A DNA stretch of 64,000 nt from positions 2,356,001-2,420,000 of the forward strand of contig CP114121.1 in the NCBI GenBank assembly GCA_029959195.1, in the 5' to 3' direction. This stretch comes from Dictyophora rubrovolvata (Eukaryota > Basidiomycota > Agaricomycetes > Phallales > Phallaceae). Positions 1-64,000 of the stretch are shown piece by piece. The notes beneath the pieces were generated by a model. It made no database searches. It was given only the letters and a program-made list of their open reading frames with translations, and was not told the DNA's origin. Made by a program: the position numbers and the translations under genes. Numbering within the stretch: the stretch's first letter is position 1; every line of letters starts with the position of its first letter.

Positions 1-30
1 CAGGAAGTGAAAGGACAATGTGTAAGCCAA

Positions 31-665
31 CTAACTTTTCTCGGCTCTTAACTGTGGATGCTCCGAGTGAGAGTCCTCTCGCGGCGTTCTGCTACTCGGC
101 AAGCTAGAACTTGGTGCTGGATTTTTGAACTGTCTTTGCTCAAAGAGAAACATTTGGAATTGATCATTAACGATACCCCGGACACCTTCTGAAAAAGCCT
201 AAAATCGAGTAAGTAAGCATAATTAACTCCAATTAGAGTACAGTATTTGCTCTTACGAGAGCCCGTCTCTGATGGTTTTCCGATTTAAACCTAAGTTTCC
301 TCGCTTTGAAAACAGTTTTCAAGTTGTAATCTTTCCCTTCCATCAGACTGAGGTCCATTCGAAGTCTATGAATGATTCCATCAGCAATTCTCGACTACAA
401 ATGGGAAAGAGTAGTACTCAGTCCGTTCACGATGTAGCCGACTGAGGACCTGAACGGTTCCATCTAACGAATCGTTCACTTCGTGTGCTTTTAATAATGC
501 GTCTTGGTCGCATTCGCTTAGAAGGTCCTGCGATTTGCCAAGGGCAGCACGAGCTAGATCCAACTGTGCCTTCGTTTTGAAACTTTCATGAGAGTACTTG
601 AAAAAATACAGTAATCCTTTCGAGCTGCGCTCAGATCCACTTTCGACGAATGTACCAGCAGCCAT
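31..665 (-). CDS. Small unknown protein, paralogue 1 (3 exons, 174 aa)
   Basis: Not recognised as a known family. The model is join(31..198, 257..365, 418..665) on the minus strand, with GT-AG introns of 58 and 52 nt; the phases close exactly on 175 codons including the stop. It aligns along its whole length, with the same intron positions, to the gene at 5198-5845. Shared stretches are HESFKTK followed by GKSQ in exon 1, and AFSEG at the start of exon 3. The shared exon structure is the main evidence that it is real. It is soluble in appearance, charged and helical, with no signal peptide or membrane segment. The start ATG is at the equivalent place in both paralogues. Function unknown. Confidence 0.6.
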
Positions 666-779
666 GTAGAGTAAGACGTTAGAAAAGAAATTAAGAGTGT
701 CTGCAGCGTGAGATGTAATTAGTTAGATAGAAAACAGGCGTCTCTTAAAAAATGTTTCCTGACGTGTCCCCTTAACTGG

Positions 780-1625
780 AAGCAGTTTGTCAATTATTGA
801 TTGTATAGCAGTAACAAAAGCTCGAGAGGTCGAGGAACTTCTCTGTTATTGTTGTATTGGCGATAAGGATCGTTATGGTAGCCACGACTACACCTTGTGA
901 AAGTTACGGAACGGGTGAATTTGAAACTGATTTCATGTTGGAACTTTGTTGCATCACGGATTGCAAGACCCAAAAGGAGTATACAAAGGGGCGGGATTCG
1001 CATGGATAGTCTCATTGGCTCCTAGACTTGGTCCGTGGACTAATGAAAAGAAGCGGTGCTTAAGGTTTGAGAAAATACCTGTCAATCGTTGTTAGTATAA
1101 CCACTTCTAGAGTCATTTTCATTTGACAAGAAATCGGAGCTAACCTTAGGTGTACATATACACTGCAGTTAGAAGATGGGCCGATCGTGGTTAATTTTCG
1201 AAGCTTGATGAATCTACCGACAGTCATTGGCTATCGATCAAACAATTGAGAACTTAATAAACATTTGTGGAAGAAATTCGGATTGGTGCATATCCATTAA
1301 TACACCTATAGTACCCACCATTAATATTGTAGTCCTGTCGTCGGGGAAAAGGTTTCTACATATATTGTACTTGAGGTGGCTATTTGTTCCGGGTCAAGAG
1401 GGCGGGATCCAAAATTTCGCAGGTGTTTAGGATCTTTAGAAGGTTTGAAGTGCTGGAGCTGAATTAACCATTGAACAATAGATCTATTCACGGAAACTTA
1501 CCACACGACACTCCGAGCTCGGAAGGCGTCTTCATAGGATAATTGGGGACTCGCACCACCTTCAAGGTCTGTGCCAAATCCTCTGTTCTCGGTTTTAGTG
1601 CAAGTATTCATGTTTTTTTTACCCA
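780..1625 (-). repeat. Shared upstream segment, copy 1
   Basis: This stretch lies upstream of the small gene at 31-665. It resembles 5950-6430 in its proximal part and 3415-3970 in its distal part, for example the segment ending near 1585 with 'caaggtctgtgcc' against 'caaggtctatgcc' near 3910. The open frames inside are not conserved between copies, so I read it as duplicated upstream DNA and not as a gene. Confidence 0.5.
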
Positions 1626-1961
1626 TTTACAGACTGTTCGCTGCTGTTCGTCGTGAGCTCGATCATAAACAGAGTACAATTTGCGGTGGCTGGATTCGGG
1701 CGCTTATTTCGAAGGCCTAGAAAACGAGTTCGTGTATATTGCGTGTATAATCAGTTTTTGTTCATTGCCATTTTACATTGGATTACATTCCATCCGTCCC
1801 TCTATATTGTAGAAGTTAGCCGGACATTTAGTCTTCAGCTGTAACCTAAACGCTACATAGATTTAGGTATAAGATACATCGTTATAATCGGGTATAGTTG
1901 CTTCAAGTTAAAATGATTTGAGCTCATGATCGCTGAGATATCTATATCATCTCCCGGAAGA

Positions 1962-3380
1962 CTATAGGAGAGCCGAGGGGGAGCTGTAACATAAATCTTG
2001 AAAACATAGTTCGGGATAAACAAATGGCAACGTACGCGAAGGAGGTAAAGGAGGTAAAGATCGAAGAATATAACTAGTCGTTCGGAACACATGGATGATT
2101 TCCTTGACTAAATAGGCCGGTGGAAACTTGATATCTGATCTGGGAACGATTCGAGATCGCAGACGAAACCAGCTCAGACGGGTTATGATATCGTTGAAAC
2201 GCTTTACGACTTCGTCGATGTTGGGTCGCTTTGCAGGATCCTGTTGGGTCATATCATTGGCTAATGATCGCATGAAACCGAAATTAACATTCGGCTACAG
2301 AGTATCAAATCGACGAATAAAGAAGAGGGGGGATAAGGCGCAGTCTTACTTCGACAAATTTAGTTTTGATCAAGTTTCCAAGATAATAAATGTCAGTTGG
2401 AAAGGTCTCGCACGGAACCCTTCTTTCGTCAACAAGGATCGCGTGTTCCGGTGCGGTCTTGTCACCACCTTTGACAGGATACTCAACATGGGAACCGTGC
2501 TCCTTGTACCAAGATGAGATACCGTAATCCATAAAATAATAACGAGGTGGCCTTTCTGTTCGCGAATAGTGACGCGGCCTTCTGCGACCACCCGGTTTCT
2601 TGTTAATTTCGAGAAAATGAAATCCTCCTGGATAGTTTGGTCGATTCCATCATAATGTTCTGACCACAGCAGTCTCTGAGAGAAAAATGAATATAAAAGA
2701 TGCAAAAAGAAGAGAATAGCACCACTTGTGAGCTATGTTTTGATCATGGAAGAATTTCAAACCCTGAAAATGTTTGTTTTAACATGACACGTGGCTCGGG
2801 ACACAGTACTTACAGCGAAAATCTGCCTGAAGAAATCGACCGCCTCTCCGATTGTTCTCATGGGAGGATCGTCAAACGGTCGAAGTAACGGCATGACTAT
2901 AATATCATGATCTTCATGATTAGGTACTTCAAGTATGTCGATGACGGGGACACAATGGTTGTCCGGCATAAATACCAGCTCTTTCTCGGAGAGATGCCTC
3001 AAAATTAATACCTCCGGAGGACCCTGATTTATCCAAACGGACTTCATTACGACCTGGGCGTTGTCAGAAATACGAACTGCATCGAGAAGATTGGCAGTCT
3101 AATAAAATGAGATGGAGTTTCAAAAATAACTCAGCAAGCTTTGAACATACCCGCATTCGCCTGTGGTCCTCGCAACCACGCAGATTTTTCTTCGTCCCGG
3201 ACCAGGAGGGTATCCAGTTTGGATCATACCGAGGCCGTAGCTTGTAGCCATGCGAGAGCAATCAAGGCTGGTACTCCCCGCCACTCCAGTACTGTTCTGA
3301 TGGAAATAGCTCCCCTGAGTAAGTTTTGTGTGTCTGAGCGTACCCTGCTGCCTCTTCACGTAGGTTTCGGATATAAATAT
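1962..3380 (-). pseudogene. Protein kinase-like gene, damaged (Agaricomycete HRDC-type group)
   Basis: Spliced minus-strand segments give a recognisable kinase fold. There is an N-terminal GYKLRPRYDPNWIPSW motif, a VVMKSV segment carrying the ATP-binding lysine, the catalytic loop HKDCCGQN (K in place of the usual R of HRD), MDYGIS in place of DFG, TAPE for the APE motif, and the C-lobe signature DPAKRPNIDEVV. Introns fit at about 3099-3150, 2742-2810 and 2295-2343. Two lesions are visible: an in-frame TGA near 3262 just before LLSHGYKL, and a one-base frame change near 2640 between QNIMM and YPGGFH. The first exon is missing. Similar Agaricomycete kinases form large fast-evolving families of unknown substrate. 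The call as kinase-derived is firm; whether any product is made is doubtful. Confidence 0.75.
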
Positions 3381-3414
3381 TGCTGGTACGTCAAGAACGA
3401 CATTTGAAGCATCT

Positions 3415-3970
3415 GTCAATCATTATAACAACTTCTAGTACATTTCCATTTCTTGTTGGAAGAGAAACCGGAAGCTAACCTTAAACTTGATCATGTGTAT
3501 TCTACAACTTATTAAAGAAGAATCGACGATCAATTTACGGAACTTGATAAACCCACGGGCAATCATTGGTTATCAATTATTACAATTGAGACATGTCGAG
3601 AGATTATACTTATATAGTACGATTGGAAGAAAATTCGGATTGGTGTATGGTTAAGTCCACTAATATTCAAGTTTCGGTTTTCGTGGGACGGGTTTCAATA
3701 TTGAAGGGTTCCTATACTGACTAAACGTCCCGAGTTGTTTCCAAGAGTGACTGTGCGATATCCAGAGCTCACGGATTCTTCGAATAGCTTTACTTATATA
3801 AATAAATTCCGAGGCAAAAATTCATCAAAAGCTTACGATAGATTTACAGAAATTTATTCCGGGAGATGCTCTGGTAGGATAACCACAGAGATGCACCACC
3901 TTTCAAGGTCTATGCCAAAACCTCTTTTCTCGATACACACTGATAATAGATCAAGTATTCATGATTTTCA
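3415..3970 (-). repeat. Shared upstream segment, copy 2
   Basis: This lies directly upstream of the kinase remnant and matches copy 1 (about 1090-1625) and copy 3 (about 6270-6430). A landmark is 'attcggattggtg', present near 1277 and near 3635. The three copies show that the block grew by tandem duplication. Confidence 0.5.
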
Positions 3971-4359
3971 TCTTGGATGATTACGATTGTGCCATAGTTG
4001 TGGGAGTCCGTGCAGATATTGAACAGACATGCATGGACGAAGTTCGAACGTCGACGTTGCGAAATATATTTTCAGACTCCGCTGGCTTGTAGTTGAGCGA
4101 CATCCTTCAAATATTTCACTACCATCGTCAGAAAGTATGTTGAATCCCATACTGGAAACAGAATCTTATAGTCTCAAGTAATGAATTTTGTGCTAAGTCT
4201 CGTGTATAACCTACCCTGAAACAAGCCCCTACTTTTCAGCCGGATTTGAACCAGGAACAGGCTAATAGTCCCGGTCAGTCCTTTAAGTCGATTTCGGAGA
4301 ATAAGAGTTAAATGGGGCGTTGGCGTTGAATTAGTTATCCTACGGCGATCGTCGGGCAA
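3968..4359 (-). other. Coding-like segment with a counterpart at 8172-8435
   Basis: A short frame at 3968-4150 encodes a peptide with SDDGSEIFEGC near its start. A frame at 8172-8366 encodes the related GDDKETFEEGC. The conserved pattern is DD-x3-x(T/I)FE-x-GC. DNA upstream of both (4200-4500 and 8430-8700) is also related, so both are parts of the duplicated unit. No family is recognised and exon limits cannot be fixed. Confidence 0.3.
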
Positions 4360-5197
4360 TGCTGGTGGTTACTGTCAAATCCCGAACAAAGACAAATCCC
4401 TTGACTGGAAGTTTTAGCTAAACCCGAACGCTAACTGTCTCCCACGTCTATACGTTTGCTCCCGGCCATGAATCATGATGCATGAAGGTTTGATTCATGC
4501 CATTTTTCTTTACCTCCCTAATCGCCTCATCCGTCCAATGATCGTCCAACAGGCTAAACGGGAACATGACACCAAAACGATGCCATTAAGCCGTCTGCGT
4601 CAGTGTTCCATGAAGACACCATCTCCGAGTCTTAGCTTGTCATAAGATCGTCGCTTTTTCCAGCTAGCATTGAGCTGACCGTCCAATAAAATCATAGAAA
4701 GATATAGTATATTGAAATTCTTCGACACAATAGAGATAATATAAATTATCCGATTCGCTCCCAAATGGCATAGAGACGAAGGGGTATTATTCCTGCTGTG
4801 ATCATCACTGCTACAAATACCCTTTGTTGTCTCAACTTGATTTCTAGTCCCTTCTTGGTTTTTCCTGGCTGTTGGTCTTATGACCTTCTGTGTACACCTA
4901 AAATATCGTAAATGTTGAGACCCAGTAAACCTAGTCAAATCATCTTACTGTCGAATTGTTAACCGTGACTTGACTAATGGAGGTATTCAAAATTCCTGGC
5001 CAGGACTGCACGACTGCCAGTGCAATTTTACGTGTAGCCTTCAACGAGAAGTTCAGCAAAAGTGATTTTTCTTTAAAACCAAGACGTCATACCTTCGATA
5101 TCGTTTGATCTTCATCAAAGTGAACTTTCTTCTCTTCTACTCAATGTGGAAATTAGATCTAGTCGACAAACAAGTGGAAGCGCGATGCGCAAGCTAA
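4360..5197. other. No gene identified
   Basis: This stretch sits between the two halves of the duplicated block. The first part (to about 4500) is related to 8520-8720. A palindrome-like 'atgaatcatgatgcatgaag' lies near 4467. The open frames are not conserved between the two halves. Confidence 0.4.
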
Positions 5198-5845
5198 CTA
5201 ACCCTTCTGGACGGATAACTGGGCGTGTCCTGAGTCCTTTCGTAACAGTTCTTTGGCCGATGAGATGGAGGGTCGTGGATCATTGAACTGCCCTTTTTCA
5301 GAGAGAAACCGTAGGAGTTTATCATCAACTCCTTGAACCATATCCTGAATACCCTCTGGAAAGGCCTAAAATCGTGTAAGAGGTTGAGAATTGATCTGGT
5401 TACAGTACAGAGCCTGCTCTTACGAGAGTCTGTCTTGGAAGATTTTCCGATTCGGGCTTAAGTTCCTTCACCTCATAAGCAGTTTTGAGGCAGTGCCTCT
5501 TATCTCCTAGCAGGAAACTAAGGTCTCCTTGAAGTCTGTTGAGGAAATCTATCAGTAGCTATTTAATTATGAGGGGGGAAAGTGGCACGAGGTCTGCCTT
5601 TGCCATTGTTTCAGAACTTCTGGTTGAGGATCTCCATCAATCGGACGTTTCGCTTCAAGTGCTTTCAGCGATGCGTCTCCGTTGTACCAATCTAGAAAGC
5701 TTCGCGATTTTCCAATGGTTGCAGTGGTTAGATTCAAAAATGGTTTCGTTTTGAAACTTTCCAAAATGTGCTTAGGGAGGGAGAGAGACGCCGGTCCTTC
5801 TGAGGTAATTTCAACTCCATCCTTAACGGGTTCCCCAGTAGCCAT
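5198..5845 (-). CDS. Small unknown protein, paralogue 2 (3 exons, 178 aa)
   Basis: The model is join(5198..5365, 5424..5535, 5589..5845) on the minus strand, with GT-AG introns of 58 and 53 nt; lengths sum to 179 codons including the stop. Exon order and intron phases are identical to those of 31-665, and exon 3 is the same length (168 nt). Conserved positions include ESFKTK, GKS, DASLKALE (DALLKAHE in the paralogue) and AFPEG. The two proteins have diverged strongly while both frames stayed open, which suggests selection on the protein. No domain is recognised; no signal peptide or membrane segment. Function unknown. Confidence 0.6.
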
Positions 5846-5949
5846 GTAGATTGGAAGGGTGAAAGTGTGAGGAATGTGGATGTGCTTAGCTTGATATATA
5901 TAAAACTTCAGACAGACAGGTCTCTAAAAGAGTGTTCTTACAGAATGTG

Positions 5950-6430
5950 TGTCCAAAATGGGAGTAGATTGTCAATTGTTAATCGCATAGCCATGAATTG
6001 TGAATTGTGAAAACTTGCTTGTTTCAAAAGTCGAAGAATCTAAAAAGAGACTCCTGTTATTGTCTACGGACGATATAGTAACTACGACTACAAAGTGGAG
6101 AATAAGAGTTACGTTGTTGGTAAGTTTAAATCCTGTCTCATAGAGTGATGGCGTAAATTGCATCACGGATTTATAGACTAAGAACATACAAAGGGACGGA
6201 ATCCCCAGCAGTCTCATCAGGTCCAATGAGAACAAGCGTCACTTAAGGTTGTTAAAAACACCTGTCAGTCACTGTAGCGTAACAATTCAATGGTTTTCAG
6301 AGTATCGACAGTTGGATTAACCCACCTTAACTTATGCGTAGCCCATTTGAAGAGAAACCCACGATCAATTCCCGAAACTGCCAGTGGACCAGCGATCATT
6401 GGTTATCAATGATAATATTTCAAACGTGTG
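5950..6430 (-). repeat. Shared upstream segment, copy 3
   Basis: This lies upstream of the paralogue at 5198-5845 and is related to 780-1300 and to 3415-3590. A common landmark is 'gcatcacggatt' near 951 and near 6160, and 'atcattggttatcaat' near 3561 and near 6395. Confidence 0.5.
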
Positions 6431-6496
6431 TCGCAAAATCCGAGAGTGCCAGATCAGGCAAGGGTCCAATCTGACCGAGCCTGAGGGTCTTGATGG

Positions 6497-6655
6497 CGAC
6501 TGACCGACTGGAGTGAAAACCTGCTGGCCACTGATGGACCCCGGTCAAACCTTGCCGACGACTGATGGACTGAGTGAAGTCCAGCTGGTGACTGACGGAC
6601 TCCGGTCAAACCTTGCCGGCAACTGACGGACTGAGTGAATTCCTGCGGGCGACGG
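6497..6655. repeat. Minisatellite, about 61-bp unit, roughly 2.5 copies
   Basis: Units begin with actgatggactgagtgaa or a close variant and contain 'ccggtcaaaccttgccg' at about 6542 and about 6604. The copies differ by scattered substitutions, so the array is not recent. Confidence 0.6.
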
Positions 6656-7848
6656 AAAGAATCTTTTTAAAGCTGAGGGACGCTGTTGGGGGCTAGGACC
6701 ATCATTTAAGAATTTAGGAAACTGTTTATTAATTTGACTGAATATACATGTTGTAGCATTATATATCTGTTTGGTACAGCCATTGTTTGAGAATAAATCA
6801 CAAAAGGCATCCGAGTCGACCATGTCATTGATGATCAATGCGGCATAGTGGGCAGCACCGGCGATGTCAATGCGCGGTTCAAACTGGAACAGAGGCCTTT
6901 CAAGGTGGCGCTGTCCCGAACATTGTTTCTTTCTGTGAGTATATATGTAAACCAAGAAGAAGAAATGGGGGCAAGAGGAGCACACTCTCATTGTTCTGAT
7001 GAGATTTGCAGAGAGTCAATCAAAGGAAGCTCGAGCGGCAGTATTTGCACAAAATCCATATTGAATTTGGAATGTTTTTCTGAGATGCCAAAGGCACGCT
7101 GGTATACTTTTTTCGTCGATTTGTTGAACAGCGAACTCTTTGTCTGAATAGAATGGAAAAATTACAAGTGGCTGAGGCCGTATACAGGCAACGGCAAACA
7201 GTGCCCATGTGCTGATAAATGACTTCGGTTGTCGATGCAATCAATACAGGGTTGGTTCCGTAGTGACAAATTATATAATCCCGACCAAACTTCATATAAG
7301 ACTTTCGGGGACGTACGACCATCGCCACCTTCCTTTACCCCCTTCCATCACATGAAGCACCTGTCACCAACTAGTCAATATCCAAGCTTCGGGTCGAGTA
7401 TGTCACATCTGGCGCTCTAGTAACTTTGACTGTCGCTCTAACCACTCTTACAGAATAATTAATTCCTGTTGCGCAGCGTAGTTGGGTTATATGTGAGTAT
7501 TACTTGACAATGCTCATGAACTTGACTAATTCCAACATTAACACTTAGTTCCGACATGAAAAATGAAGTATATTGAGTTGAGGATGTAGTCAAAAATTAG
7601 TAGTGTATTTAAAATAGTCTACTTCACGCGCTCTGTACATAGTTGAAGATTACGTAATTAACTAGTAATAATAAAAGTTTATCTTAACGTGAATTTACTT
7701 GTTTGCACCATCTGAGCTGATACATTGCAAGTAATCCAGATCTGTCCCTACGAATCCTGATACTTGCAGCCCCATCCTGATCAGCCTGGCCTCGTCCTGA
7801 CCAGTCTGGCCTCCTTCCGGATCTAAGTCTTCGGCCTGATCAGCCCAA
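6656..7848. other. No gene assigned; possible insertion in the duplicated block
   Basis: This stretch occupies the place where the second block would carry a kinase gene, but no kinase motif is visible on either strand. A minus-strand frame at 6545-6991 and two overlapping frames at 7016-7328 have no recognised domain and run into the minisatellite. The motif 'ctgaccgagcctga' occurs both at about 6471 and at about 7885, on either side, which hints at one repetitive insertion. Confidence 0.35.
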
Positions 7849-7898
7849 TCAGGCTCGGTCAGGAAAACCCCCGAATACCCCTTCCTGACCGAGCCTGA
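7849..7898. repeat. Perfect 17-bp inverted repeat with 16-nt loop
   Basis: Arms at 7849-7865 and 7882-7898 are exact reverse complements (tcaggctcggtcaggaa). Short CCTGATCAG palindromes flank it. The surrounding 7690-7945 is rich in cctgatcag and cctgaccag variants. It is a repeat-derived hairpin; function unknown. Confidence 0.7.
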
Positions 7899-8171
7899 AG
7901 GCCTGATCAGACGCGGATCCGGCACTGTTGGATTTTGCGACATGTTAAGAGCTCATAACATTCGATGAAAGAAATTTTAATTAGCGCATTGGTACATTCA
8001 GTAATATTGAAGCTCTGGTCATCATGCTGCGAAGGGGTTTCTATACGAATTCAACGTTTCGAAATGGCCAGTCCAGGGCAACTTGCAAGAACGCGAAATC
8101 CAAGCTGGCAGAGTTTGTAATCTTTAATCCAAAGTGCTTAACTATCAAATAATCATGAACTTACAAGACAC

Positions 8172-8435
8172 CTATTGATGAGAAATACCACGATATTTTG
8201 GGAGACACGCGCACATATCTTGGTGGAAATTAGAATATCTGCCGAAGAAGCTGTGAAATATCGAATGGACAACAATGGACAATTCGTCCACTTTTGCAAG
8301 CCTCATAGAGTGACATCCTTCCTCAAACGTTTCTTTATCATCGCCAAATGTTATGCCAAACTTCACATCATCTTTTTTAGAAGACTTTTCATCTTCAAAA
8401 TGAGAAACTTTATAAGACTCCCTAGCGTCTGGTGT
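8172..8435 (-). other. Coding-like segment, counterpart of 3968-4359
   Basis: After a plausible intron acceptor near 8402 the frame reads DEKSSKKDDVKFGITFGDD, then KETFEEGC and on to a stop at 8172. It parallels the segment at 3968-4150. No family is recognised. Confidence 0.3.
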
Positions 8436-8968
8436 AATACTTACACCGACAAGTCCTTATTTTTCAGCCGGGTTTGGCTTAATGGTCAGTCCCTTCGCCC
8501 GACTATTATCTAGATAGTTAAATAAATATAGGGCATAAGTGTTCAAGTTAGGTTGGCCGTTCTACGGCGGTCTGGCGCTTTGTTAGCTCATATTGCTCGT
8601 CGAAGAATACCGGTTACTCTCGAATTCCAAACAAAGATCAATCCCTCGACAAGGGATAACTGCTTTGCGAGTGATGTTTATTCGCCATGACCCTTTGGAT
8701 GCTGTGAGAGTGCCCCGATGGAGAAATAACGTCAAAAGGTTGTAGTAATATTACGAACTCATTGCTGTATGTTTTCTTGTAATCAATTAATAATTTGGCT
8801 AATATCCTTGGCACTATTTCCAATTTGAACTTGCCTCATAAGCTCGAGATTCGAAAATCGATACAACTTACTTTTAAAAAATGAGCAAGGAATTCATAGC
8901 CACTCAAATTGTTAGAATCCGGCGCACTAAGCGCCAGTATCACGCCCTATACGCGTAGTACAAGCGCG

Positions 8969-9014
8969 TCACCTCTCCCCTAGTCGTCGTTACCGACCAC
9001 TAGGGAAGAGGTGA
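8969..9014. repeat. 46-nt near-perfect hairpin
   Basis: The arms pair tcacctct with agaggtga, ccctagt with actaggg and gtcg with cgac, separated by single mismatches and closed by a ttac loop. A second copy of the loop and right arm lies at 9085-9113, between two copies of 'agactaattaacttaca' (about 9059 and 9112). Confidence 0.7.
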
Positions 9015-9380
9015 GTAAACCACATCGATACAATAACATAGCGTACTTACACACCTGTAGACTAATTAACTTACAGGTAATACAAGTCGTCGTTACCGAC
9101 CACTAGGGAAGAGACTAATTAACTTACACAAATTATAGTCCGGATGGTTGTTTTCGTTTTCTTTAGCATTGAAGGGTAACGACTGATGACCATGAGCTCA
9201 AATGTGGGAACTCCCAACCCTATTATTGATCATGACGTCCTCCATCCTTCGCCTCTAACCAATGCCAATTCAGAAGCATACGATTACCAATCACAACCGA
9301 CTCTAGAGGTTGTCGTAAGTGTTCTATAATGGTTTACATGACCAAGACTCGATAGGAATTCATTATGACGTTATCTCGAA
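9015..9380. other. Repeat tail and AKR upstream region
   Basis: 9015-9130 holds the repeated half-hairpin and the direct repeat described above. From 9130 to the AKR promoter nothing is recognised. Confidence 0.4.
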
Positions 9381-9413
9381 CCAATAGGGAGGGAATTCCC
9401 CATGCAATATATA
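9381..9413 (+). promoter_or_regulatory. CCAAT box and TATA-like element of the AKR gene
   Basis: CCAAT occurs at 9381-9385 and TATATA at 9408-9413, about 89 nt before the start codon at 9502. The spacing is plausible for a fungal core promoter; no direct evidence of the transcription start. Confidence 0.4.
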
Positions 9414-9501
9414 CGTCTTCTTGATAATGCTAATTCGTTCATCCTTAGGGTATATAATAACTATTAACTCGTTCTCCCCATCTTGATCTGATTTAAACAT
9501 C

Positions 9502-10737
9502 ATGAGTGCTCCGGGCCAGTTATCCCTCGACTCGACGATTGCATTGGCTGGTGGTATGTTCTGTTTCGTATGTTTGCGTTTTGAAACCTGATTTCATCTT
9601 TTACATACATAGGTCTTACCATTCCCAGGCTTGGTTTAGGTGTTTACCAGAATGATGATTGTAAGCCGGCCTGTCTCGCTGCTCTCAAGAATGGCTATCT
9701 GTGCGTCTTTTTTCAGAATGTTCTGAGTTTTTTTCCGCTAAGATGTTTTTAGCCACATCGACTCGGCCAAAATGTATCGAAACGAAAAGGTAGTCGGTGA
9801 AGCCGTAAGAGAAAGTGGTGTCAAAAGAGAGGATATTTTCATCAGTCCGTTATTTTGCAACCGAGAACTTTCTCTTTCTTTCAAGATCGTTTTTTAACGA
9901 GTTTTACAGCATCTAAGATTGCAACGATGCATGGTCACAGTTATCAGAATAGTCTTGCTACCGTCGATCAGTCACTTCAAAATTTTGGATTTGGTGAGCT
10001 TTGTAATGTATTATCGATTTTAGAGGTTAAAACATGCATACTCGCCAGATTATATCGACATGTACCTCATTCACGATCCCCGCTCCGGGAAAGAGAGCCG
10101 GTTAGAAGCATACCGTGGCTTGCTAGAGGCTAAAAAGCAGGGCAAAGTCCGGATCGTCGGTGTATCCAACTTGTAAGTTCTCACCATTCAAAGATATATG
10201 TTGAAACCATGTCTTCGTTAACAACGATGAACAGTTCAGTCAAACACTTGGAAGAAATCAAAGCCGCGGGGTTGAAGCAGCCGGAAGTAAACCAGATCGA
10301 ATTACATCCGTATTGTCAGCAGAAACCTATTGTGGAGTATTGCCAGAAGCATGGCATCGTGATAGAGGCATACTGCCCTCTTGTTAGGGGGAAATTTGAT
10401 GACCCGATACTTCAGAATATTGCACGAAAGGTTAGCAGTTTATGACTTGACCACATGCATTTTTTGACTTGATGTGGTAAATAGCACTCGAAGGACGTGG
10501 CGCACGTCCTTATTCGTTGGTCATTGCAGAAAGAGTAAGTCGTATAGTTTATCTAGGAATCATTTCATTTTATTGTCCTATAGCTACGTCCCGCTACCTA
10601 AATCCTCCCAACCTGCTCGCGTCGAATCAAATGCAAACGTTTACGATTTTGTATTGAGTGAAGAAATGAAGGCCATAGATTCCTTAGACCTTGGAGATAA
10701 AGGAGCAATAAGCTGGAATCCCGTCAATGTCTCATAG
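9502..10737 (+). CDS. Aldo/keto reductase (279 aa, multi-exon)
   Basis: An NADPH-dependent carbonyl reductase of the AKR superfamily, probably cytosolic. Splicing of eight exons with short GT-AG introns gives 279 residues, a little short of the usual 290-330. The catalytic tetrad is present: Asp50 and Tyr55 in HIDSAKMYRNE, Lys80 in ITSKI, His114 in YLIHDP. VGVSNF (about 142-147), NQIELHPY and a late PLPKS cofactor-binding motif also match the family. There is no signal peptide. No cluster partner points to the substrate, so it is named to superfamily only. The reading frame is intact across every junction. It converges with the damaged DUF6533 gene 280 bp downstream. Confidence 0.92.
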
Positions 10738-11016
10738 ACGATTGTTATGTTGTTGCAGCGGATATATTTAGTATTAGAATTTTGCGAGAATATATACATG
10801 AGCCGGAATTCAAGAATTCCGAAGTTGGTTTAGACCAGAATTATATCGTATACGTCGGCGGATAAAAGAAGCTCTCTATGGTATGGGTTCCAAGCTGAGC
10901 CTAGTAATGAGTGGAACCGTTACGTATAAGCATTGACGGCGTAAACTACTAGTTTCGGTTGGATGAATTTGTCTCGCAAGTTGAGTGATAGCACTCCATT
11001 TTTTTCTGCTCATTTC

Positions 11017-12662
11017 TCAAAGAATACCGATTTCAGACAATTGCTCCGAAGAAAAATGCGAAAGCGCCGGGTGTAGCTGAAAAACCATGGAGTCTAACGT
11101 ATATTGAGGCAAATGCGAACCCTCGATGACACAACGTCTTTGACATGTCTCCTCCATATTGAGGAGAAGTCGACTTCCAACTGCGCTGGGGATCGCGATT
11201 CCCCATCTGTTTATAGTCCCATCAATGTCAAAATGTTCTCGAAAGAGGTTCTTGACGTACCCATATGCTATTTCTACCAATCCCGGAGGCGCGACAGCCC
11301 ACATGAGAAGATTGACCAGTAGTATTGGTATATTCCTACGGGATATAAGATTCTTGAACCAATAACCGATATTTCTTTGGCGTACGATATGCAATATAAA
11401 ACACTGGTAATGCGAAACCAAAAATAAGAAACTGGATAGGATTAACCAGGGTAATGATGACCTATCGCGAAGTAACAAATTCAACAACGGAATACGACTT
11501 CCATCTATGGTCGCGCTTTACCCTTTATAAAACATCAAAGATACCAAGGCGATCTCGAAAACGATAAACGGTAGCCAGCAAATGTATGTCAATTGATCGC
11601 CGATTGCAATGCAGTCAATCAAGCCAGGATAAGAGCGAGCAAGATCTACAAACTATCCTTCAGACTGGGAACGTGATTGTACATTCATTGTTCAATCTAG
11701 CATACCATGAACCGTTCCGACGCCCACCAGTACAAGCGTTGTTAATGTTTCACATAGAACGATTGCGATGAGCATACACAACAGTCTGCGGTCTTGTTCG
11801 TATACGGCGTATATCTGCCAGGTATTGTCAAGTACAGCATAGACGGATTCTGGAGCAGAAACTCACCCGCGATATGAGAATGGCTCGAAAGGAACATGGT
11901 TAGGAAGAAAAAAGCGCTGGGAGTTCGACAAACTTTCGCCAGTTAGAAAAGCTACCATCACCCTAAAACAATGATAAACACTGACGTTAAGGGGGAAATC
12001 ACTTCACTTACATTCCACCTTCCCACCAGAAATATATCTGGCAGCTAGAGATTTTACCGAATAGTGAGTATGGTCCCAGTCGCACGTTGAAAGGTAGTAT
12101 CTCACAACTACAGAAATCATGCATAACTATGGATCATGCTTTATTAAAAATCGAACTTACTTTACTCGACAGATTTTTTTGAAAAAGTACTAGAGTTAGC
12201 CGCATGGGCGATATTGAGACGGGCAATGTGGTGTCGATCTTACTTAGGGTATAGGCAGAAAGTGCTAAAAGGCCGTAATATCGATTCTGCACATTACATA
12301 TCGGCATACATTATCCCGTGGATATACTGAAAAACTCACTGAAAGGAATAGCCACTTTCCAAAACAAGATTTTTTGGGCCATATTAAATTCTTCTGCAGG
12401 ATAAATGACGGATCAGGATTTCAGTTTTTATTTTCTTAGGGCGTATACAGCACCTCGTCGGCGAAGGATAAGACTAGATCAACTATCAGATAAACGTACA
12501 AAAGATCTCATGGAAATCTTACCATATTCATAAATCAAGAAAGTCCATGCCGTCAAAGCCAGCGTCTTCAGATAAAAGTCTACTATCAAATCAATAGACT
12601 ACATGCCTGGCAGCGAAATTCACGTTACCAGCATTTGCTAATGACAGTCTCGAGAGCTCCAT
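11017..12662 (-). pseudogene. DUF6533-family membrane protein, probably broken
   Basis: Minus-strand exons spell a DUF6533 protein, a multi-spanning membrane family common in Agaricomycetes with no known function. The start is MELSRLSLANA; then LALTAWTFLIYEY, ADEKNLIWPKK, GKWLFLSNRYYGLLALSAY, RIYAVYEQDRRLL, and a C-terminal part with NLLLRDRSSL and SRLLLNMEE. Most junctions have clean short introns. Two problems remain: an in-frame TAA just after SLMFYKG (near 11518), and no in-phase join between the WWEGGMVMVAFL exon and the RAILISRIYAVY exon (about 11870-11960). A very short spliced intron could in principle remove the stop, but a pseudogene is more likely. Confidence 0.7.
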
Positions 12663-13836
12663 AATAGAACGGATGACAGTTGAGTATCAAGAGGATAAGA
12701 TAGCACAAATAGTCGTTATATAACCTTTTTGATCAAGAATACAAGATGACGTTTTGGTGCACATTACAGCGTATGACGGCAAGGGATGTTCCGGGTGGCG
12801 TCGTAAGTTGAGAACTTAATTTTTTTGGATACAAATATGTAAGACCGGAGAGAAGTTGATACTTGATAGTGGTCGGCACGGCATTTTCCGTGCCGTAACG
12901 AAGATGATTTGGCACTTGAAAAACCCCGAGCTTCTGGCCAAATACGCAATTATTGCTGAATGAAATGCGCTCAGGTAAGTAAAGCTAGTGGCGTTGTAGC
13001 TCGAAATACCGTACCATGACGGATACGTCGAGTTGACGAATAATCATCGTCGGGACATGCTGGCATCAATAAATGCATCCCGAGCACGATCCCCACGCCG
13101 GACTCGCACGCTTGACGACGAACTGCCAAAGACATTCTTGCATACTGAACGGGTTGCGATAATAAGATCGCGCCGTCTTCCGCGGTCCAGCGGGGATGAG
13201 GTCAATTGCTGAGCGCTGAGCGCGCGGACGACGGAGCCAAGTTCTTCAAATTTAGGCTTAAAGGAAAGGTAAACTGTGTGAAATCAGTTTTATTTTGGAT
13301 AAACTGACAAACTAGCACCCAATGAACACATGAGCTGAGGCCACCCGAGGTTTTTTCAATTTTACAACTACGCGAGCGAAACAACGGCAATCACAAAGAG
13401 ATTATTCCCGTCCTTTTGCTCATGAGGAAATGATGTGTTATGATAGCAGTGTTGCAGACGAGGCCTACAAAAGTTAGTAACAAAACCCTTGCGACAGGTA
13501 TATGTATGGCATGAGGTTTCAGCGGACAATGACAATGTTCAGATGCACTAGTGAAGCTGCCAAATCAGAGATACCGTGGACAATAGTAACTTGTTCCGCA
13601 GCCCACGAGTCGTTGTTCAAGCTGGGACTCTTGGCCGGGACGCGGGGTCTCTCGATCCTGGTCGAGGGCCGAGGCTGGTGGACGCGTGGACGGGAAATAC
13701 ATAGCGTAACCTTTACGTAACCATTTGGTCACGCTGCATAACGAATTTACCAACCGGTCAGTGGTCACCGAAACGAGACCGCTCATCTTCACGAACATTC
13801 TTTCAAACTTCAAGTTGTGGTCTTCACGTTGGCAAC
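12663..13836. other. No gene; one 8-bp hairpin
   Basis: This is the upstream region of the DUF6533 gene and of the first F-box gene. A perfect 8-bp inverted repeat (cggcacgg / ccgtgccg, 6-nt loop) lies at 12874-12895. Open frames here have no family match that I recognise. Confidence 0.5.
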
Positions 13837-15408
13837 ATGTCTGACGAGCGTATTACCTTCAATTTGCCCCACACAATCCCTACAACTATCACAATGTTTC
13901 CTCCTGAACTCTTGACTGTCATTTTCTACTTCGTCGGCCCCTCTTCACTGAGAAATCCTTATCCATATCTGCCACTCAGTCTGGTCTGTCGTCGTTGGCG
14001 GGATATCGTACTCAATGATCCAAGATTCTGGACCGTCCTTTACTTTGACAGGAATGTTCGACCAGACCTTCATAACGAAGTCGTCCATCGCAGCAACTCT
14101 CATGGGCTAGACATCTTTTTGTCTTCAAAAGGAATCCAGGAACATGAAACAACAACCCACCTATTCTCCCGTGTTTATGAATTCATTCACTCTAATTCTC
14201 TCCAATCGCGGATCAAAAATTTACTCCTTCCCAGGATATCGCATCACTCATTTAGCATGGAGCAATTGGCAAAATGTTCTTCTCCCCAGCTGGAAAGGTT
14301 AACAGGTACCTTGAGTATATACGAGGAGCATTTGGTCAAATTTATCGTTAACTCTCGTTTGCGATACGCTGAGCTTCCTTGGTCAATATTGTTGGATCTC
14401 CGCAGCCAGAACTTACTTCATCACCTGTCTCATATAGAATGGTTGAAGCTGGGCAAGTCCAGGTTGTATCCCGAGGATGTCGTTCTTCAAGTCCGCGATA
14501 TTTTAGAAAACATGCCCAACCTGCAAATTCTGATTTTATCCTGGAAGGAAAAAGAGAAATATGTAATCGACAACGAGTCGTCTCGACCAGTCATCCAGTT
14601 ACCAAAGTTGCGACTCCTTACCTTGGATCTCGATCACAAGTACGGGGATTTATGGACGTTCCGCGCGCCTAACCTGGATTATCTCTCCATTTTGGATCTT
14701 GGCACAAGACGTTTTCACAACTGGCAGCTTCTGAAATCCATCGATTTTTCAAAAATCAATAGCGTACTCATTAAAATTGACGAAGTTCCGATGGAGGATC
14801 CCGTCTATGATGAGCCAGGTATACAGCGCATTGCCTGCATATCGGGTTCGGAACACACACTACTCGATTGTTCAGTGTTTGAAGACTTTCATCATCGAGG
14901 TTTGGAGTCACGGGTCGGAGTGAATGACTATCTAGACTTACCACCCAAAAACAGCTTCCATATCCCCATTTCGTGGATATTGGAGCACAAAAAGTTCTAT
15001 GATATTATGAGGCTGACTACAAACCTTGTCGAACTTACGTTAAATTATGGGGCTTGCAAGAATGGCCCCAGTTTTTTCCTCTTTCTTTCCGGAATATTGA
15101 GCAAAGCCTGCACGACAATTACGCAACTAAATGTGGTACGAGGTCGCAGCTTCGTTGAAGCTTGTGCTCTCCTCAAGAATGGACTTACGGCTCCCCGCTT
15201 AGAACGACTCGTGTATCAGAATGCATCCAAGCTTAACCGTACCGCCTTTATACCTAGGCGTGTGAAAGCGCTGCAAGATGCTAGGCTCAAAGCTGGCTCT
15301 CAACCGTTGAAGATCCTCGATCTCAGGAACTTTGCGAACATTCCTCCTGCACGAGTTCAAGAAATTGAAGACTTGGGAGTACAGTTGATTCAAACAAATA
15401 ACTTTTGA
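13837..15408 (+). CDS. F-box protein with C-terminal leucine-rich region (523 aa)
   Basis: Single-exon gene. The F-box is at about residues 20-65: FPPELLTVIFYFVG, then LVCRRWRDIVLNDPRFW. F-box proteins recruit substrates to SCF (Skp1-cullin) ubiquitin ligases. The rest is leucine-rich with degenerate repeat-like strands (LPKLRLLTLDLD, LVELTLNY, PLKILDLRNF), typical of Agaricomycete F-box/LRR-like proteins, which are expanded and mostly unassigned. It is followed by a tandem paralogue at 15724. The start is chosen at the first ATG; a second ATG at residue 20, immediately before the F-box, is also possible. Confidence 0.88.
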   Translation: MSDERITFNLPHTIPTTITMFPPELLTVIFYFVGPSSLRNPYPYLPLSLVCRRWRDIVLNDPRFWTVLYFDRNVRPDLHNEVVHRSNSHGLDIFLSSKGIQEHETTTHLFSRVYEFIHSNSLQSRIKNLLLPRISHHSFSMEQLAKCSSPQLERLTGTLSIYEEHLVKFIVNSRLRYAELPWSILLDLRSQNLLHHLSHIEWLKLGKSRLYPEDVVLQVRDILENMPNLQILILSWKEKEKYVIDNESSRPVIQLPKLRLLTLDLDHKYGDLWTFRAPNLDYLSILDLGTRRFHNWQLLKSIDFSKINSVLIKIDEVPMEDPVYDEPGIQRIACISGSEHTLLDCSVFEDFHHRGLESRVGVNDYLDLPPKNSFHIPISWILEHKKFYDIMRLTTNLVELTLNYGACKNGPSFFLFLSGILSKACTTITQLNVVRGRSFVEACALLKNGLTAPRLERLVYQNASKLNRTAFIPRRVKALQDARLKAGSQPLKILDLRNFANIPPARVQEIEDLGVQLIQTNNF

Positions 15409-15723
15409 AACCGAATACACGACTGCCGCGTGCGCACTTCTTTCGTTCAGCAACGAGCTTTCAGATTCGTACTTTTATTATAATAAAAACTTACCTTATT
15501 CACGTTTCGTATTTTGTATAAACAAAATCTCTCTCAAAATCAAGTAATTCAGCTTCGTAATATGTACGTATTGTTCAGACTCCATCTGGCAGTCGCTAAA
15601 ACACGTAAATGGACACGGTCACGAGTGCAACCGTGACAACTCTTTTTCAATAAATAACAGAGATTTGATTCCTTATTCACGAATATTCTTTCGACCCTAG
15701 TTGTAACCTATACATCCAAAGAC
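15409..15723. other. Spacer between tandem F-box genes
   Basis: AT-rich 3' and 5' flanking DNA. No feature recognised. Confidence 0.5.
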
Positions 15724-17284
15724 ATGTCTGACACAACTGCTGCAGTCATCAGGGTATTTCCTGTCGAGCTCTTAACTTTCATCTTTTGCTTTGTCGGCCC
15801 CTCTTCATGGATAAATCCTTACCCGTATCTGCCACTTTGCTGGGTTTGCCGCCGCTGGAGAGATATCGTATTAAATGACCCGAGATTTTGGTCTGTTCTG
15901 AACATAGGCAAGGATATTGATTGGGGCCTTAATCAAGAAGTCATCCATCGCTCCAACTCTCGTGCTCTAGACATCATGATGTTTAGTTCAGAAATGGACA
16001 AGAAGAGATTGGGGCCATGCAATCGGGATGTGCTACGCCGTTTCGACGAATTTGCATGCTCTAATCACCAACTCCGAGCCCTGATTAGGAGTTTATTTTG
16101 CGCCAAGAGAGCGGCGTTTGTCAACGAATTTCGCTTTGGGGGCTTGCCAAACCTTTCTTTTCCTCAACTGGAGAGGTTAACCAGTTCTTCAGCTTTAAAC
16201 ACTACGGACGGGAAGCTTTTGGTCGCGCTTATCGCCACCTCTCGTCTACGATACGCGGAGCTTCCTTGGGTTGCATTGTTAAGTCTTCACACGCAGAAGC
16301 TGCTACATCATTTATCCCATGTTGAATGGTTGAGGATAAGGATCCCGCTGCCCGAGAGCACCATTCTTCCTGAGATTCTGGAAAACTTACCCAACCTGCA
16401 AATTTTGATTTTGTCGCAGAATTTTTTCGAACAGAATTCCAGCCACGGGAACATTTGTAAAGATTCTCAATCACTGATAAAGTTACCGAGGTTACGACTC
16501 TTAAGTTTGGATCTCCATCGTCGTCAACCTTGGGCATTCCATGCACCCAATTTGGATTATCTTTGCGTTTTGAGTCTCGGTGGAGAGAGTTTTCATGACT
16601 TGGACCTTTTGAAGAGTATCAATTTTTCGGAAATCAATAGCATACTCATTGGAATTCATGAAAATATTGCAAAAAATTACCCTCGCAGTGCTTCATTGAA
16701 GACGCCTTCCGCCGGTTCCGTGGCTTGCATATCCGGCTCGGATTGTCTACACCCCCACTGTCTGCGATTTTCGAGGTTCCATTATGGGGGCTTAGAGTCG
16801 CGAGCTGCCGTGGATGGCCATCTAGATCTACCACCCAAAAACTCTTTCCATCTCTCTATGCCATGGGCAGATTTCCAGCCCTTCGATGTTGTTCTGGAGC
16901 GAGCTACAAACCTCGTCGTACTCACGGTGAACTAATATGCAGCCACCAAAATCGACTCTGAATTTTCCTTATTTTTGGTCAGAATATTGGACAGTGTCGG
17001 TACGAGAATTACGAGGCTAAATTTAACCCATGGTCGCAACTTTGTCGAAGTTTGCACTCTCCTCGAGGATGGACGTAGAGCTTCCCGCTTGGAACGACTC
17101 ACGTACCACAGTGCGTTTACGATAAGGAGTACCGCTTTTATACCTGGTCGCGTGGAAAAACTACAGAATGCCAGACTCGGCGCTGGCTCTTCGCCTTTGA
17201 AAATCCTCGAACTGGGGAACTGCGGACATGCCTTCTTGGGGGGTTCAAAAAATCGAGGATTTGGGAATACAGTTGATTCAATAG
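15724..17284 (+). pseudogene. F-box protein paralogue, broken in its C-terminal quarter
   Basis: A tandem copy of the preceding gene, with the same F-box (LVCRRWRDIVLNDPRFW as VCRRWRDIVLNDPRFW) and the same leucine-rich body. The frame is open for 403 codons to TAA at 16933-16935, where the intact paralogue reads LTLNYGACK. The same frame then continues with clear homology (LERLTYHSAF, TAFIPGRVEKLQ). A second change near 17220-17240, at a run of six G, shifts the homologous ending (VQKIEDLGIQLIQ, stop 17282-17284) to another frame. A 403-residue protein that keeps the F-box could still be made, so loss of function is inferred, not shown. Confidence 0.8.
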
Positions 17285-17544
17285 GCCGTGAACGATTTTT
17301 CCCGCATCGGAATTTCATTGGGATATGCTCTACAATAACCTTGAACAAAACAACCCGATGAATTGGAGTTTCATTCACAATCAGCTGTATTATTAATGCA
17401 TGCGTTTGTGCATCGTGGAACCTTCAACCAAATGTAGGACCGTTCTATTTGCGGAACCTTGGGATTCGACTGAAACAAACCGTAACGATTGGCGAAACTC
17501 TCAATCCTTTAATCTGTGTATGTTATATATATATAATATTATTT

Positions 17545-17968
17545 TATAAATAGTTTGATTCTTACAAGGCGGCCTACGTGCCGCTCACTTCATCTCCCAA
17601 GAAAAGTGCCAATGTTGAATTTTGTAAGTGATCCGGAGAAAGGACAGATAATATAAGAACAACATACATAGAAGTATATATGCACAAAGCCCCACATTCG
17701 ACTCCAAAGCTCAACGTTCCGCAATAGTCACCGTCTTCCGAGTAACCGTAGGCATAAGCAGGGACTTTATCTTCGACCGATAAAGTTGTTTGGGATAAGA
17801 AAATGCGTTGATGCTTGACGTTAAGGGCGAAGTCAAAAGACTTCCCTCCACCTGGTATTCAGTCTGTGACCCCTGAGAATTTGACATCTCCTGGATCGAG
17901 TCTCCCAGATGTATCAGCTTGTTTAATGGCACGGATTTGAAACAAAGGATTCGCGGCCGCTTGATCAT
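17545..17968 (-). repeat. Inverted copy of the 3' end of the DUF6534 gene at 31.8-33.7 kb
   Basis: The minus strand encodes HLGDSIQEMSNS, EYQVEGSLLTSPL and MPTVTRKTVTIAER, nearly identical to the last 70 residues of the gene ending at 33721 (HLGESIQEMSNS ... TVTKTVTVSER). Similarity continues about 150 bp into the 3' flank, to 'cttgtaagaatc'. No other part of the gene is present, so this is a segmental duplicate fragment. Confidence 0.85.
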
Positions 17969-18262
17969 TTGTATCTGATGTATTGAAGCTACTCTGCACG
18001 CTTACGGGATATGATACCATTCACGTCGTCAGGTGTCATGATCGTCTGGTCACTCTTGACGAACTGGATGGGGGTGTGATACCTGAGAGATAAGCGTGGT
18101 TTAAGACGATTGGGCACAGAAGCTGGTGCAGAAAACTAAACACATGCAGCCTTAAGTGTATCGGTCATTTCGTGTCATATCATCTGACGAACGTAGGACC
18201 GGACCGGGTTTTCAAATGGGCTGAGAGATAAGAGATAATCTAGCAAGATATCGGTGTGTGTC
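17969..18262. other. Spacer with a short coding-like stretch
   Basis: On the minus strand, after a cag acceptor near 18081, a frame reads YHTPIQFVKSDQTIM and then TPDDVNGIISRKRAE to a stop near 17995. It looks like a terminal exon of a lost gene; family not recognised. Confidence 0.25.
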
Positions 18263-18269
18263 TATAAAT
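18263..18269 (+). promoter_or_regulatory. TATA-like element of the isochorismatase gene
   Basis: TATAAAT, 42 nt before the start codon at 18311, inside tctataaatg. Confidence 0.4.
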
Positions 18270-18310
18270 GAAGGTAATGAACGATACGTCCCGAGAGATC
18301 AATACGAAAG

Positions 18311-19612
18311 ATGAGTGTTTTCGGATTTTTGCTCACTTTTGCTTTGTTAGCTACTGTATCTGCTCAACCTGCCTCGTCGAATGGGCTAAGGAGCGATCCC
18401 AATTTTTTCGGAAATGATCTTAACTTTTGGACCCAACTCGAGTCTGGCTGGGATGTATGCTATTTTTCTCCCGATAGTTTAATGTCATACCATTGATTAA
18501 TATGATTTCAGCTGACTCGAGGCATAACGGAAGGGGCGATAACTTTACCCGTACCGCAAGATGGTCCGATTATTGTTCAGCCCAACACAACGGCATTGGT
18601 CATCATTGACATGCAAAATTTTTTCTTGCATGAGAGTTTGAATGGCGATCCAAAAGGCAGAGCAATCGTCCGTGAGTAATTTAGGTTTTTGTTTGAGACA
18701 TCAAGAGATAAAAGAGATACCTTTAGCCACTACAATTAATCTCATAAAAGCATTCCGCGCTGCGGGTATGCCTGTCATCTGGACTAATTGGGGATTGACG
18801 GAGAACGACTGTAAGTTCCAGGTCTGGTATTAAAAAGAAAACGGACGTCCGACAGATTATTCTTTGGCAGTGGTTAATATGCCTCCCGCGTTCATTCGTG
18901 GCTTTTCGGAGACCGGAAGTTCACAAACTTCTTTCGGCAGTGATATGGGCACTATCGTTGTTCCCGCGTCCGACCCATCAATCGCGGCTAGTGCAACAAC
19001 ACCCAAACCTAACATGACGGTAGAAGTTGGTCGAATGTTGTTCCGAGGGACTTGGAATGCCCAGCCGTGCGTTTCCAAAGTATCTTGGTTAGGTCCTGAA
19101 TGTTAATGACAGCATTTTGCATATCACAGATGGGGCGATTTGTTCGATGAGCAGCAAAAGGGTGTGGCGGCAGGAACCGATTTCTATTTCAATAAAAGTA
19201 TGCAATCGAATCATAAGTGCTATTGAAAGGATTTCTGACGCAAACGCAAAAAAAACAAACAACTTATAGACCGACTTTCTGGAATGTGGGGCCCAGGAAC
19301 ACCTTTGCAGACGTTCCTCGAGGATAACAGCATGACGACATTATTCTTTGGTGGTGTGAATATAGACCAGTGTGTTTGGGGAACACTTTTGGAGTAAGTG
19401 ATGATGTGATGAATGACGTGTTTTCATAATCAATTTCTGTCAGTTCCTATTACAAGGGCTATGACGTTATTCTGTTGGATGATATATCGGCGACAACTTC
19501 TCCGCTAAGCGCGACGCAAATGGTGGATTATAATGCCGGTTTGAACGGATGGAGGGCAAACTCGACAGATATTTTGGCAGCGATACAGAAGGCCGCCAAA
19601 AAACATGAATAG
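18311..19612 (+). CDS. Secreted isochorismatase-like cysteine hydrolase (314 aa)
   Basis: Seven exons with GT-AG introns give 314 residues. Residues 1-18 (MSVFGFLLTFALLATVSA) form a signal peptide with an AQP cleavage region, so the enzyme is probably secreted. The isochorismatase fold carries its triad: Asp81 in VIIDMQNFF, Lys217 in FYFNKNRLSG, and Cys252 in GGVNIDQCV, preceded by the expected FFGG strand. Family members hydrolyse isochorismate or act as amidases such as nicotinamidase; the true substrate cannot be read from sequence. Secreted isochorismatases of plant pathogens have been described as effectors that lower salicylate in the host. Whether that applies here is inference. All junctions stay in frame and the length is normal for secreted fungal members. 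Confidence 0.9.
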
Positions 19613-20093
19613 TTGTGGAACATTGAATAGAGGTTGAAACCTTTTTTCTGAAACGCGGGTGTCAAAAGCATTCAGCTAAACAGGAAAGAAATAGAAGCTT
19701 AATCAAAAAAAAAGATATTATTCAATTGACTCCAGCTCATAAGGCAAAGCGATGCAGTGAAACAAACTTGAATCTTGGAGCCTGACGTGACTTTTGCCTG
19801 CGTATTGTCGCATACCTTTTAGACCTCTAACAATTTAGTAAGCTCATCAATAAAGTTGAAGTAAATTTCAAATGCATTGCGATCCTTCCATATCAAGTTG
19901 GTTTGATAGCACGAATGGAAAAGCAACGGAAACAGATTGAGGATTGAGAGAGTCTCGGCTCCGAGCCCCATGCGCCATTGGTTCGGAGCTTCGGCATCTG
20001 CCGTAATTGAAACGCTTCTTGTCATTGCTCAAAATGGTGGAGCCATGTTCATGAATCCATAGATATTCACACCTCTTTTCTCTTTTCGACGTC
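19613..20093. other. Spacer between isochorismatase and NIPA genes
   Basis: 3' flank of the first gene and 5' region of the second. The minus-strand frames are shadows of the NIPA first exon. Nothing else seen. Confidence 0.5.
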
Positions 20094-22350
20094 ATGTCAT
20101 CGAGCTCGACGTCTACAGCAGCATCGGCATCCCCGACGCATTCCAACACAGTCCCACCGAAATATCGACCGTAAGTTGCGCTGTTTTTTGTTTCGCTTCT
20201 TACACCTGAGACGGGGGGTTTTCGGAGCAATTTTCTTATCTGTTTCCTTTATCACAGTGTCGGTGTCGCTCTTGCAATTGGTTCGGGATTGTTAATAGGA
20301 TCGTCTTTTGTCTTCAAGAAGAAGGGTTTGTTGAGCTCGCAGAAGGACCAAGTTGCAGGAGAAGGCGTGGCCTACCTCAAGAACGTGCGTTTTCTATTCA
20401 TACCGCTGATCAATGATTCTTACCATAGAGTACAGTCATTATGGTGGACTGGAATGACTATTATGATACTAGGCATTAATCAAATTCCAAATTCTTCAAC
20501 AACATCAGCTTCTTACTGATTTCGTTGTTGTTCAGGTGAAATATGCAATCTCGTGGCATATTCTTTCCTTGAAGGTTCTCTTCCGCCTTCTCTCATACTT
20601 TTCAAATTTCTCATCTCTGTTCTTTGCCAGCTATAATTGTCGTATGTCTGATTTGCTTTTTTCATGACATCATGATGTAAACCAAAACTACAGACACCCA
20701 TGGGTGCCTTATCCGTCGTCATCTCAGCAATCCTCTCCCATTTCTTCCTCAAAGAAAAACTCTCCTTGTTCGGCTGGATTTCTTCATTTCAATGTCTTAT
20801 TGGTGCTACTATTCTCGCGCTGAACGGACCTGAAGAGCAAAGCGTGACGACTATAGCTGGCTTCAAGGCTCTTTTCCTGGCTCCGGGCTTCCTCGCATAT
20901 GGCTCTGTCCTAATCGCAGTGGCTGTCTTCATTGCTGTCTATGTAGCGCCTAGATGGGGTCATCGTAGCATGCTTCCTCATTTAGCAATTTGTAGTCTCA
21001 TTGGCGGATTAAGCGTCAGCTGCACGCAAGGATTCGGCGCGTGCGTCGTAACCAGTATTCGTGGTGAAAATCAGTTCAAAGTACGTTTCCATTTTTTCCA
21101 TTCATATCTAGAGTCTTATTTCTCCGCCGTTACTAGAACTGGTTCATATACTTCCTTTTGGGATTTGTTATTATAACGCTTCTTACCGAAGTTTATTACC
21201 TTAATGTTGCTCTCGCACTCTTTAATACGGCTATGGTCACACCTACATATTACGTTGTACGTATCATCATTTCATCCCTTTCACACTGTCGAGCAATGCA
21301 TTCATGGCGTCTCCTACTCTTGTTCCCTAGATGTTCACATTCTGTACACTAGTAACATCCGTTATTTTATACCAAGGTCTCAAAGCATCGGGGACACAAA
21401 TCATGACCGTCGTCCTGGCTTTCTTCATAATCTGCAGTGGTATCTTCATCCTCCAAATGTCAAAAGTCGATCCTCGAGACCTTGTCAACGTCGATGAACG
21501 TACCACGCTTCTCCTTCAGGCTGCACGCGCAGAAGTAGACCCAAAAGCTGCTCGAGAACTAGAACGCGAGATCTCTTTGGCATCTCGTCTATCGCGGCGA
21601 CGAACTGGGACTAGCATGCATACCTATCCAGGAAGTAGAATTATCCCTGTTAACGGCGCCGACCTAGAATCAATGGTCCCCGTCCCTAGCAATAGACCGG
21701 GAGACGACGGCACGGCGACTGACGCACAGGTGCTTTTGGAAGAAAACATCGACCCTGAAGAAGAAGTCAAAGCTATGGTCGAGAAAATCGAAGATCCAGG
21801 AATTGATGCTCTCAGAGGAACATTCGGTGCGATAGGCACCCTTATTCGCGCTCGGAAGCGGAAAACGGCTCTTGCGCAAGTGTTACAACAACAGCGAAGT
21901 AGAACGGCGAGCCATGCAAGTCGGTCGTCTGCTCCGATGTCGTTTATTAGCAATACCCGGAGTTATATTCGGCCTTCGCAGTCTCGGACTAAAGAGAAAG
22001 AGTCTGGGTTTGTAGCCGATCCGGAGAAGCAGGCGATGAGGAGTTATTCGTTGATGAGCGAGACGCCGAGTGGAACGAGTAGTGTTCAACAACAACAGCA
22101 TCATCCTTTGACTGCTAGTCCCGAACTTCACGCTTCCCCGAGACTTCCACCTAGTGTTCAATTTTCCGATATGGAATTAAACGGTGGAGGAAGGTCTGCT
22201 CCGGTTACAAGTACCATTAATAACAGGACGAATGAGGACCCGCTAGATCGCGCCGGCGCAGCTTTGTCTCCCAAACGAGCGCAGACACTTCCTGCTATTT
22301 TCAAACGTGGAATACCTATTTCATTCTTGGACGAGAAGAAAGATCCTTAA
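20094..22350 (+). CDS. NIPA-type magnesium transporter (605 aa)
   Basis: A membrane carrier of the NIPA/DMT group, which moves Mg2+ and acts in plasma or endosomal membranes. Spliced exons give 605 residues. Residues 27-375 contain about nine membrane segments with family motifs: IGSSFVFKKKGL, EGVAYLKNSLWWTGM, LGEICNLVAYSFLEA, TPMGALSVVISAIL, KEKLSLFGW, and LALFNTAMVTPTYYV, then a last segment (VVLAFFIICSGIFIL). Residues 380-605 are a long, Ser/Arg-rich, disordered cytoplasmic tail, common in fungal NIPA proteins. The intron at 20473-20535 appears to use a GC donor (exon ends ...ACTAG, intron starts GCATTA); no usable GT donor is nearby and the join restores the conserved LGEIC motif. Confidence 0.93.
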
Positions 22351-23556
22351 TTTTCTGTTTTGCTTTGCTTTGCTTTTTGAACGAATTTTGTAGTTGTACA
22401 TATACCAGGTGCTCACTTGCTTAATTCCCGCATTTTGCCGTTTCTTTTTGGGGATGCATGTATATATGTGTATCATACATATTCTACATGTGGATTATTA
22501 TATTCATTCTTCATTGTTTTTTTGGCGGATGGGCGTGACAACACGGATAGTCACGCCTTGTCTTAATCCTTTCCATCCGTCGGCCAGTTCATTTGTTCGT
22601 ATAGCAAATTTGCCGGTTCGGGGAGGATCGTCAAATTTTAAATTATAAATGAAGAGCTGACATGGCAACACAATGGTGACAATGGAACAATGGGATTGAT
22701 TTGTATAACGACTGGCGAAAAGTTGACGAACGAGAAGAACAACACCGACGTCGTGACTTTTTTGTCAATTCGATACCCCCGAGCTTAGGTCGATGTTTTT
22801 TTTTTCACGAGCGCAAAAAGTTTTAGAATGAGTGTGTTCGTGCACGTGCACCTTATGTCAACCTGATAATCACGTTTCAAACTCCGCTGGTCTTTCTTTT
22901 TTTCGGTTCCTAGTAACGTAACCACAACGAACAACTCAAAAAACAATATACGCCAATCCTTACAAAACTCACCTTATGAATTTATCTCATAATATTGATC
23001 TCAGGTTTCAAATATTCAAAATACGCCCAAGTTCCCGAAGGTTGCGAAATTTGCTATAATAAAGAAGTTTGGGCTACGACGGAGCAGTGGCATGGACGGC
23101 GCAAGAAGAAATACTGCTCGAATTGGAATTGGGTGATGGGCTGAAGGCCGCGCGCATCCTCAGCAGCAATAGAGGTTTTCGAGCCGCCCGAGTGTAGATG
23201 TATTCATATCCATTTCTCGGGCATCTTGGTCACGTAGTGGGGATTTTTTGATTTCGTTACTGAATTAGGTGGGCTTTCCGTAATTATTTTGCACCATTGA
23301 TGTAAGCTTATCATCGATGGAAGAAATAGTCTTTCGAAAGCCTTTTTTCAAGAGGCAATTTCAAAGATGAACACAGCTCGTCACCAAGAGAAATAATTCT
23401 ATTATGACGTAAATCTATGGTCCTTGTAAGGCGCCAATCGCACACGATGTTGGTTCCAGTGGTGGTGAGTGATAAGCCCTGATTTTCATCACCCTGATCC
23501 CATCTAATTCATGTCAGTTCGCAGTTCGTCCTGATTTATCGCCTGTTAAAATTCTA
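22351..23556. other. No gene identified
   Basis: 3' flank of NIPA, AT-rich with T-runs near 22796-22805. Short open frames without recognised domains. Confidence 0.4.
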
Positions 23557-23883
23557 TTAATTATACTTGTTCAACGCGTGCTGCGTTGCCATTTCCTGCG
23601 GCAGCACAATACCGGGACACTCACAGTCTGGAACAATTAGGTCCACAGTACCCGTTGATTATGCGGCGAGCGTGATATGTTGTTTCGAGGGTCCGACAAC
23701 TATGGTGATATGCGCATGCGGCATTCCGTCCTCTGCAATCCCTACATCTTGCGTCCATTCCTCGGTGGCACGGGGAGGGATGTATGTTACTGTTACTGCA
23801 ATGTGGACTGTTGCAGGGCATGTTGTAGGAACCGGTGACTCCTGAGACGTGGTTGCAGGACATGTAGCGAGTGTCGCATTCAA
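23557..23883 (-). pseudogene. Small Thr/Pro-rich protein remnant, one internal stop
   Basis: The minus-strand frame reads ATLATCPATTSQESPVPTTC, continues through TVTYIPPRATEEWTQ and HAHITIVVGPSKQHITLAA to a TAA near 23657-23659, then goes on in the same frame with STGTVDLIVPDCECPGIVL and ends at 23557-23559. The coherent composition on both sides of the stop suggests one former gene with one nonsense change. A TATA-like element (tataaaa, minus strand) lies near 24043. The N-terminal exon, which might carry a signal peptide, cannot be placed. Family not recognised. Confidence 0.4.
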
Positions 23884-24357
23884 TAATATGACAACACATC
23901 TTCATATGAAAATTAGGGCGTACAGCGACAAAAACAAAGAGGCAAACGTACAGTAAATTTGCTTGATAGTTTGCTGGTGAGAAGAATCGTACGAAAAGAA
24001 GATGTTGTTTAGTATGTGCTATATTATCCCAAGTCGTAGTTTTATACCTCAACATCCCTTTGAAAAAAGATGATATACACTGCTCTGCTCATCCATCTCG
24101 ACGCCAGTATTTGGCAAATAGGGAGCTCAGGGACAAACTACATGCTCTAAAACAAGTAGCAAACTCCCATCTTCACTTAATCCTATGCGAGTTCGCTGTT
24201 ATTTTACCTCAGGTGGAGTAATAGTTATGAGTTATCTTGAAACAAAAAGACTTATTTTGCCAAAAGCACTGGATGAGCATGAGCGGTCACTCACCTTCAG
24301 GGCAGAACGAACGATTTTCAGTGTCGTTTGGGTAATATTGACACAACAATAAGGCAC

Positions 24358-24630
24358 TCAATCGTGTTGGCAATCGTAGCCTTTCGTCGACAAATCACAC
24401 TTTGGTTTAATAGCGTTTTGATTAGTTTCAAGACTGTGTTGCGCTTTAGTATGGAAATTATCGATGCGGGATCGGAGAGATAATTTGGCTCTCGTCTGTT
24501 TTCGTAAACTTAAAATACAATCTTCATATGGTTCACATCCTCCGGTTTGGCCGTGGCAGTGACGCATTGTTAGATTCCCCTTTGGTACACATCTTTGAAC
24601 CATTGACGGATCACTGCCGAGCGTTGCCAA
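24358..24630 (-). CDS. Possible small cysteine-containing protein, partial
   Basis: The frame contains six cysteines in its 90 codons (RCVPKGN, RHCHGQTGGCEPYEDC, PKCDLSTKGYDC) and stays open upstream to about 24673 through FWDGVGCVAFLATLGSD. The spacing resembles a small secreted disulfide-rich protein, but no signal peptide or start can be fixed. Not recognised. Confidence 0.25.
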   Translation of the reverse strand: MATLGSDPSMVQRCVPKGNLTMRHCHGQTGGCEPYEDCILSLRKQTRAKLSLRSRIDNFHTKAQHSLETNQNAIKPKCDLSTKGYDCQHD

Positions 24631-24673
24631 AAATGCGACACAACCAACGCCATCCCAAAAACCGTGATGTAGC

Positions 24674-25738
24674 GCTCATCTCCCATTGTCTAAGAAGATA
24701 AAATTGTGTCGGAGCACAAATGGGACCGTTTCGCTTTTTCTTTTGTCTTATGTCCACCCCGGTCTCCGAAAGATAATATCAGAGAAACGTTCATCGCTAT
24801 TATGGTTTTAGGCACGTAAACAGCTTTCCATATCCGAGGAGTCACGGCGTCGTATCTAGTTTACAGACAGTCATTTTAGAATCCACTGGTGGTGCCTGAA
24901 TGACAATTCAATGACATTACGGTTTACCACGACTGTCTCGTCATGCCCTCATCTTGTATCCAGTGATATATCTTTTGTTTATAGTATATCTTTCAACAAA
25001 ATAATTTGCGAGGACATATATCAAAGAGATTCATTTCCGATAAAATGTGTGTTATTTTCGATTATCTCGTGCGAAGTTCTGAGTGCAACTGTGCAAGCCG
25101 CGCTCTTGGGAAAGACGCTGGTAACTGGGCATATAAGGAAATCGTGTATGTTCCAGGAACTTATTTCGCTCAAGTATCCAACACCCCCGACACTCCAGCG
25201 CCCCCGCCCCCGAATCCGACGAACTCCCTCCTTACTTTAAATCCTTCGCTAATTAAACACCAATATTCGTCGACTTATTTTCATAGAAGCGGACAGTGCT
25301 GACAATGATTGGTCTCATCATTTGTTTTATTGGAATGAACAAAGTTTCAACCTGTCAAGCCACCGTGTATGAAGGACATCAGTGGGTATGTTCCACTTTG
25401 GAGGTTCTGCCTCTGCCCTTGTTTTCCGTGCTGCTGCAAACGTTTGCGTGGACCCGCTCTACCGTTCCCAGTGCAATCATCAAAATCAGCGAAACCATAG
25501 CCTCTGTGGCTCCTTGAAATCAAAGAAAACATCAGGGAGCTCTAATAATATTAGGTTAACGTGTCAATGAGGAAGTAGGATGTTATCGGCAATAACTAGA
25601 ATCTGGCCGTATATTTCAAACAAGGAAAAGGCAGTACTCGAAAGAAACATAACAAAGAGAGAAAATAAAAGCTTAATATGACGTATTGACGCACTAAAGC
25701 TTATTATTAATACATCAAGAACTTGAATATATGTTCCC
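24674..25738. other. No gene identified
   Basis: Region downstream of the lipase. A C-rich stretch (gacactccagcgcccccgcc) lies near 25190. Open frames on both strands look non-coding. Confidence 0.4.
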
Positions 25739-26875
25739 CTAACGGTGTTTTCCCACTTGAACATCCTTTTTATAATCCTTCAAACCCATATTCGGACAGC
25801 TAGTCGGGGGAATAGGTACTTGAAAAAGATTTTCATAGGCTTTAATATGTTCCTCCAAGGCAGTGTTGAAAAAGTCATCAGCTGTCACCGGTTGAGTGGG
25901 CGGTGGAGTCGCTGTAAACGTAGTGGCATTCAAAGGAAGATACGTAACACCGGATTGTTTCGAATTATTTTCCCCCACTGCTATAAGAGCTTCCACTTCA
26001 GATCTTCCGTGTTCAATGGTTCCATAAAGAGCGGGGATTTGGTACATGTTTTGATTGGGCTTCAAATCCTTTCGAATACACCACGCTTTGGGGACAATAT
26101 CTAACGTGTTGATGAAGTCGGTGTTCCAGGAGCGGTAAACAGGACCAGTAATAATTTGAGGAAAAGCTTGGCTGAAGCGGTTGACGAATATGTCATTTCC
26201 TGGGGTTGGTCCCGCCGTAGGATAGGTCAGGACGTTAGCAACACGCAGAATGTTTTCTGACTTGAAAGCGAGGGCAACGGTTGGGGATAATGCGCCACCT
26301 AGACTATGACCGGTAAAGATCAAAGTCGCGTCAGAAGGTAGGGTAATGAGATAACGGTAGAGTGTGTGTACAACAGGACCGCCGACAGCGTTAGGCGGGG
26401 CGGGGTAGGTGATTATTGTATGGGAGGCTACGCCAGTTCCATAGGCAACATAAGCATTGCTGGGAACAGTTGTAGTAGCCTTAACAGGTGGGCTCCTGAT
26501 ACCGGATGAGACCCATTGATCAAAGCTGATGACACTACGAACTTCGAAGTCTTCCAACAAGTCGTAAAGGTCCGCCGTTCCAGCGATTGCGACAACATAG
26601 GTGTTATGTTTCGTCCCGTCGGGAAATTCCAAGGTTGGATGATTGGCGACGTACCAAGCGTTGTCGGGACGGGTATTGGGAAGATCAATGGCTTTGTAGA
26701 CTACGGGACCCCAAGACAGCCTCCACGCAGGATCAAGTGTTCTAATTAGACCTGGAATTTGAGCTTGAAGGGCCTTTTGCAGCGTAGATTGGTATCCTGT
26801 GCAGTGTCTGACTGCATTCGATGCCAGTGAAACTCCAAATACTTGTTGGAAACAATCATAACCTGCCGAAGACAT
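25739..26875 (-). CDS. Class 3 lipase (alpha/beta hydrolase), 378 aa
   Basis: Uninterrupted frame of 378 codons. It carries the lipase nucleophile elbow TGHSLGGAL with Ser191, the acid Asp259 in NTLDIVPKAW and a likely His343 in EEHIKAY. The oxyanion-side segment YVVAIAGTADLYD (about 93-105) fits the lipase_3 family, which hydrolyses triacylglycerol or related esters. The N-terminus (MSSAGYDCFQQV) lacks a signal peptide, so the protein is probably intracellular; an undetected upstream exon could change this. The length is close to other basidiomycete members. The frame has no damage. Confidence 0.88.
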   Translation of the reverse strand: MSSAGYDCFQQVFGVSLASNAVRHCTGYQSTLQKALQAQIPGLIRTLDPAWRLSWGPVVYKAIDLPNTRPDNAWYVANHPTLEFPDGTKHNTYVVAIAGTADLYDLLEDFEVRSVISFDQWVSSGIRSPPVKATTTVPSNAYVAYGTGVASHTIITYPAPPNAVGGPVVHTLYRYLITLPSDATLIFTGHSLGGALSPTVALAFKSENILRVANVLTYPTAGPTPGNDIFVNRFSQAFPQIITGPVYRSWNTDFINTLDIVPKAWCIRKDLKPNQNMYQIPALYGTIEHGRSEVEALIAVGENNSKQSGVTYLPLNATTFTATPPPTQPVTADDFFNTALEEHIKAYENLFQVPIPPTSCPNMGLKDYKKDVQVGKHR

Positions 26876-29601
26876 CTACAAGGGTTTCAATAAGAAAAGG
26901 CAAACTGCGCAAGGGAGGTCGGAAAAGCTAGTAAACTCACTGTGGGCTTTGGAATGAGCTTTCAAACCTCTCTGGGGCTTTTATGAAAGAAAACAGACGA
27001 CAATTTATACCCAAGCAGAGTCAGTTTCAAGTGCCGAGAATTAGGAATGGACACCTCGTAATGGCGACTAAGTCCAAAAACCTGACAGCTAGTCATGCGT
27101 TCTATTAGTGCCCATAAAATAAAGGCAACCTAGCTGTCCTAGACCCACGTTCTTTGCTCTTAGTCGTCCGGCACTCCTGTGTCGCCTAAGGCCCTAAGCC
27201 GAGGTCATCATTGAACTGGTTTGAGTACGAGGCCGAACGTAACATTGTAAAGATCAGCGCTGGCCGTTCCTCTGTATTCAATGGGCACATTGCTTGTGGA
27301 GTGGTGGCACTAACAGAGCCCAGCTGTGTGCCCGTACCTGAGTGCACTTGAAAATCCACAGTCAGAATTTAGAGGTTGGTGAACCCGTGGTCTCCTCCAA
27401 TTTGGCTTAGAAAACAATATCACCGCTTCATTAGTGACTAGGAACGCAAGGTTCTCGGTACGAGTCGCAGAATATTCTTGGATTTCGACATAACAGTGCT
27501 CCAAAGAGAGAATGGGTCTAGTTCACCGTTCGGAGTTTCCCAAGATTATGCCGGAACTCGGCGTGGCTCCGTTATCCGTCGGCCGTGGCGGTGCCGGGTC
27601 GCGTCTTGCCGCAAGCCACAAGTACCATTTTCATTCACAACTAATCAAACTCTTCACTTGTCGAAAATTGTTCAAAATTTGGGCCTTTTTCAACTGACCG
27701 GTCCCCGTGCTCGAGCTGCACGAATAAGGCTAGCGACGAATCAAACGCGGGGTTCATTTTCAAAAGGCATGTCTTCCAATCCTCTGGTTCCACACCTCCC
27801 AAAAGCAATCTAAGCTTGAGAACCGGGCTCTTAGTAGCAAAGGAACGAGCTTTCTCAAACGACCTGGTGGTTGACCATCGCTTCATAGGAGAACTTCTTC
27901 ATCGGTCTTGATTCCGGCATTCCCAATGATGTAAAAGATGATTCAATTGCACGGTCGATCAATTGTATCTCGTCGATACACAAGTTGGAAAACAGATATG
28001 TACAATGAACTTGTTCAATAAAGTTGCAATGTATCTGCGCCACCGGTCACCATTTATCTCCAACAACAACACCACCACGCCACTTCTTATGCACTCACAC
28101 TAAGCAACAAACTAGTCGTATTACTCCTGACATATTCGTTAAGCCGCCTTATACTATTCGTGTAAAAATCGTCCTTCCCTGTTCCGGGACAATGCTTATC
28201 ACTTTCCTTTTCTCTCAATGAAACGTGTTACATCTTCAACCGCCTCTGTTAACGTTTATGCAAAGAACTGAAGGAGGCGGATGAAAATACTTGGAAATTA
28301 TACACGGGCTTAAAGGCAACCCGTTGACTCTTAGCCTCACTCAATCTCGTACGCTCACACAAAGATTTATCCTCCACGTCCTGCGTTGTGACCCTCAGTA
28401 TTTCTCTCCAAACCGAAATCAATTCTAACTCGAGTGCCCTCGAAGGAGCGGGAGGAACATCATTGCTCTGCGAACTGGGAGCCATAGAACAAGTTTTCAA
28501 CAGGTTTAGAACTCAGCTGCGGGTCATCACAGCGTGTGCAAATGGGGTTTAGCAATCGGAGGAATCGATGATCATGAAATGATGTTGTATTATTTACTTA
28601 CACGTGCACGGTATAATTGGTCACTTTACTAGAGACCCATCATGTTTACGCGCGATTTTTGCCGTTTCTCTCTATCGCAATGTTTGAAAAAAAAAAATCT
28701 AGTGTGAGAGTGTTACTTACGTCCATGACAAACTCTCAATCAATAGTTAATCAAGTGTCAATGTCATATCTGATACATCTAATATCGGACGTCGGTAGAA
28801 AAAAGCAGAAAGCTGTGAAGGATGTAAAGGCTAGCCGGAGTTCGAACTAAGGTTCCTCCTTATTACGTAATCCAAATTACGCAATAAAGAAGCTTTTTTT
28901 ACACAAACCTTGGCCTTCGTCGATGGCAGATACGCATTGGCGTTTCTCGCAGAACAGACACGCGGATGAAAAAAGTCCTAAATCATGATGCATGATACTT
29001 TAAGCTGCCTTCCACAATATTCGACCCTTCTTACAGGCTCCATATCTACTGTTCTACCGTCTCCATATCCTGTGCCCAATGCGTGCGTAGCTGAGTGCAT
29101 CATGTCTCTATTGAGTATCTTAGTCACTGTTGCCATCATCGATCCCAGCGTTACTTTGAAGCCAATGACTTTTAAAGGTTCAGTTCGCACCAGTCCGTGT
29201 GTCATTCAACCCCGATCCCCGACAAACGCAAAACGCAGAACGCCATAGCCAAGTTCAGAGCGAAGCAAAATCATGATCACCTGAAGTATCGTATACCATT
29301 AATGCGAGCCAAAAGCGGATTTTCTGATTTCAATCGGAAGGGGTCTGATCTTGGACCTAAACTGTCTGGAAAGCGGCGTAAATTTAGGGATGTCAGCTTG
29401 ATTTACTACTACATACGAATCGGAGTAGTAAGCTCAGTTGAGACGGCGTCGTCGACGTTGTAATATCCGTCAAGACTAAAACTTAGCGGTTGCTGCGCCA
29501 CTGTTTTCTTTTTTTAGACAGGATATTTAGATCTTAATCCAGCCAAAGAGCCCCGTATTATGATAGAGTTCTTGACGCCTGAGATCTGAGCTCAAGTACA
29601 C
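26876..29601. other. Gene-poor region with unassigned coding-like pieces
   Basis: The minus strand holds three pieces: 28249-28482 (starts MAPSSQSNDVPPAPSRALEL, then ISVWREILRV), 27855-28043 and 27641-27886 (LLLGGVEPEDWKTCLLKMN). They may belong to one decayed gene, but no in-phase splicing joins them. The first piece faintly resembles the start of a carrier-protein domain; this is weak. Plus-strand frames at 28985-29463 are unrecognised. Confidence 0.25.
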
Positions 29602-29816
29602 GCCCAGCGAGAAATGGCACCATTAATAGGACCTATGGATTGGGCTCTGAATCGCCACCAGTTTGGTACCATTTCAGTACTGACTTCATTTCGTTTTGGC
29701 TAGCCGAGACTAACCGATGCGATGACATAAGACATTGGTACTGAAATGGTACTAAATTGGTGGTGATTCGATACATAATCCATAGGTCCCATTAATGACG
29801 ACATTTCTCCCTGGGC
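29602..29816. mobile_element. Foldback MITE, 215 bp
   Basis: Two arms of about 80-90 bp (29602-29690 and about 29738-29816) are imperfect reverse complements around a central spacer of about 50 bp. Outer ends read gcccagcgagaaatg on the left and the complement of gcccagggagaaatg on the right. There is no coding capacity, as expected of a non-autonomous DNA transposon. A target-site duplication is not evident, so the superfamily is open. Confidence 0.8.
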
Positions 29817-31760
29817 AGTGTTCAGTCGATTGGTCCGATCCCGCTTAGTGAAATGAGATCAATTGCCTGTTTGGGATGGAGGACCCCAGTAACCTAAAAA
29901 ATTGTTGTAAATAGGCGACGTTCTAAATATACAAATCTGAACTTAGAAAAGGTAACAAATAATTGAGTGGGAGAACTAAAGCATCATAAACCAATAGGAT
30001 CCCCTCGATAACGATGGTTTTTTAGCTGAAAAAAAAAGTAATGTGACTAAAAAGTCACAGAAAAGTGACATAACAGGGAGACAAACCCGCGATGCAAAGC
30101 CCTATGACGTCGATGAGTCATGATTAAGATTGTCCACTGAACAGGTCTGCGCCCTACGAGAAAGCCATAAGACTGTGCAAACATTTCATGCTGCCACAGA
30201 TTGTGAAAGCACTAGCTAGACATCATTTCGAAAAAAGTAACTAATATATTGATTTGTTTTCTGAGGTTGAGAACAGGAAAATACGAATGGAATATATCAC
30301 ATGGGGCCTTCAATGTTCCAACAGCGTGAGTGCATTATAATACAGTTGATAGGAATAAGCATATAAAGTACGTTGTGTCTGAACGGTACAGCGTATCCCA
30401 CGGAGATATTGTGTCATTGGTTTGACTCCCCCACTGCCTTACATTTTTTCAATCTTTTCTTCCTTGTCCGGCTAATGCTCCTCTGTCTATCCTTACCTTT
30501 GCTGCTTTTTTTACTCTTATATTCGCAATTGTTTCCTCATGTCAGGAAGCCTTTTTTATTGCCCAGTATATTACTCATTCCTAAGTATGAAGTTTCAATG
30601 GGGCTTCATCAGTCATCACGCTTTATGATTGGGCAGAGCCCTTTGTAATTTGATGTTATTTAATACTATTTTTGTACTATTTTCTTAGGCAATGGTGGCC
30701 GGTGTCCTCTCCAATTGCCGAGATCAAATCTCAGATTTCATCGTCGCATCGGACCAGTTAACTAGGAACTCCTCGCTGGGCGTGTAAACGTCTGGTTAAC
30801 CAGACAGATTGGTTGACACCCGATTATCCGAATAAACGTCGGCGGATACCATTGACGCTCGAACTATTTTTTTAAAGTTTGTATGGATACGTACGTATGT
30901 ACCTTTTCTCGTCATTTGTAATCTCTTTTAGACCAATGGAGCTGATTGTTGTTGCATGTGTAGCCCACCCCTTTTTTATGTTTCTAAATTAAAATCGATC
31001 CAGATTGTCTTTTCAGTCTTCGTCAGGATGCTTGTACCCAGTTTGGAAATGTTCGCATGCCAAAACCTCCGCCGAATCGTTTTTTTCATCAACCAATTCA
31101 TTGATATTTTACTTTGGCACTGGTAGGATGTAAATTTTTTTGTATTTTTTTATGATCATAGTTAACAGATTGTCCGTCTTTTTCAAACGGCACGGACCTA
31201 CACACTAACCAATAAATCGGGGTCTCGTGAATCGTTCGGCTAAAATAACGTCTGATGATCCATTTCCGAAGAACCTTCGAAATGTCAAAGTGCTATAAAT
31301 TCCATTCAAGAATTCAACTACCGGAGCGACAACCTGATATATACAATTTTGTGTCTGATTTTCCGGCTTACCGAGTAATTGTTCAACGTTCAACCAGGCT
31401 TAGCATCATACGTCCCATGTCCCATCTGGCTCAAAGATACTACTCCCCAAGATCCCAAAGCTCCAAAAAAATACCCGAACCTCGATAATTCCCATTTGAC
31501 GGGCGGGGGCCATAGAGTGTCTCAGGTTGGGGACTGGTTTTTAGCTGAGCACACGAGTCCCTTTTGGAAAAATGGCTTGGTTGTTCTAAGTTTGATGATC
31601 GTATTCAGTCAGATTTTAGGCGTGGGTTTTTTATTGCCACCAGAACCACATGGTATATATGATCGTCTCGATTTAGTGGTTCATTAAGGTGGATCTCCTC
31701 CCTTCCATACTTGTTCCTAATACTTGCTCCATCTCAGAGAAACGTTATCGACACCATACA
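29817..31760. other. Gene-poor region
   Basis: A small palindrome tgtgact-aaaa-agtcaca lies near 30041. A plus-strand frame at 31379-31687 contains SYVPCPIWLKDTTPQDPKAP and a hydrophobic segment (LVVLSLMIVFSQILGVGFLL); it reads like protein but has no clear start, splice partners or family. Confidence 0.3.
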
Positions 31761-33721
31761 ATGTCCTCCTCAACTTCTCAAGGAACGGACCTTTCGGTTG
31801 TGTTTGCGCCGATTTATTGGGGTAATTTTCTTGGAGTCGTTTCTTTTTTTCCAAAATAACGCTTAACAATTTTTTTCGAACAGGTTTTGTCGTTTCTGTT
31901 ATGTAAAAGAAAAAAAATCTCGCGCTCGTGACGAAAGTGTTTTTTACTCCTTCGGTTGACAGATTAGGAGGTATCAGCATTCTACAAGGCTATCTCTACT
32001 TCCCTGGTAGCAAGGATAGGTTAAGCGTACAGCTCGTCGTACGTTAGTTAGCCATATATGTAACCCTGTTCACTCAATTTTTTTTGTGTAGGCTGCTGCT
32101 ATGCTGTAATTCACCCTCTCGTCTTTTGAGCTGAATGCATTTGTACTCATGAATTTCATTTCAAGAACCTTTGATATTTTATCCCTATCTCTTGTGGCAC
32201 AATCCGTTTACTACTACCTGGTATTGATTGCTAAATCTCAATCTCACATCTCTGAATACGCTACTCACGAGCCATCTTCAATTAGATACCTCGCTTCGGA
32301 TCCACATTGCCGCTCAACAGTATCACCGTGGAGCTTTCAATCGACTGTTTACTTTCGGCTATTATTACGTTCATGTCTGTATTAGATTCTTTTTCAAAAG
32401 CTGTCGTGATTTTGAGCTGACGGAGAGAATTATGTGTATATGCAGTTCGCAGATGTATTTCGTTAAACAACTCTTTTCAGGTAAGTAAATTCAAATTTAG
32501 AGAGGATTTTGACAAACTAACGTATTGAACGTTCTCAGTTCCTAAGTCGGCGGACCGGTGGTGGTCGCAGCCTAGCGTAGTGGTGACTTGCCTAATTGTG
32601 AGTCTGTTTAGCTCGCTCTTCGTGAGACTCATAAAACAATGTTTTCGACAGGCGTTCTTTGCTGTGTGTGCTTTCGGTAAGTGATTTGAATGTTTATTCA
32701 GTGCGTTCACGGAATGTCAGCCGTCGTTCATTAGCCTTTGGTATCGGTAAGTTTAGAAACTTTCAGACCCATTCTAAACAAATATGAATTTTTATTAGCC
32801 TGCGGGGGGGTTATGATCATTCATAAGCACTCTGTTCTAGCTAATAAGGCTCCGGCTTTCAAGGTAATTTATTCCCCCAAATCCGTTGGGCGTTCTTATT
32901 TTCTCATACAAATTTCGCTTTCCAGCTGTTCTTTGGTTTGGCAAAAGCCTTTGGAGCTATCACAGATATTCTTGCGACTATTGCCATGTGTGTGTTTCTG
33001 TCAGCCGCGCGGACGGGTATGCGAGGGTCAGTCCGAACCCACCTCATCTCAGTTTTAGATTCCAAAGAGGATCTTGCATATTTTTTAGCACGAATTCAAT
33101 GATCACCTCACTCATTCATTTTGTGGTCAATCGAGGAGTTTTGGTCACACTTATTCAGGTTCTTCTGCTTGTGTTCTTCTTTGCGTTTGAAGATAGGTTG
33201 TATTGGTGCGTTGTTTGAGCGGGGTTGGGCTCAATGCGCTTGTTTGACGGTTTATTTGCTCTAGGTTCGCTTTCCATGTTAATGTTACTAAATTATATGT
33301 CAACACGTTCTGTAAGTTGGAAGGTTCTGTGTATCTTTGCTTGAACCATGATTGATTTATTTAAAACTAGTTGCTATGTATGTTCCTTCCGTTTTCAATG
33401 TTTTAGATTGACTAATGTTTGCTTAACAGGCTCAACGGCCGGACGCTTTTACATCAGAAACAGGGGGATTCGTCTCTATATGGTTCAAATCCGCGTATTT
33501 ATCGAAACAAGATGATACATCTGGGAGAATCGATCCAGGAGATGTCGAATTCGTCTCAGGGTTCGCAGACAGAATACCAGGTAGAGGGAAGTCTTTTGAC
33601 TTCGCCCTTAGCGCCCAGCACCAAGGCATTTTCTAATCCCAAACAATTTTATCGGCCGAAGTCCGAGTACCCAATGCTTATGCCTACGGTTACGAAGACG
33701 GTGACTGTTTCGGAACGTTAA
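31761..33721 (+). CDS. DUF6534 membrane protein A (357 aa)
   Basis: An Agaricomycete seven-helix membrane family of unknown function. Exons starting MSSSTSQGTDLSVVF join through short introns into 357 residues: helix motifs GFVVSVILGGISIL, SLSLVAQSVYYYL, LSAIITFISQMYFV, and the DUF6534 region (about 170-265: GAITDILATIAMCVFL, RTGMRGTNSMITSLIHF, TKLYVNTFFAMLNGR). A cytoplasmic Ser/Pro tail ends TVTVSER. A 7-nt microexon at 33371-33377 (TTGCTAT), between introns in conserved positions, is needed to give FFAMLNGR. The paralogue at 38303 has the same exon plan. The frame is intact. An inverted copy of the tail lies at 17545-17968. Confidence 0.88.
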
Positions 33722-34029
33722 GCTTTGGAGTCGAATGTGGGGCTTTGTGTATACAGTATATCCTTCTATTTATGTTGTTCTTATATTGTCTGTCCTTTGT
33801 CTGGATCACTCACAAAATTGAACGCTGGCAGTAAGAAACTTTAACTGCCTTGTAAGAATCAAAACTGTTTATGAAATGATATTATATTTGAAGCTTAAAA
33901 GAAAACCATGAGGAAAGGGTGTTTGTGGTATTATTTAAAGTGAAAAAAGCATAGACGAAGAAACTAAAACAAAAAACATGATTTGAAAGAGATCATATCA
34001 ATCTTGGGTTGAAGTAGATTTTAGGAGCG
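33722..34029. other. 3' flank shared with duplicates
   Basis: The first 150 bp also occur, inverted, at 17545-17700, and a piece near 35940-36000 again resembles the end of gene A ('gacggtgactgtt', 'tgtctgtccttt'). This marks a duplication boundary. Confidence 0.5.
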
Positions 34030-34405
34030 TCAATTTTCATTTCCAGTTGAGGAACCTTAAGTAAGGAGGATGAGGTAAGGGGAACAAGAAATGTATAACT
34101 CAAAGCTTACTGGGAGACTGAGGAGGGGTTTCTCCTCCGGCCCGGGAGACTTCCGCCAGCGGAGCCTCAATGGGCTCAGTCATCACCGTATCATTCTGTG
34201 CGTTTCTCTCTAATTCTCTGTTGGTGGGCGATGCAGCAAGGGCGGAATTGGAATTGCCGCGTGCTGACCGCCGCCTCCTCTTCCGACCTCTCCTCCTTTG
34301 CACTTCGTATGGAGGAGGAATATTTTCCTTGTTGCCCTCTGTAAGGTCCAAAGGAATTAGGGTTCGTGTGGTCGGAGGAGGTGCTTCGGAGAAGAAAGCC
34401 GACAT
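34030..34405 (-). CDS. Small basic KEN-box-like protein, copy 1 (106 aa)
   Basis: The model is join(34030..34055, 34111..34405) on the minus strand with a 55-nt GT-AG intron; phases close on 107 codons. It begins MSAFFSEAPPP, carries GNKENIPPP at about residues 24-32, then a run of arginines and lysines (RRRGRKRRRRS) that looks like a nuclear localisation signal, and ends in an acidic/Pro-rich part with ETPPQSP. KEN followed by a nearby proline is the degron read by the anaphase-promoting complex, so cell-cycle-linked turnover is a reasonable inference, not shown. Copies 2 and 3 follow in tandem with the same layout. It is otherwise unrecognised. Confidence 0.65.
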
Positions 34406-34509
34406 TTGATAAGAGATTTATAAAGTGATGGGTAATAAGCGATGAAAAATAAGACGCTTCTTCTGGTTGAAGAAAAGTAGTTGAGGGTGAAAACAGCAAA
34501 GATCGCAGG

Positions 34510-34537
34510 CCCTATATACTACACACTTTGCTTGGAC
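34510..34537 (-). promoter_or_regulatory. Conserved core promoter motif, copy 1
   Basis: About 105 bp upstream of the start of KEN-box copy 1 on the minus strand. The motif gtccaagcaaagtgtg followed by agtata is shared, with one difference in about 25 bases, with 35741-35767 upstream of copy 2. The surrounding spacer DNA is less alike, which suggests a functional TATA-containing element. Confidence 0.5.
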
Positions 34538-35264
34538 ACGACAGTACACTGTGAGTGGTGTCCAACGTCCAAGGATGACGGGGAAGGACAGTTTTTAATA
34601 ATCTTAGACATGATTTTAGCTGTGTTGGACAGGTCCCAGAACTTGAGATTGCTTTTTGTGTAACGGTAGTTTCATCGATGGACTAAACTTTACTGGTGCG
34701 TCCACCATCCACGACCACGAAGTTCGACAAAAAACGTTAATGGGACCCCGGATGATTAACCAAAATACTCATTCAGTTCAGACGGAATAACTCAGAGAAA
34801 AAAGAAATATTTAGGAAGTACTACGACGAACAGTTCATTAAGGCTGTAAATCCGGCCATGGACGGCGTCCGTGTAAGTTAGTTACAAGGTTGAACAAAGC
34901 TCAGCGAGCAAGTTATAGGTTCGAATGGCATTTCGCAGCGTCAAATGTAATAACTTTCAAGTAGGAATTCAAAGTATACAGGAGCGATAGTTGTATATGA
35001 GCTGCGTGCTCCAGATCACAAAATTCAAAGCACTAATTGCTTTCTCACGGCGAGTGAAGGAGTTCAGTCGCCTTGGAGTATCAAAATAATTAAGAGTTTT
35101 ATGAAATATTACTTTATTTGAAGTAAAAAAAAAAAGAACATCGCGAGTAAAGGGTATTTGGGGTATTACAACGAAAAGCATAGGCGAACAAGTTCAGAGA
35201 CATGGTTTGAAACTCGGAAGAAACTCATAAGTGAATTTTGAGTAAAAGCAGGTAGGTGCCAATT

Positions 35265-35604
35265 TTAATTTCCAATGGAAGAATCTAAAAGAGGGGTGAG
35301 ACAAGGAAAAACAAGAAATATGACCTGACTGCAACTCACTAGGAGACGAAGGGGTTTCCGGCAGCGGAGTCTCAATGGATTGAATCGCCGTTTCATCGTT
35401 TCTCTCCAATCTTTCATTCGTGTAGCGGGCGTATACTCGCCGCGCTACTCCCGACCGCTTTCTCTTCCCCCGACCTCCCCTCTTCCTTTTTGTGCTTTGC
35501 GGCCCGAAGGGCGGGGGGATGTTTTCTTTATTGCCCTCCGACAGGTCAGAAGGAAGTAAAGTTACGATCGTAATAGGCGGTGCGTGTGAGAAGAAGGCAG
35601 ACAT
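35265..35604 (-). CDS. Small basic KEN-box-like protein, copy 2 (94 aa)
   Basis: The model is join(35265..35284, 35340..35604) on the minus strand with a 55-nt intron at the same place as in copy 1; total 95 codons. It starts MSAFFSHAPP, has SEGNKENIPPPF, then a basic region (KRKRGGRGKRKRSGVARR), ERND, and an ETPLPETPSSP tail. The frame is also open upstream to 35787, but copy 1 has no matching upstream extension, so the conserved MSAFFS methionine is chosen. Strong conservation of the N-terminus, the KEN motif and the basic stretch, with free variation elsewhere, points to these as the functional parts. Confidence 0.65.
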
Positions 35605-35740
35605 AACACTGAGGAGAGATATACAAAAAGACGAGTAGCAAGGGGATGGAAATAAAGACACTTCTTCTAAATGAAGGAGAGTGATAGAGGGGAGCCACAG
35701 CGATGATTTAGTTTTATACATCTCAGGAACTGTGGACAGA

Positions 35741-35767
35741 CCCGTATACTGCACACTTTGCTTGGAC
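35741..35767 (-). promoter_or_regulatory. Conserved core promoter motif, copy 2
   Basis: Same motif as at 34510-34537 (gtccaagcaaagtgtg, then agtatac), about 140 bp upstream of the start of copy 2. The two gene copies therefore probably share regulation. Confidence 0.5.
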
Positions 35768-36311
35768 ACAGTATGACGTTCAGTCATGGCTGTAGCGCCT
35801 TATTTGAAGGACACGTCCACGGACGTTTGGAAGGACGATGCTTATCTTTATCTGTGTTGGACATTCCTAAAGGTTCGGACGGATTTTCCTCATAACGGAA
35901 GTTTCATCGATGGACTAAGATTTGCTCTGCGTCCACCGTTACGCCGACGGTGACTGTTGGTACATATATTTATATGTTGTTTCATGTTGTCTGTCCTTTC
36001 TGCTGTTCACGAAACTAAAGTCACGTAGTGGGACAAAAAGGACTTTAGTTAAGCATCAGGCTATTAGGAACATTTATAAAACGATAAAGAATATCCCAAA
36101 ACAAAGATTATGGTACAGCAAGCTCGAGTATTAGCTTGAAAGTTTAAAGCATACGCGAAACAATTTCGAACATGATTTGTAATCTGAATGAAAAATCGTA
36201 TCAATTTTTTAGGATGGATCAGTTTTAGAAGGTGAGCGTTAATAGGCGTTAATGCTCATTTCGGGGGGATCTAACAAAGAGGGTGAGATAGAGTAAATTC
36301 ACAAAATACAC

Positions 36312-36593
36312 TTAGAGACTACGGAGGGGTTCTCCGGAGGCATCCGCCGGCGGAGTCTCAATATCTCAATACCAATGAGCTTAGTCATTTCTCTCTACAG
36401 ACCATACTGCAGAAGCGGATATGCCCCGTCTTGATCGCCTCCTCCTCCTCTCCCGATCTGCTTCTCTTTGAGCTTTGAGCCTTGTAGGGCGGAGGAATGT
36501 TTTCTTTGTTTCCCTTCTGGTCTGAAGGGGAGTATAGTAGATCTGCGGAGACCGGGCGGAGAGGCTCCGGAACGTCCGACCAAAACAAGACAT
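36312..36593 (-). pseudogene. KEN-box-like protein, copy 3, broken
   Basis: A start ATG in the equivalent place reads MSCF, but the homologous frame (VPEPLRPVSADLLYSPSD, QKGNKENIPPPYKAQ) follows only after a frame change near 36580. Past VERND there are stops near 36381 and 36369, before the homologous IETP segment. So at least one frameshift and two stops separate this copy from the other two. The KEN motif itself is retained. Confidence 0.7.
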
Positions 36594-38302
36594 GAGCGAT
36601 GTAATTCGTAACAAAAAGATGTGGAATAAGACACTTTTTGCTGAAGTAGAGTGTTGAGGAGAGCATAAGTCCTTGGAACTGGCCGACGATGGCAGTAAGT
36701 CTGCAGTATTAGACTATGAAATAAAAATTATTCGATATACCTGATGCTTTTTCAGTCCATTATAGAAACGTGCCACTCGAGGATCTTTTTGTAGCTACAG
36801 ATCGTTCGTTGTGCCAATGAAGTATCGTCTGCCAAGAAGCCTTTAAAGAGACTGTCCAAAGAAGATCGCTGTGTAATCCGGCTTGAGCTATTGACTAGAC
36901 TGTTGACGCTTGCACAAACGGAGGGATGCCCAGATGGATTCGTCACGACAACTACTCTAGGTTTGCATCGTGCAGTCTCTGTTCTGGTTAGAAAAGTTGA
37001 AACGTTAGCTGATGACCGTTTATATAGGACGTGAGATGGTCTACGTTGCAGAACTTAGCCACACGCATGGCTCGTGTGTAATAAACTACCCATGGGTACA
37101 AGGATATTGCACGCCAGTCCTTGACAGATAGCCGACAGTCCCTTGGGAATTATCTTTTGACGGGTAACCAATACCGTGTTAAATTTAGCGTATAATCGGA
37201 ATCCAATCGTATTCAGATTATTGCATATGAGATAAATGTTACCCGAAGGCTGTTTCGTGATTGAAAGATTGATTTGAGCTGCCAGAGTTAGCTGTGTGGG
37301 ATGTTTGGCTGTTGGGCTGTTTTTGTTCGTTTGCTCAAAGGCATGTATACGTCAAAGTTCAATATCGTTTATTTGTGCTATCGATTTGATTTTCTTCAGT
37401 ATCTATGTATATCTCGGTAGGGCTCAATTACTCAACCTGTGAATCACAATGTTAGCAATCCACCCGGAGCTTAAAGCTTAACGCTTCGAACTCGAACACG
37501 TGGTGCTCAACTCCATAAATGTCCTGATTCATACATCATATCCGTTGATTGGCATCAAATCTTATGAGCTGTGGCGGATTGGAACTTTTTCGGACTTTTA
37601 TATCAAGAAGCTGATTGTGGTCGTTCCTGTCGCTGCCACATCGTCCTTTTCAAGTGGGACTTCAAGTTTTATATACCATAAATTCTGTATATTTATGCTT
37701 GGATCCCTGCTGCCTTGGTATATCGTCGTTGACAACTTGTTACTTGAAATCTGATCCTGGAGTGTTAAACAGGCTGCTGTCAGTGTCCCCGAGTTGTCAA
37801 ACTTACTGCAATTTCTGGCCTTATGATACTTCTATGTACATGAAGTTATAAAGAAAGTCAAGTAAGTCTGTGCTAATTACTTGAAGGTTGCAACCACAAA
37901 AGCTCGAGAACTGATCGATCTCAGGAATATGGATCTGTTAGATGCGTTATGGGAATTGGTCTCCTAAAATTCCCAATCTATCACCCCAAATCATCACCTG
38001 ATGATCTATTTGAAGAACATCAAATTTTATGCTTTGAATGATCGTTTGAGAGCCCAGCGGCCATTGGGATTATCCACGGCACATCATCTGCATCATTTGA
38101 AATTTCACCGTGAGGTATTCCTACCTACTTTTGTCGTCCGGCAGTGCTGTCTCGAGTTTACATATCAATCTCGTTAGCGAACTGAGACTTCTTCAGTCCG
38201 ATGAGCGCGGTGCATTCTGATATATATTAACCAAGGATTTTCCTCTGTTCCTTTGGCTCAGACTAGATTCTCCTGCCTAACGTTCTGGTTTGATACGGTA
38301 TA
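36594..38302. other. No gene identified
   Basis: A minus-strand frame at 36752-36943 (SGHPSVCASVNSLVNSS) lacks an ATG. A TATA-like tatata lies near 37021 and another, near 38219-38228, about 75 bp before the DUF6534 B start, is the likely core promoter of that gene. Confidence 0.4.
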
Positions 38303-40201
38303 ATGTCTACCTCGAACTCGACTTCACAGCCTGAGGGAACCAACCTTTCGGTTGTTTTCGCTCCGATTTATTGGGGTAATAGTTACACTTTTTTTTCTCA
38401 GTTGCCGTTGCAAGACTGACAATCTTTATAGGTTTCGTCGTTTCTTTGATGTAAATTGAATTCAGTATTTCAAACGTTGTCTCCTCATTCAGGTTGTCAC
38501 TTAGACTGGCAGGAGTCACTATCCTTCAAAGCTATCTCTACTTCCCCAATAACAAAGATAGGTTGGCCTTGAGGTTGATTGTGCGTTCATGAATGACATA
38601 TATATATATCCTGTCACTTATCAATCCTGTTATAGGCCGCAACTATGCTGTAACTCAATTTCAATTCTTTAAGCCTTAGCTATTCGTACTCACCAACGTT
38701 TTCACTCTAAGGATCCTCGATCTTTTATCCTCGGCTCTTGTGGCCCAGTCTGTTTATTTCTATCTGGTACATGCGTTTCTACCTCCCCTTCTTGGATACG
38801 TAACATACCATCTGATACGTTACTCATTATTCTTCAAGATACCGCACTTTGGTTCCACGGTGCCACTCGATAGCGTTACAACAGAGCTCTCGGTCGAATG
38901 CCTATTCTCGAGTATCATTACGATCATGTATGCATGTGATTTCTTGTTTCTTTTTTGATAACGTCATGACTTACGACTCGAATTATTTGGAAATACATTT
39001 ACAGTTCCCAATTGTATTTCGTAAGGCAGCTTATGGCAGGTAATGTTTTTATATGTATACTAGGAGTATAGCTCACATTTATTGTTTTTAGTTTCTAAGC
39101 CGAAGGACCGATGGTGGACGCACCCTAGCGGGTTGGCGACCGGGTTAATTGTAAGTTTTGCTTGTGTCAATGAGTGCTCAGCTGTATTTTTTTTCTTCCC
39201 AAACAGGCATTCTTGGCTGTACTTACTTTCGGTTAGTGTTTGATTTTTGCCCAGACATTTGTAACTCAATTTATAATCCATTAGCATTTGGTATTGGTAA
39301 TTACACTTGTTTTTCAGTTTATTTTCGAGACACAAAATTTATAGTGAAATTGCAACAGGTTGCATGTCGGTTATGATCGTCCACAAGCACTCCGTCTTCT
39401 CTAACAGGGCTCCAATTTTCAAGGTGATTTATCTCTAAAACACGGCGTCAGAAGCTTATTTATTAATATGGGTATTCGTAGCGCATCTTTGGTTTAGCTA
39501 AAGGTCTTGGAGCTTTGACCGACATACTTGCGACAATTACTATGTGTATATTTCTTTCAGCGGCTCGAACGGGCATGTCAGGGTCAGTGAACTTAGAGTG
39601 TTTTGTTTGCTTTGTTGTTGATGATATTGATAAAATAAATAGCACAAACTCGATGCTCAAATCGCTTACGCATTTTGTCATCAATCGGGGAATCTTGGTC
39701 ACCATTATTCAACTTTCTGTGTTTATATTCTTTTATGCCTTCGAACAAAGGCTTTATTGGTGCGCTTTGGGAAACCCCTGATCATTGTCAAGTTGATACG
39801 TGCATTTACCACTCCTTACTAGGTTTGCTTTCCACGTTAATGTCACTAAATTATATGCCAACACATTCTGTAAGTACTCTTTTATCTTACCACTCTTTGA
39901 TTACCTCACATTGACGCGTTGACGTTTCGTCTAGTTGCTATGCACGTTTTTTTCTTTCTCTCACATATATAAAGCCGACTAACGTATACAAACACTCTGC
40001 AGGCTCAATGGCCGAGCGTACTTGAATCAGAAACAGAGCGGTGTATCCGTTTACAATACTCCATCACCACCTGGTCAATATCGAAATGTAATTAGTCTCG
40101 AAAAGGACTTAAGTTCGCCTCAAATTTCACCGATCATGAAGTATCAGCCAGACGGAATTTCCTCTCCAGCCACTAACAGTTCGTTTGAGGGCAAAGAATG
40201 A
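38303..40201 (+). CDS. DUF6534 membrane protein B
   Basis: Paralogue of the gene at 31761, about 340 residues, with the same introns. It starts MSTSNSTSQPEGTNLSVVF and continues GFVVSLILAGVTILQSYL, SSALVAQSVYFYL, LGALTDILATITMCIF, RTGMSGTNSMLKSLTHFV and MLNGRAYLNQKQ. The C-terminal tail differs (ends SFEGKE). The microexon TTGCTAT recurs at 39935-39941. Here the following intron starts with GC (39942-39943) and not GT, the remaining sites being GT-AG. All joins are in frame. Likely in the plasma or an internal membrane; ligand or function unknown. Confidence 0.85.
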
Positions 40202-40848
40202 TGTAGCGGTTCTGTCATTGATATTACTTGTGCTCTGCCAGTAGTATGCTGAAGACAACTCAAATTGTCTCAGAGCGGTTAACAGAATGCCTGTCTGATG
40301 GTTATTTTATTTATAGTAAGATTGACTACCGATATTGTTTTCCTATTATTTAACAGGCAGTCATACGGAATATTTATTCACCTTGGTGTTTATTTGTCAG
40401 TCCCTAAAGATATACATTGTTGCAGTTGCTCTGGAGCATATTGGACTTTGGCTATTTACAAGCTTGCTTTTCAATGGAAGTACATACACAGATCTCTGCC
40501 TGATATTTCAGTCGGTCTTGCTTCAACTGTCATGTCAAATATCACAGAAAATCATAAGGTCCCCCTGCATTCTGACTATCTTGTACCCGGATACCAAAAC
40601 GCCTTTCTTCTCTCTTTCGGGACCCAGAATAAAAGCTCTCTGTGAGGACCCAAGACCCAGCCATTTTCACTCATCTGAGCAACGCTTGAGAACAGAGCTT
40701 TATCCCATGCCGATAATAGATAATCCAACGTTTGAGGGTCCGTGTTGTCTGCCGATTGATTGTTGGTAAAAGGAGCACTCGCGTCACTTGAGCTTCAAGG
40801 ATCTGTCATCAGACAACAGCGTATCTCATGTTCAATATACTGGACAAC
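40202..40848. other. Possible membrane-protein gene remnant
   Basis: A plus-strand frame at 40335-40769 reads EYLFTLVFICQSLKIYIV, then IGLWLFTSLLFNG, then a polar tail (FHSSEQRLRTELYPMP). It resembles the last helices and tail of a DUF6533-type protein, but no upstream exons are present. Weak. Confidence 0.25.
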
Positions 40849-41202
40849 TCACCGTACAATCATGGAACTATTGACGGGGAACGTGCCAAATGCGGCCTTG
40901 ATATAATGGTCGTAGAGCGTGGCTGCAGCTGAAAGCACGTGCAAACTCCAGACTGCACAAGGAGAATCACTCGTACTTAGCATCGGACATTGAACATTTT
41001 TGATGATTGACTCTCTTGTTTGTATGTCCCAGATATCGAAACAATAGTAGCAAGCCCGAGTCGTGTCCGAATCCGCGTCAGACATCATGTTTGTATCAAA
41101 TATCGGATTATCTTTTGAGCCATCGTCTTTAGTATTCCCAATGGTCATTAGCTGTTTCGAGTTCTTGAAGAAACATAGATTACTGAGATACCCTTCAGAG
41201 AA

Positions 41203-41639
41203 CGGCCACCTGTATAAGATAGGCAAATCAGCAACCCCAATATGTCCAGCCTGCAAAATGGAGACAGAAACCGTAACGCACTTTCTCTCCATATGCCCTC
41301 GATACGACACGCACCGCTTGAAGATACAGCAACACTTCAGACAACACACCGTCCCAAAGATCCAATTGCTGAAAGATCGAAAAGCGACAAAAGTCCTTTT
41401 TGAATACGTCAACAAAACAGGTCGCTTCATGCAAACACATGGAAAACTAGACGAACCAAAAGGGAGACAGAGAGGAAGAGGATGAAGCAGTACGGTGGGA
41501 ACATCGACCCCCACGACACCTCATTACGCGCCTGACGAGCAAAGAGTACACGAGAAATGACGCGAGACGGCCATCTCAACGAGTTAAAGTCCCGGCACAT
41601 AGGGCTCAGCCCCCAGGGACTTAACAGATTTACACACAC
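41203..41639 (+). mobile_element. 5'-truncated LINE (non-LTR retrotransposon) 3' end
   Basis: The insert is 437 bp, flanked by a 13-bp direct repeat (acccttcagagaa) at 41190-41202 and 41640-41652. It encodes the C-terminal zinc finger of a LINE reverse transcriptase, CPACKMETETVTHFLSICP, followed by a stop near 41485, a short 3' region, and an ACAC tail. Severe 5' truncation and a long target duplication are the usual marks of target-primed reverse transcription. Orientation is opposite to the host NLR gene. Confidence 0.88.
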
Positions 41640-43162
41640 ACCCTTCAGAGAAATCTTCTAATAGTGACTTATTGTTATCCATGTCCCAGAGCTTCACTTC
41701 ATGGTCCTTCATCCACGCAAAATATTTTCCATCTGGAGATAGCTGCCCGGAAATTGTTTTAATCCAACCCACTTCTTTCCCTGTCATGGCGTCAAAAATC
41801 TCTGTTCCTTCCATTGAGATACATATGACATGTCTCCCATTTGCAGAGAAGGCGATGGTATCAACGACTGAAAGCCGGGAGTGAGCATCACGCCTGAAAG
41901 GACCAGCTAATACCTGCATTGGCAAGCCTGGTTGGCATTCTCGAATTTCCAGGTACGGAACAAAGGAATCCCCGGCGTATGCAACGACGAGTCTGGTGCC
42001 CGATGATGAAAAAGAAAGAGCCGACACACTCCATTGAACGCTGTTTGGTTCATCAACAACCCGACGTTTGTGAATGTCCCAGATTTTGAGCGTCCCTCGG
42101 GGATTACCAGAGATGAGATAGTTGGTAGAATCGGAGAATGCCAGCGCGGAGACAGCATCATCCGGCGAGTTATCTAGAATAAGCTGTCTTCTTGATTCGG
42201 AATCCCGAAGATGAAGTCCGTAATGATATGTGAGACCATTCGGATCCGACCCCCCACGTACACAACGTCCTGGACAGAAAAGGCCAGCACTGCAGAATAC
42301 AGCCTTGTCCTAGATTCAAAAACAATGGTGTTCATTGTTGTAGTGTCCCAAATTTGGAGTAAACCATGGTGAAAAACAAGAACAAGGTTGGCCCCATGAA
42401 GCCAAAGCTTTCTGACGGACATGTTTTCAAAAGACTGTGTACCTCAAACCGGAATAACAGCTTTTCCTCCCTCAAGACACGAATTTCGGTGACAATGTTG
42501 TCAGTGAAACATGAAAATGCCCAAAAATAACATGCATAAACAAATGTGAGGGAATCGCTGTTGTCACCCGTTCATGAAAATCAGGTACGTCTCGATTGGA
42601 GAGATGCGAGGTTTCCAGGTTACAGATGTTGAACCGTAGCATCCGATTCATTACTTTGAGACATCCCAACGTGAAGAAGCCTTGATCGGAAATGTAGACG
42701 TGGTATCGGTTACTACTTTCGATGAAAAAATCGAAAAGCGACGTATGAAGAGGCCGAATGGGAGTAAACAAGTCATTGACACCAAGGAAGAGGGACCCAA
42801 AGGGATATAGTACTTCTTGAACATTCGTAATTAATTCCTGAAGAATATTTTGTAATGCATCTACTGAAAGAGGTTCGCGTGCCATTAAAATAGCAGAAAC
42901 AATAGTTTTAAAGTTTTCCACGAATTGCAGATCCTCACACTCCCGCTGGCTCGAAATTATATCCTCATAGAGTTTGTATAACGAAGATGACGAACTCGAA
43001 ACGCAAGCCATCCATCGTTTTTGTACTATCGACGAATATCGAACATCCGGGTCAATAAACCGACAGACAGTGTCCGCCCATTGAAACAGACCTTCGGCAC
43101 GTTTTGCTAGTATTTGAGGCCAACTTTCTTCTATCTTGTTCAACGTTGGTGCTATTGGTTTG

Positions 43163-43382
43163 TGTTGAGTTACAGTCACACTGTGACTGCGTCACAGTGT
43201 ATATAGTTACATACGCGCACCGCGCCTATTTCCTCACTCGTGTTGAGTACACGTAGTGAGGTACGTTCCTTTTATAGTTTAGCTTTTCTTTCTATTATTA
43301 ATCACTGTACCTAGCAATATTCTTTAGGTATGCTAATATTCTATCACTCGTGTTGAGTACACGTAGTGAGCAATATTCTTTA
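43163..43382. mobile_element. Solo LTR, 220 bp, inside the NLR gene
   Basis: Starts tgttgagttacag, ends caatattcttta, and is bordered by the 5-bp direct repeat gtttg (43158-43162, 43383-43387). A second copy with its own 5-bp repeat lies at 52575-52778. It contains two near-palindromic hairpins of 28 bp (ctcact...agtgag) and an internal direct repeat gcaatattctttag. Copia or Gypsy type cannot be told without internal sequence. The two copies are about 90% alike, so neither is very old. Confidence 0.75.
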
Positions 43383-44866
43383 GTTTGAGCCGATTTAAGA
43401 CATAGCTATGAATGTCAGAAAGAGTTTCGTCCGTCGCAATATCACCCATCCATATGCATTGGGTAGCTTCTGGGTTGTCCCGCAGAAGTTCTATATCTTG
43501 TTCTGGACGGGAGGTAATAATGATACGATAATTGGCTGGCAGTTCAGAGCACCGTCGAAAGAGTAAATCCAAAATAGTTGCGCGCTCTCCACGATTTCCG
43601 CTCTCATCTAACGCATCAATAACAATAACAACAGGTCCAACCGTTGTTACATTCTTTGAAGGTTTAGCAATGAGCTCATCAAATTGTATCACTGGATCCA
43701 TCGATGTCCTGATTGCAGTGTCTTGGATAATCTTCACCAAGCTTTCCCACCACGACACATCGCTATCGGCCAACCTACGAGAAATAGTGCTGAAAAGAAG
43801 ATTACACCAGTCTTTGGAACTTCTGTTGAAGCAAAACATGGACCCGAGTCGATTCTGTCTCTTGAATATTTCCGCGATCGTGTGAGCAACGGCCGATTTT
43901 CCCGTGCCAGCTTGCCCACTAAGAACAAGTATTCGTTGGAGTGCGTCACTGTTGACCCATTCCATTATCTCATTGATCATAAACATCCTTTTTCGGAAAG
44001 GAATCCAGCGTCCCGCATATATGGCATTTCATTCATAAGTATCAAATCCTCTGAACATTATCATGTGAATAAAGTTGCAGACGTCATCAAATTGGACTGG
44101 ACGAACTTGTCTCAGCAGTAGTGTCCGCGATTCTAAGTGTCACAATGCCAATCTCAAGAGTGATAGAACTGGTAATGACGCTCAGATGATGATCCAACTT
44201 TTCGTTGAACGATTTGATTTTATCATTAATGCTGTCCCCTCTCCAGACCTTTCCAACTAAAAAAAAGCTCGTTTCAATAGGACATGAAGTTTTAGATCAT
44301 GAAGCCAAATCAAATGAAACACCGCCTATACTCCCAGTACCATATTCTCTTATGAAGTAGGCGCATTCAATCGTCTGTTGAGCCAGTAACAAAAGAGTCT
44401 TGCTTTGAATAGCCGTAAGTTCACGCAGTCGTTCGGCATCGGTAATGTAATCGTAAACTTCCTTTAACTTTTCACATAATTTCCCGGCACATTCATTACG
44501 GCTTTTCTGAGAGAGAATCATCTAAATTTGATTTGATAGCTATTCAAATGTCAGGCAGATAAAACCGAGTGTGTAGTACCTTTGGAATAAGAGACAGAAT
44601 GCTCCACGCCAACCTCGCGAAGGGATTAAGATTCAACCTCTGTCAAATCACCAACTAAAGTTATAACATACCCCAGAGGCCGTGTCTATTACATTCATGA
44701 AAACCTGGAATTGAGACAAAAATGCGGACCAGGCATCCTCTTCCAGGTTCTCAATAGCTTTCGAGGACGTTCCCATTGACAAGATCGACAGCGTTTGAGC
44801 AGTTGATTTTGAAGCCTCGGCCAACATGACTGGAAGAATATTGGACATTCCTTCGATGCTAAACAT

Positions 44867-45739
44867 CAATTGAGAATCCTTAGATATCTCTAATTTGCAT
44901 GCTCCCGTATTTCATTGTAACTATCCGAAGATAATAGCTAAATGTCGTAGCTATATATACAATCGGAAAAACTATGAAGATATTTTGTTTGAGGCTGTCT
45001 AGTCTCCGTGGAGCGGGTCCTGGTGCTGATTTTGTAAGAAGGAGGGTGGGGGAATAATATGATATTTAGCAAGTGTGTGTGTGTTGATATAAAACCAACA
45101 ACAACAAAAAAATGATGATCCTAAGATCGTGTGTGTGTGAGGGGGACGATAAATGTGAGTTGCGATAAAATGGTGAGTCAATATGCCATCGATAATACAG
45201 CGATGATAATCTGTTTTAAAGTTAGTAAGGCTTCAACGACAATACGAATCGTTGAGTTTATACTCCGAGGCCTCACTCAGAGTAATCCAAAGAAATAGAC
45301 GTGAGCGTAGAAATAGACTAGAGATGAAACTTGACTTGAACTTGACTTAAACTAAACTAAACTTGAGACAACCATTCCGGTAGATTGCTGCTGTTACAAT
45401 TATTTACATGCAGTATATATACCATTTGGAAATATAAAGGAAAGCAGAATGATCACTCATCATTCGCCATGATAACAAAAGGAAACAAAAAGAGAACAAA
45501 GAAACAAAAGAAAAAGGAGAAAACAATGGAGGATACAATTACAGAAAAAGGGGAATCGCATATGTGGTTAGGGGGAATAGGAGAAATATGTTGAAACAAA
45601 AGAGAAACAAAAGAGAAACAAAAAGAGATCAAAAGAAAACAATGAAACTGGATTCCCAGCATAGCTTTACCAAAATCACCATCTGGCACTTCTTGCACTA
45701 CCTCTTACCCAAAACTATAATCTTACCATCCCAAACTTC
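44867..45739. other. No gene; low-complexity purine tract
   Basis: Short GT microsatellites lie near 45074 and 45129. 45475-45650 is an A-rich purine stretch with repeated gaaacaaaag units. Open frames there have biased composition and no domain. Confidence 0.5.
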
Positions 45740-46318
45740 TTACTGATCTGGTTCTTGTTGACGAGATCTTCTTCTTCGTGGCTGTGGCGCAATAATAATG
45801 GCTATGGCAACGCTTAACAATACCAGATCTTGAACGAGATTGGATTGGAGATCGGAATAGGAAGGGAGGGTTTGATTTCCAACAGAGTAGTCGGGAGGGG
45901 ATGGGATGGCAGATAGGGGTGCGTCTATGAATAAGAATTGAGTATAACTTCGAAATTGATGACGAAAGACCAGTCTCCAGATTGATTCTTCTTGACGATT
46001 TGTTGAAAGGAACTCGACAAACTCATACGATTCGTCCATGACATTGACATTGGTTCGTTCGTACAGGGTTAAAGCTTGTGGATATCCTATCTCCAGATCA
46101 TCATAAGGAATAGTAATCTCCATTAGTGGCTGTGGAGTAATCGGAAGCATTGTGGAGGGGTCGACATCAATTTCAGAAACAAGAGTATTGTAAACGCGAA
46201 GTCGTGAGAGGAAATTAGGGTTGGGTCTGAATCTGAGAGAAGAACGATATTCAAAAGGGAAGAAAGGGAGTTGAAAAAGGGGAATAGGGGAAGTAGGAGT
46301 ATTGTTATTGTTCAACAT
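45740..46318 (-). CDS. Unknown protein Y (192 aa), X/Y family
   Basis: Single-exon intact frame. It is unrecognised, but homologous to Y' at 48965 and more remotely to X and X'. The shared pattern is I-D-(V/x)-x-x-x-(T/M)-L-P, later SYEFVEFL, W-R-L-V-F, and FLFIDAPLSAIP. Near the C-terminus a hydrophobic stretch (DLVLLSVAIAIIIA, about 166-179) followed by RRRRSR looks like a tail anchor with positive residues after it. It lies 74 bp downstream of X on the same strand, so the two could be expressed together. Function unknown. Confidence 0.62.
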   Translation of the reverse strand: MLNNNNTPTSPIPLFQLPFFPFEYRSSLRFRPNPNFLSRLRVYNTLVSEIDVDPSTMLPITPQPLMEITIPYDDLEIGYPQALTLYERTNVNVMDESYEFVEFLSTNRQEESIWRLVFRHQFRSYTQFLFIDAPLSAIPSPPDYSVGNQTLPSYSDLQSNLVQDLVLLSVAIAIIIAPQPRRRRSRQQEPDQ

Positions 46319-46392
46319 GATGATATGAGTTAACCAAAATTTTTAAGCGCTAATGAAATGTCCAGAAAGAAAGAAGGAGATGAAATACAAAT

Positions 46393-47055
46393 CTAATCGC
46401 TTATCCTAATCAAGCCTTTTGTCCTAATTTCGTCCAAGAAGGTTTGAGCAAACGCATCGGATCTTTCAGAAGGATCATTTGGATGGAGAAGAGGGGAGAG
46501 ATATTGGTCTGGCGAATGGGGTGAAAAACGAGACATTTGAGGATCTACAGGAACAAGATTGGCTGGTCTATATGGGCTATGTTTTTGCGTTTTTATGTTT
46601 TTCATGACAACCCAATGACTTGGCACATCTAGAACCAGGAATGTAAATTCGAACCCTTCTTGTGTCACTAACCAAATCCGATATGAGTCTTTAACGGCTG
46701 ATTCGGGTGTAGAATAAACGTTGATAATTGTAAACCAGTCTAATCGTTCCTCGATATAAACCTTTTCTCCAAACATGAGACCGGGGTGAACCAAATCCGA
46801 ACTTCTGCATTGACGAATAATAAGAGGTGGAGGGAACTTCGGGAGGTACATTTCTTCGTCAATGTCAAGACTCGCATATTGGGAACTATAGATATAAAGA
46901 GTCGTATGCAGATCCAAATCGTATGTCCTTGGACTGGAAGGCGAAAAACGAAAAGGTGATATAGATTCATCGTCGGAGGGGGGTAATGACTTGGTGGGAG
47001 ATGCTGGAATGGGCAAAGAGATTGATGATGTATAGTGAAATGAAAATGCGGCCAT
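46393..47055 (-). CDS. Unknown protein X (220 aa), X/Y family
   Basis: Single-exon intact frame. Closest relative is X' at 48185 (shared: SPRTYDLDLHTTLY / SPRTHDLDIETTLF; CRSSD; VYIEERLDWFT / VYIEKELRWFT; VYSTPE; DSYRIWL; VLDVPSHW). The N-terminal 40 residues and the tail are Ser/Pro-rich; the middle of about 120 residues looks like a compact beta-rich domain. No signal peptide or membrane helix. The 166-bp repeat at 47179-47344 sits 124 bp upstream of its start. Not recognised as any known family. Confidence 0.65.
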   Translation of the reverse strand: MAAFSFHYTSSISLPIPASPTKSLPPSDDESISPFRFSPSSPRTYDLDLHTTLYIYSSQYASLDIDEEMYLPKFPPPLIIRQCRSSDLVHPGLMFGEKVYIEERLDWFTIINVYSTPESAVKDSYRIWLVTQEGFEFTFLVLDVPSHWVVMKNIKTQKHSPYRPANLVPVDPQMSRFSPHSPDQYLSPLLHPNDPSERSDAFAQTFLDEIRTKGLIRISD

Positions 47056-47178
47056 TTTTCATAAGGGTTTTGATTTCGAGAGGCTGTGGTGTATCGGTTA
47101 AGTTTTTGGTAGTTTGAAACTCCACTTTGAACCAAAAATCAGAACGTTTCCTTATTAGGAAGATTTTGGTGCGCGACA

Positions 47179-47344
47179 GCATGTGGCCTTTGCCGTTTTT
47201 CATAGTATATAGTTAGTAGCCCTAGAGGAGGGATCCCTAAGTTTGTTCTCTTAGGATCCCCTCCCTCTAGGTGAGTTAGTGTTATTCCTAGAATATATCT
47301 TGCTTAGGATCCCCTCCCTCTAGTCTGAGAGAGTAGCCCTGACA
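47179..47344. repeat. 166-bp structured repeat, copy 1
   Basis: Nearly identical to 49572-49736 and in the same orientation: the first 105 or so bases are the same, then about 20 bases differ, then the copies agree again. Inside is a hairpin with 20-nt arms (ctagaggagggatccctaag / cttaggatcccctccctc) and a third copy of the right arm. Together with copy 2 it brackets Z, X' and Y'. Confidence 0.8.
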
Positions 47345-47763
47345 AGAACAACCAGAAAATAATGTTCCGCTAATCATGCAAATATAGTACCTCTAAGTAG
47401 CATATGAATCACACCTTGGCAGCATGAGGTGAGAATTTGATCGCCGAGGGGTCATAATAACCTTGAAAGACTCTCACATACGAAAGCTAGATTATATCAC
47501 CTCCCACTTAAGATCGACTTCCAGTTATTAATTTTATTTTGTGTCAACATCTGATTGGCAGACATTGGCTGCTTTTGAAGTATAGAGCAATCTGCAGCTC
47601 AGAAAATAAAGTAAAGACAGGGTAGAATTAACTATGTAATATATAATGTGTATTAGACATAAGAAGCACCGATGTGCTGGCCAATGCGTGAAGTATATTC
47701 TACGGGAAAAACACTGCGGAACAACCAGCGCTGCCTCAACTTTAACCAATCCTGCCAAAGTAA
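47345..47763. other. Spacer downstream of protein Z
   Basis: AT-rich, no feature recognised. Confidence 0.4.
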
Positions 47764-48117
47764 CTAAGCAATATCCTCTGCTGGAAGTGATAGGCCCAGA
47801 TCTAGTCCTTGCTGTTTTTGTGAAATATGTTCACAAGATAGCGGGACTATCTCTGAATTCCATCCGATGACTTCATCATAGGGACATTTCGGGAAGGCAG
47901 GGTTACAAGCCATGTATGCGATCCAGAATAGATTGACAACCCAATGCCACTCATTGAGATATTTTTGATCTTGATTTACGCAGAGCCATTCATACAAGGA
48001 GCGTGCAATGGTTCTCCAATCTTCCATTGATTCTGGGGGTTCTTCAATATTGATAGCGGTGTTGTGCACCAAAACCTTCTCCAATTGGTGATTAGGCTGC
48101 TTATCCAAAGCGGACAT
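47764..48117 (-). CDS. Unknown protein Z (117 aa)
   Basis: Intact frame, divergent from X' with only 67 bp between the two start codons, so a shared bidirectional promoter is likely. It is Trp-rich and probably helical: RSLYEWLCVNQDQKYLNEWH, then WVVNLFWIAYMACNP. No signal peptide; the W-rich segment could contact a membrane or form a protein interface. No counterpart is present beside X and Y. Not recognised. Confidence 0.5.
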   Translation of the reverse strand: MSALDKQPNHQLEKVLVHNTAINIEEPPESMEDWRTIARSLYEWLCVNQDQKYLNEWHWVVNLFWIAYMACNPAFPKCPYDEVIGWNSEIVPLSCEHISQKQQGLDLGLSLPAEDIA

Positions 48118-48184
48118 TCAAATCCTCCCTTCCTAGAAAGCAACTATCAACTTACCCAAATTCCCTTATTCAAATAACAATAAA

Positions 48185-48832
48185 ATGTTCAATCTTCGTC
48201 TCTCATCCACATTCACGATTAGAAATCCTACCTCTTTCCCAGACACCCAAGATTCTTCCCCAGAAGATGTTATCCCTCCGATATTTCGTTATACTCATGA
48301 TAGTCCTCGTACTCATGATCTGGATATTGAGACTACTTTGTTCACTTATTATTCCCCGACACCTATCCTCCAAATTGACCCCACGACTCTTCTCCCAGTC
48401 TACTCACACAAGGTTCCTAGAAGTATCCATAAATGTCGAAGTTCAGATATCATACATCCCTTCTTGGCATTCGGAAGAGAAGTCTACATCGAGAAGGAAT
48501 TAAGATGGTTTACAGTAACTCATGTTTATTCTACGCCAGAATTAGCCTTACAAGATTCATACCGTGTCTGGTTAACGACACAAGTTGGGTTAGAATACAT
48601 GATAATGGTTCTGGACATTCCTAGTCGATGGATCCTATCATCATGCAATCACCAACTGGTCTTAGGATTCTATCAACCTGCCAATCCCCTTCCCAAAGAA
48701 CTAACAAACTCCTTGTCTAACCATAATTCACCTCCCCTATCTCCGACTTCTTCCGATTTAACAATATGCCCTCTTCGATATCAACAAACAATCCACACAC
48801 TTCGACATATTTGTTCTGGATTCCTAGAATGA
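48185..48832 (+). CDS. Unknown protein X' (215 aa), X/Y family
   Basis: Intact single-exon frame, homologous to X at 46393-47055 over the central domain (CRSSDIIHPFLAFG, VYIEKELRWFTVTHVYSTPE, DSYRVWLTTQVGLEY, VLDIPSRWIL). The two differ at about half the positions, yet both frames are open and hydrophobic positions are kept, which suggests selection on the protein. It is followed 132 bp downstream by Y' on the same strand. Confidence 0.65.
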   Translation: MFNLRLSSTFTIRNPTSFPDTQDSSPEDVIPPIFRYTHDSPRTHDLDIETTLFTYYSPTPILQIDPTTLLPVYSHKVPRSIHKCRSSDIIHPFLAFGREVYIEKELRWFTVTHVYSTPELALQDSYRVWLTTQVGLEYMIMVLDIPSRWILSSCNHQLVLGFYQPANPLPKELTNSLSNHNSPPLSPTSSDLTICPLRYQQTIHTLRHICSGFLE

Positions 48833-48964
48833 GCTTGATCAGTTTGGAACATAATAAAGAACAAAAATAACGTATAAGGGCAAACATCTATTTTAATCAT
48901 CTGGTCTCTTTTTGTTTCGGAGTTCCAAGTTTCTTCAGCCTTACTCTATCCCTTCGCTACCATA

Positions 48965-49561
48965 ATGATTGACCTCACAGCCTCTTACACCATGTCATCA
49001 TCCAATCGCCCATATGGCGATTTCAAAATGGTCATACAAGAATATGTCCTCCACCGAAAAGGACTAATCGATGTCAATGAAGAAACCTTGTTACCCTTTC
49101 ACAATGGGTACATCCAACATACGCTCTACTACGATGATTTAAGGTTACCGCCAATACTTCGTTTATATGATCAATATTATATCAGAGTAAAGGGACATTC
49201 GTATGAACTTGCAGCATATCTACAGATGCATCGAGATGGATGGCTAGCATGGCGACTCATCTTCCAACGATCTGTGCTTTTAGCCAGACAAGTCCTATTC
49301 CTTGATGCCCCTTTAGATGTGTTCCCATACCTGTCAGGGTACGCTAGCGTCGTCCCCTTATTTTTCTACATTTATCTTCAGTTCTGGTCTATTTTATTTA
49401 TTTCCATATTTCTCGTATTCTATCCCATCTCTTGCATTTCCTTCTCCTTCCATATTCCCATTTTTCCTCCAACGGGCGCTGAGCACCTGTTCTCATCAGA
49501 GCCATGGCCTAGGCCCTGGTTAAAAGTCTGGGACCAGCGCGTATCCGCGCCCAGTCCATGA
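48965..49561 (+). CDS. Unknown protein Y' (198 aa), X/Y family
   Basis: Homologous to Y in IDVNEETLLP, YYDDLRLPP, SYELAAYL, WRLIFQRS and FLDAPLDVFP. After residue 118 it departs from Y and becomes very hydrophobic (LFFYIYLQFWSILFISIFLV, FYPISCISFSF), which would give one or two membrane helices; alternatively an unseen intron begins there. The last 30 codons abut the 166-bp repeat at 49572, so the original C-terminus may have been replaced. Confidence 0.55.
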   Translation: MIDLTASYTMSSSNRPYGDFKMVIQEYVLHRKGLIDVNEETLLPFHNGYIQHTLYYDDLRLPPILRLYDQYYIRVKGHSYELAAYLQMHRDGWLAWRLIFQRSVLLARQVLFLDAPLDVFPYLSGYASVVPLFFYIYLQFWSILFISIFLVFYPISCISFSFHIPIFPPTGAEHLFSSEPWPRPWLKVWDQRVSAPSP

Positions 49562-49571
49562 ACTGAAGGCC

Positions 49572-49736
49572 GCATGTGGCCTTTGCCGTTTTTCATAGTA
49601 TATAGTTAGTAGCCCTAGAGGAGGGATCCCTAAGTTTGTTCTCTTAGGATCCCCTCCCTCTAGGTGAGTTAGTATCTCTACTAAATACATTTTACTTAGG
49701 ATCCCCTCCCTCTAGTCTGAGTGAGTAGCCCTGACA
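49572..49736. repeat. 166-bp structured repeat, copy 2
   Basis: Second direct copy of the hairpin repeat at 47179. It starts 11 bp after the stop of Y'. Internal 'agtagccct' occurs near both of its own ends. Confidence 0.8.
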
Positions 49737-49856
49737 TATCCTCCATCACGTGTCGCACCTAGTCTTCGATGTACTTCATCCATCAGGTCCAGTACACCCT
49801 CAAATCCATCCACGCACTCTTCAGTTGGACTCGATTTCTCAAATTTATCTCTCAGG

Positions 49857-51318
49857 AGTTACACCATACCAGATGCTGCAAACTCTCACTCTGTTTCTCC
49901 TGCACCCTCCGTTTCTCCTGCAGCCCCCATTTCTCCTGCAGCCCCTGTTTCTCCTGCACCATCCATCACTTCTCCTGTACCATCCATCACTTCTCCTGCA
50001 CCATCCATCGCTTCTCCTGCACCTTCTGTTTCTCCTGCACCCCTCATTTCTCCTGCTTCTAATATGCTTTCTGGCCCCGTCATCTCCTCACCTTCTACTC
50101 TTATTCCTGCCCCTCGTTTTGCCACTGGTCTGGATCCTCCCAATACCCTTCAGGAAGCCATGCACTATCAAGAATTAGTTAATTATCTATGTCAATATTG
50201 GGATTTGAATCAAGGAAGTCATGACCATATGATGCAGCTATCAAAAGTACATACTATGCTCATTTCTCAGCAGTCTGTTTTTATATGATTTAAAGCTGGA
50301 CCTCAAGTCCCTTCTGCTTGCCTCGGAGGCTTGGCACTTGCATTATCAAGAACAGAGGAAAGAAGATAAGGTGGATTATTCGAAAGAAGAGTGGTTTAAG
50401 ATTCTTAATACTTCTTTTTTTAATCTCATATACTGATATTCGTCAAGAAAAAGGTTGTCCCAAGATTGAGGGCGTTTATGATGAGCCCTAACCTTCAAGC
50501 GTATGTCACGGGCTTAACTACATTCATTACTGTAAGTATATTGCATTTTCACATCTTAGACCACATGACTGATGTTTATAAGGTGGATATCGTTGAACAC
50601 CCTCAAGCCTGGAGTGTTCCTTTGAACATTGTTCGCGATCATTTCGCTGTGCTTAGTTCCGCTATCTCAAATACTTTAACTGATTGGAGGAGTAAAGCAA
50701 AAACAAAAGTAAAGTTTATCTACACATCATCTCTTCACAGTTTACATCATCAATTAGATTTGAGAATTGATTACCATTCTGCATGACTTAGTCTACGTGC
50801 TCGCTCAAAAGATTGCCGGAACCCATATCAGTCTAACCAACCGGCATTTCCAGCGAGCAGCTTTTCTGGTGAGTTTTACATATATTTTCTTACACATTTT
50901 AATGACAGTCAAGTAGAGACACATGTATTTGAGGTATCAGTCTCAGTCTTCATCTTTGGAAGGTAATCAGGGTACATTGAAAGGCACTTTCTAGAGTGAG
51001 GTTGACAAGGGTTTGCACCAGCTGCGTCTTGGGCTTGGCGGATCTGGCTTGGATCCAAAAGTCCTGCTAGCTGGGTAAGTGACCGTTATATCCCTCTTAA
51101 TGTCTCTTTCTCTTTACTATTAATTCCAATTGTTTAGAACTTTGGAAAGTATGTTACAAATGGACCTCCAAGCATATCCACCTCAGCCAGGAGAAAAGGC
51201 TCCCGCAGCTCGAAAAGCTACCCGCTGGGAAACCGACGTGGAGAGTGCCATCCAGCAGTTCGAATACCAACCCCAAGAAATGGCTGACAACGATGGCTCT
51301 GATGTTGACACTTTTTGA
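49857..51318 (+). CDS. Unknown multi-exon gene with SPAP-type proline repeats, partial
   Basis: After an acceptor near 49856 the frame runs SYTIPDAANSHS into about 60 residues of degenerate SPAPS(I/V) repeats (49890-50060, also a DNA minisatellite), then LQEAMHYQELVNYLCQYW. Later segments look like exons of the same gene: YDLKLDLKSLLLASEAW (50283), VPLNIVRDHFAVLSSAIS (50617), LHDLVYVLAQKIAGTHISL (50782), and a C-terminal FEYQPQEMADNDGSDVDTF at 51318. The exon joins and the start are not resolved; some segments need frame changes, so it may be decayed. Family not recognised. Confidence 0.4.
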
Positions 51319-51611
51319 TGGTTAATGGCTGTGGTTAAAGCAAACTCTCATCTAAACTACATTTCGAGCAATTTTTAATCTGTTTTCTCCTGAACACAGC
51401 ATTTCTCAGTATTCCCATAGTGTCGCTACTCTACAGGATTTTCATAATACCCTCCGCTATATAATTGGACTTCATAGCTTAGAAATTCAATGTAATAATC
51501 AGTTTTGTATGAACATTTTAAAGCACGAAATTTGAATAAATGAGCTATGCTAGTAATTTGAACCCCGACATGCACGTGATGCTCTGTGAGACCTCACAAT
51601 AGGGTCTCTCT

Positions 51612-51660
51612 GTAAGCGAAGTAAGCGAGGTAAGCAAGAGTAAGCAAGAGTAAGCAAGAG
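51612..51660. repeat. Short tandem repeat, 10-bp unit
   Basis: taagcaagag repeated three times after two shorter related units (taagcgaag, taagcgagg). Just upstream is a small hairpin gagacc / ggtctc. Confidence 0.8.
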
Positions 51661-51727
51661 CAAATGTCTCGGTGAGGTTACTCAACAACATCTGATTAGT
51701 GGTTCGGCACGATTATAGGGAGATTAG

Positions 51728-52447
51728 TGCCTTGTGCACACTCGGTAAAAAGACTGATGGGACCGGTGCAGGGGCATCCCAAATAAGAAGGAGAGTCTGT
51801 CACGCAAAAACAAAGAATAAATACAGAGTAGTGATAATTACAATGTAGCGATTATTACGTACTTAGGGAATAAATTCAAGGCTGGATGAAAGCTGGATGA
51901 AAGTATCATTGACTGACATTAGTGTTGCCCACGATTGGCTGGTTAACCATCCAGCCATTCGGCCAGCAGCTAATAAAACACGGCTCCACTTGGCCTACCG
52001 CCGAACTCCGAGCCAGGCAATGGAATGTTTATTGTAGAATTTTATAAGTGAGCTCCAATGAAACTTCAAGTAAAGAAATTGCACAATATATTTAGGTATG
52101 TTCTAATTTTCTGTTTCTATACCTAGGACTTGTTCTGCATTCTTTATCGGGTGTCGCTTGCATCATATTGAGCGCTTGTGGGACGGCGGCTCTACTCCCT
52201 TCACACTCCGACTCGAGCTCCCCCTTTGTAGAATAAAGTGGAGCTTTCCGGGGCTTGTGCCAAACCCAGGCTCTCAGAATTCATCATAAGCTTCTTAAAC
52301 TATTTATGTACAGGAATCCAACACGAAAACCTTTCAAGACACATACAGCCTCCAGCTTTGCGTGACAGACTCTCCTTCTTATTTGGGATAACCCTGCACC
52401 GGTCTCATCAAATCTTACATGCCCGATTGTCGAGTGTGCACAAGGCA
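51728..52447. repeat. Inverted repeat pair, arms about 80-90 bp, 550-bp spacer
   Basis: The left arm 51728-51808 and the right arm 52357-52447 are imperfect reverse complements; long shared runs include gagtctgtcacgcaaa, gaccggtgcaggg and tgccttgtgcacactcg. The spacer has no recognised gene; it contains 'ggctggatgaaagctggatg' near 51880. This could be one foldback element or two copies of a repeat in opposite orientation. Confidence 0.65.
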
Positions 52448-52574
52448 CTGTGAACCCACGATTATACTACTGTGACCTGGTCAAGCGAGGTGCCAAGCAG
52501 GTTCCACCGCGTCAGCTGGTTATTAGGTCACACACCCATTGGGCGTGTAGTCAATGGGAAAGCAGATCAGTGGA

Positions 52575-52778
52575 TGTTGAGTTACAGTCACAGTGTATAT
52601 AGTTACATACGCGCACCACGCCTATTTCCTCACTCATGTTGAGTACACGTAGTGAGGTACGTTCCTTTTATAGTTTAGTTTTTCTTTCTATTATTAATTA
52701 CTGTACCTAGCAATATTCTTTAGGTACGCTAATATTATATCACTCGTGTTGAGTACATGTAGTGAGCAATATTCTTTA
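52575..52778. mobile_element. Solo LTR, 204 bp, second copy
   Basis: Same family and orientation as 43163-43382, with the same first and last bases. It is bordered by its own 5-bp direct repeat gtgga (52570-52574, 52779-52783). It lacks 16 bp near the left end that the first copy carries, where the first copy has a longer tcacactgtgactgcgtcac palindrome. Confidence 0.78.
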
Positions 52779-52827
52779 GTGGAGGAGTGAAAAAAAAAAG
52801 TCGTAGAAATTAACACTCATAAACGAG

Positions 52828-53115
52828 TGTTGGAGGGCGGATGTAAGAGTCTGGACTCTTATCCGAGTTCCCCGAGTCGGAGACTACAGACGTAGTCAGC
52901 TTGTCTTACTTTCATTTATTCTTTGTCTTTATTAATAGTTTCTTTCCATAAGTTTCCTTTTATTTCTTATTAGATAATCTTTCTTTTTCTTATAAATACT
53001 CGAGATGTAGATATTTTATTCTTTAGCTTCTAATTCTACGAAGGTTACTACACTCATTGTTGTCTGATCCTCGTTTTATCTGAAGTTCTTGTGTAAAAGT
53101 CTTCCGACTTTTACA
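52828..53115. mobile_element. Probable solo LTR of a different family, about 288 bp
   Basis: Begins tgttggagggcgg and ends gacttttaca (TG...CA), with a TATA-like ttataaatactcgag in the middle. Flanking pentamers acgag and aggag match at four of five positions, consistent with an old 5-bp target duplication. Several small palindromes are present (taagagtc/gactctta; gtaaaagtc/gacttttac). No internal region remains nearby. Confidence 0.45.
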
Positions 53116-53136
53116 AGGAGAGACGTTACTTACATT

Positions 53137-53362
53137 ACAGCGCTTTTCAAAAGCTAAGGCGGGTCGGCTAAGAAATTTCCCACCTGAGAACAAGGATTTC
53201 TCAAGCACTATGTAAGATAATTGCCTACTTTTTATTGCAATGGAATTGTATAACTTTTATCTAGCACTTGCCCATATTTTTTGGGAGTTAATTGTGTTGA
53301 GTGTCTTAAAAAATCCAATATTTCAAAAACAGTCACCCGCCTTAGCTTTCAAAAAGCGCTGT
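53137..53362. mobile_element. MITE with about 28-bp terminal inverted repeats, 226 bp
   Basis: The left end acagcgcttttcaaaagcta, continuing aggcgggt, is matched by the right end, its near-perfect reverse complement ending agcgctgt. The interior has no coding capacity. The flanks (gttacttacatt, aacgttac) do not give a clear target-site duplication, so the superfamily is open (hAT-like ends are possible). Confidence 0.7.
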
Positions 53363-53741
53363 AACGTTACATGTTACATTGATGGCAATGTTCCGCAAGC
53401 GGTTCTAGCACTTCCTAGCATCATTTTTCTAGTTTGACACAAGCGACGACAGACGACAGACGATGACAACACAACATCCGACGACATTTTAATTCTGCAT
53501 CCTTTGATCTGTTCTGGTCTGTTCAACTTGCAAATGCTACAGAATGAAATATTGTGGACTGAAGAGCTAATTGTTATGTAACATTCTGATCCTTGTGCTT
53601 CGACGATGGGCTTCAGACTTCAGTTTTTCCAATGGAATATATTATAGCACCGGTAGCTTTTCGTGTACATCGTACTTAAAGTAAATTGCGATAATATTGA
53701 AACAATGAAATAAGGAAGGAATGTGGGATCGGATAGGAATC

Positions 53742-54878
53742 TCAGTGAGATTTGAAATACGACTTCAGCGTCCTGATGTTTGCCATGATGGCGTTGAGTG
53801 CGCGAGGCCCGGGTTTGGCAGGTTCAGGAGGGAAGACGAAATCATACGGAGGAGGAGGAATGAACGGCACGTCCTCTTCATTTTCTTTATCTTCATGAGA
53901 GTGAGCTCGACGATCATGTGAACCAGAGTCAGGGAGGGATTCAAATGGAGCCCGGACCGGCGAGTGGTGCCGATACATGGGTGGATGAGATTCATCCGAG
54001 TCGTACGAACGTCGAGAACGAACGGAAGAGCCAGAGCCATTCGTACCGAAATGCGGAGATGACCCTCTGCTATGAGTCATAGAGACATACCCTTCCTTGT
54101 GTCCAACTGTATCGCGGGTACGATGAGAAGAGCCATTTTCCGAATCCCAACGAGAAGCCGCATTAGAATTCGAGGCTATTCTTTGGGGGTCGAAGTGGCC
54201 GCTCACTTGATCATGTGAAGAGTGGGAGTCGGTCCACAAATAAGGTTGTGTCGGAACAGCCACAGAAATTGGGGGAATTTGTTCAAGATGAAAAGTAAGA
54301 GCAGCGGGGAGGGGAGGTTCAAGGTAGTGCTGCGAAACCCAATGAACATGTCTCGGCGGGGCCGGAAGCGGGTTGGAATCCAAGGGATGGGGGACGGGTT
54401 CGTCGTTTAAGAGCGCGATGTATGTTTCGTAGTTAAGCCTCCCAATCCACAGCAAAGTCGACCTTATAGTGCCAATATTGAGCCTTGCCTCTTGCATCTG
54501 TGCAAATACGCAAATCAAGAGATGAAGTTGCCCATTCAAGGCTAGTTTGGCATCTTTTGTGGCCTGCACTTCGCTGTAGGTGGCGCAGGCTTTGGATACT
54601 GGAAACGCCCGAAATATATTCTCGGCGAACTGATCGCAATCGAATTTCTCTATGTATCGGTAGACGAAAGTGTGTGGATGAAAAACCCTGAAGAATTGAT
54701 GGAAATCGAGATTGGCGAGAGAGTTGATAGTTTGTTTGAGAGCCGCCTCCAGGGCGGCTCCGCGGATACCTCGTCGTTGGGTACCAAAAGGAGTATGGGG
54801 AGAGGGAACATTGGCAGCGTGGTCGTAAATTGATCCTGCTTGAAAAATAGGTAATTGCGCGGGAGTATGACGAGACAT
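53742..54878 (-). CDS. Unknown protein, disordered C-terminal half (378 aa)
   Basis: One uninterrupted frame; the ATG at 54878 (MSRHTPAQLPIF) is chosen because the 30 codons before it look like 5' leader, though an earlier ATG at 54968 exists. Residues 40-170 look folded and helical (AALEAALKQTINSLANLDFH, then DCDQFAENIFRAF). Residues 230-360 are Ser/His/Arg-rich and disordered, with SRGSSPHFG, SRRSYDSDESH and an acidic KENEEDVPFIPPPPYDF near the end. No domain recognised. The long intact frame supports a real gene. Confidence 0.6.
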   Translation of the reverse strand: MSRHTPAQLPIFQAGSIYDHAANVPSPHTPFGTQRRGIRGAALEAALKQTINSLANLDFHQFFRVFHPHTFVYRYIEKFDCDQFAENIFRAFPVSKACATYSEVQATKDAKLALNGQLHLLICVFAQMQEARLNIGTIRSTLLWIGRLNYETYIALLNDEPVPHPLDSNPLPAPPRHVHWVSQHYLEPPLPAALTFHLEQIPPISVAVPTQPYLWTDSHSSHDQVSGHFDPQRIASNSNAASRWDSENGSSHRTRDTVGHKEGYVSMTHSRGSSPHFGTNGSGSSVRSRRSYDSDESHPPMYRHHSPVRAPFESLPDSGSHDRRAHSHEDKENEEDVPFIPPPPYDFVFPPEPAKPGPRALNAIMANIRTLKSYFKSH

Positions 54879-55955
54879 GAATGTTGGAATAATGAATTGG
54901 TGAAAGCAAGCAAATAGTGAGATGGATGGTTGGAGAATTGGGGTGTATGGGCACGAGTATTTAAGCATCTGAACATGGGTAATAGAGTCCTTGACTGACG
55001 TTCGTACTCCATAATTGCTATGGACAATTGTACGCTCTGTGGACGTGTTTTAGTCGATCGCACTCTCAAATGACCTTGGTTTTTCCATAAAAAAATGCGT
55101 CCACCTAATAGCGCATGGTACAGGTCCACACTTGAGGGACCGTCGACAGCACAAGTCCCGTCCTTATTTCAAATTCTTTCACCCTTCTTCTTTGACGCAA
55201 TTAGATTATATGAAGTTTCAGGGCCACATTTTCTGGGGACAGCTCATGAGTTTCGCGCCCAAGGACATATCTTACTGTGGAGTGAGCTGGCGTCTTAGTG
55301 AACCTTGACAAGGAGTAAAAAAATTGTTAAGGACAGTACGCACAGCTTGAAGGTATTGACACCACGGTCCGCCATACTACGTCTTGGTGAAAAGCGTTGC
55401 TTCGTTCCTATTTTCCTATTAACCGGTAAAACAGGACTGTCCGTGAAATTATATTTCGTTCCTTCGTTTTTGAGAAATGAGTCATTCGTCGTTTTCCGAA
55501 ATTGATCTTAACACGTCTATTCCGCAAATTCAGAGGATTATTTGGAGACAATATCCTCTTCTCGCATATTAATCCTGATTTTCCGCAAGCAATTAGGAAC
55601 AGCGCAACCCGGATTAACCGCTCTATGACCAGGTCGGTTTGCAAAAACATACCTTTGACAAGGTGGGAAGTCCGAAGGTCGTCAAAAAAGAATATGAAAA
55701 CTTGGTCGTCAGTGTATGCAATCAGTCGAGCGCCTTCAAATTGTGGAACTTCAATGTCTCCTCAATAGCTTTCTTCAGCAATTCTTTTTTCTTCAATTTC
55801 TCGGGCTGAAGTGAACCATTGAAATGAAACTGGCGGAATCAACTCGCTTACCTAATTATATAAGCCCTCTCGTCGCCGTTACGTTGTAACCTCGTAACCT
55901 TCCTTCTGCGCTTTCCCATTACTGGACTTTATATCTTCTCAGCAGCCCTTCAATA
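54879..55955. other. Intergenic region upstream of GDI
   Basis: Divergent upstream regions of the unknown gene and of GDI. A short inverted motif in 55400-55650 gives overlapping open frames on both strands; nothing conserved is recognised. Confidence 0.4.
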
Positions 55956-57645
55956 ATGGATGAAGAATATGACGTATGTTTATGTTATTATTGAATTGCA
56001 CACGCGCTTATCCACTTTTATCTAGGTCATCGTTCTCGGAACAGGTCTCACAGAATGTATTCTATCGGGATTGCTGTCTGTTGAAGGAAAGAAAGTCTTA
56101 CACATGGATCGTAACGACTATTATGGCGGTGAAACCGCCAGTCTTAACTTGACCCAAGTTCGTGCTCATCCAACACCCGCACTAACGTCGATATCGATGA
56201 TCTGATCCGAACCAACCATTTGCAGCTGTATCGCAAATTCCGTCCCGGTGAAGAACCCCCAGCAGAGTTGGGACGGGACAGAGATTACGCCGTTGATCTC
56301 GTTCCCAAATTCATTATTGCATCTGGAGAACTGACAAAGATGCTTGTTCATACCGATGTTACCCGATATCTGGAATTCAAGCAGATCGCTGGTAGTTTTG
56401 TCTATCGTGATGGAAAGATCTCAAAAGTGCCAAGTACCGAAATGGAGGCCGTTAAGAGCCCTCTTATGGGTCTCTTTGAGAAGAGACGTGCGAAGAAGTT
56501 TTTCGAGTTCTTGCAGAACTGGAAGGAGGAGGATCCAGCGACGCATCAGGGTGGGGCTATTGCTATTCATGATTTCGTTTTCGGATTTGGTTCATCGTGA
56601 ATTTTCATTCAGGAGTTGATCTAGACAAGGACAGTATGAAAGCTGTTTATGAGAAGTTCGGCCTTGAGCCTGGCACTCAAGACTTTATTGGACATGCGAT
56701 GGCCTTATATCTAGATGACGAGTAAGCAACTACTAGGCTTTCTTCTTCCTGACCCATTCACGTCCTAATCTCCACCAACCAGTTACATCACCAAACACGC
56801 CCGTCCTGCTTACGAGCGTATTGTTCTTTATACTTCCAGCATGGCTCGATACGGCAAATCGCCGTACATTTACCCACTCTACGGTCTTGGTGAACTTCCG
56901 CAGTCTTTCGCAAGATTAAGCGCTATCTACGGTGGTACTTACATGCTGGATAAGAAAGTCGATGAAATCGTGGTGGACGGTGATGGTAAATTCGTCGGTG
57001 TCAGGTGTGGCGACGAAGTCGCGAAAGCTAAACAGGTCGTGGGCGATCCTAGTTATTTTGGTGCTGCAGAGAACGGCGGAAAGCTTCGCGTAGTCGAGGA
57101 GAAGAAGGTCGTCAGAGCTATCTGTATTCTCAAGCATCCTATCCCGGGAACGGATGATTCCGATTCAGTGCAGTTGATTATACCCCAGAATCAAGTTAAC
57201 CGGAGAAATGGTTAGTGCGTTGGTTTGGTTTTTCGAGCGTTGCCTAATTACGATCAATTAGATATCTACATCGCTATGGTTTCCTCGACACATAATGTCT
57301 GTGCTAAGGACATATACGTCGCTATTGTTAGTACAATCGTCGAGACTGACAAGCCTGAGCTTGAAATCACCCCTGGTATCAATCTTTTGGGACCCGTTTA
57401 CCAAAAGTACGTCAGCTGGATGCATCATATTGGCATGTGGCTAATTATCATCCTTTAGATTCGTGTCCGTGACCCCCGTGTACGTACCAGTCTCTGATGG
57501 TCGAGCAGACAACATCTATATTACACGTTCTTATGATGCGACTTCTCATTTCGAAACTGTCGTTGACGATGTTCACGATGTATGGAACAGGGTTGTAGGC
57601 TCAAAATTGGTTCTGAAAAAGCGGGACGTCAATGTCGAAGCGTAA
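55956..57645 (+). CDS. GDI1: Rab GDP-dissociation inhibitor (447 aa)
   Basis: A cytosolic chaperone that extracts prenylated, GDP-bound Rab GTPases from membranes and recycles them in vesicle traffic. Seven exons with short GT-AG introns give 447 residues, the normal length (about 440-450). Hallmarks: N-terminal [20 protein letters not shown] dinucleotide-fold motif, [10 protein letters not shown], then the Rab-binding platform segments [11 protein letters not shown] and [20 protein letters not shown], with MARYGKSP before them. The C-terminal [12 protein letters not shown] matches fungal GDIs. The first exon is only 18 nt (MDEEYD), a common fungal GDI arrangement. Every junction is in frame. 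Single-copy, essential in yeast. Confidence 0.96.
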
Positions 57646-59475
57646 ATCATGATCAAGACGATCTATCCTACTAATTTTTTTTTCTTTTTCTTTTTCTTTA
57701 TCTCTTCAGATACAGATAGTAAACCAGCGGTAGTAGTTTATAGGAAATTTTGTAAGAAATAGATAAATACAGATGATGTTTACCATACACATGCCAAGAA
57801 TGGATCGTTTCAGGCTGTCTCATTAGCGCCCGAAATTTGCTCGATACTCACTTGGCTACCTCCGCAATCACCGGCCTATATCTCCTTCATTTCTCTTCAG
57901 CGACCAACGCCATCTGATAGAAAAGCAAAGTTGCGCAATGTTTTGAGGCAGGCGGAGGTGCTATTAAATTGGAGGTAGCGATATCGCTGAACTGGATTCT
58001 GTGAGCTGCCTTTCATGATCGCTTGCGTAGTGTGTTTATGTACAAATCAACCTTATAGGTTCTCCTTTATTCCAGTGTTCAAGCTTTAAAGTTTGAGTGT
58101 CACGAGCTGTGCAATATCGGATTTGATTCTTTTGGACTATTCGTTAAGTTGCATCGCTCTCAATATACACATCACGTTTCCATGGTCATTCTTTATCTCG
58201 CAGTTTGACCTGTACGTATTAGTCGCCATACTAAGTGATCGACTATCGCGCTGACATTGATTATAACTCGTATAGTTTATGACTTGAAGGAGTGAGCGAT
58301 CTTAGACCTGGTTCTTTTTTTTTAGATCATAGATGATCATCATGGATGCCAATAAGCCCGAGATACGCGCATTTAGCTATATCTTTATCTTGTTGACTAG
58401 CTGTTCTAGATGATTGGCGGTTTCTAATTCTCCTTATGTATATCAACTCATCAGGGCTTTACGGTTACTGGAACCTTCGAAAACCAATGATTACTACTCG
58501 AAAAGAGTATACAGACCCAGCTTGGTCGACATAATATCACCAAAATCAATCGAGGATTGACCGCTGTTGGTGTTCCGGTACTAGACGGTTGCGAAAATAA
58601 TACGACATGTCTTTGGAGAAAGGGACCATCGAATTTGGCAAGTTTTTACACATGAGCGGGTCATTTCCCATCGTCCCCAGTCGCACAATAACCATCAGTT
58701 GTGATCCAAGATGACTCATAGAATTTCATTTTATACTACTTGGAGCTTTCGCTTTGGCTTACATTTATACCTTTCCGTTCTTTCCGTTCATCAGGATGAA
58801 AGCAGTGCGAAGCTGTATGTGATGTTTATTATATCTTGCTTTGAACATGTTTCAGTGACATAGATTTCTTTTTAAATTGGGTCCAACCGATTAGGACCAA
58901 AGTAGACTAGTGCTTTTTCCAGTCACTTGAGGCCCTGCAGCTTGTTTCCGAAGGAACTAAAAAACCAACTGTGTTTTAAAATTACATGATGAACAGCGAC
59001 AGATTGATGGCCGGTCTGCGGAACTGAATTAAAAAAATCCAAGCAGTAAACGGTTCCCATCAAATTAGGAGAGGACAGATAAAAACCTGAAACTCGATTA
59101 TATGAAGGGAAATCCCAGAGGCCATGTTTTTTTACTGTTGACAGGATGGAGCCAATGTCTATGCCACAACTGTGGGTATCAGGTAAATTGAGCCAGTACT
59201 GCAAGGAGCATCATTCTAACAAGTGTATATCTGCACTCTATTCAAAGGATTTATATTCCCTGTGATCTAGAGATTCAATCTGCACACCGAGTATTTAGTC
59301 GTAACGACCCTAGTGGCGCGTTTATCAATCGTGCCAATGTTAATCTAATTAAATACCTTCCTTGACCCGCGTCTGAAAGATCTAAATATCAGATCTAACA
59401 CCGCTTTTGTTTTTTTCTTCTTTCCACTTAAGTAGCACACGGCTTTACGGTCTCCACTCACTATCTGGTGAAATT
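57646..59475. other. No gene identified
   Basis: Long AT-rich intergenic stretch. T-rich run after the GDI stop (57677-57705). The open frames are short and show no domain. Confidence 0.5.
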
Positions 59476-62289
59476 ATGCCCCAAAATCATCGAAAAGCTT
59501 GCAAAGAATGCAGGAGACTACGGTTAGGCTGTGATAGGTAAATATTGACCGGTTCCAAACATACTTGTGGAGTGTTGACAATGCGACCTTATCAGGGAAA
59601 TTCCATGTTATAACTGCAAAAGGAGGGGATGTTCCTCAATCTGTCCTGACGGTAGAGTCATCGAAATTAACAACTTTTTTGTGGCTTCTTTGTTCACGTT
59701 TCCATTATCAGGGACATTAGAGAAGGGCGCTCGGTATGTTTTCTTCAATCTCTTCGCCGCGCACGCTTGCGTGATAGTTACACTCATGGCTATATCTTAA
59801 GATCGCGAAGTACGATTATTATTGAGCTTCAAGAAACTATAGCCGAGCTGCGTAACTGGAATTTTCTGCTGGAGGATGCCTTGCGTAAACTACAAGCTAC
59901 AGTCTCTTCAGAACCACATCCGCTGTTACGAGACCGAACGCCTTCGAAGCCCCCCCGGGATTTTAGCACGCCCGGGTCGGGCCAAACCCCTTCGTCTGAT
60001 ATCCAAGAAGAAGAAATTCTTGACGCTCTTGGCAAATTTTCCATTATCGGAGACGGTGAAACTTCTTTGCATGGGCCAACAGTCTTGGCTGAGGTAATAG
60101 TATTTTCAAAGTTGTCTGCTATTGTGCCAATTCAGACTTATTGATTTTGCCAAAAAAAAAAGTATTCCATAAAAGAGAACCCTGCGCTTCTCTCTGATCT
60201 TGTACCGCACGCGGAACGACCGGAGAGTCCGATGGCATTGCCGCCAGATATCATTTTACTCAGCGCGCTCTTCCCTTTTCCGCCTGGACCTATACCACTC
60301 GAAAGGCTGGACGATTTTCTCGGTCTGTTACCCCCGTACCAGACAGCACTAACGCTCTCCCAATCATATTTTAACAACTTCTCTTGGTGGTAAGAAGTAT
60401 CTCTCTCCATTGCATTTCCACAAGACATCTTCGACTAAAAAAGCTACTTGATGAGATATAGTGTGAATCCTGTTCCGCAGGACATTTTCACGGCCTGCGT
60501 TCTCGCCGAGTGCTATGATATTCATGGAGTGCCCGTGACGTCGCTACGTCCTGTTTCCCCACATATTCTCTCGATCTTTTTTATGATTTGCGGATTGGGA
60601 AGCCTTGCGGACGTTGATAATGGTCATCGGTTCGTTGAAGCGGAGGAGTTTCATACCATTGCTAGAGCCGCGCTGTGCATTCGACCTGTTTATGAATACC
60701 CATCGTTACATGCTGCACAATCAATGGTGAGTCTCTACAGTCCACTTTTGAACTACGTTTCTGATACTTGACTGTTTTTTAGATAGTCATGTTGCTATAC
60801 CATATGTGCACTGAGAAGCGGAGTAATGGATATGTAATTGCCCTCTGGAGTGTACTGGGACGCATGTGCGAGATGGTACGTTGAGGAAACACGTTTGCGT
60901 CGTGTGAGAATGCAAAACTGATATATCATCACCGGCAGTTAAATTTAAGTAAGTCTACTCTGATGTCATAAGGAATTTACTGGTTGGCGGGCTGAGCGAC
61001 CTTTTTGGATACTATTATTATAGATTTCGATCAGCGGAAATTTAAAAAGGAATGCATCGAGCTGCGGCGGCTTGTGTTTTGGGAAATTATGAATTTGGAT
61101 TCGTGGTATGTAAGTATGTGTAGATTTTATTCATATGATGCTTAGGCATGTGTGTCTGTGGGGTTTTTGAACATAAGTTATCTGTCCATAGGCTTTTGGC
61201 TCTGGACGAGCGAAATCGCTCAAGTTCAATGTCATTACGTGTAATAAGCCAGTTGATCCCGATCAACACCTGGGCGGAGGATGTGAGTAGTCGATGTCAG
61301 TGCACCAATATTGACCGAGTAAAACTAATCATTCAAAATAAAAAAACAGGGCATATGTGGAAACACAAATTCACGGAAGCGCTCGATAGTGTCGTGGATC
61401 GGGCCTTCAGAGAAAAGGGGTCTACCTACTCGTTAATTCACCAGCTTAATAATGAACTACGCAATGTTCCTCAGCCACCTGCAATTGAATGGCCGGAGGA
61501 TGCGAAGCGGCGAGCGGCGGTCTTAGGCGTACCGGTGGGAGAGCATAAACGAGCAATGCAAAGGTTTTTAGCCAAGGTATCAATTGAAACTGGTAAGATA
61601 CATTTCGTTTGCTTTGTAATGGTCTACTGTAAGGAGATTCATCAATGCTCATTCAGCTGGATTTTTTGTATAGGTATTTTGCATTTGCATAGATGGTTTT
61701 TTTCGCAAGCGATTCGTGATAATCCGGGGAATCCATTCGAACACCCTTTTGGAAGTTCCGTTAAGATGGCGTTGGAAGCGTCATGCAAGCTCATTAGTGC
61801 GACCCATGATATATACCGGTTTCAACACATCAGTGCGGTGGCTTTTCGTATCGTATGGACACATGCGTATTCTGCAGCAGTAAGGTGATATATTTTAATC
61901 CGATATGACTAAGTGACGTGTTTTCGCTTAGATGGTTCTGGGAGCGTTCATTTCGGTATACCCTACGCTTGACGAATCTGTTAACGCTTTAGCGTCTTTT
62001 GATTGTGTATGTGAGATGTTTATAACCATGGAGAAGAATCGCCTGACATCTATTAAAGCTTTGGTAAGCTTCCGGGTTTTCGTGGATTTATAGATTGACC
62101 TCTAATGAACGTCAATGACTGTCTCGGCTGTAGCATGTTCTCCGTCATTTGCAGACTGGAGTGCACCAAGCTCGATTATCCGGGAAGCCCTCCTTCAACA
62201 CACATGATCTGGAAATGCTTGGTTTCTGGACGAATGTGCCCGATCCCTACAATAATTCTAATTCAACATCACCGCCTACTACAACTTGA
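59476..62289 (+). CDS. Zn2Cys6 fungal transcription factor
   Basis: Exon 1 to 2 encode the zinc cluster: KACKECRRLRLGCDREIPC, then YNCKRRGCSSICPDG, which binds two zinc ions through six cysteines. It is followed by a leucine-containing linker/coiled coil (ELQETIAELRNWNFLLEDAL) and PHPLLRD, typical of Agaricomycete members. The fungal-trans regulatory region runs from about 60220 to 62090 (LDDFLGLLPPYQTAL, ECYDIHGVPVTSLRP, HILSIFFMICGLGSL, ARAALCIRPVYEYPSLHAAQ, LWSVLGRMCEM). The last exon (HVLRHLQTGVHQARLSG) ends SPPTTT. About 12 exons, all joins checked in frame except the short exons at 60900-61150, which I did not fully resolve. No target genes are implied by neighbours. Confidence 0.85.
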
Positions 62290-64000
62290 TTCTTTTTCCT
62301 TTACATCCTCGGGTTTGGGGAGGTCATATCGTAGACGAAAGGTGGAGTTAGATTAAAATTCAGTATGTAATGTGATCAGCTTAGCGGTGTATTTATACCT
62401 GGTCAATTAGAATATCAACGGCAGGGGCCACAGGGGCACTGCCACAGTTCAGCACCAGCCCTAATAATAAATGACACGGACGCATGATGGACTGAACTGA
62501 GTGCAAGCGGCGTGGGTGATGCTTACATATTTTTAAGGCACGGCAGTACAAAAAAAATCAAGAGGCCTTTCTGTGAATTAATAAGCTATTACGATATTTG
62601 CCATTGAATTGAATTCCCTTTCAGCGGAGGAAATAGGAATTGAATGAGGAAAAGGAAAATAACCCGACTTGCATTGGGATCGCTTCGGCCCGCAGGCATT
62701 TCGACTAACTGTTGTCTTTTTCCCTAGCTGCTTTGTTAAATGTTTTTAAAGTGGAGCAAAGGGAGATAAGAAAGATTGCTGATGAATATAAAATATGCGA
62801 ATTTGTGATGGTCCAACGGTATCCTCTGCTTTGAGCTGGTTTCAAGGCAGTCCGAGCAAACCGCAATGGACTCCCGTGGACTGTGAAATATTTGAACGCC
62901 GAATAGACGCCTTGGCTTCTTCCTGTCACGAACCATGCCGACTTGGGCTTCTTAGATTTTAAGCACAATTGAAGCACAATACTTCTTCAGGAGAACCAGT
63001 CACGAAATGTCGAAGAAATCGGAGAAACCTGAATTACTTTAATGAAGTTCGTGGAGAAAGACGGTGACCATGTGCCACTATTTCGGAACTTCCGACCATA
63101 GCAAAAATCAGTGTCTGGCTTCCACCCCGCTATGAAGTTATTGGACGAGACTTCCCAAAATGCCCTATATATCGAGATAAAGAAAAGGCTGCAAAATATA
63201 GATCGATAACCATTCTTGGATGTGGCAGACTCCGGTAACCGTTGTTTTCAAAAAAATTCAATCAATGGGGAAGCTGATTGGCGACCGGAAAATAAGATGC
63301 TTTGCGTGCGGGAAATTTACAACTTATGCGGCTCGCGAATTCGAATCGCTGGTGGTTCAGGTCTCATTTTTATTGGGGGGTCCGGCTTCCTCCTTTCCAC
63401 CAGCTGATCACTCTTTTTCGAAAACCTCGCGCATCCTGCTTTCCCGGGTGTAGTCTGCTGTTGAGGTGTTGGCGCAGTCAGCAGACACTGTTTAAGGAGT
63501 GCATCCAATGCAGTTCGTTGTAGAGGATCTTTCAGCCTATGCATCTGCTTGTGGGTTCTTTCACCCCCTCCACCCTGTTTATATCGAAAGTTACTTATTA
63601 TTTCAAAAGTCATTTCGTACAAGCAATCATTATTCGCGACCATTACCTTTCTAGTATATACCCACCGTAAGTGCAGCCCATGTTAGTCCTGCTCAGTTCT
63701 GTTCTCATTATCTCCACAAGTCACATCTATCGATGATGAAGTTTGTGCTTTATTTTTCGTTGGAAAGGATGAAATAACGGTGTTTCTCAGGTTGAATTTG
63801 TCTGGAAAAGTCGACTTTCGTTAGGAAAAGTTCTATACATCTTCGTAAGCGTATTCGTTTACTCTAAACCAACTCTTTTGATGTAAAGCCGTCTTTAGAA
63901 TCGTTTTTTTGGCTTAACGGCCTTGATAATCAACTGCGCTAGTACGTAATTCAAACTACATGCACGTTACGGCATTGTTTCAACGCGTTGAGTAGTTGCA
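62290..64000. other. No gene identified; one possible exon
   Basis: A minus-strand frame at 63317-63545, opening at a cag|atg, reads MHRLKDPLQRTALDALLKQ and then TPQQQTTPGKAGCARFSKK. It has protein-like composition but no family and no resolved neighbours. The remainder holds nothing that I recognise. Confidence 0.3.

Follow-up and report, generated by a model that had tools for sequence, protein, structure and literature searches.

The window analysed here, a stretch of 64,000 nucleotides from Dictyophora rubrovolvata (C5:2356001-2420000), carries four related open reading frames, two on the minus strand (45740-46318 and 46393-47055) and two on the plus strand (48185-48832 and 48965-49561), and the question raised by this locus is what kind of genes they are. 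The preliminary description had proposed them as a mirror-image cluster and a candidate two-component system. All four frames are present, and sequence comparison bears out their pairing as subtypes, X with X' and Y with Y'. As revealed by comparison with the whole genome (28.24 Mb, 11 contigs), they are transposable-element genes, X-Y and X'-Y' being two families of a compact two-gene element; a third family, X3-Y3, is found elsewhere in the genome.

Two separate insertions at the locus

The features of the locus, in window positions, are:

44916..47178, minus strand: X-Y element copy, 2263 bp; 5' terminus TGTCGCGCACCAAAA at 47178, 3' terminus GTTACA at 44916
45740..46318, minus strand: gene Y, 192 aa; C-terminal part hydrophobic, as is typical of the X-Y family (ORF list and 20 copies)
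46393..47055, minus strand: gene X, 220 aa (ORF list and comparison of 20 copies)
47179..47344, plus strand: 166-bp 3' piece of the LTR family of 49332-49736, bordering directly on the X-Y element at its 5' end
47764..48117, minus strand: fifth ORF, a low-copy gene fragment; first 19 codons antisense within the X'-Y' end
48060..49331, plus strand: 5' part of an X'-Y' element (second family); 3' part absent beyond the solo LTR
48185..48832, plus strand: gene X', 215 aa, open
48965..49331, plus strand: gene Y', native part (residues 1-122); the listed ORF, 48965-49561, continues into the LTR
49332..49736, plus strand: solo LTR, 405 bp, TGTCAGGG...CCCTGACA, flanks ATACC/TATCC

The X-Y and X'-Y' copies are two separate neighbouring element insertions, and since one on the minus strand and one on the plus strand adjoin each other, the mirror image of the supposed cluster is a coincidence. 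The X-Y copy is flanked by ATGC and ATGA, without a clean 4-bp duplication. The X'-Y' copy begins at 48060 (plus strand) inside a low-copy gene that it cuts, the fifth ORF, which had been described as a fifth small gene of the cluster; this ORF has 5 genome matches, relatives elsewhere (88% and 60%) in longer frames and its first 19 codons inside the X'-Y' element. The 166-bp repeat described previously (47179-47344 and 49572-49736) is real. After 49331 the X'-Y' copy is interrupted by the 405-bp solo LTR, and the unmatched flanks of this LTR, together with the absence of the rest of X'-Y' beyond it, suggest recombination or deletion at this point.

The genes had been regarded as free of frame damage, which holds for neither copy: in the X of the window, the C-terminus has shifted frame when compared with the 19 other copies fetched (X ends at 208-210 aa, in one frame, in 17 of the 20 X-Y copies), and Y' is cut after residue 122, its residues ~122-198 being translated solo LTR that matches more than 100 other genomic places. 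The hydrophobic tails ascribed to the Y genes are confirmed for the X-Y family, where Y reaches residue 180 or beyond in 16 of the 20 fetched copies, and had to be given up for the native end of Y' (one copy, L002) and for Y3 (one copy, L045). For Y', the proposed pairing of a soluble with a membrane-attached partner rests on a solo LTR read as protein.

Other features of the window were observed as well. Fragments of an apparently broken NLR-like gene, NACHT domain included, adjoin the elements at 42475-44028 (minus strand); NACHT and Gypsy genes are in keeping with a fungal source. Two successive F-box-like ORFs (the second below the Pfam cut-off) together with a class 3 lipase ORF are located at 13705-16932 and 25742-26875. 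The strongest GC skew in the 2-kb profile (-0.288) occurs at 48001-50000, a stretch in which the coding strand of X'-Y' is rich in C and which also overlaps a repeat of the CTCCTGCA type (about 49890-50060).

Families, ends and target duplications

Matches to the X genes of the three families number at least about 185 (counted by hand) and are dispersed over all 11 contigs; the match counts are approximate, as some of the listed rows are pieces of one copy. X itself has at least 81 matches at 58% identity or higher (at least 86% for the first 60), and Y has at least 72 at 81% or higher. For X', at least 44 rows at 71% identity or higher rank ahead of the X-type rows, and X3 is represented by at least 60 rows at 72% or higher. 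Copies also lie within LTRs and within one another, the pattern that nested insertion would produce. The pairing of two related genes, always in the order X then Y, had been recognised in the window and is conserved in all three families. X identity between the families amounts to 27-41%, yet the first 20 bp of the elements are common at 90%. The genes of X-Y and X'-Y' are about 41% (X) and 34% (Y) identical, compared with 91-95% over the last ~530 bp (L002/L008 versus L025), a similarity that points to a 3'-end swap or conversion between families.

Of about 81 rows, 20 of the better preserved were chosen and the 10-kb stretches holding their X-Y were fetched, a choice that favours full-length, open copies. 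Nearly all of these stretches contain a block of ~2.26 kb that has about 96% identity to the reference copy and the same end bases; in one (L024) the 3' end of the block is lacking. The X-Y element starts with TGTCGCGCACCAAAA and ends with GTTACA. The X'-Y' element has the same start, as has the X3-Y3 element of 2.35 kb, which ends with CTTACA, so that all three families, each about 2.2-2.36 kb long, begin with TGTCGCGCACCAAAA and end with TTACA; the inverted-repeat match between the two ends is TGT/ACA only. By eye, a CTCC-NN-GGAG block (GGACYCGCTCCRYGGAGAYT) was observed near the 3' end (L025:6700-6780 and L045:2920-3010), recurring in X-Y and X3-Y3 despite diverged surrounding sequence.

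Target duplications were assessed in 29 complete copies at distinct places (20 X-Y, 5 X'-Y' and 4 X3-Y3), with duplicate views and one palindrome arm left out. An exact 4-bp duplication was present in 14 of the 29, and in 24 under a lenient rule allowing decay of the central CG to TG or CA (10 via CpG decay). When the flanks were re-paired 2000 times, the corresponding means were 1.78 and 2.86 and the maxima 7 and 10. In 24 of the 29 copies, one side or both had CG in the middle of the duplication, and five copies, including the X-Y copy of the window, were without a matching duplication. Two X-Y copies (L027:4890 and L029:3946) occupy the same site of the 405-bp LTR, with the flank CCGT, which may be a preferred target. 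On C1, the listed X and Y places between about 875 and 900 kb mirror each other, and two stretches there (L006, C1:879761-883399, and L007, C1:892405-896043) match without a difference across all 3639 bases, one being inverted relative to the other; this region is either one large palindrome or a fold-back created in the assembly.

With their TG...CA ends and short target duplication the units are similar to LTRs, and they might be solo LTRs from a retrotransposon with coding sequence inside its very long LTRs. The surroundings of the copies make this quite improbable. The duplication surrounds a single unit in the 24 copies, and recurrent adjoining internal sequence was found in 0 of 29, as against a real LTR in the same data, which has common downstream sequence in 2 of 14 full copies. 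Direct pairs around gag-pol were absent among the 29 complete copies and not evident among the matches listed, which likewise contained no near-identical direct pair at LTR-like spacing; both near-identical local pairs that were checked lack shared flanks and are inverted. The X-Y unit thus resembles Gypsy/Ty3 LTR retrotransposons and their solo LTRs in its TG...CA ends and short fixed target duplication, and differs from them in its two conserved ORFs and in that no second LTR or internal region was evident among the 29 complete copies and the matches listed. Furthermore, the duplications made by the local 405-bp LTR family are 5 bp long (3 of 14 full copies show an exact one), in contrast to the 4 bp at CG of X-Y.

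The two inverted local X-Y pairs, both with unrelated flanks, are 99.96% (L013/L014, on C4) and 99.8% (L030, C7:1933001-1943000) identical, above the identity of the other fetched copies among themselves (99.2% at most). They may have arisen through local hopping or gene conversion; if local hopping is the cause, a DNA route is favoured.

Apparent selection on the genes and decay of copies

Across the 20 X-Y copies, changes private to one copy showed a pN/pS of 0.91 in X and 1.16 in Y, and changes shared between copies one of 0.34 and 0.40, respectively. Many of the shared changes lie at CpG and may be recurrent. With CpG sites removed, the small counts of shared changes (7 synonymous and 1 nonsynonymous in X, 1 and 4 in Y) disagree between the two genes, and hence part of the shared synonymous excess comes from recurrent CpG changes. 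Between families, pN was lower than pS in all six comparisons (pN 0.38-0.51; pS 0.67-0.83, near saturation). Nucleotide identity between families is about equally low in coding and non-coding parts, and selection is therefore visible at the protein level only. The outcome for the ratio of nonsynonymous to synonymous change, which had been proposed as a check, is accordingly divided: about 1 for copy-private changes and below 1 for shared and between-family changes. The private changes look neutral, as under free decay, and the others look selected. Taken together, these patterns suggest that the proteins are under selection in the multiplying lineages and that individual copies decay.

These data also bear on the reading of the genes as a host family, a two-component system amplified through duplication. 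Many X copies do retain open frames, 44 of the first 60 rows listed being free of stops by hand count. Most X' copies, on the other hand, are decayed, with stops in 37 of the first 44 rows listed and 7 stop-free (hand count), the copy-private changes are neutral, and the units have precise ends with target duplications and are inserted into LTRs and into other copies. With X genes in at least about 185 places, bounded by mobile-element ends, a host two-component cluster is strongly disfavoured and appears highly improbable.

The X and Y proteins

The description of the proteins as members of an unrecognised family stands. None of the five proteins of the window had a Pfam match at E<=5, nor was a Pfam match obtained for X, Y, X', X3, Y3 or five metagenomic relatives. 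In profile searches X and Y matched no known transposon or viral protein family, the kind of match that had been named as evidence against a new system, yet the genes behave as those of a transposon. No transposase, integrase, reverse transcriptase or other catalytic domain was recognised in the element. Relatives outside the genome, which had been sought as a sign of a genuine family, do exist, but only five metagenomic proteins were found; one matches X at 80% identity along its entire length, and another matches Y at 81% over 69%. Nothing similar was found in the open-access text of PMC, and an unnamed or non-autonomous Repbase or Dfam entry is possible.

As had been proposed from a common sequence pattern, X and Y probably share one domain. 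Alignment of two small profiles with hhalign gave an E-value of 4.4e-4 and a probability of 34% over 56 columns, and low-confidence AlphaFold models (mean pLDDT 55 for X and 59 for Y) are all-beta with a similar strand order. Fold searches with these models returned weak matches only and no credible one. Five acidic residues are invariant across six aligned X rows; a DDE transposase would be expected to combine an acidic triad with an RNase H-like alpha/beta fold.

Partner elements and the probable need for X and Y

An element lacking its own transposition enzyme might be moved by a partner with the same ends. When up to 2 mismatches are allowed, the 15-base 5' terminus occurs at 212 places, compared with 36 for the reversed pattern. 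Of the best 100 of the 212, ranked by fewest mismatches, 94 are followed by X, X' or X3 at a distance of 60-260 bp, and the other 6 are interrupted copies, three of them seen and three inferred. As the terminus was found only with X in these 94, the rest being apparently interrupted, no separate autonomous partner was seen, and no larger element with the same ends appeared among the best 100. Within 1.5 kb of the 26 5' termini in the fetched stretches and the window, the stretches having been chosen by X, there was no 3' terminus, and thus no miniature derivatives were seen. The lack of both larger elements and miniature derivatives speaks for a need for X and Y in cis, and since 94 of the best 100 termini lead into X, both genes appear to be required in cis for multiplication.

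Gypsy-type integrases are present in the same fetched stretches, which allows for a non-autonomous element that depends for all its movement on a Gypsy- or Ginger-type integrase supplied in trans and recognising nothing but the TG...CA ends, with X and Y being passengers or serving a role other than mobility, e.g., silencing. The TGTNR-type termini and the 4-bp CG-containing duplications would fit such an origin, as these are reported for Ginger1 (PMC2836005). We regard it as unlikely, given that both ORFs persist across three families and that X-less derivatives were seen neither among the best 100 of the 212 termini nor among the 26 fetched ones.

Comparison with known systems and proposed mechanism

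TG...CA ends combined with a fixed 4-bp stagger are typical of integrase-type enzymes. L1-type non-LTR elements have two ORFs and keep both, as expected of cis preference. The X-Y element keeps two ORFs like the L1 type and differs from it in having no reverse transcriptase, no A-rich end that could be seen, a fixed 4-bp duplication and intact 5' ends in the copies examined.

According to Bao, Kapitonov and Jurka (2010, PMC2836005), Ginger1 elements have TGTNR ends, 4-bp CCGG or CCGT target duplications, terminal inverted repeats of 40-270 bp and their own Gypsy-like integrase. X-Y elements resemble Ginger1 in the TGTNR-type 5' end, the few-kb size and the CG-centred 4-bp duplication, here mostly CCGN or ACGN, and are unlike it in that TGT/ACA is the sole inverted part, with no long terminal inverted repeats, and in that no integrase is recognised. 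IS481EU and other integrase-type DNA transposons share the TGT...ACA ends and, in some families, the 4-bp duplications (PMC10045372).

The element is mobile, as evidenced by discrete ends, target duplications, dispersal and the co-inheritance of X and Y, all of which were observed. The reading we consider probable is that of two-gene elements with cis-acting X and Y, joined to the target at CG in an integrase-like manner, with a chemistry that is likely borrowed. Multiplication of a copy would require that the copy itself supply X and Y, and such a cis preference would keep both genes. The two related all-beta proteins, as modelled, probably act together on the element ends or on an intermediate. 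Integrase-like strand transfer would then join the TG...CA ends to the target across a 4-bp stagger at CG. By their ends and target duplication the elements resemble the products of Gypsy and Ginger integrases, and this putative strand transfer is more likely borrowed from the Gypsy-type integrases of the genome than performed by X or Y. Less probable, though appreciable, is that X and Y by themselves suffice for mobility, making this a minimal transposon with two proteins based on a duplicated all-beta domain, in which the TG...CA ends are cut or copied and inserted at CG with a 4-bp stagger by proteins of no known nuclease, integrase or reverse transcriptase fold.

The borrowing element with its own cis-acting proteins would belong among integrase-type mobile elements, with a real chance of being something more. 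It is unusual for two genes to be kept under selection in at least three families without a recognisable mobility enzyme or a partner sharing the ends. The element is either a parasite of integrases that brings its own helper proteins or the carrier of a new kind of mobility protein. In the genome of D. rubrovolvata, at least about 185 places open to annotation as an orphan family of fungal genes turn out to hold genes of a transposon.
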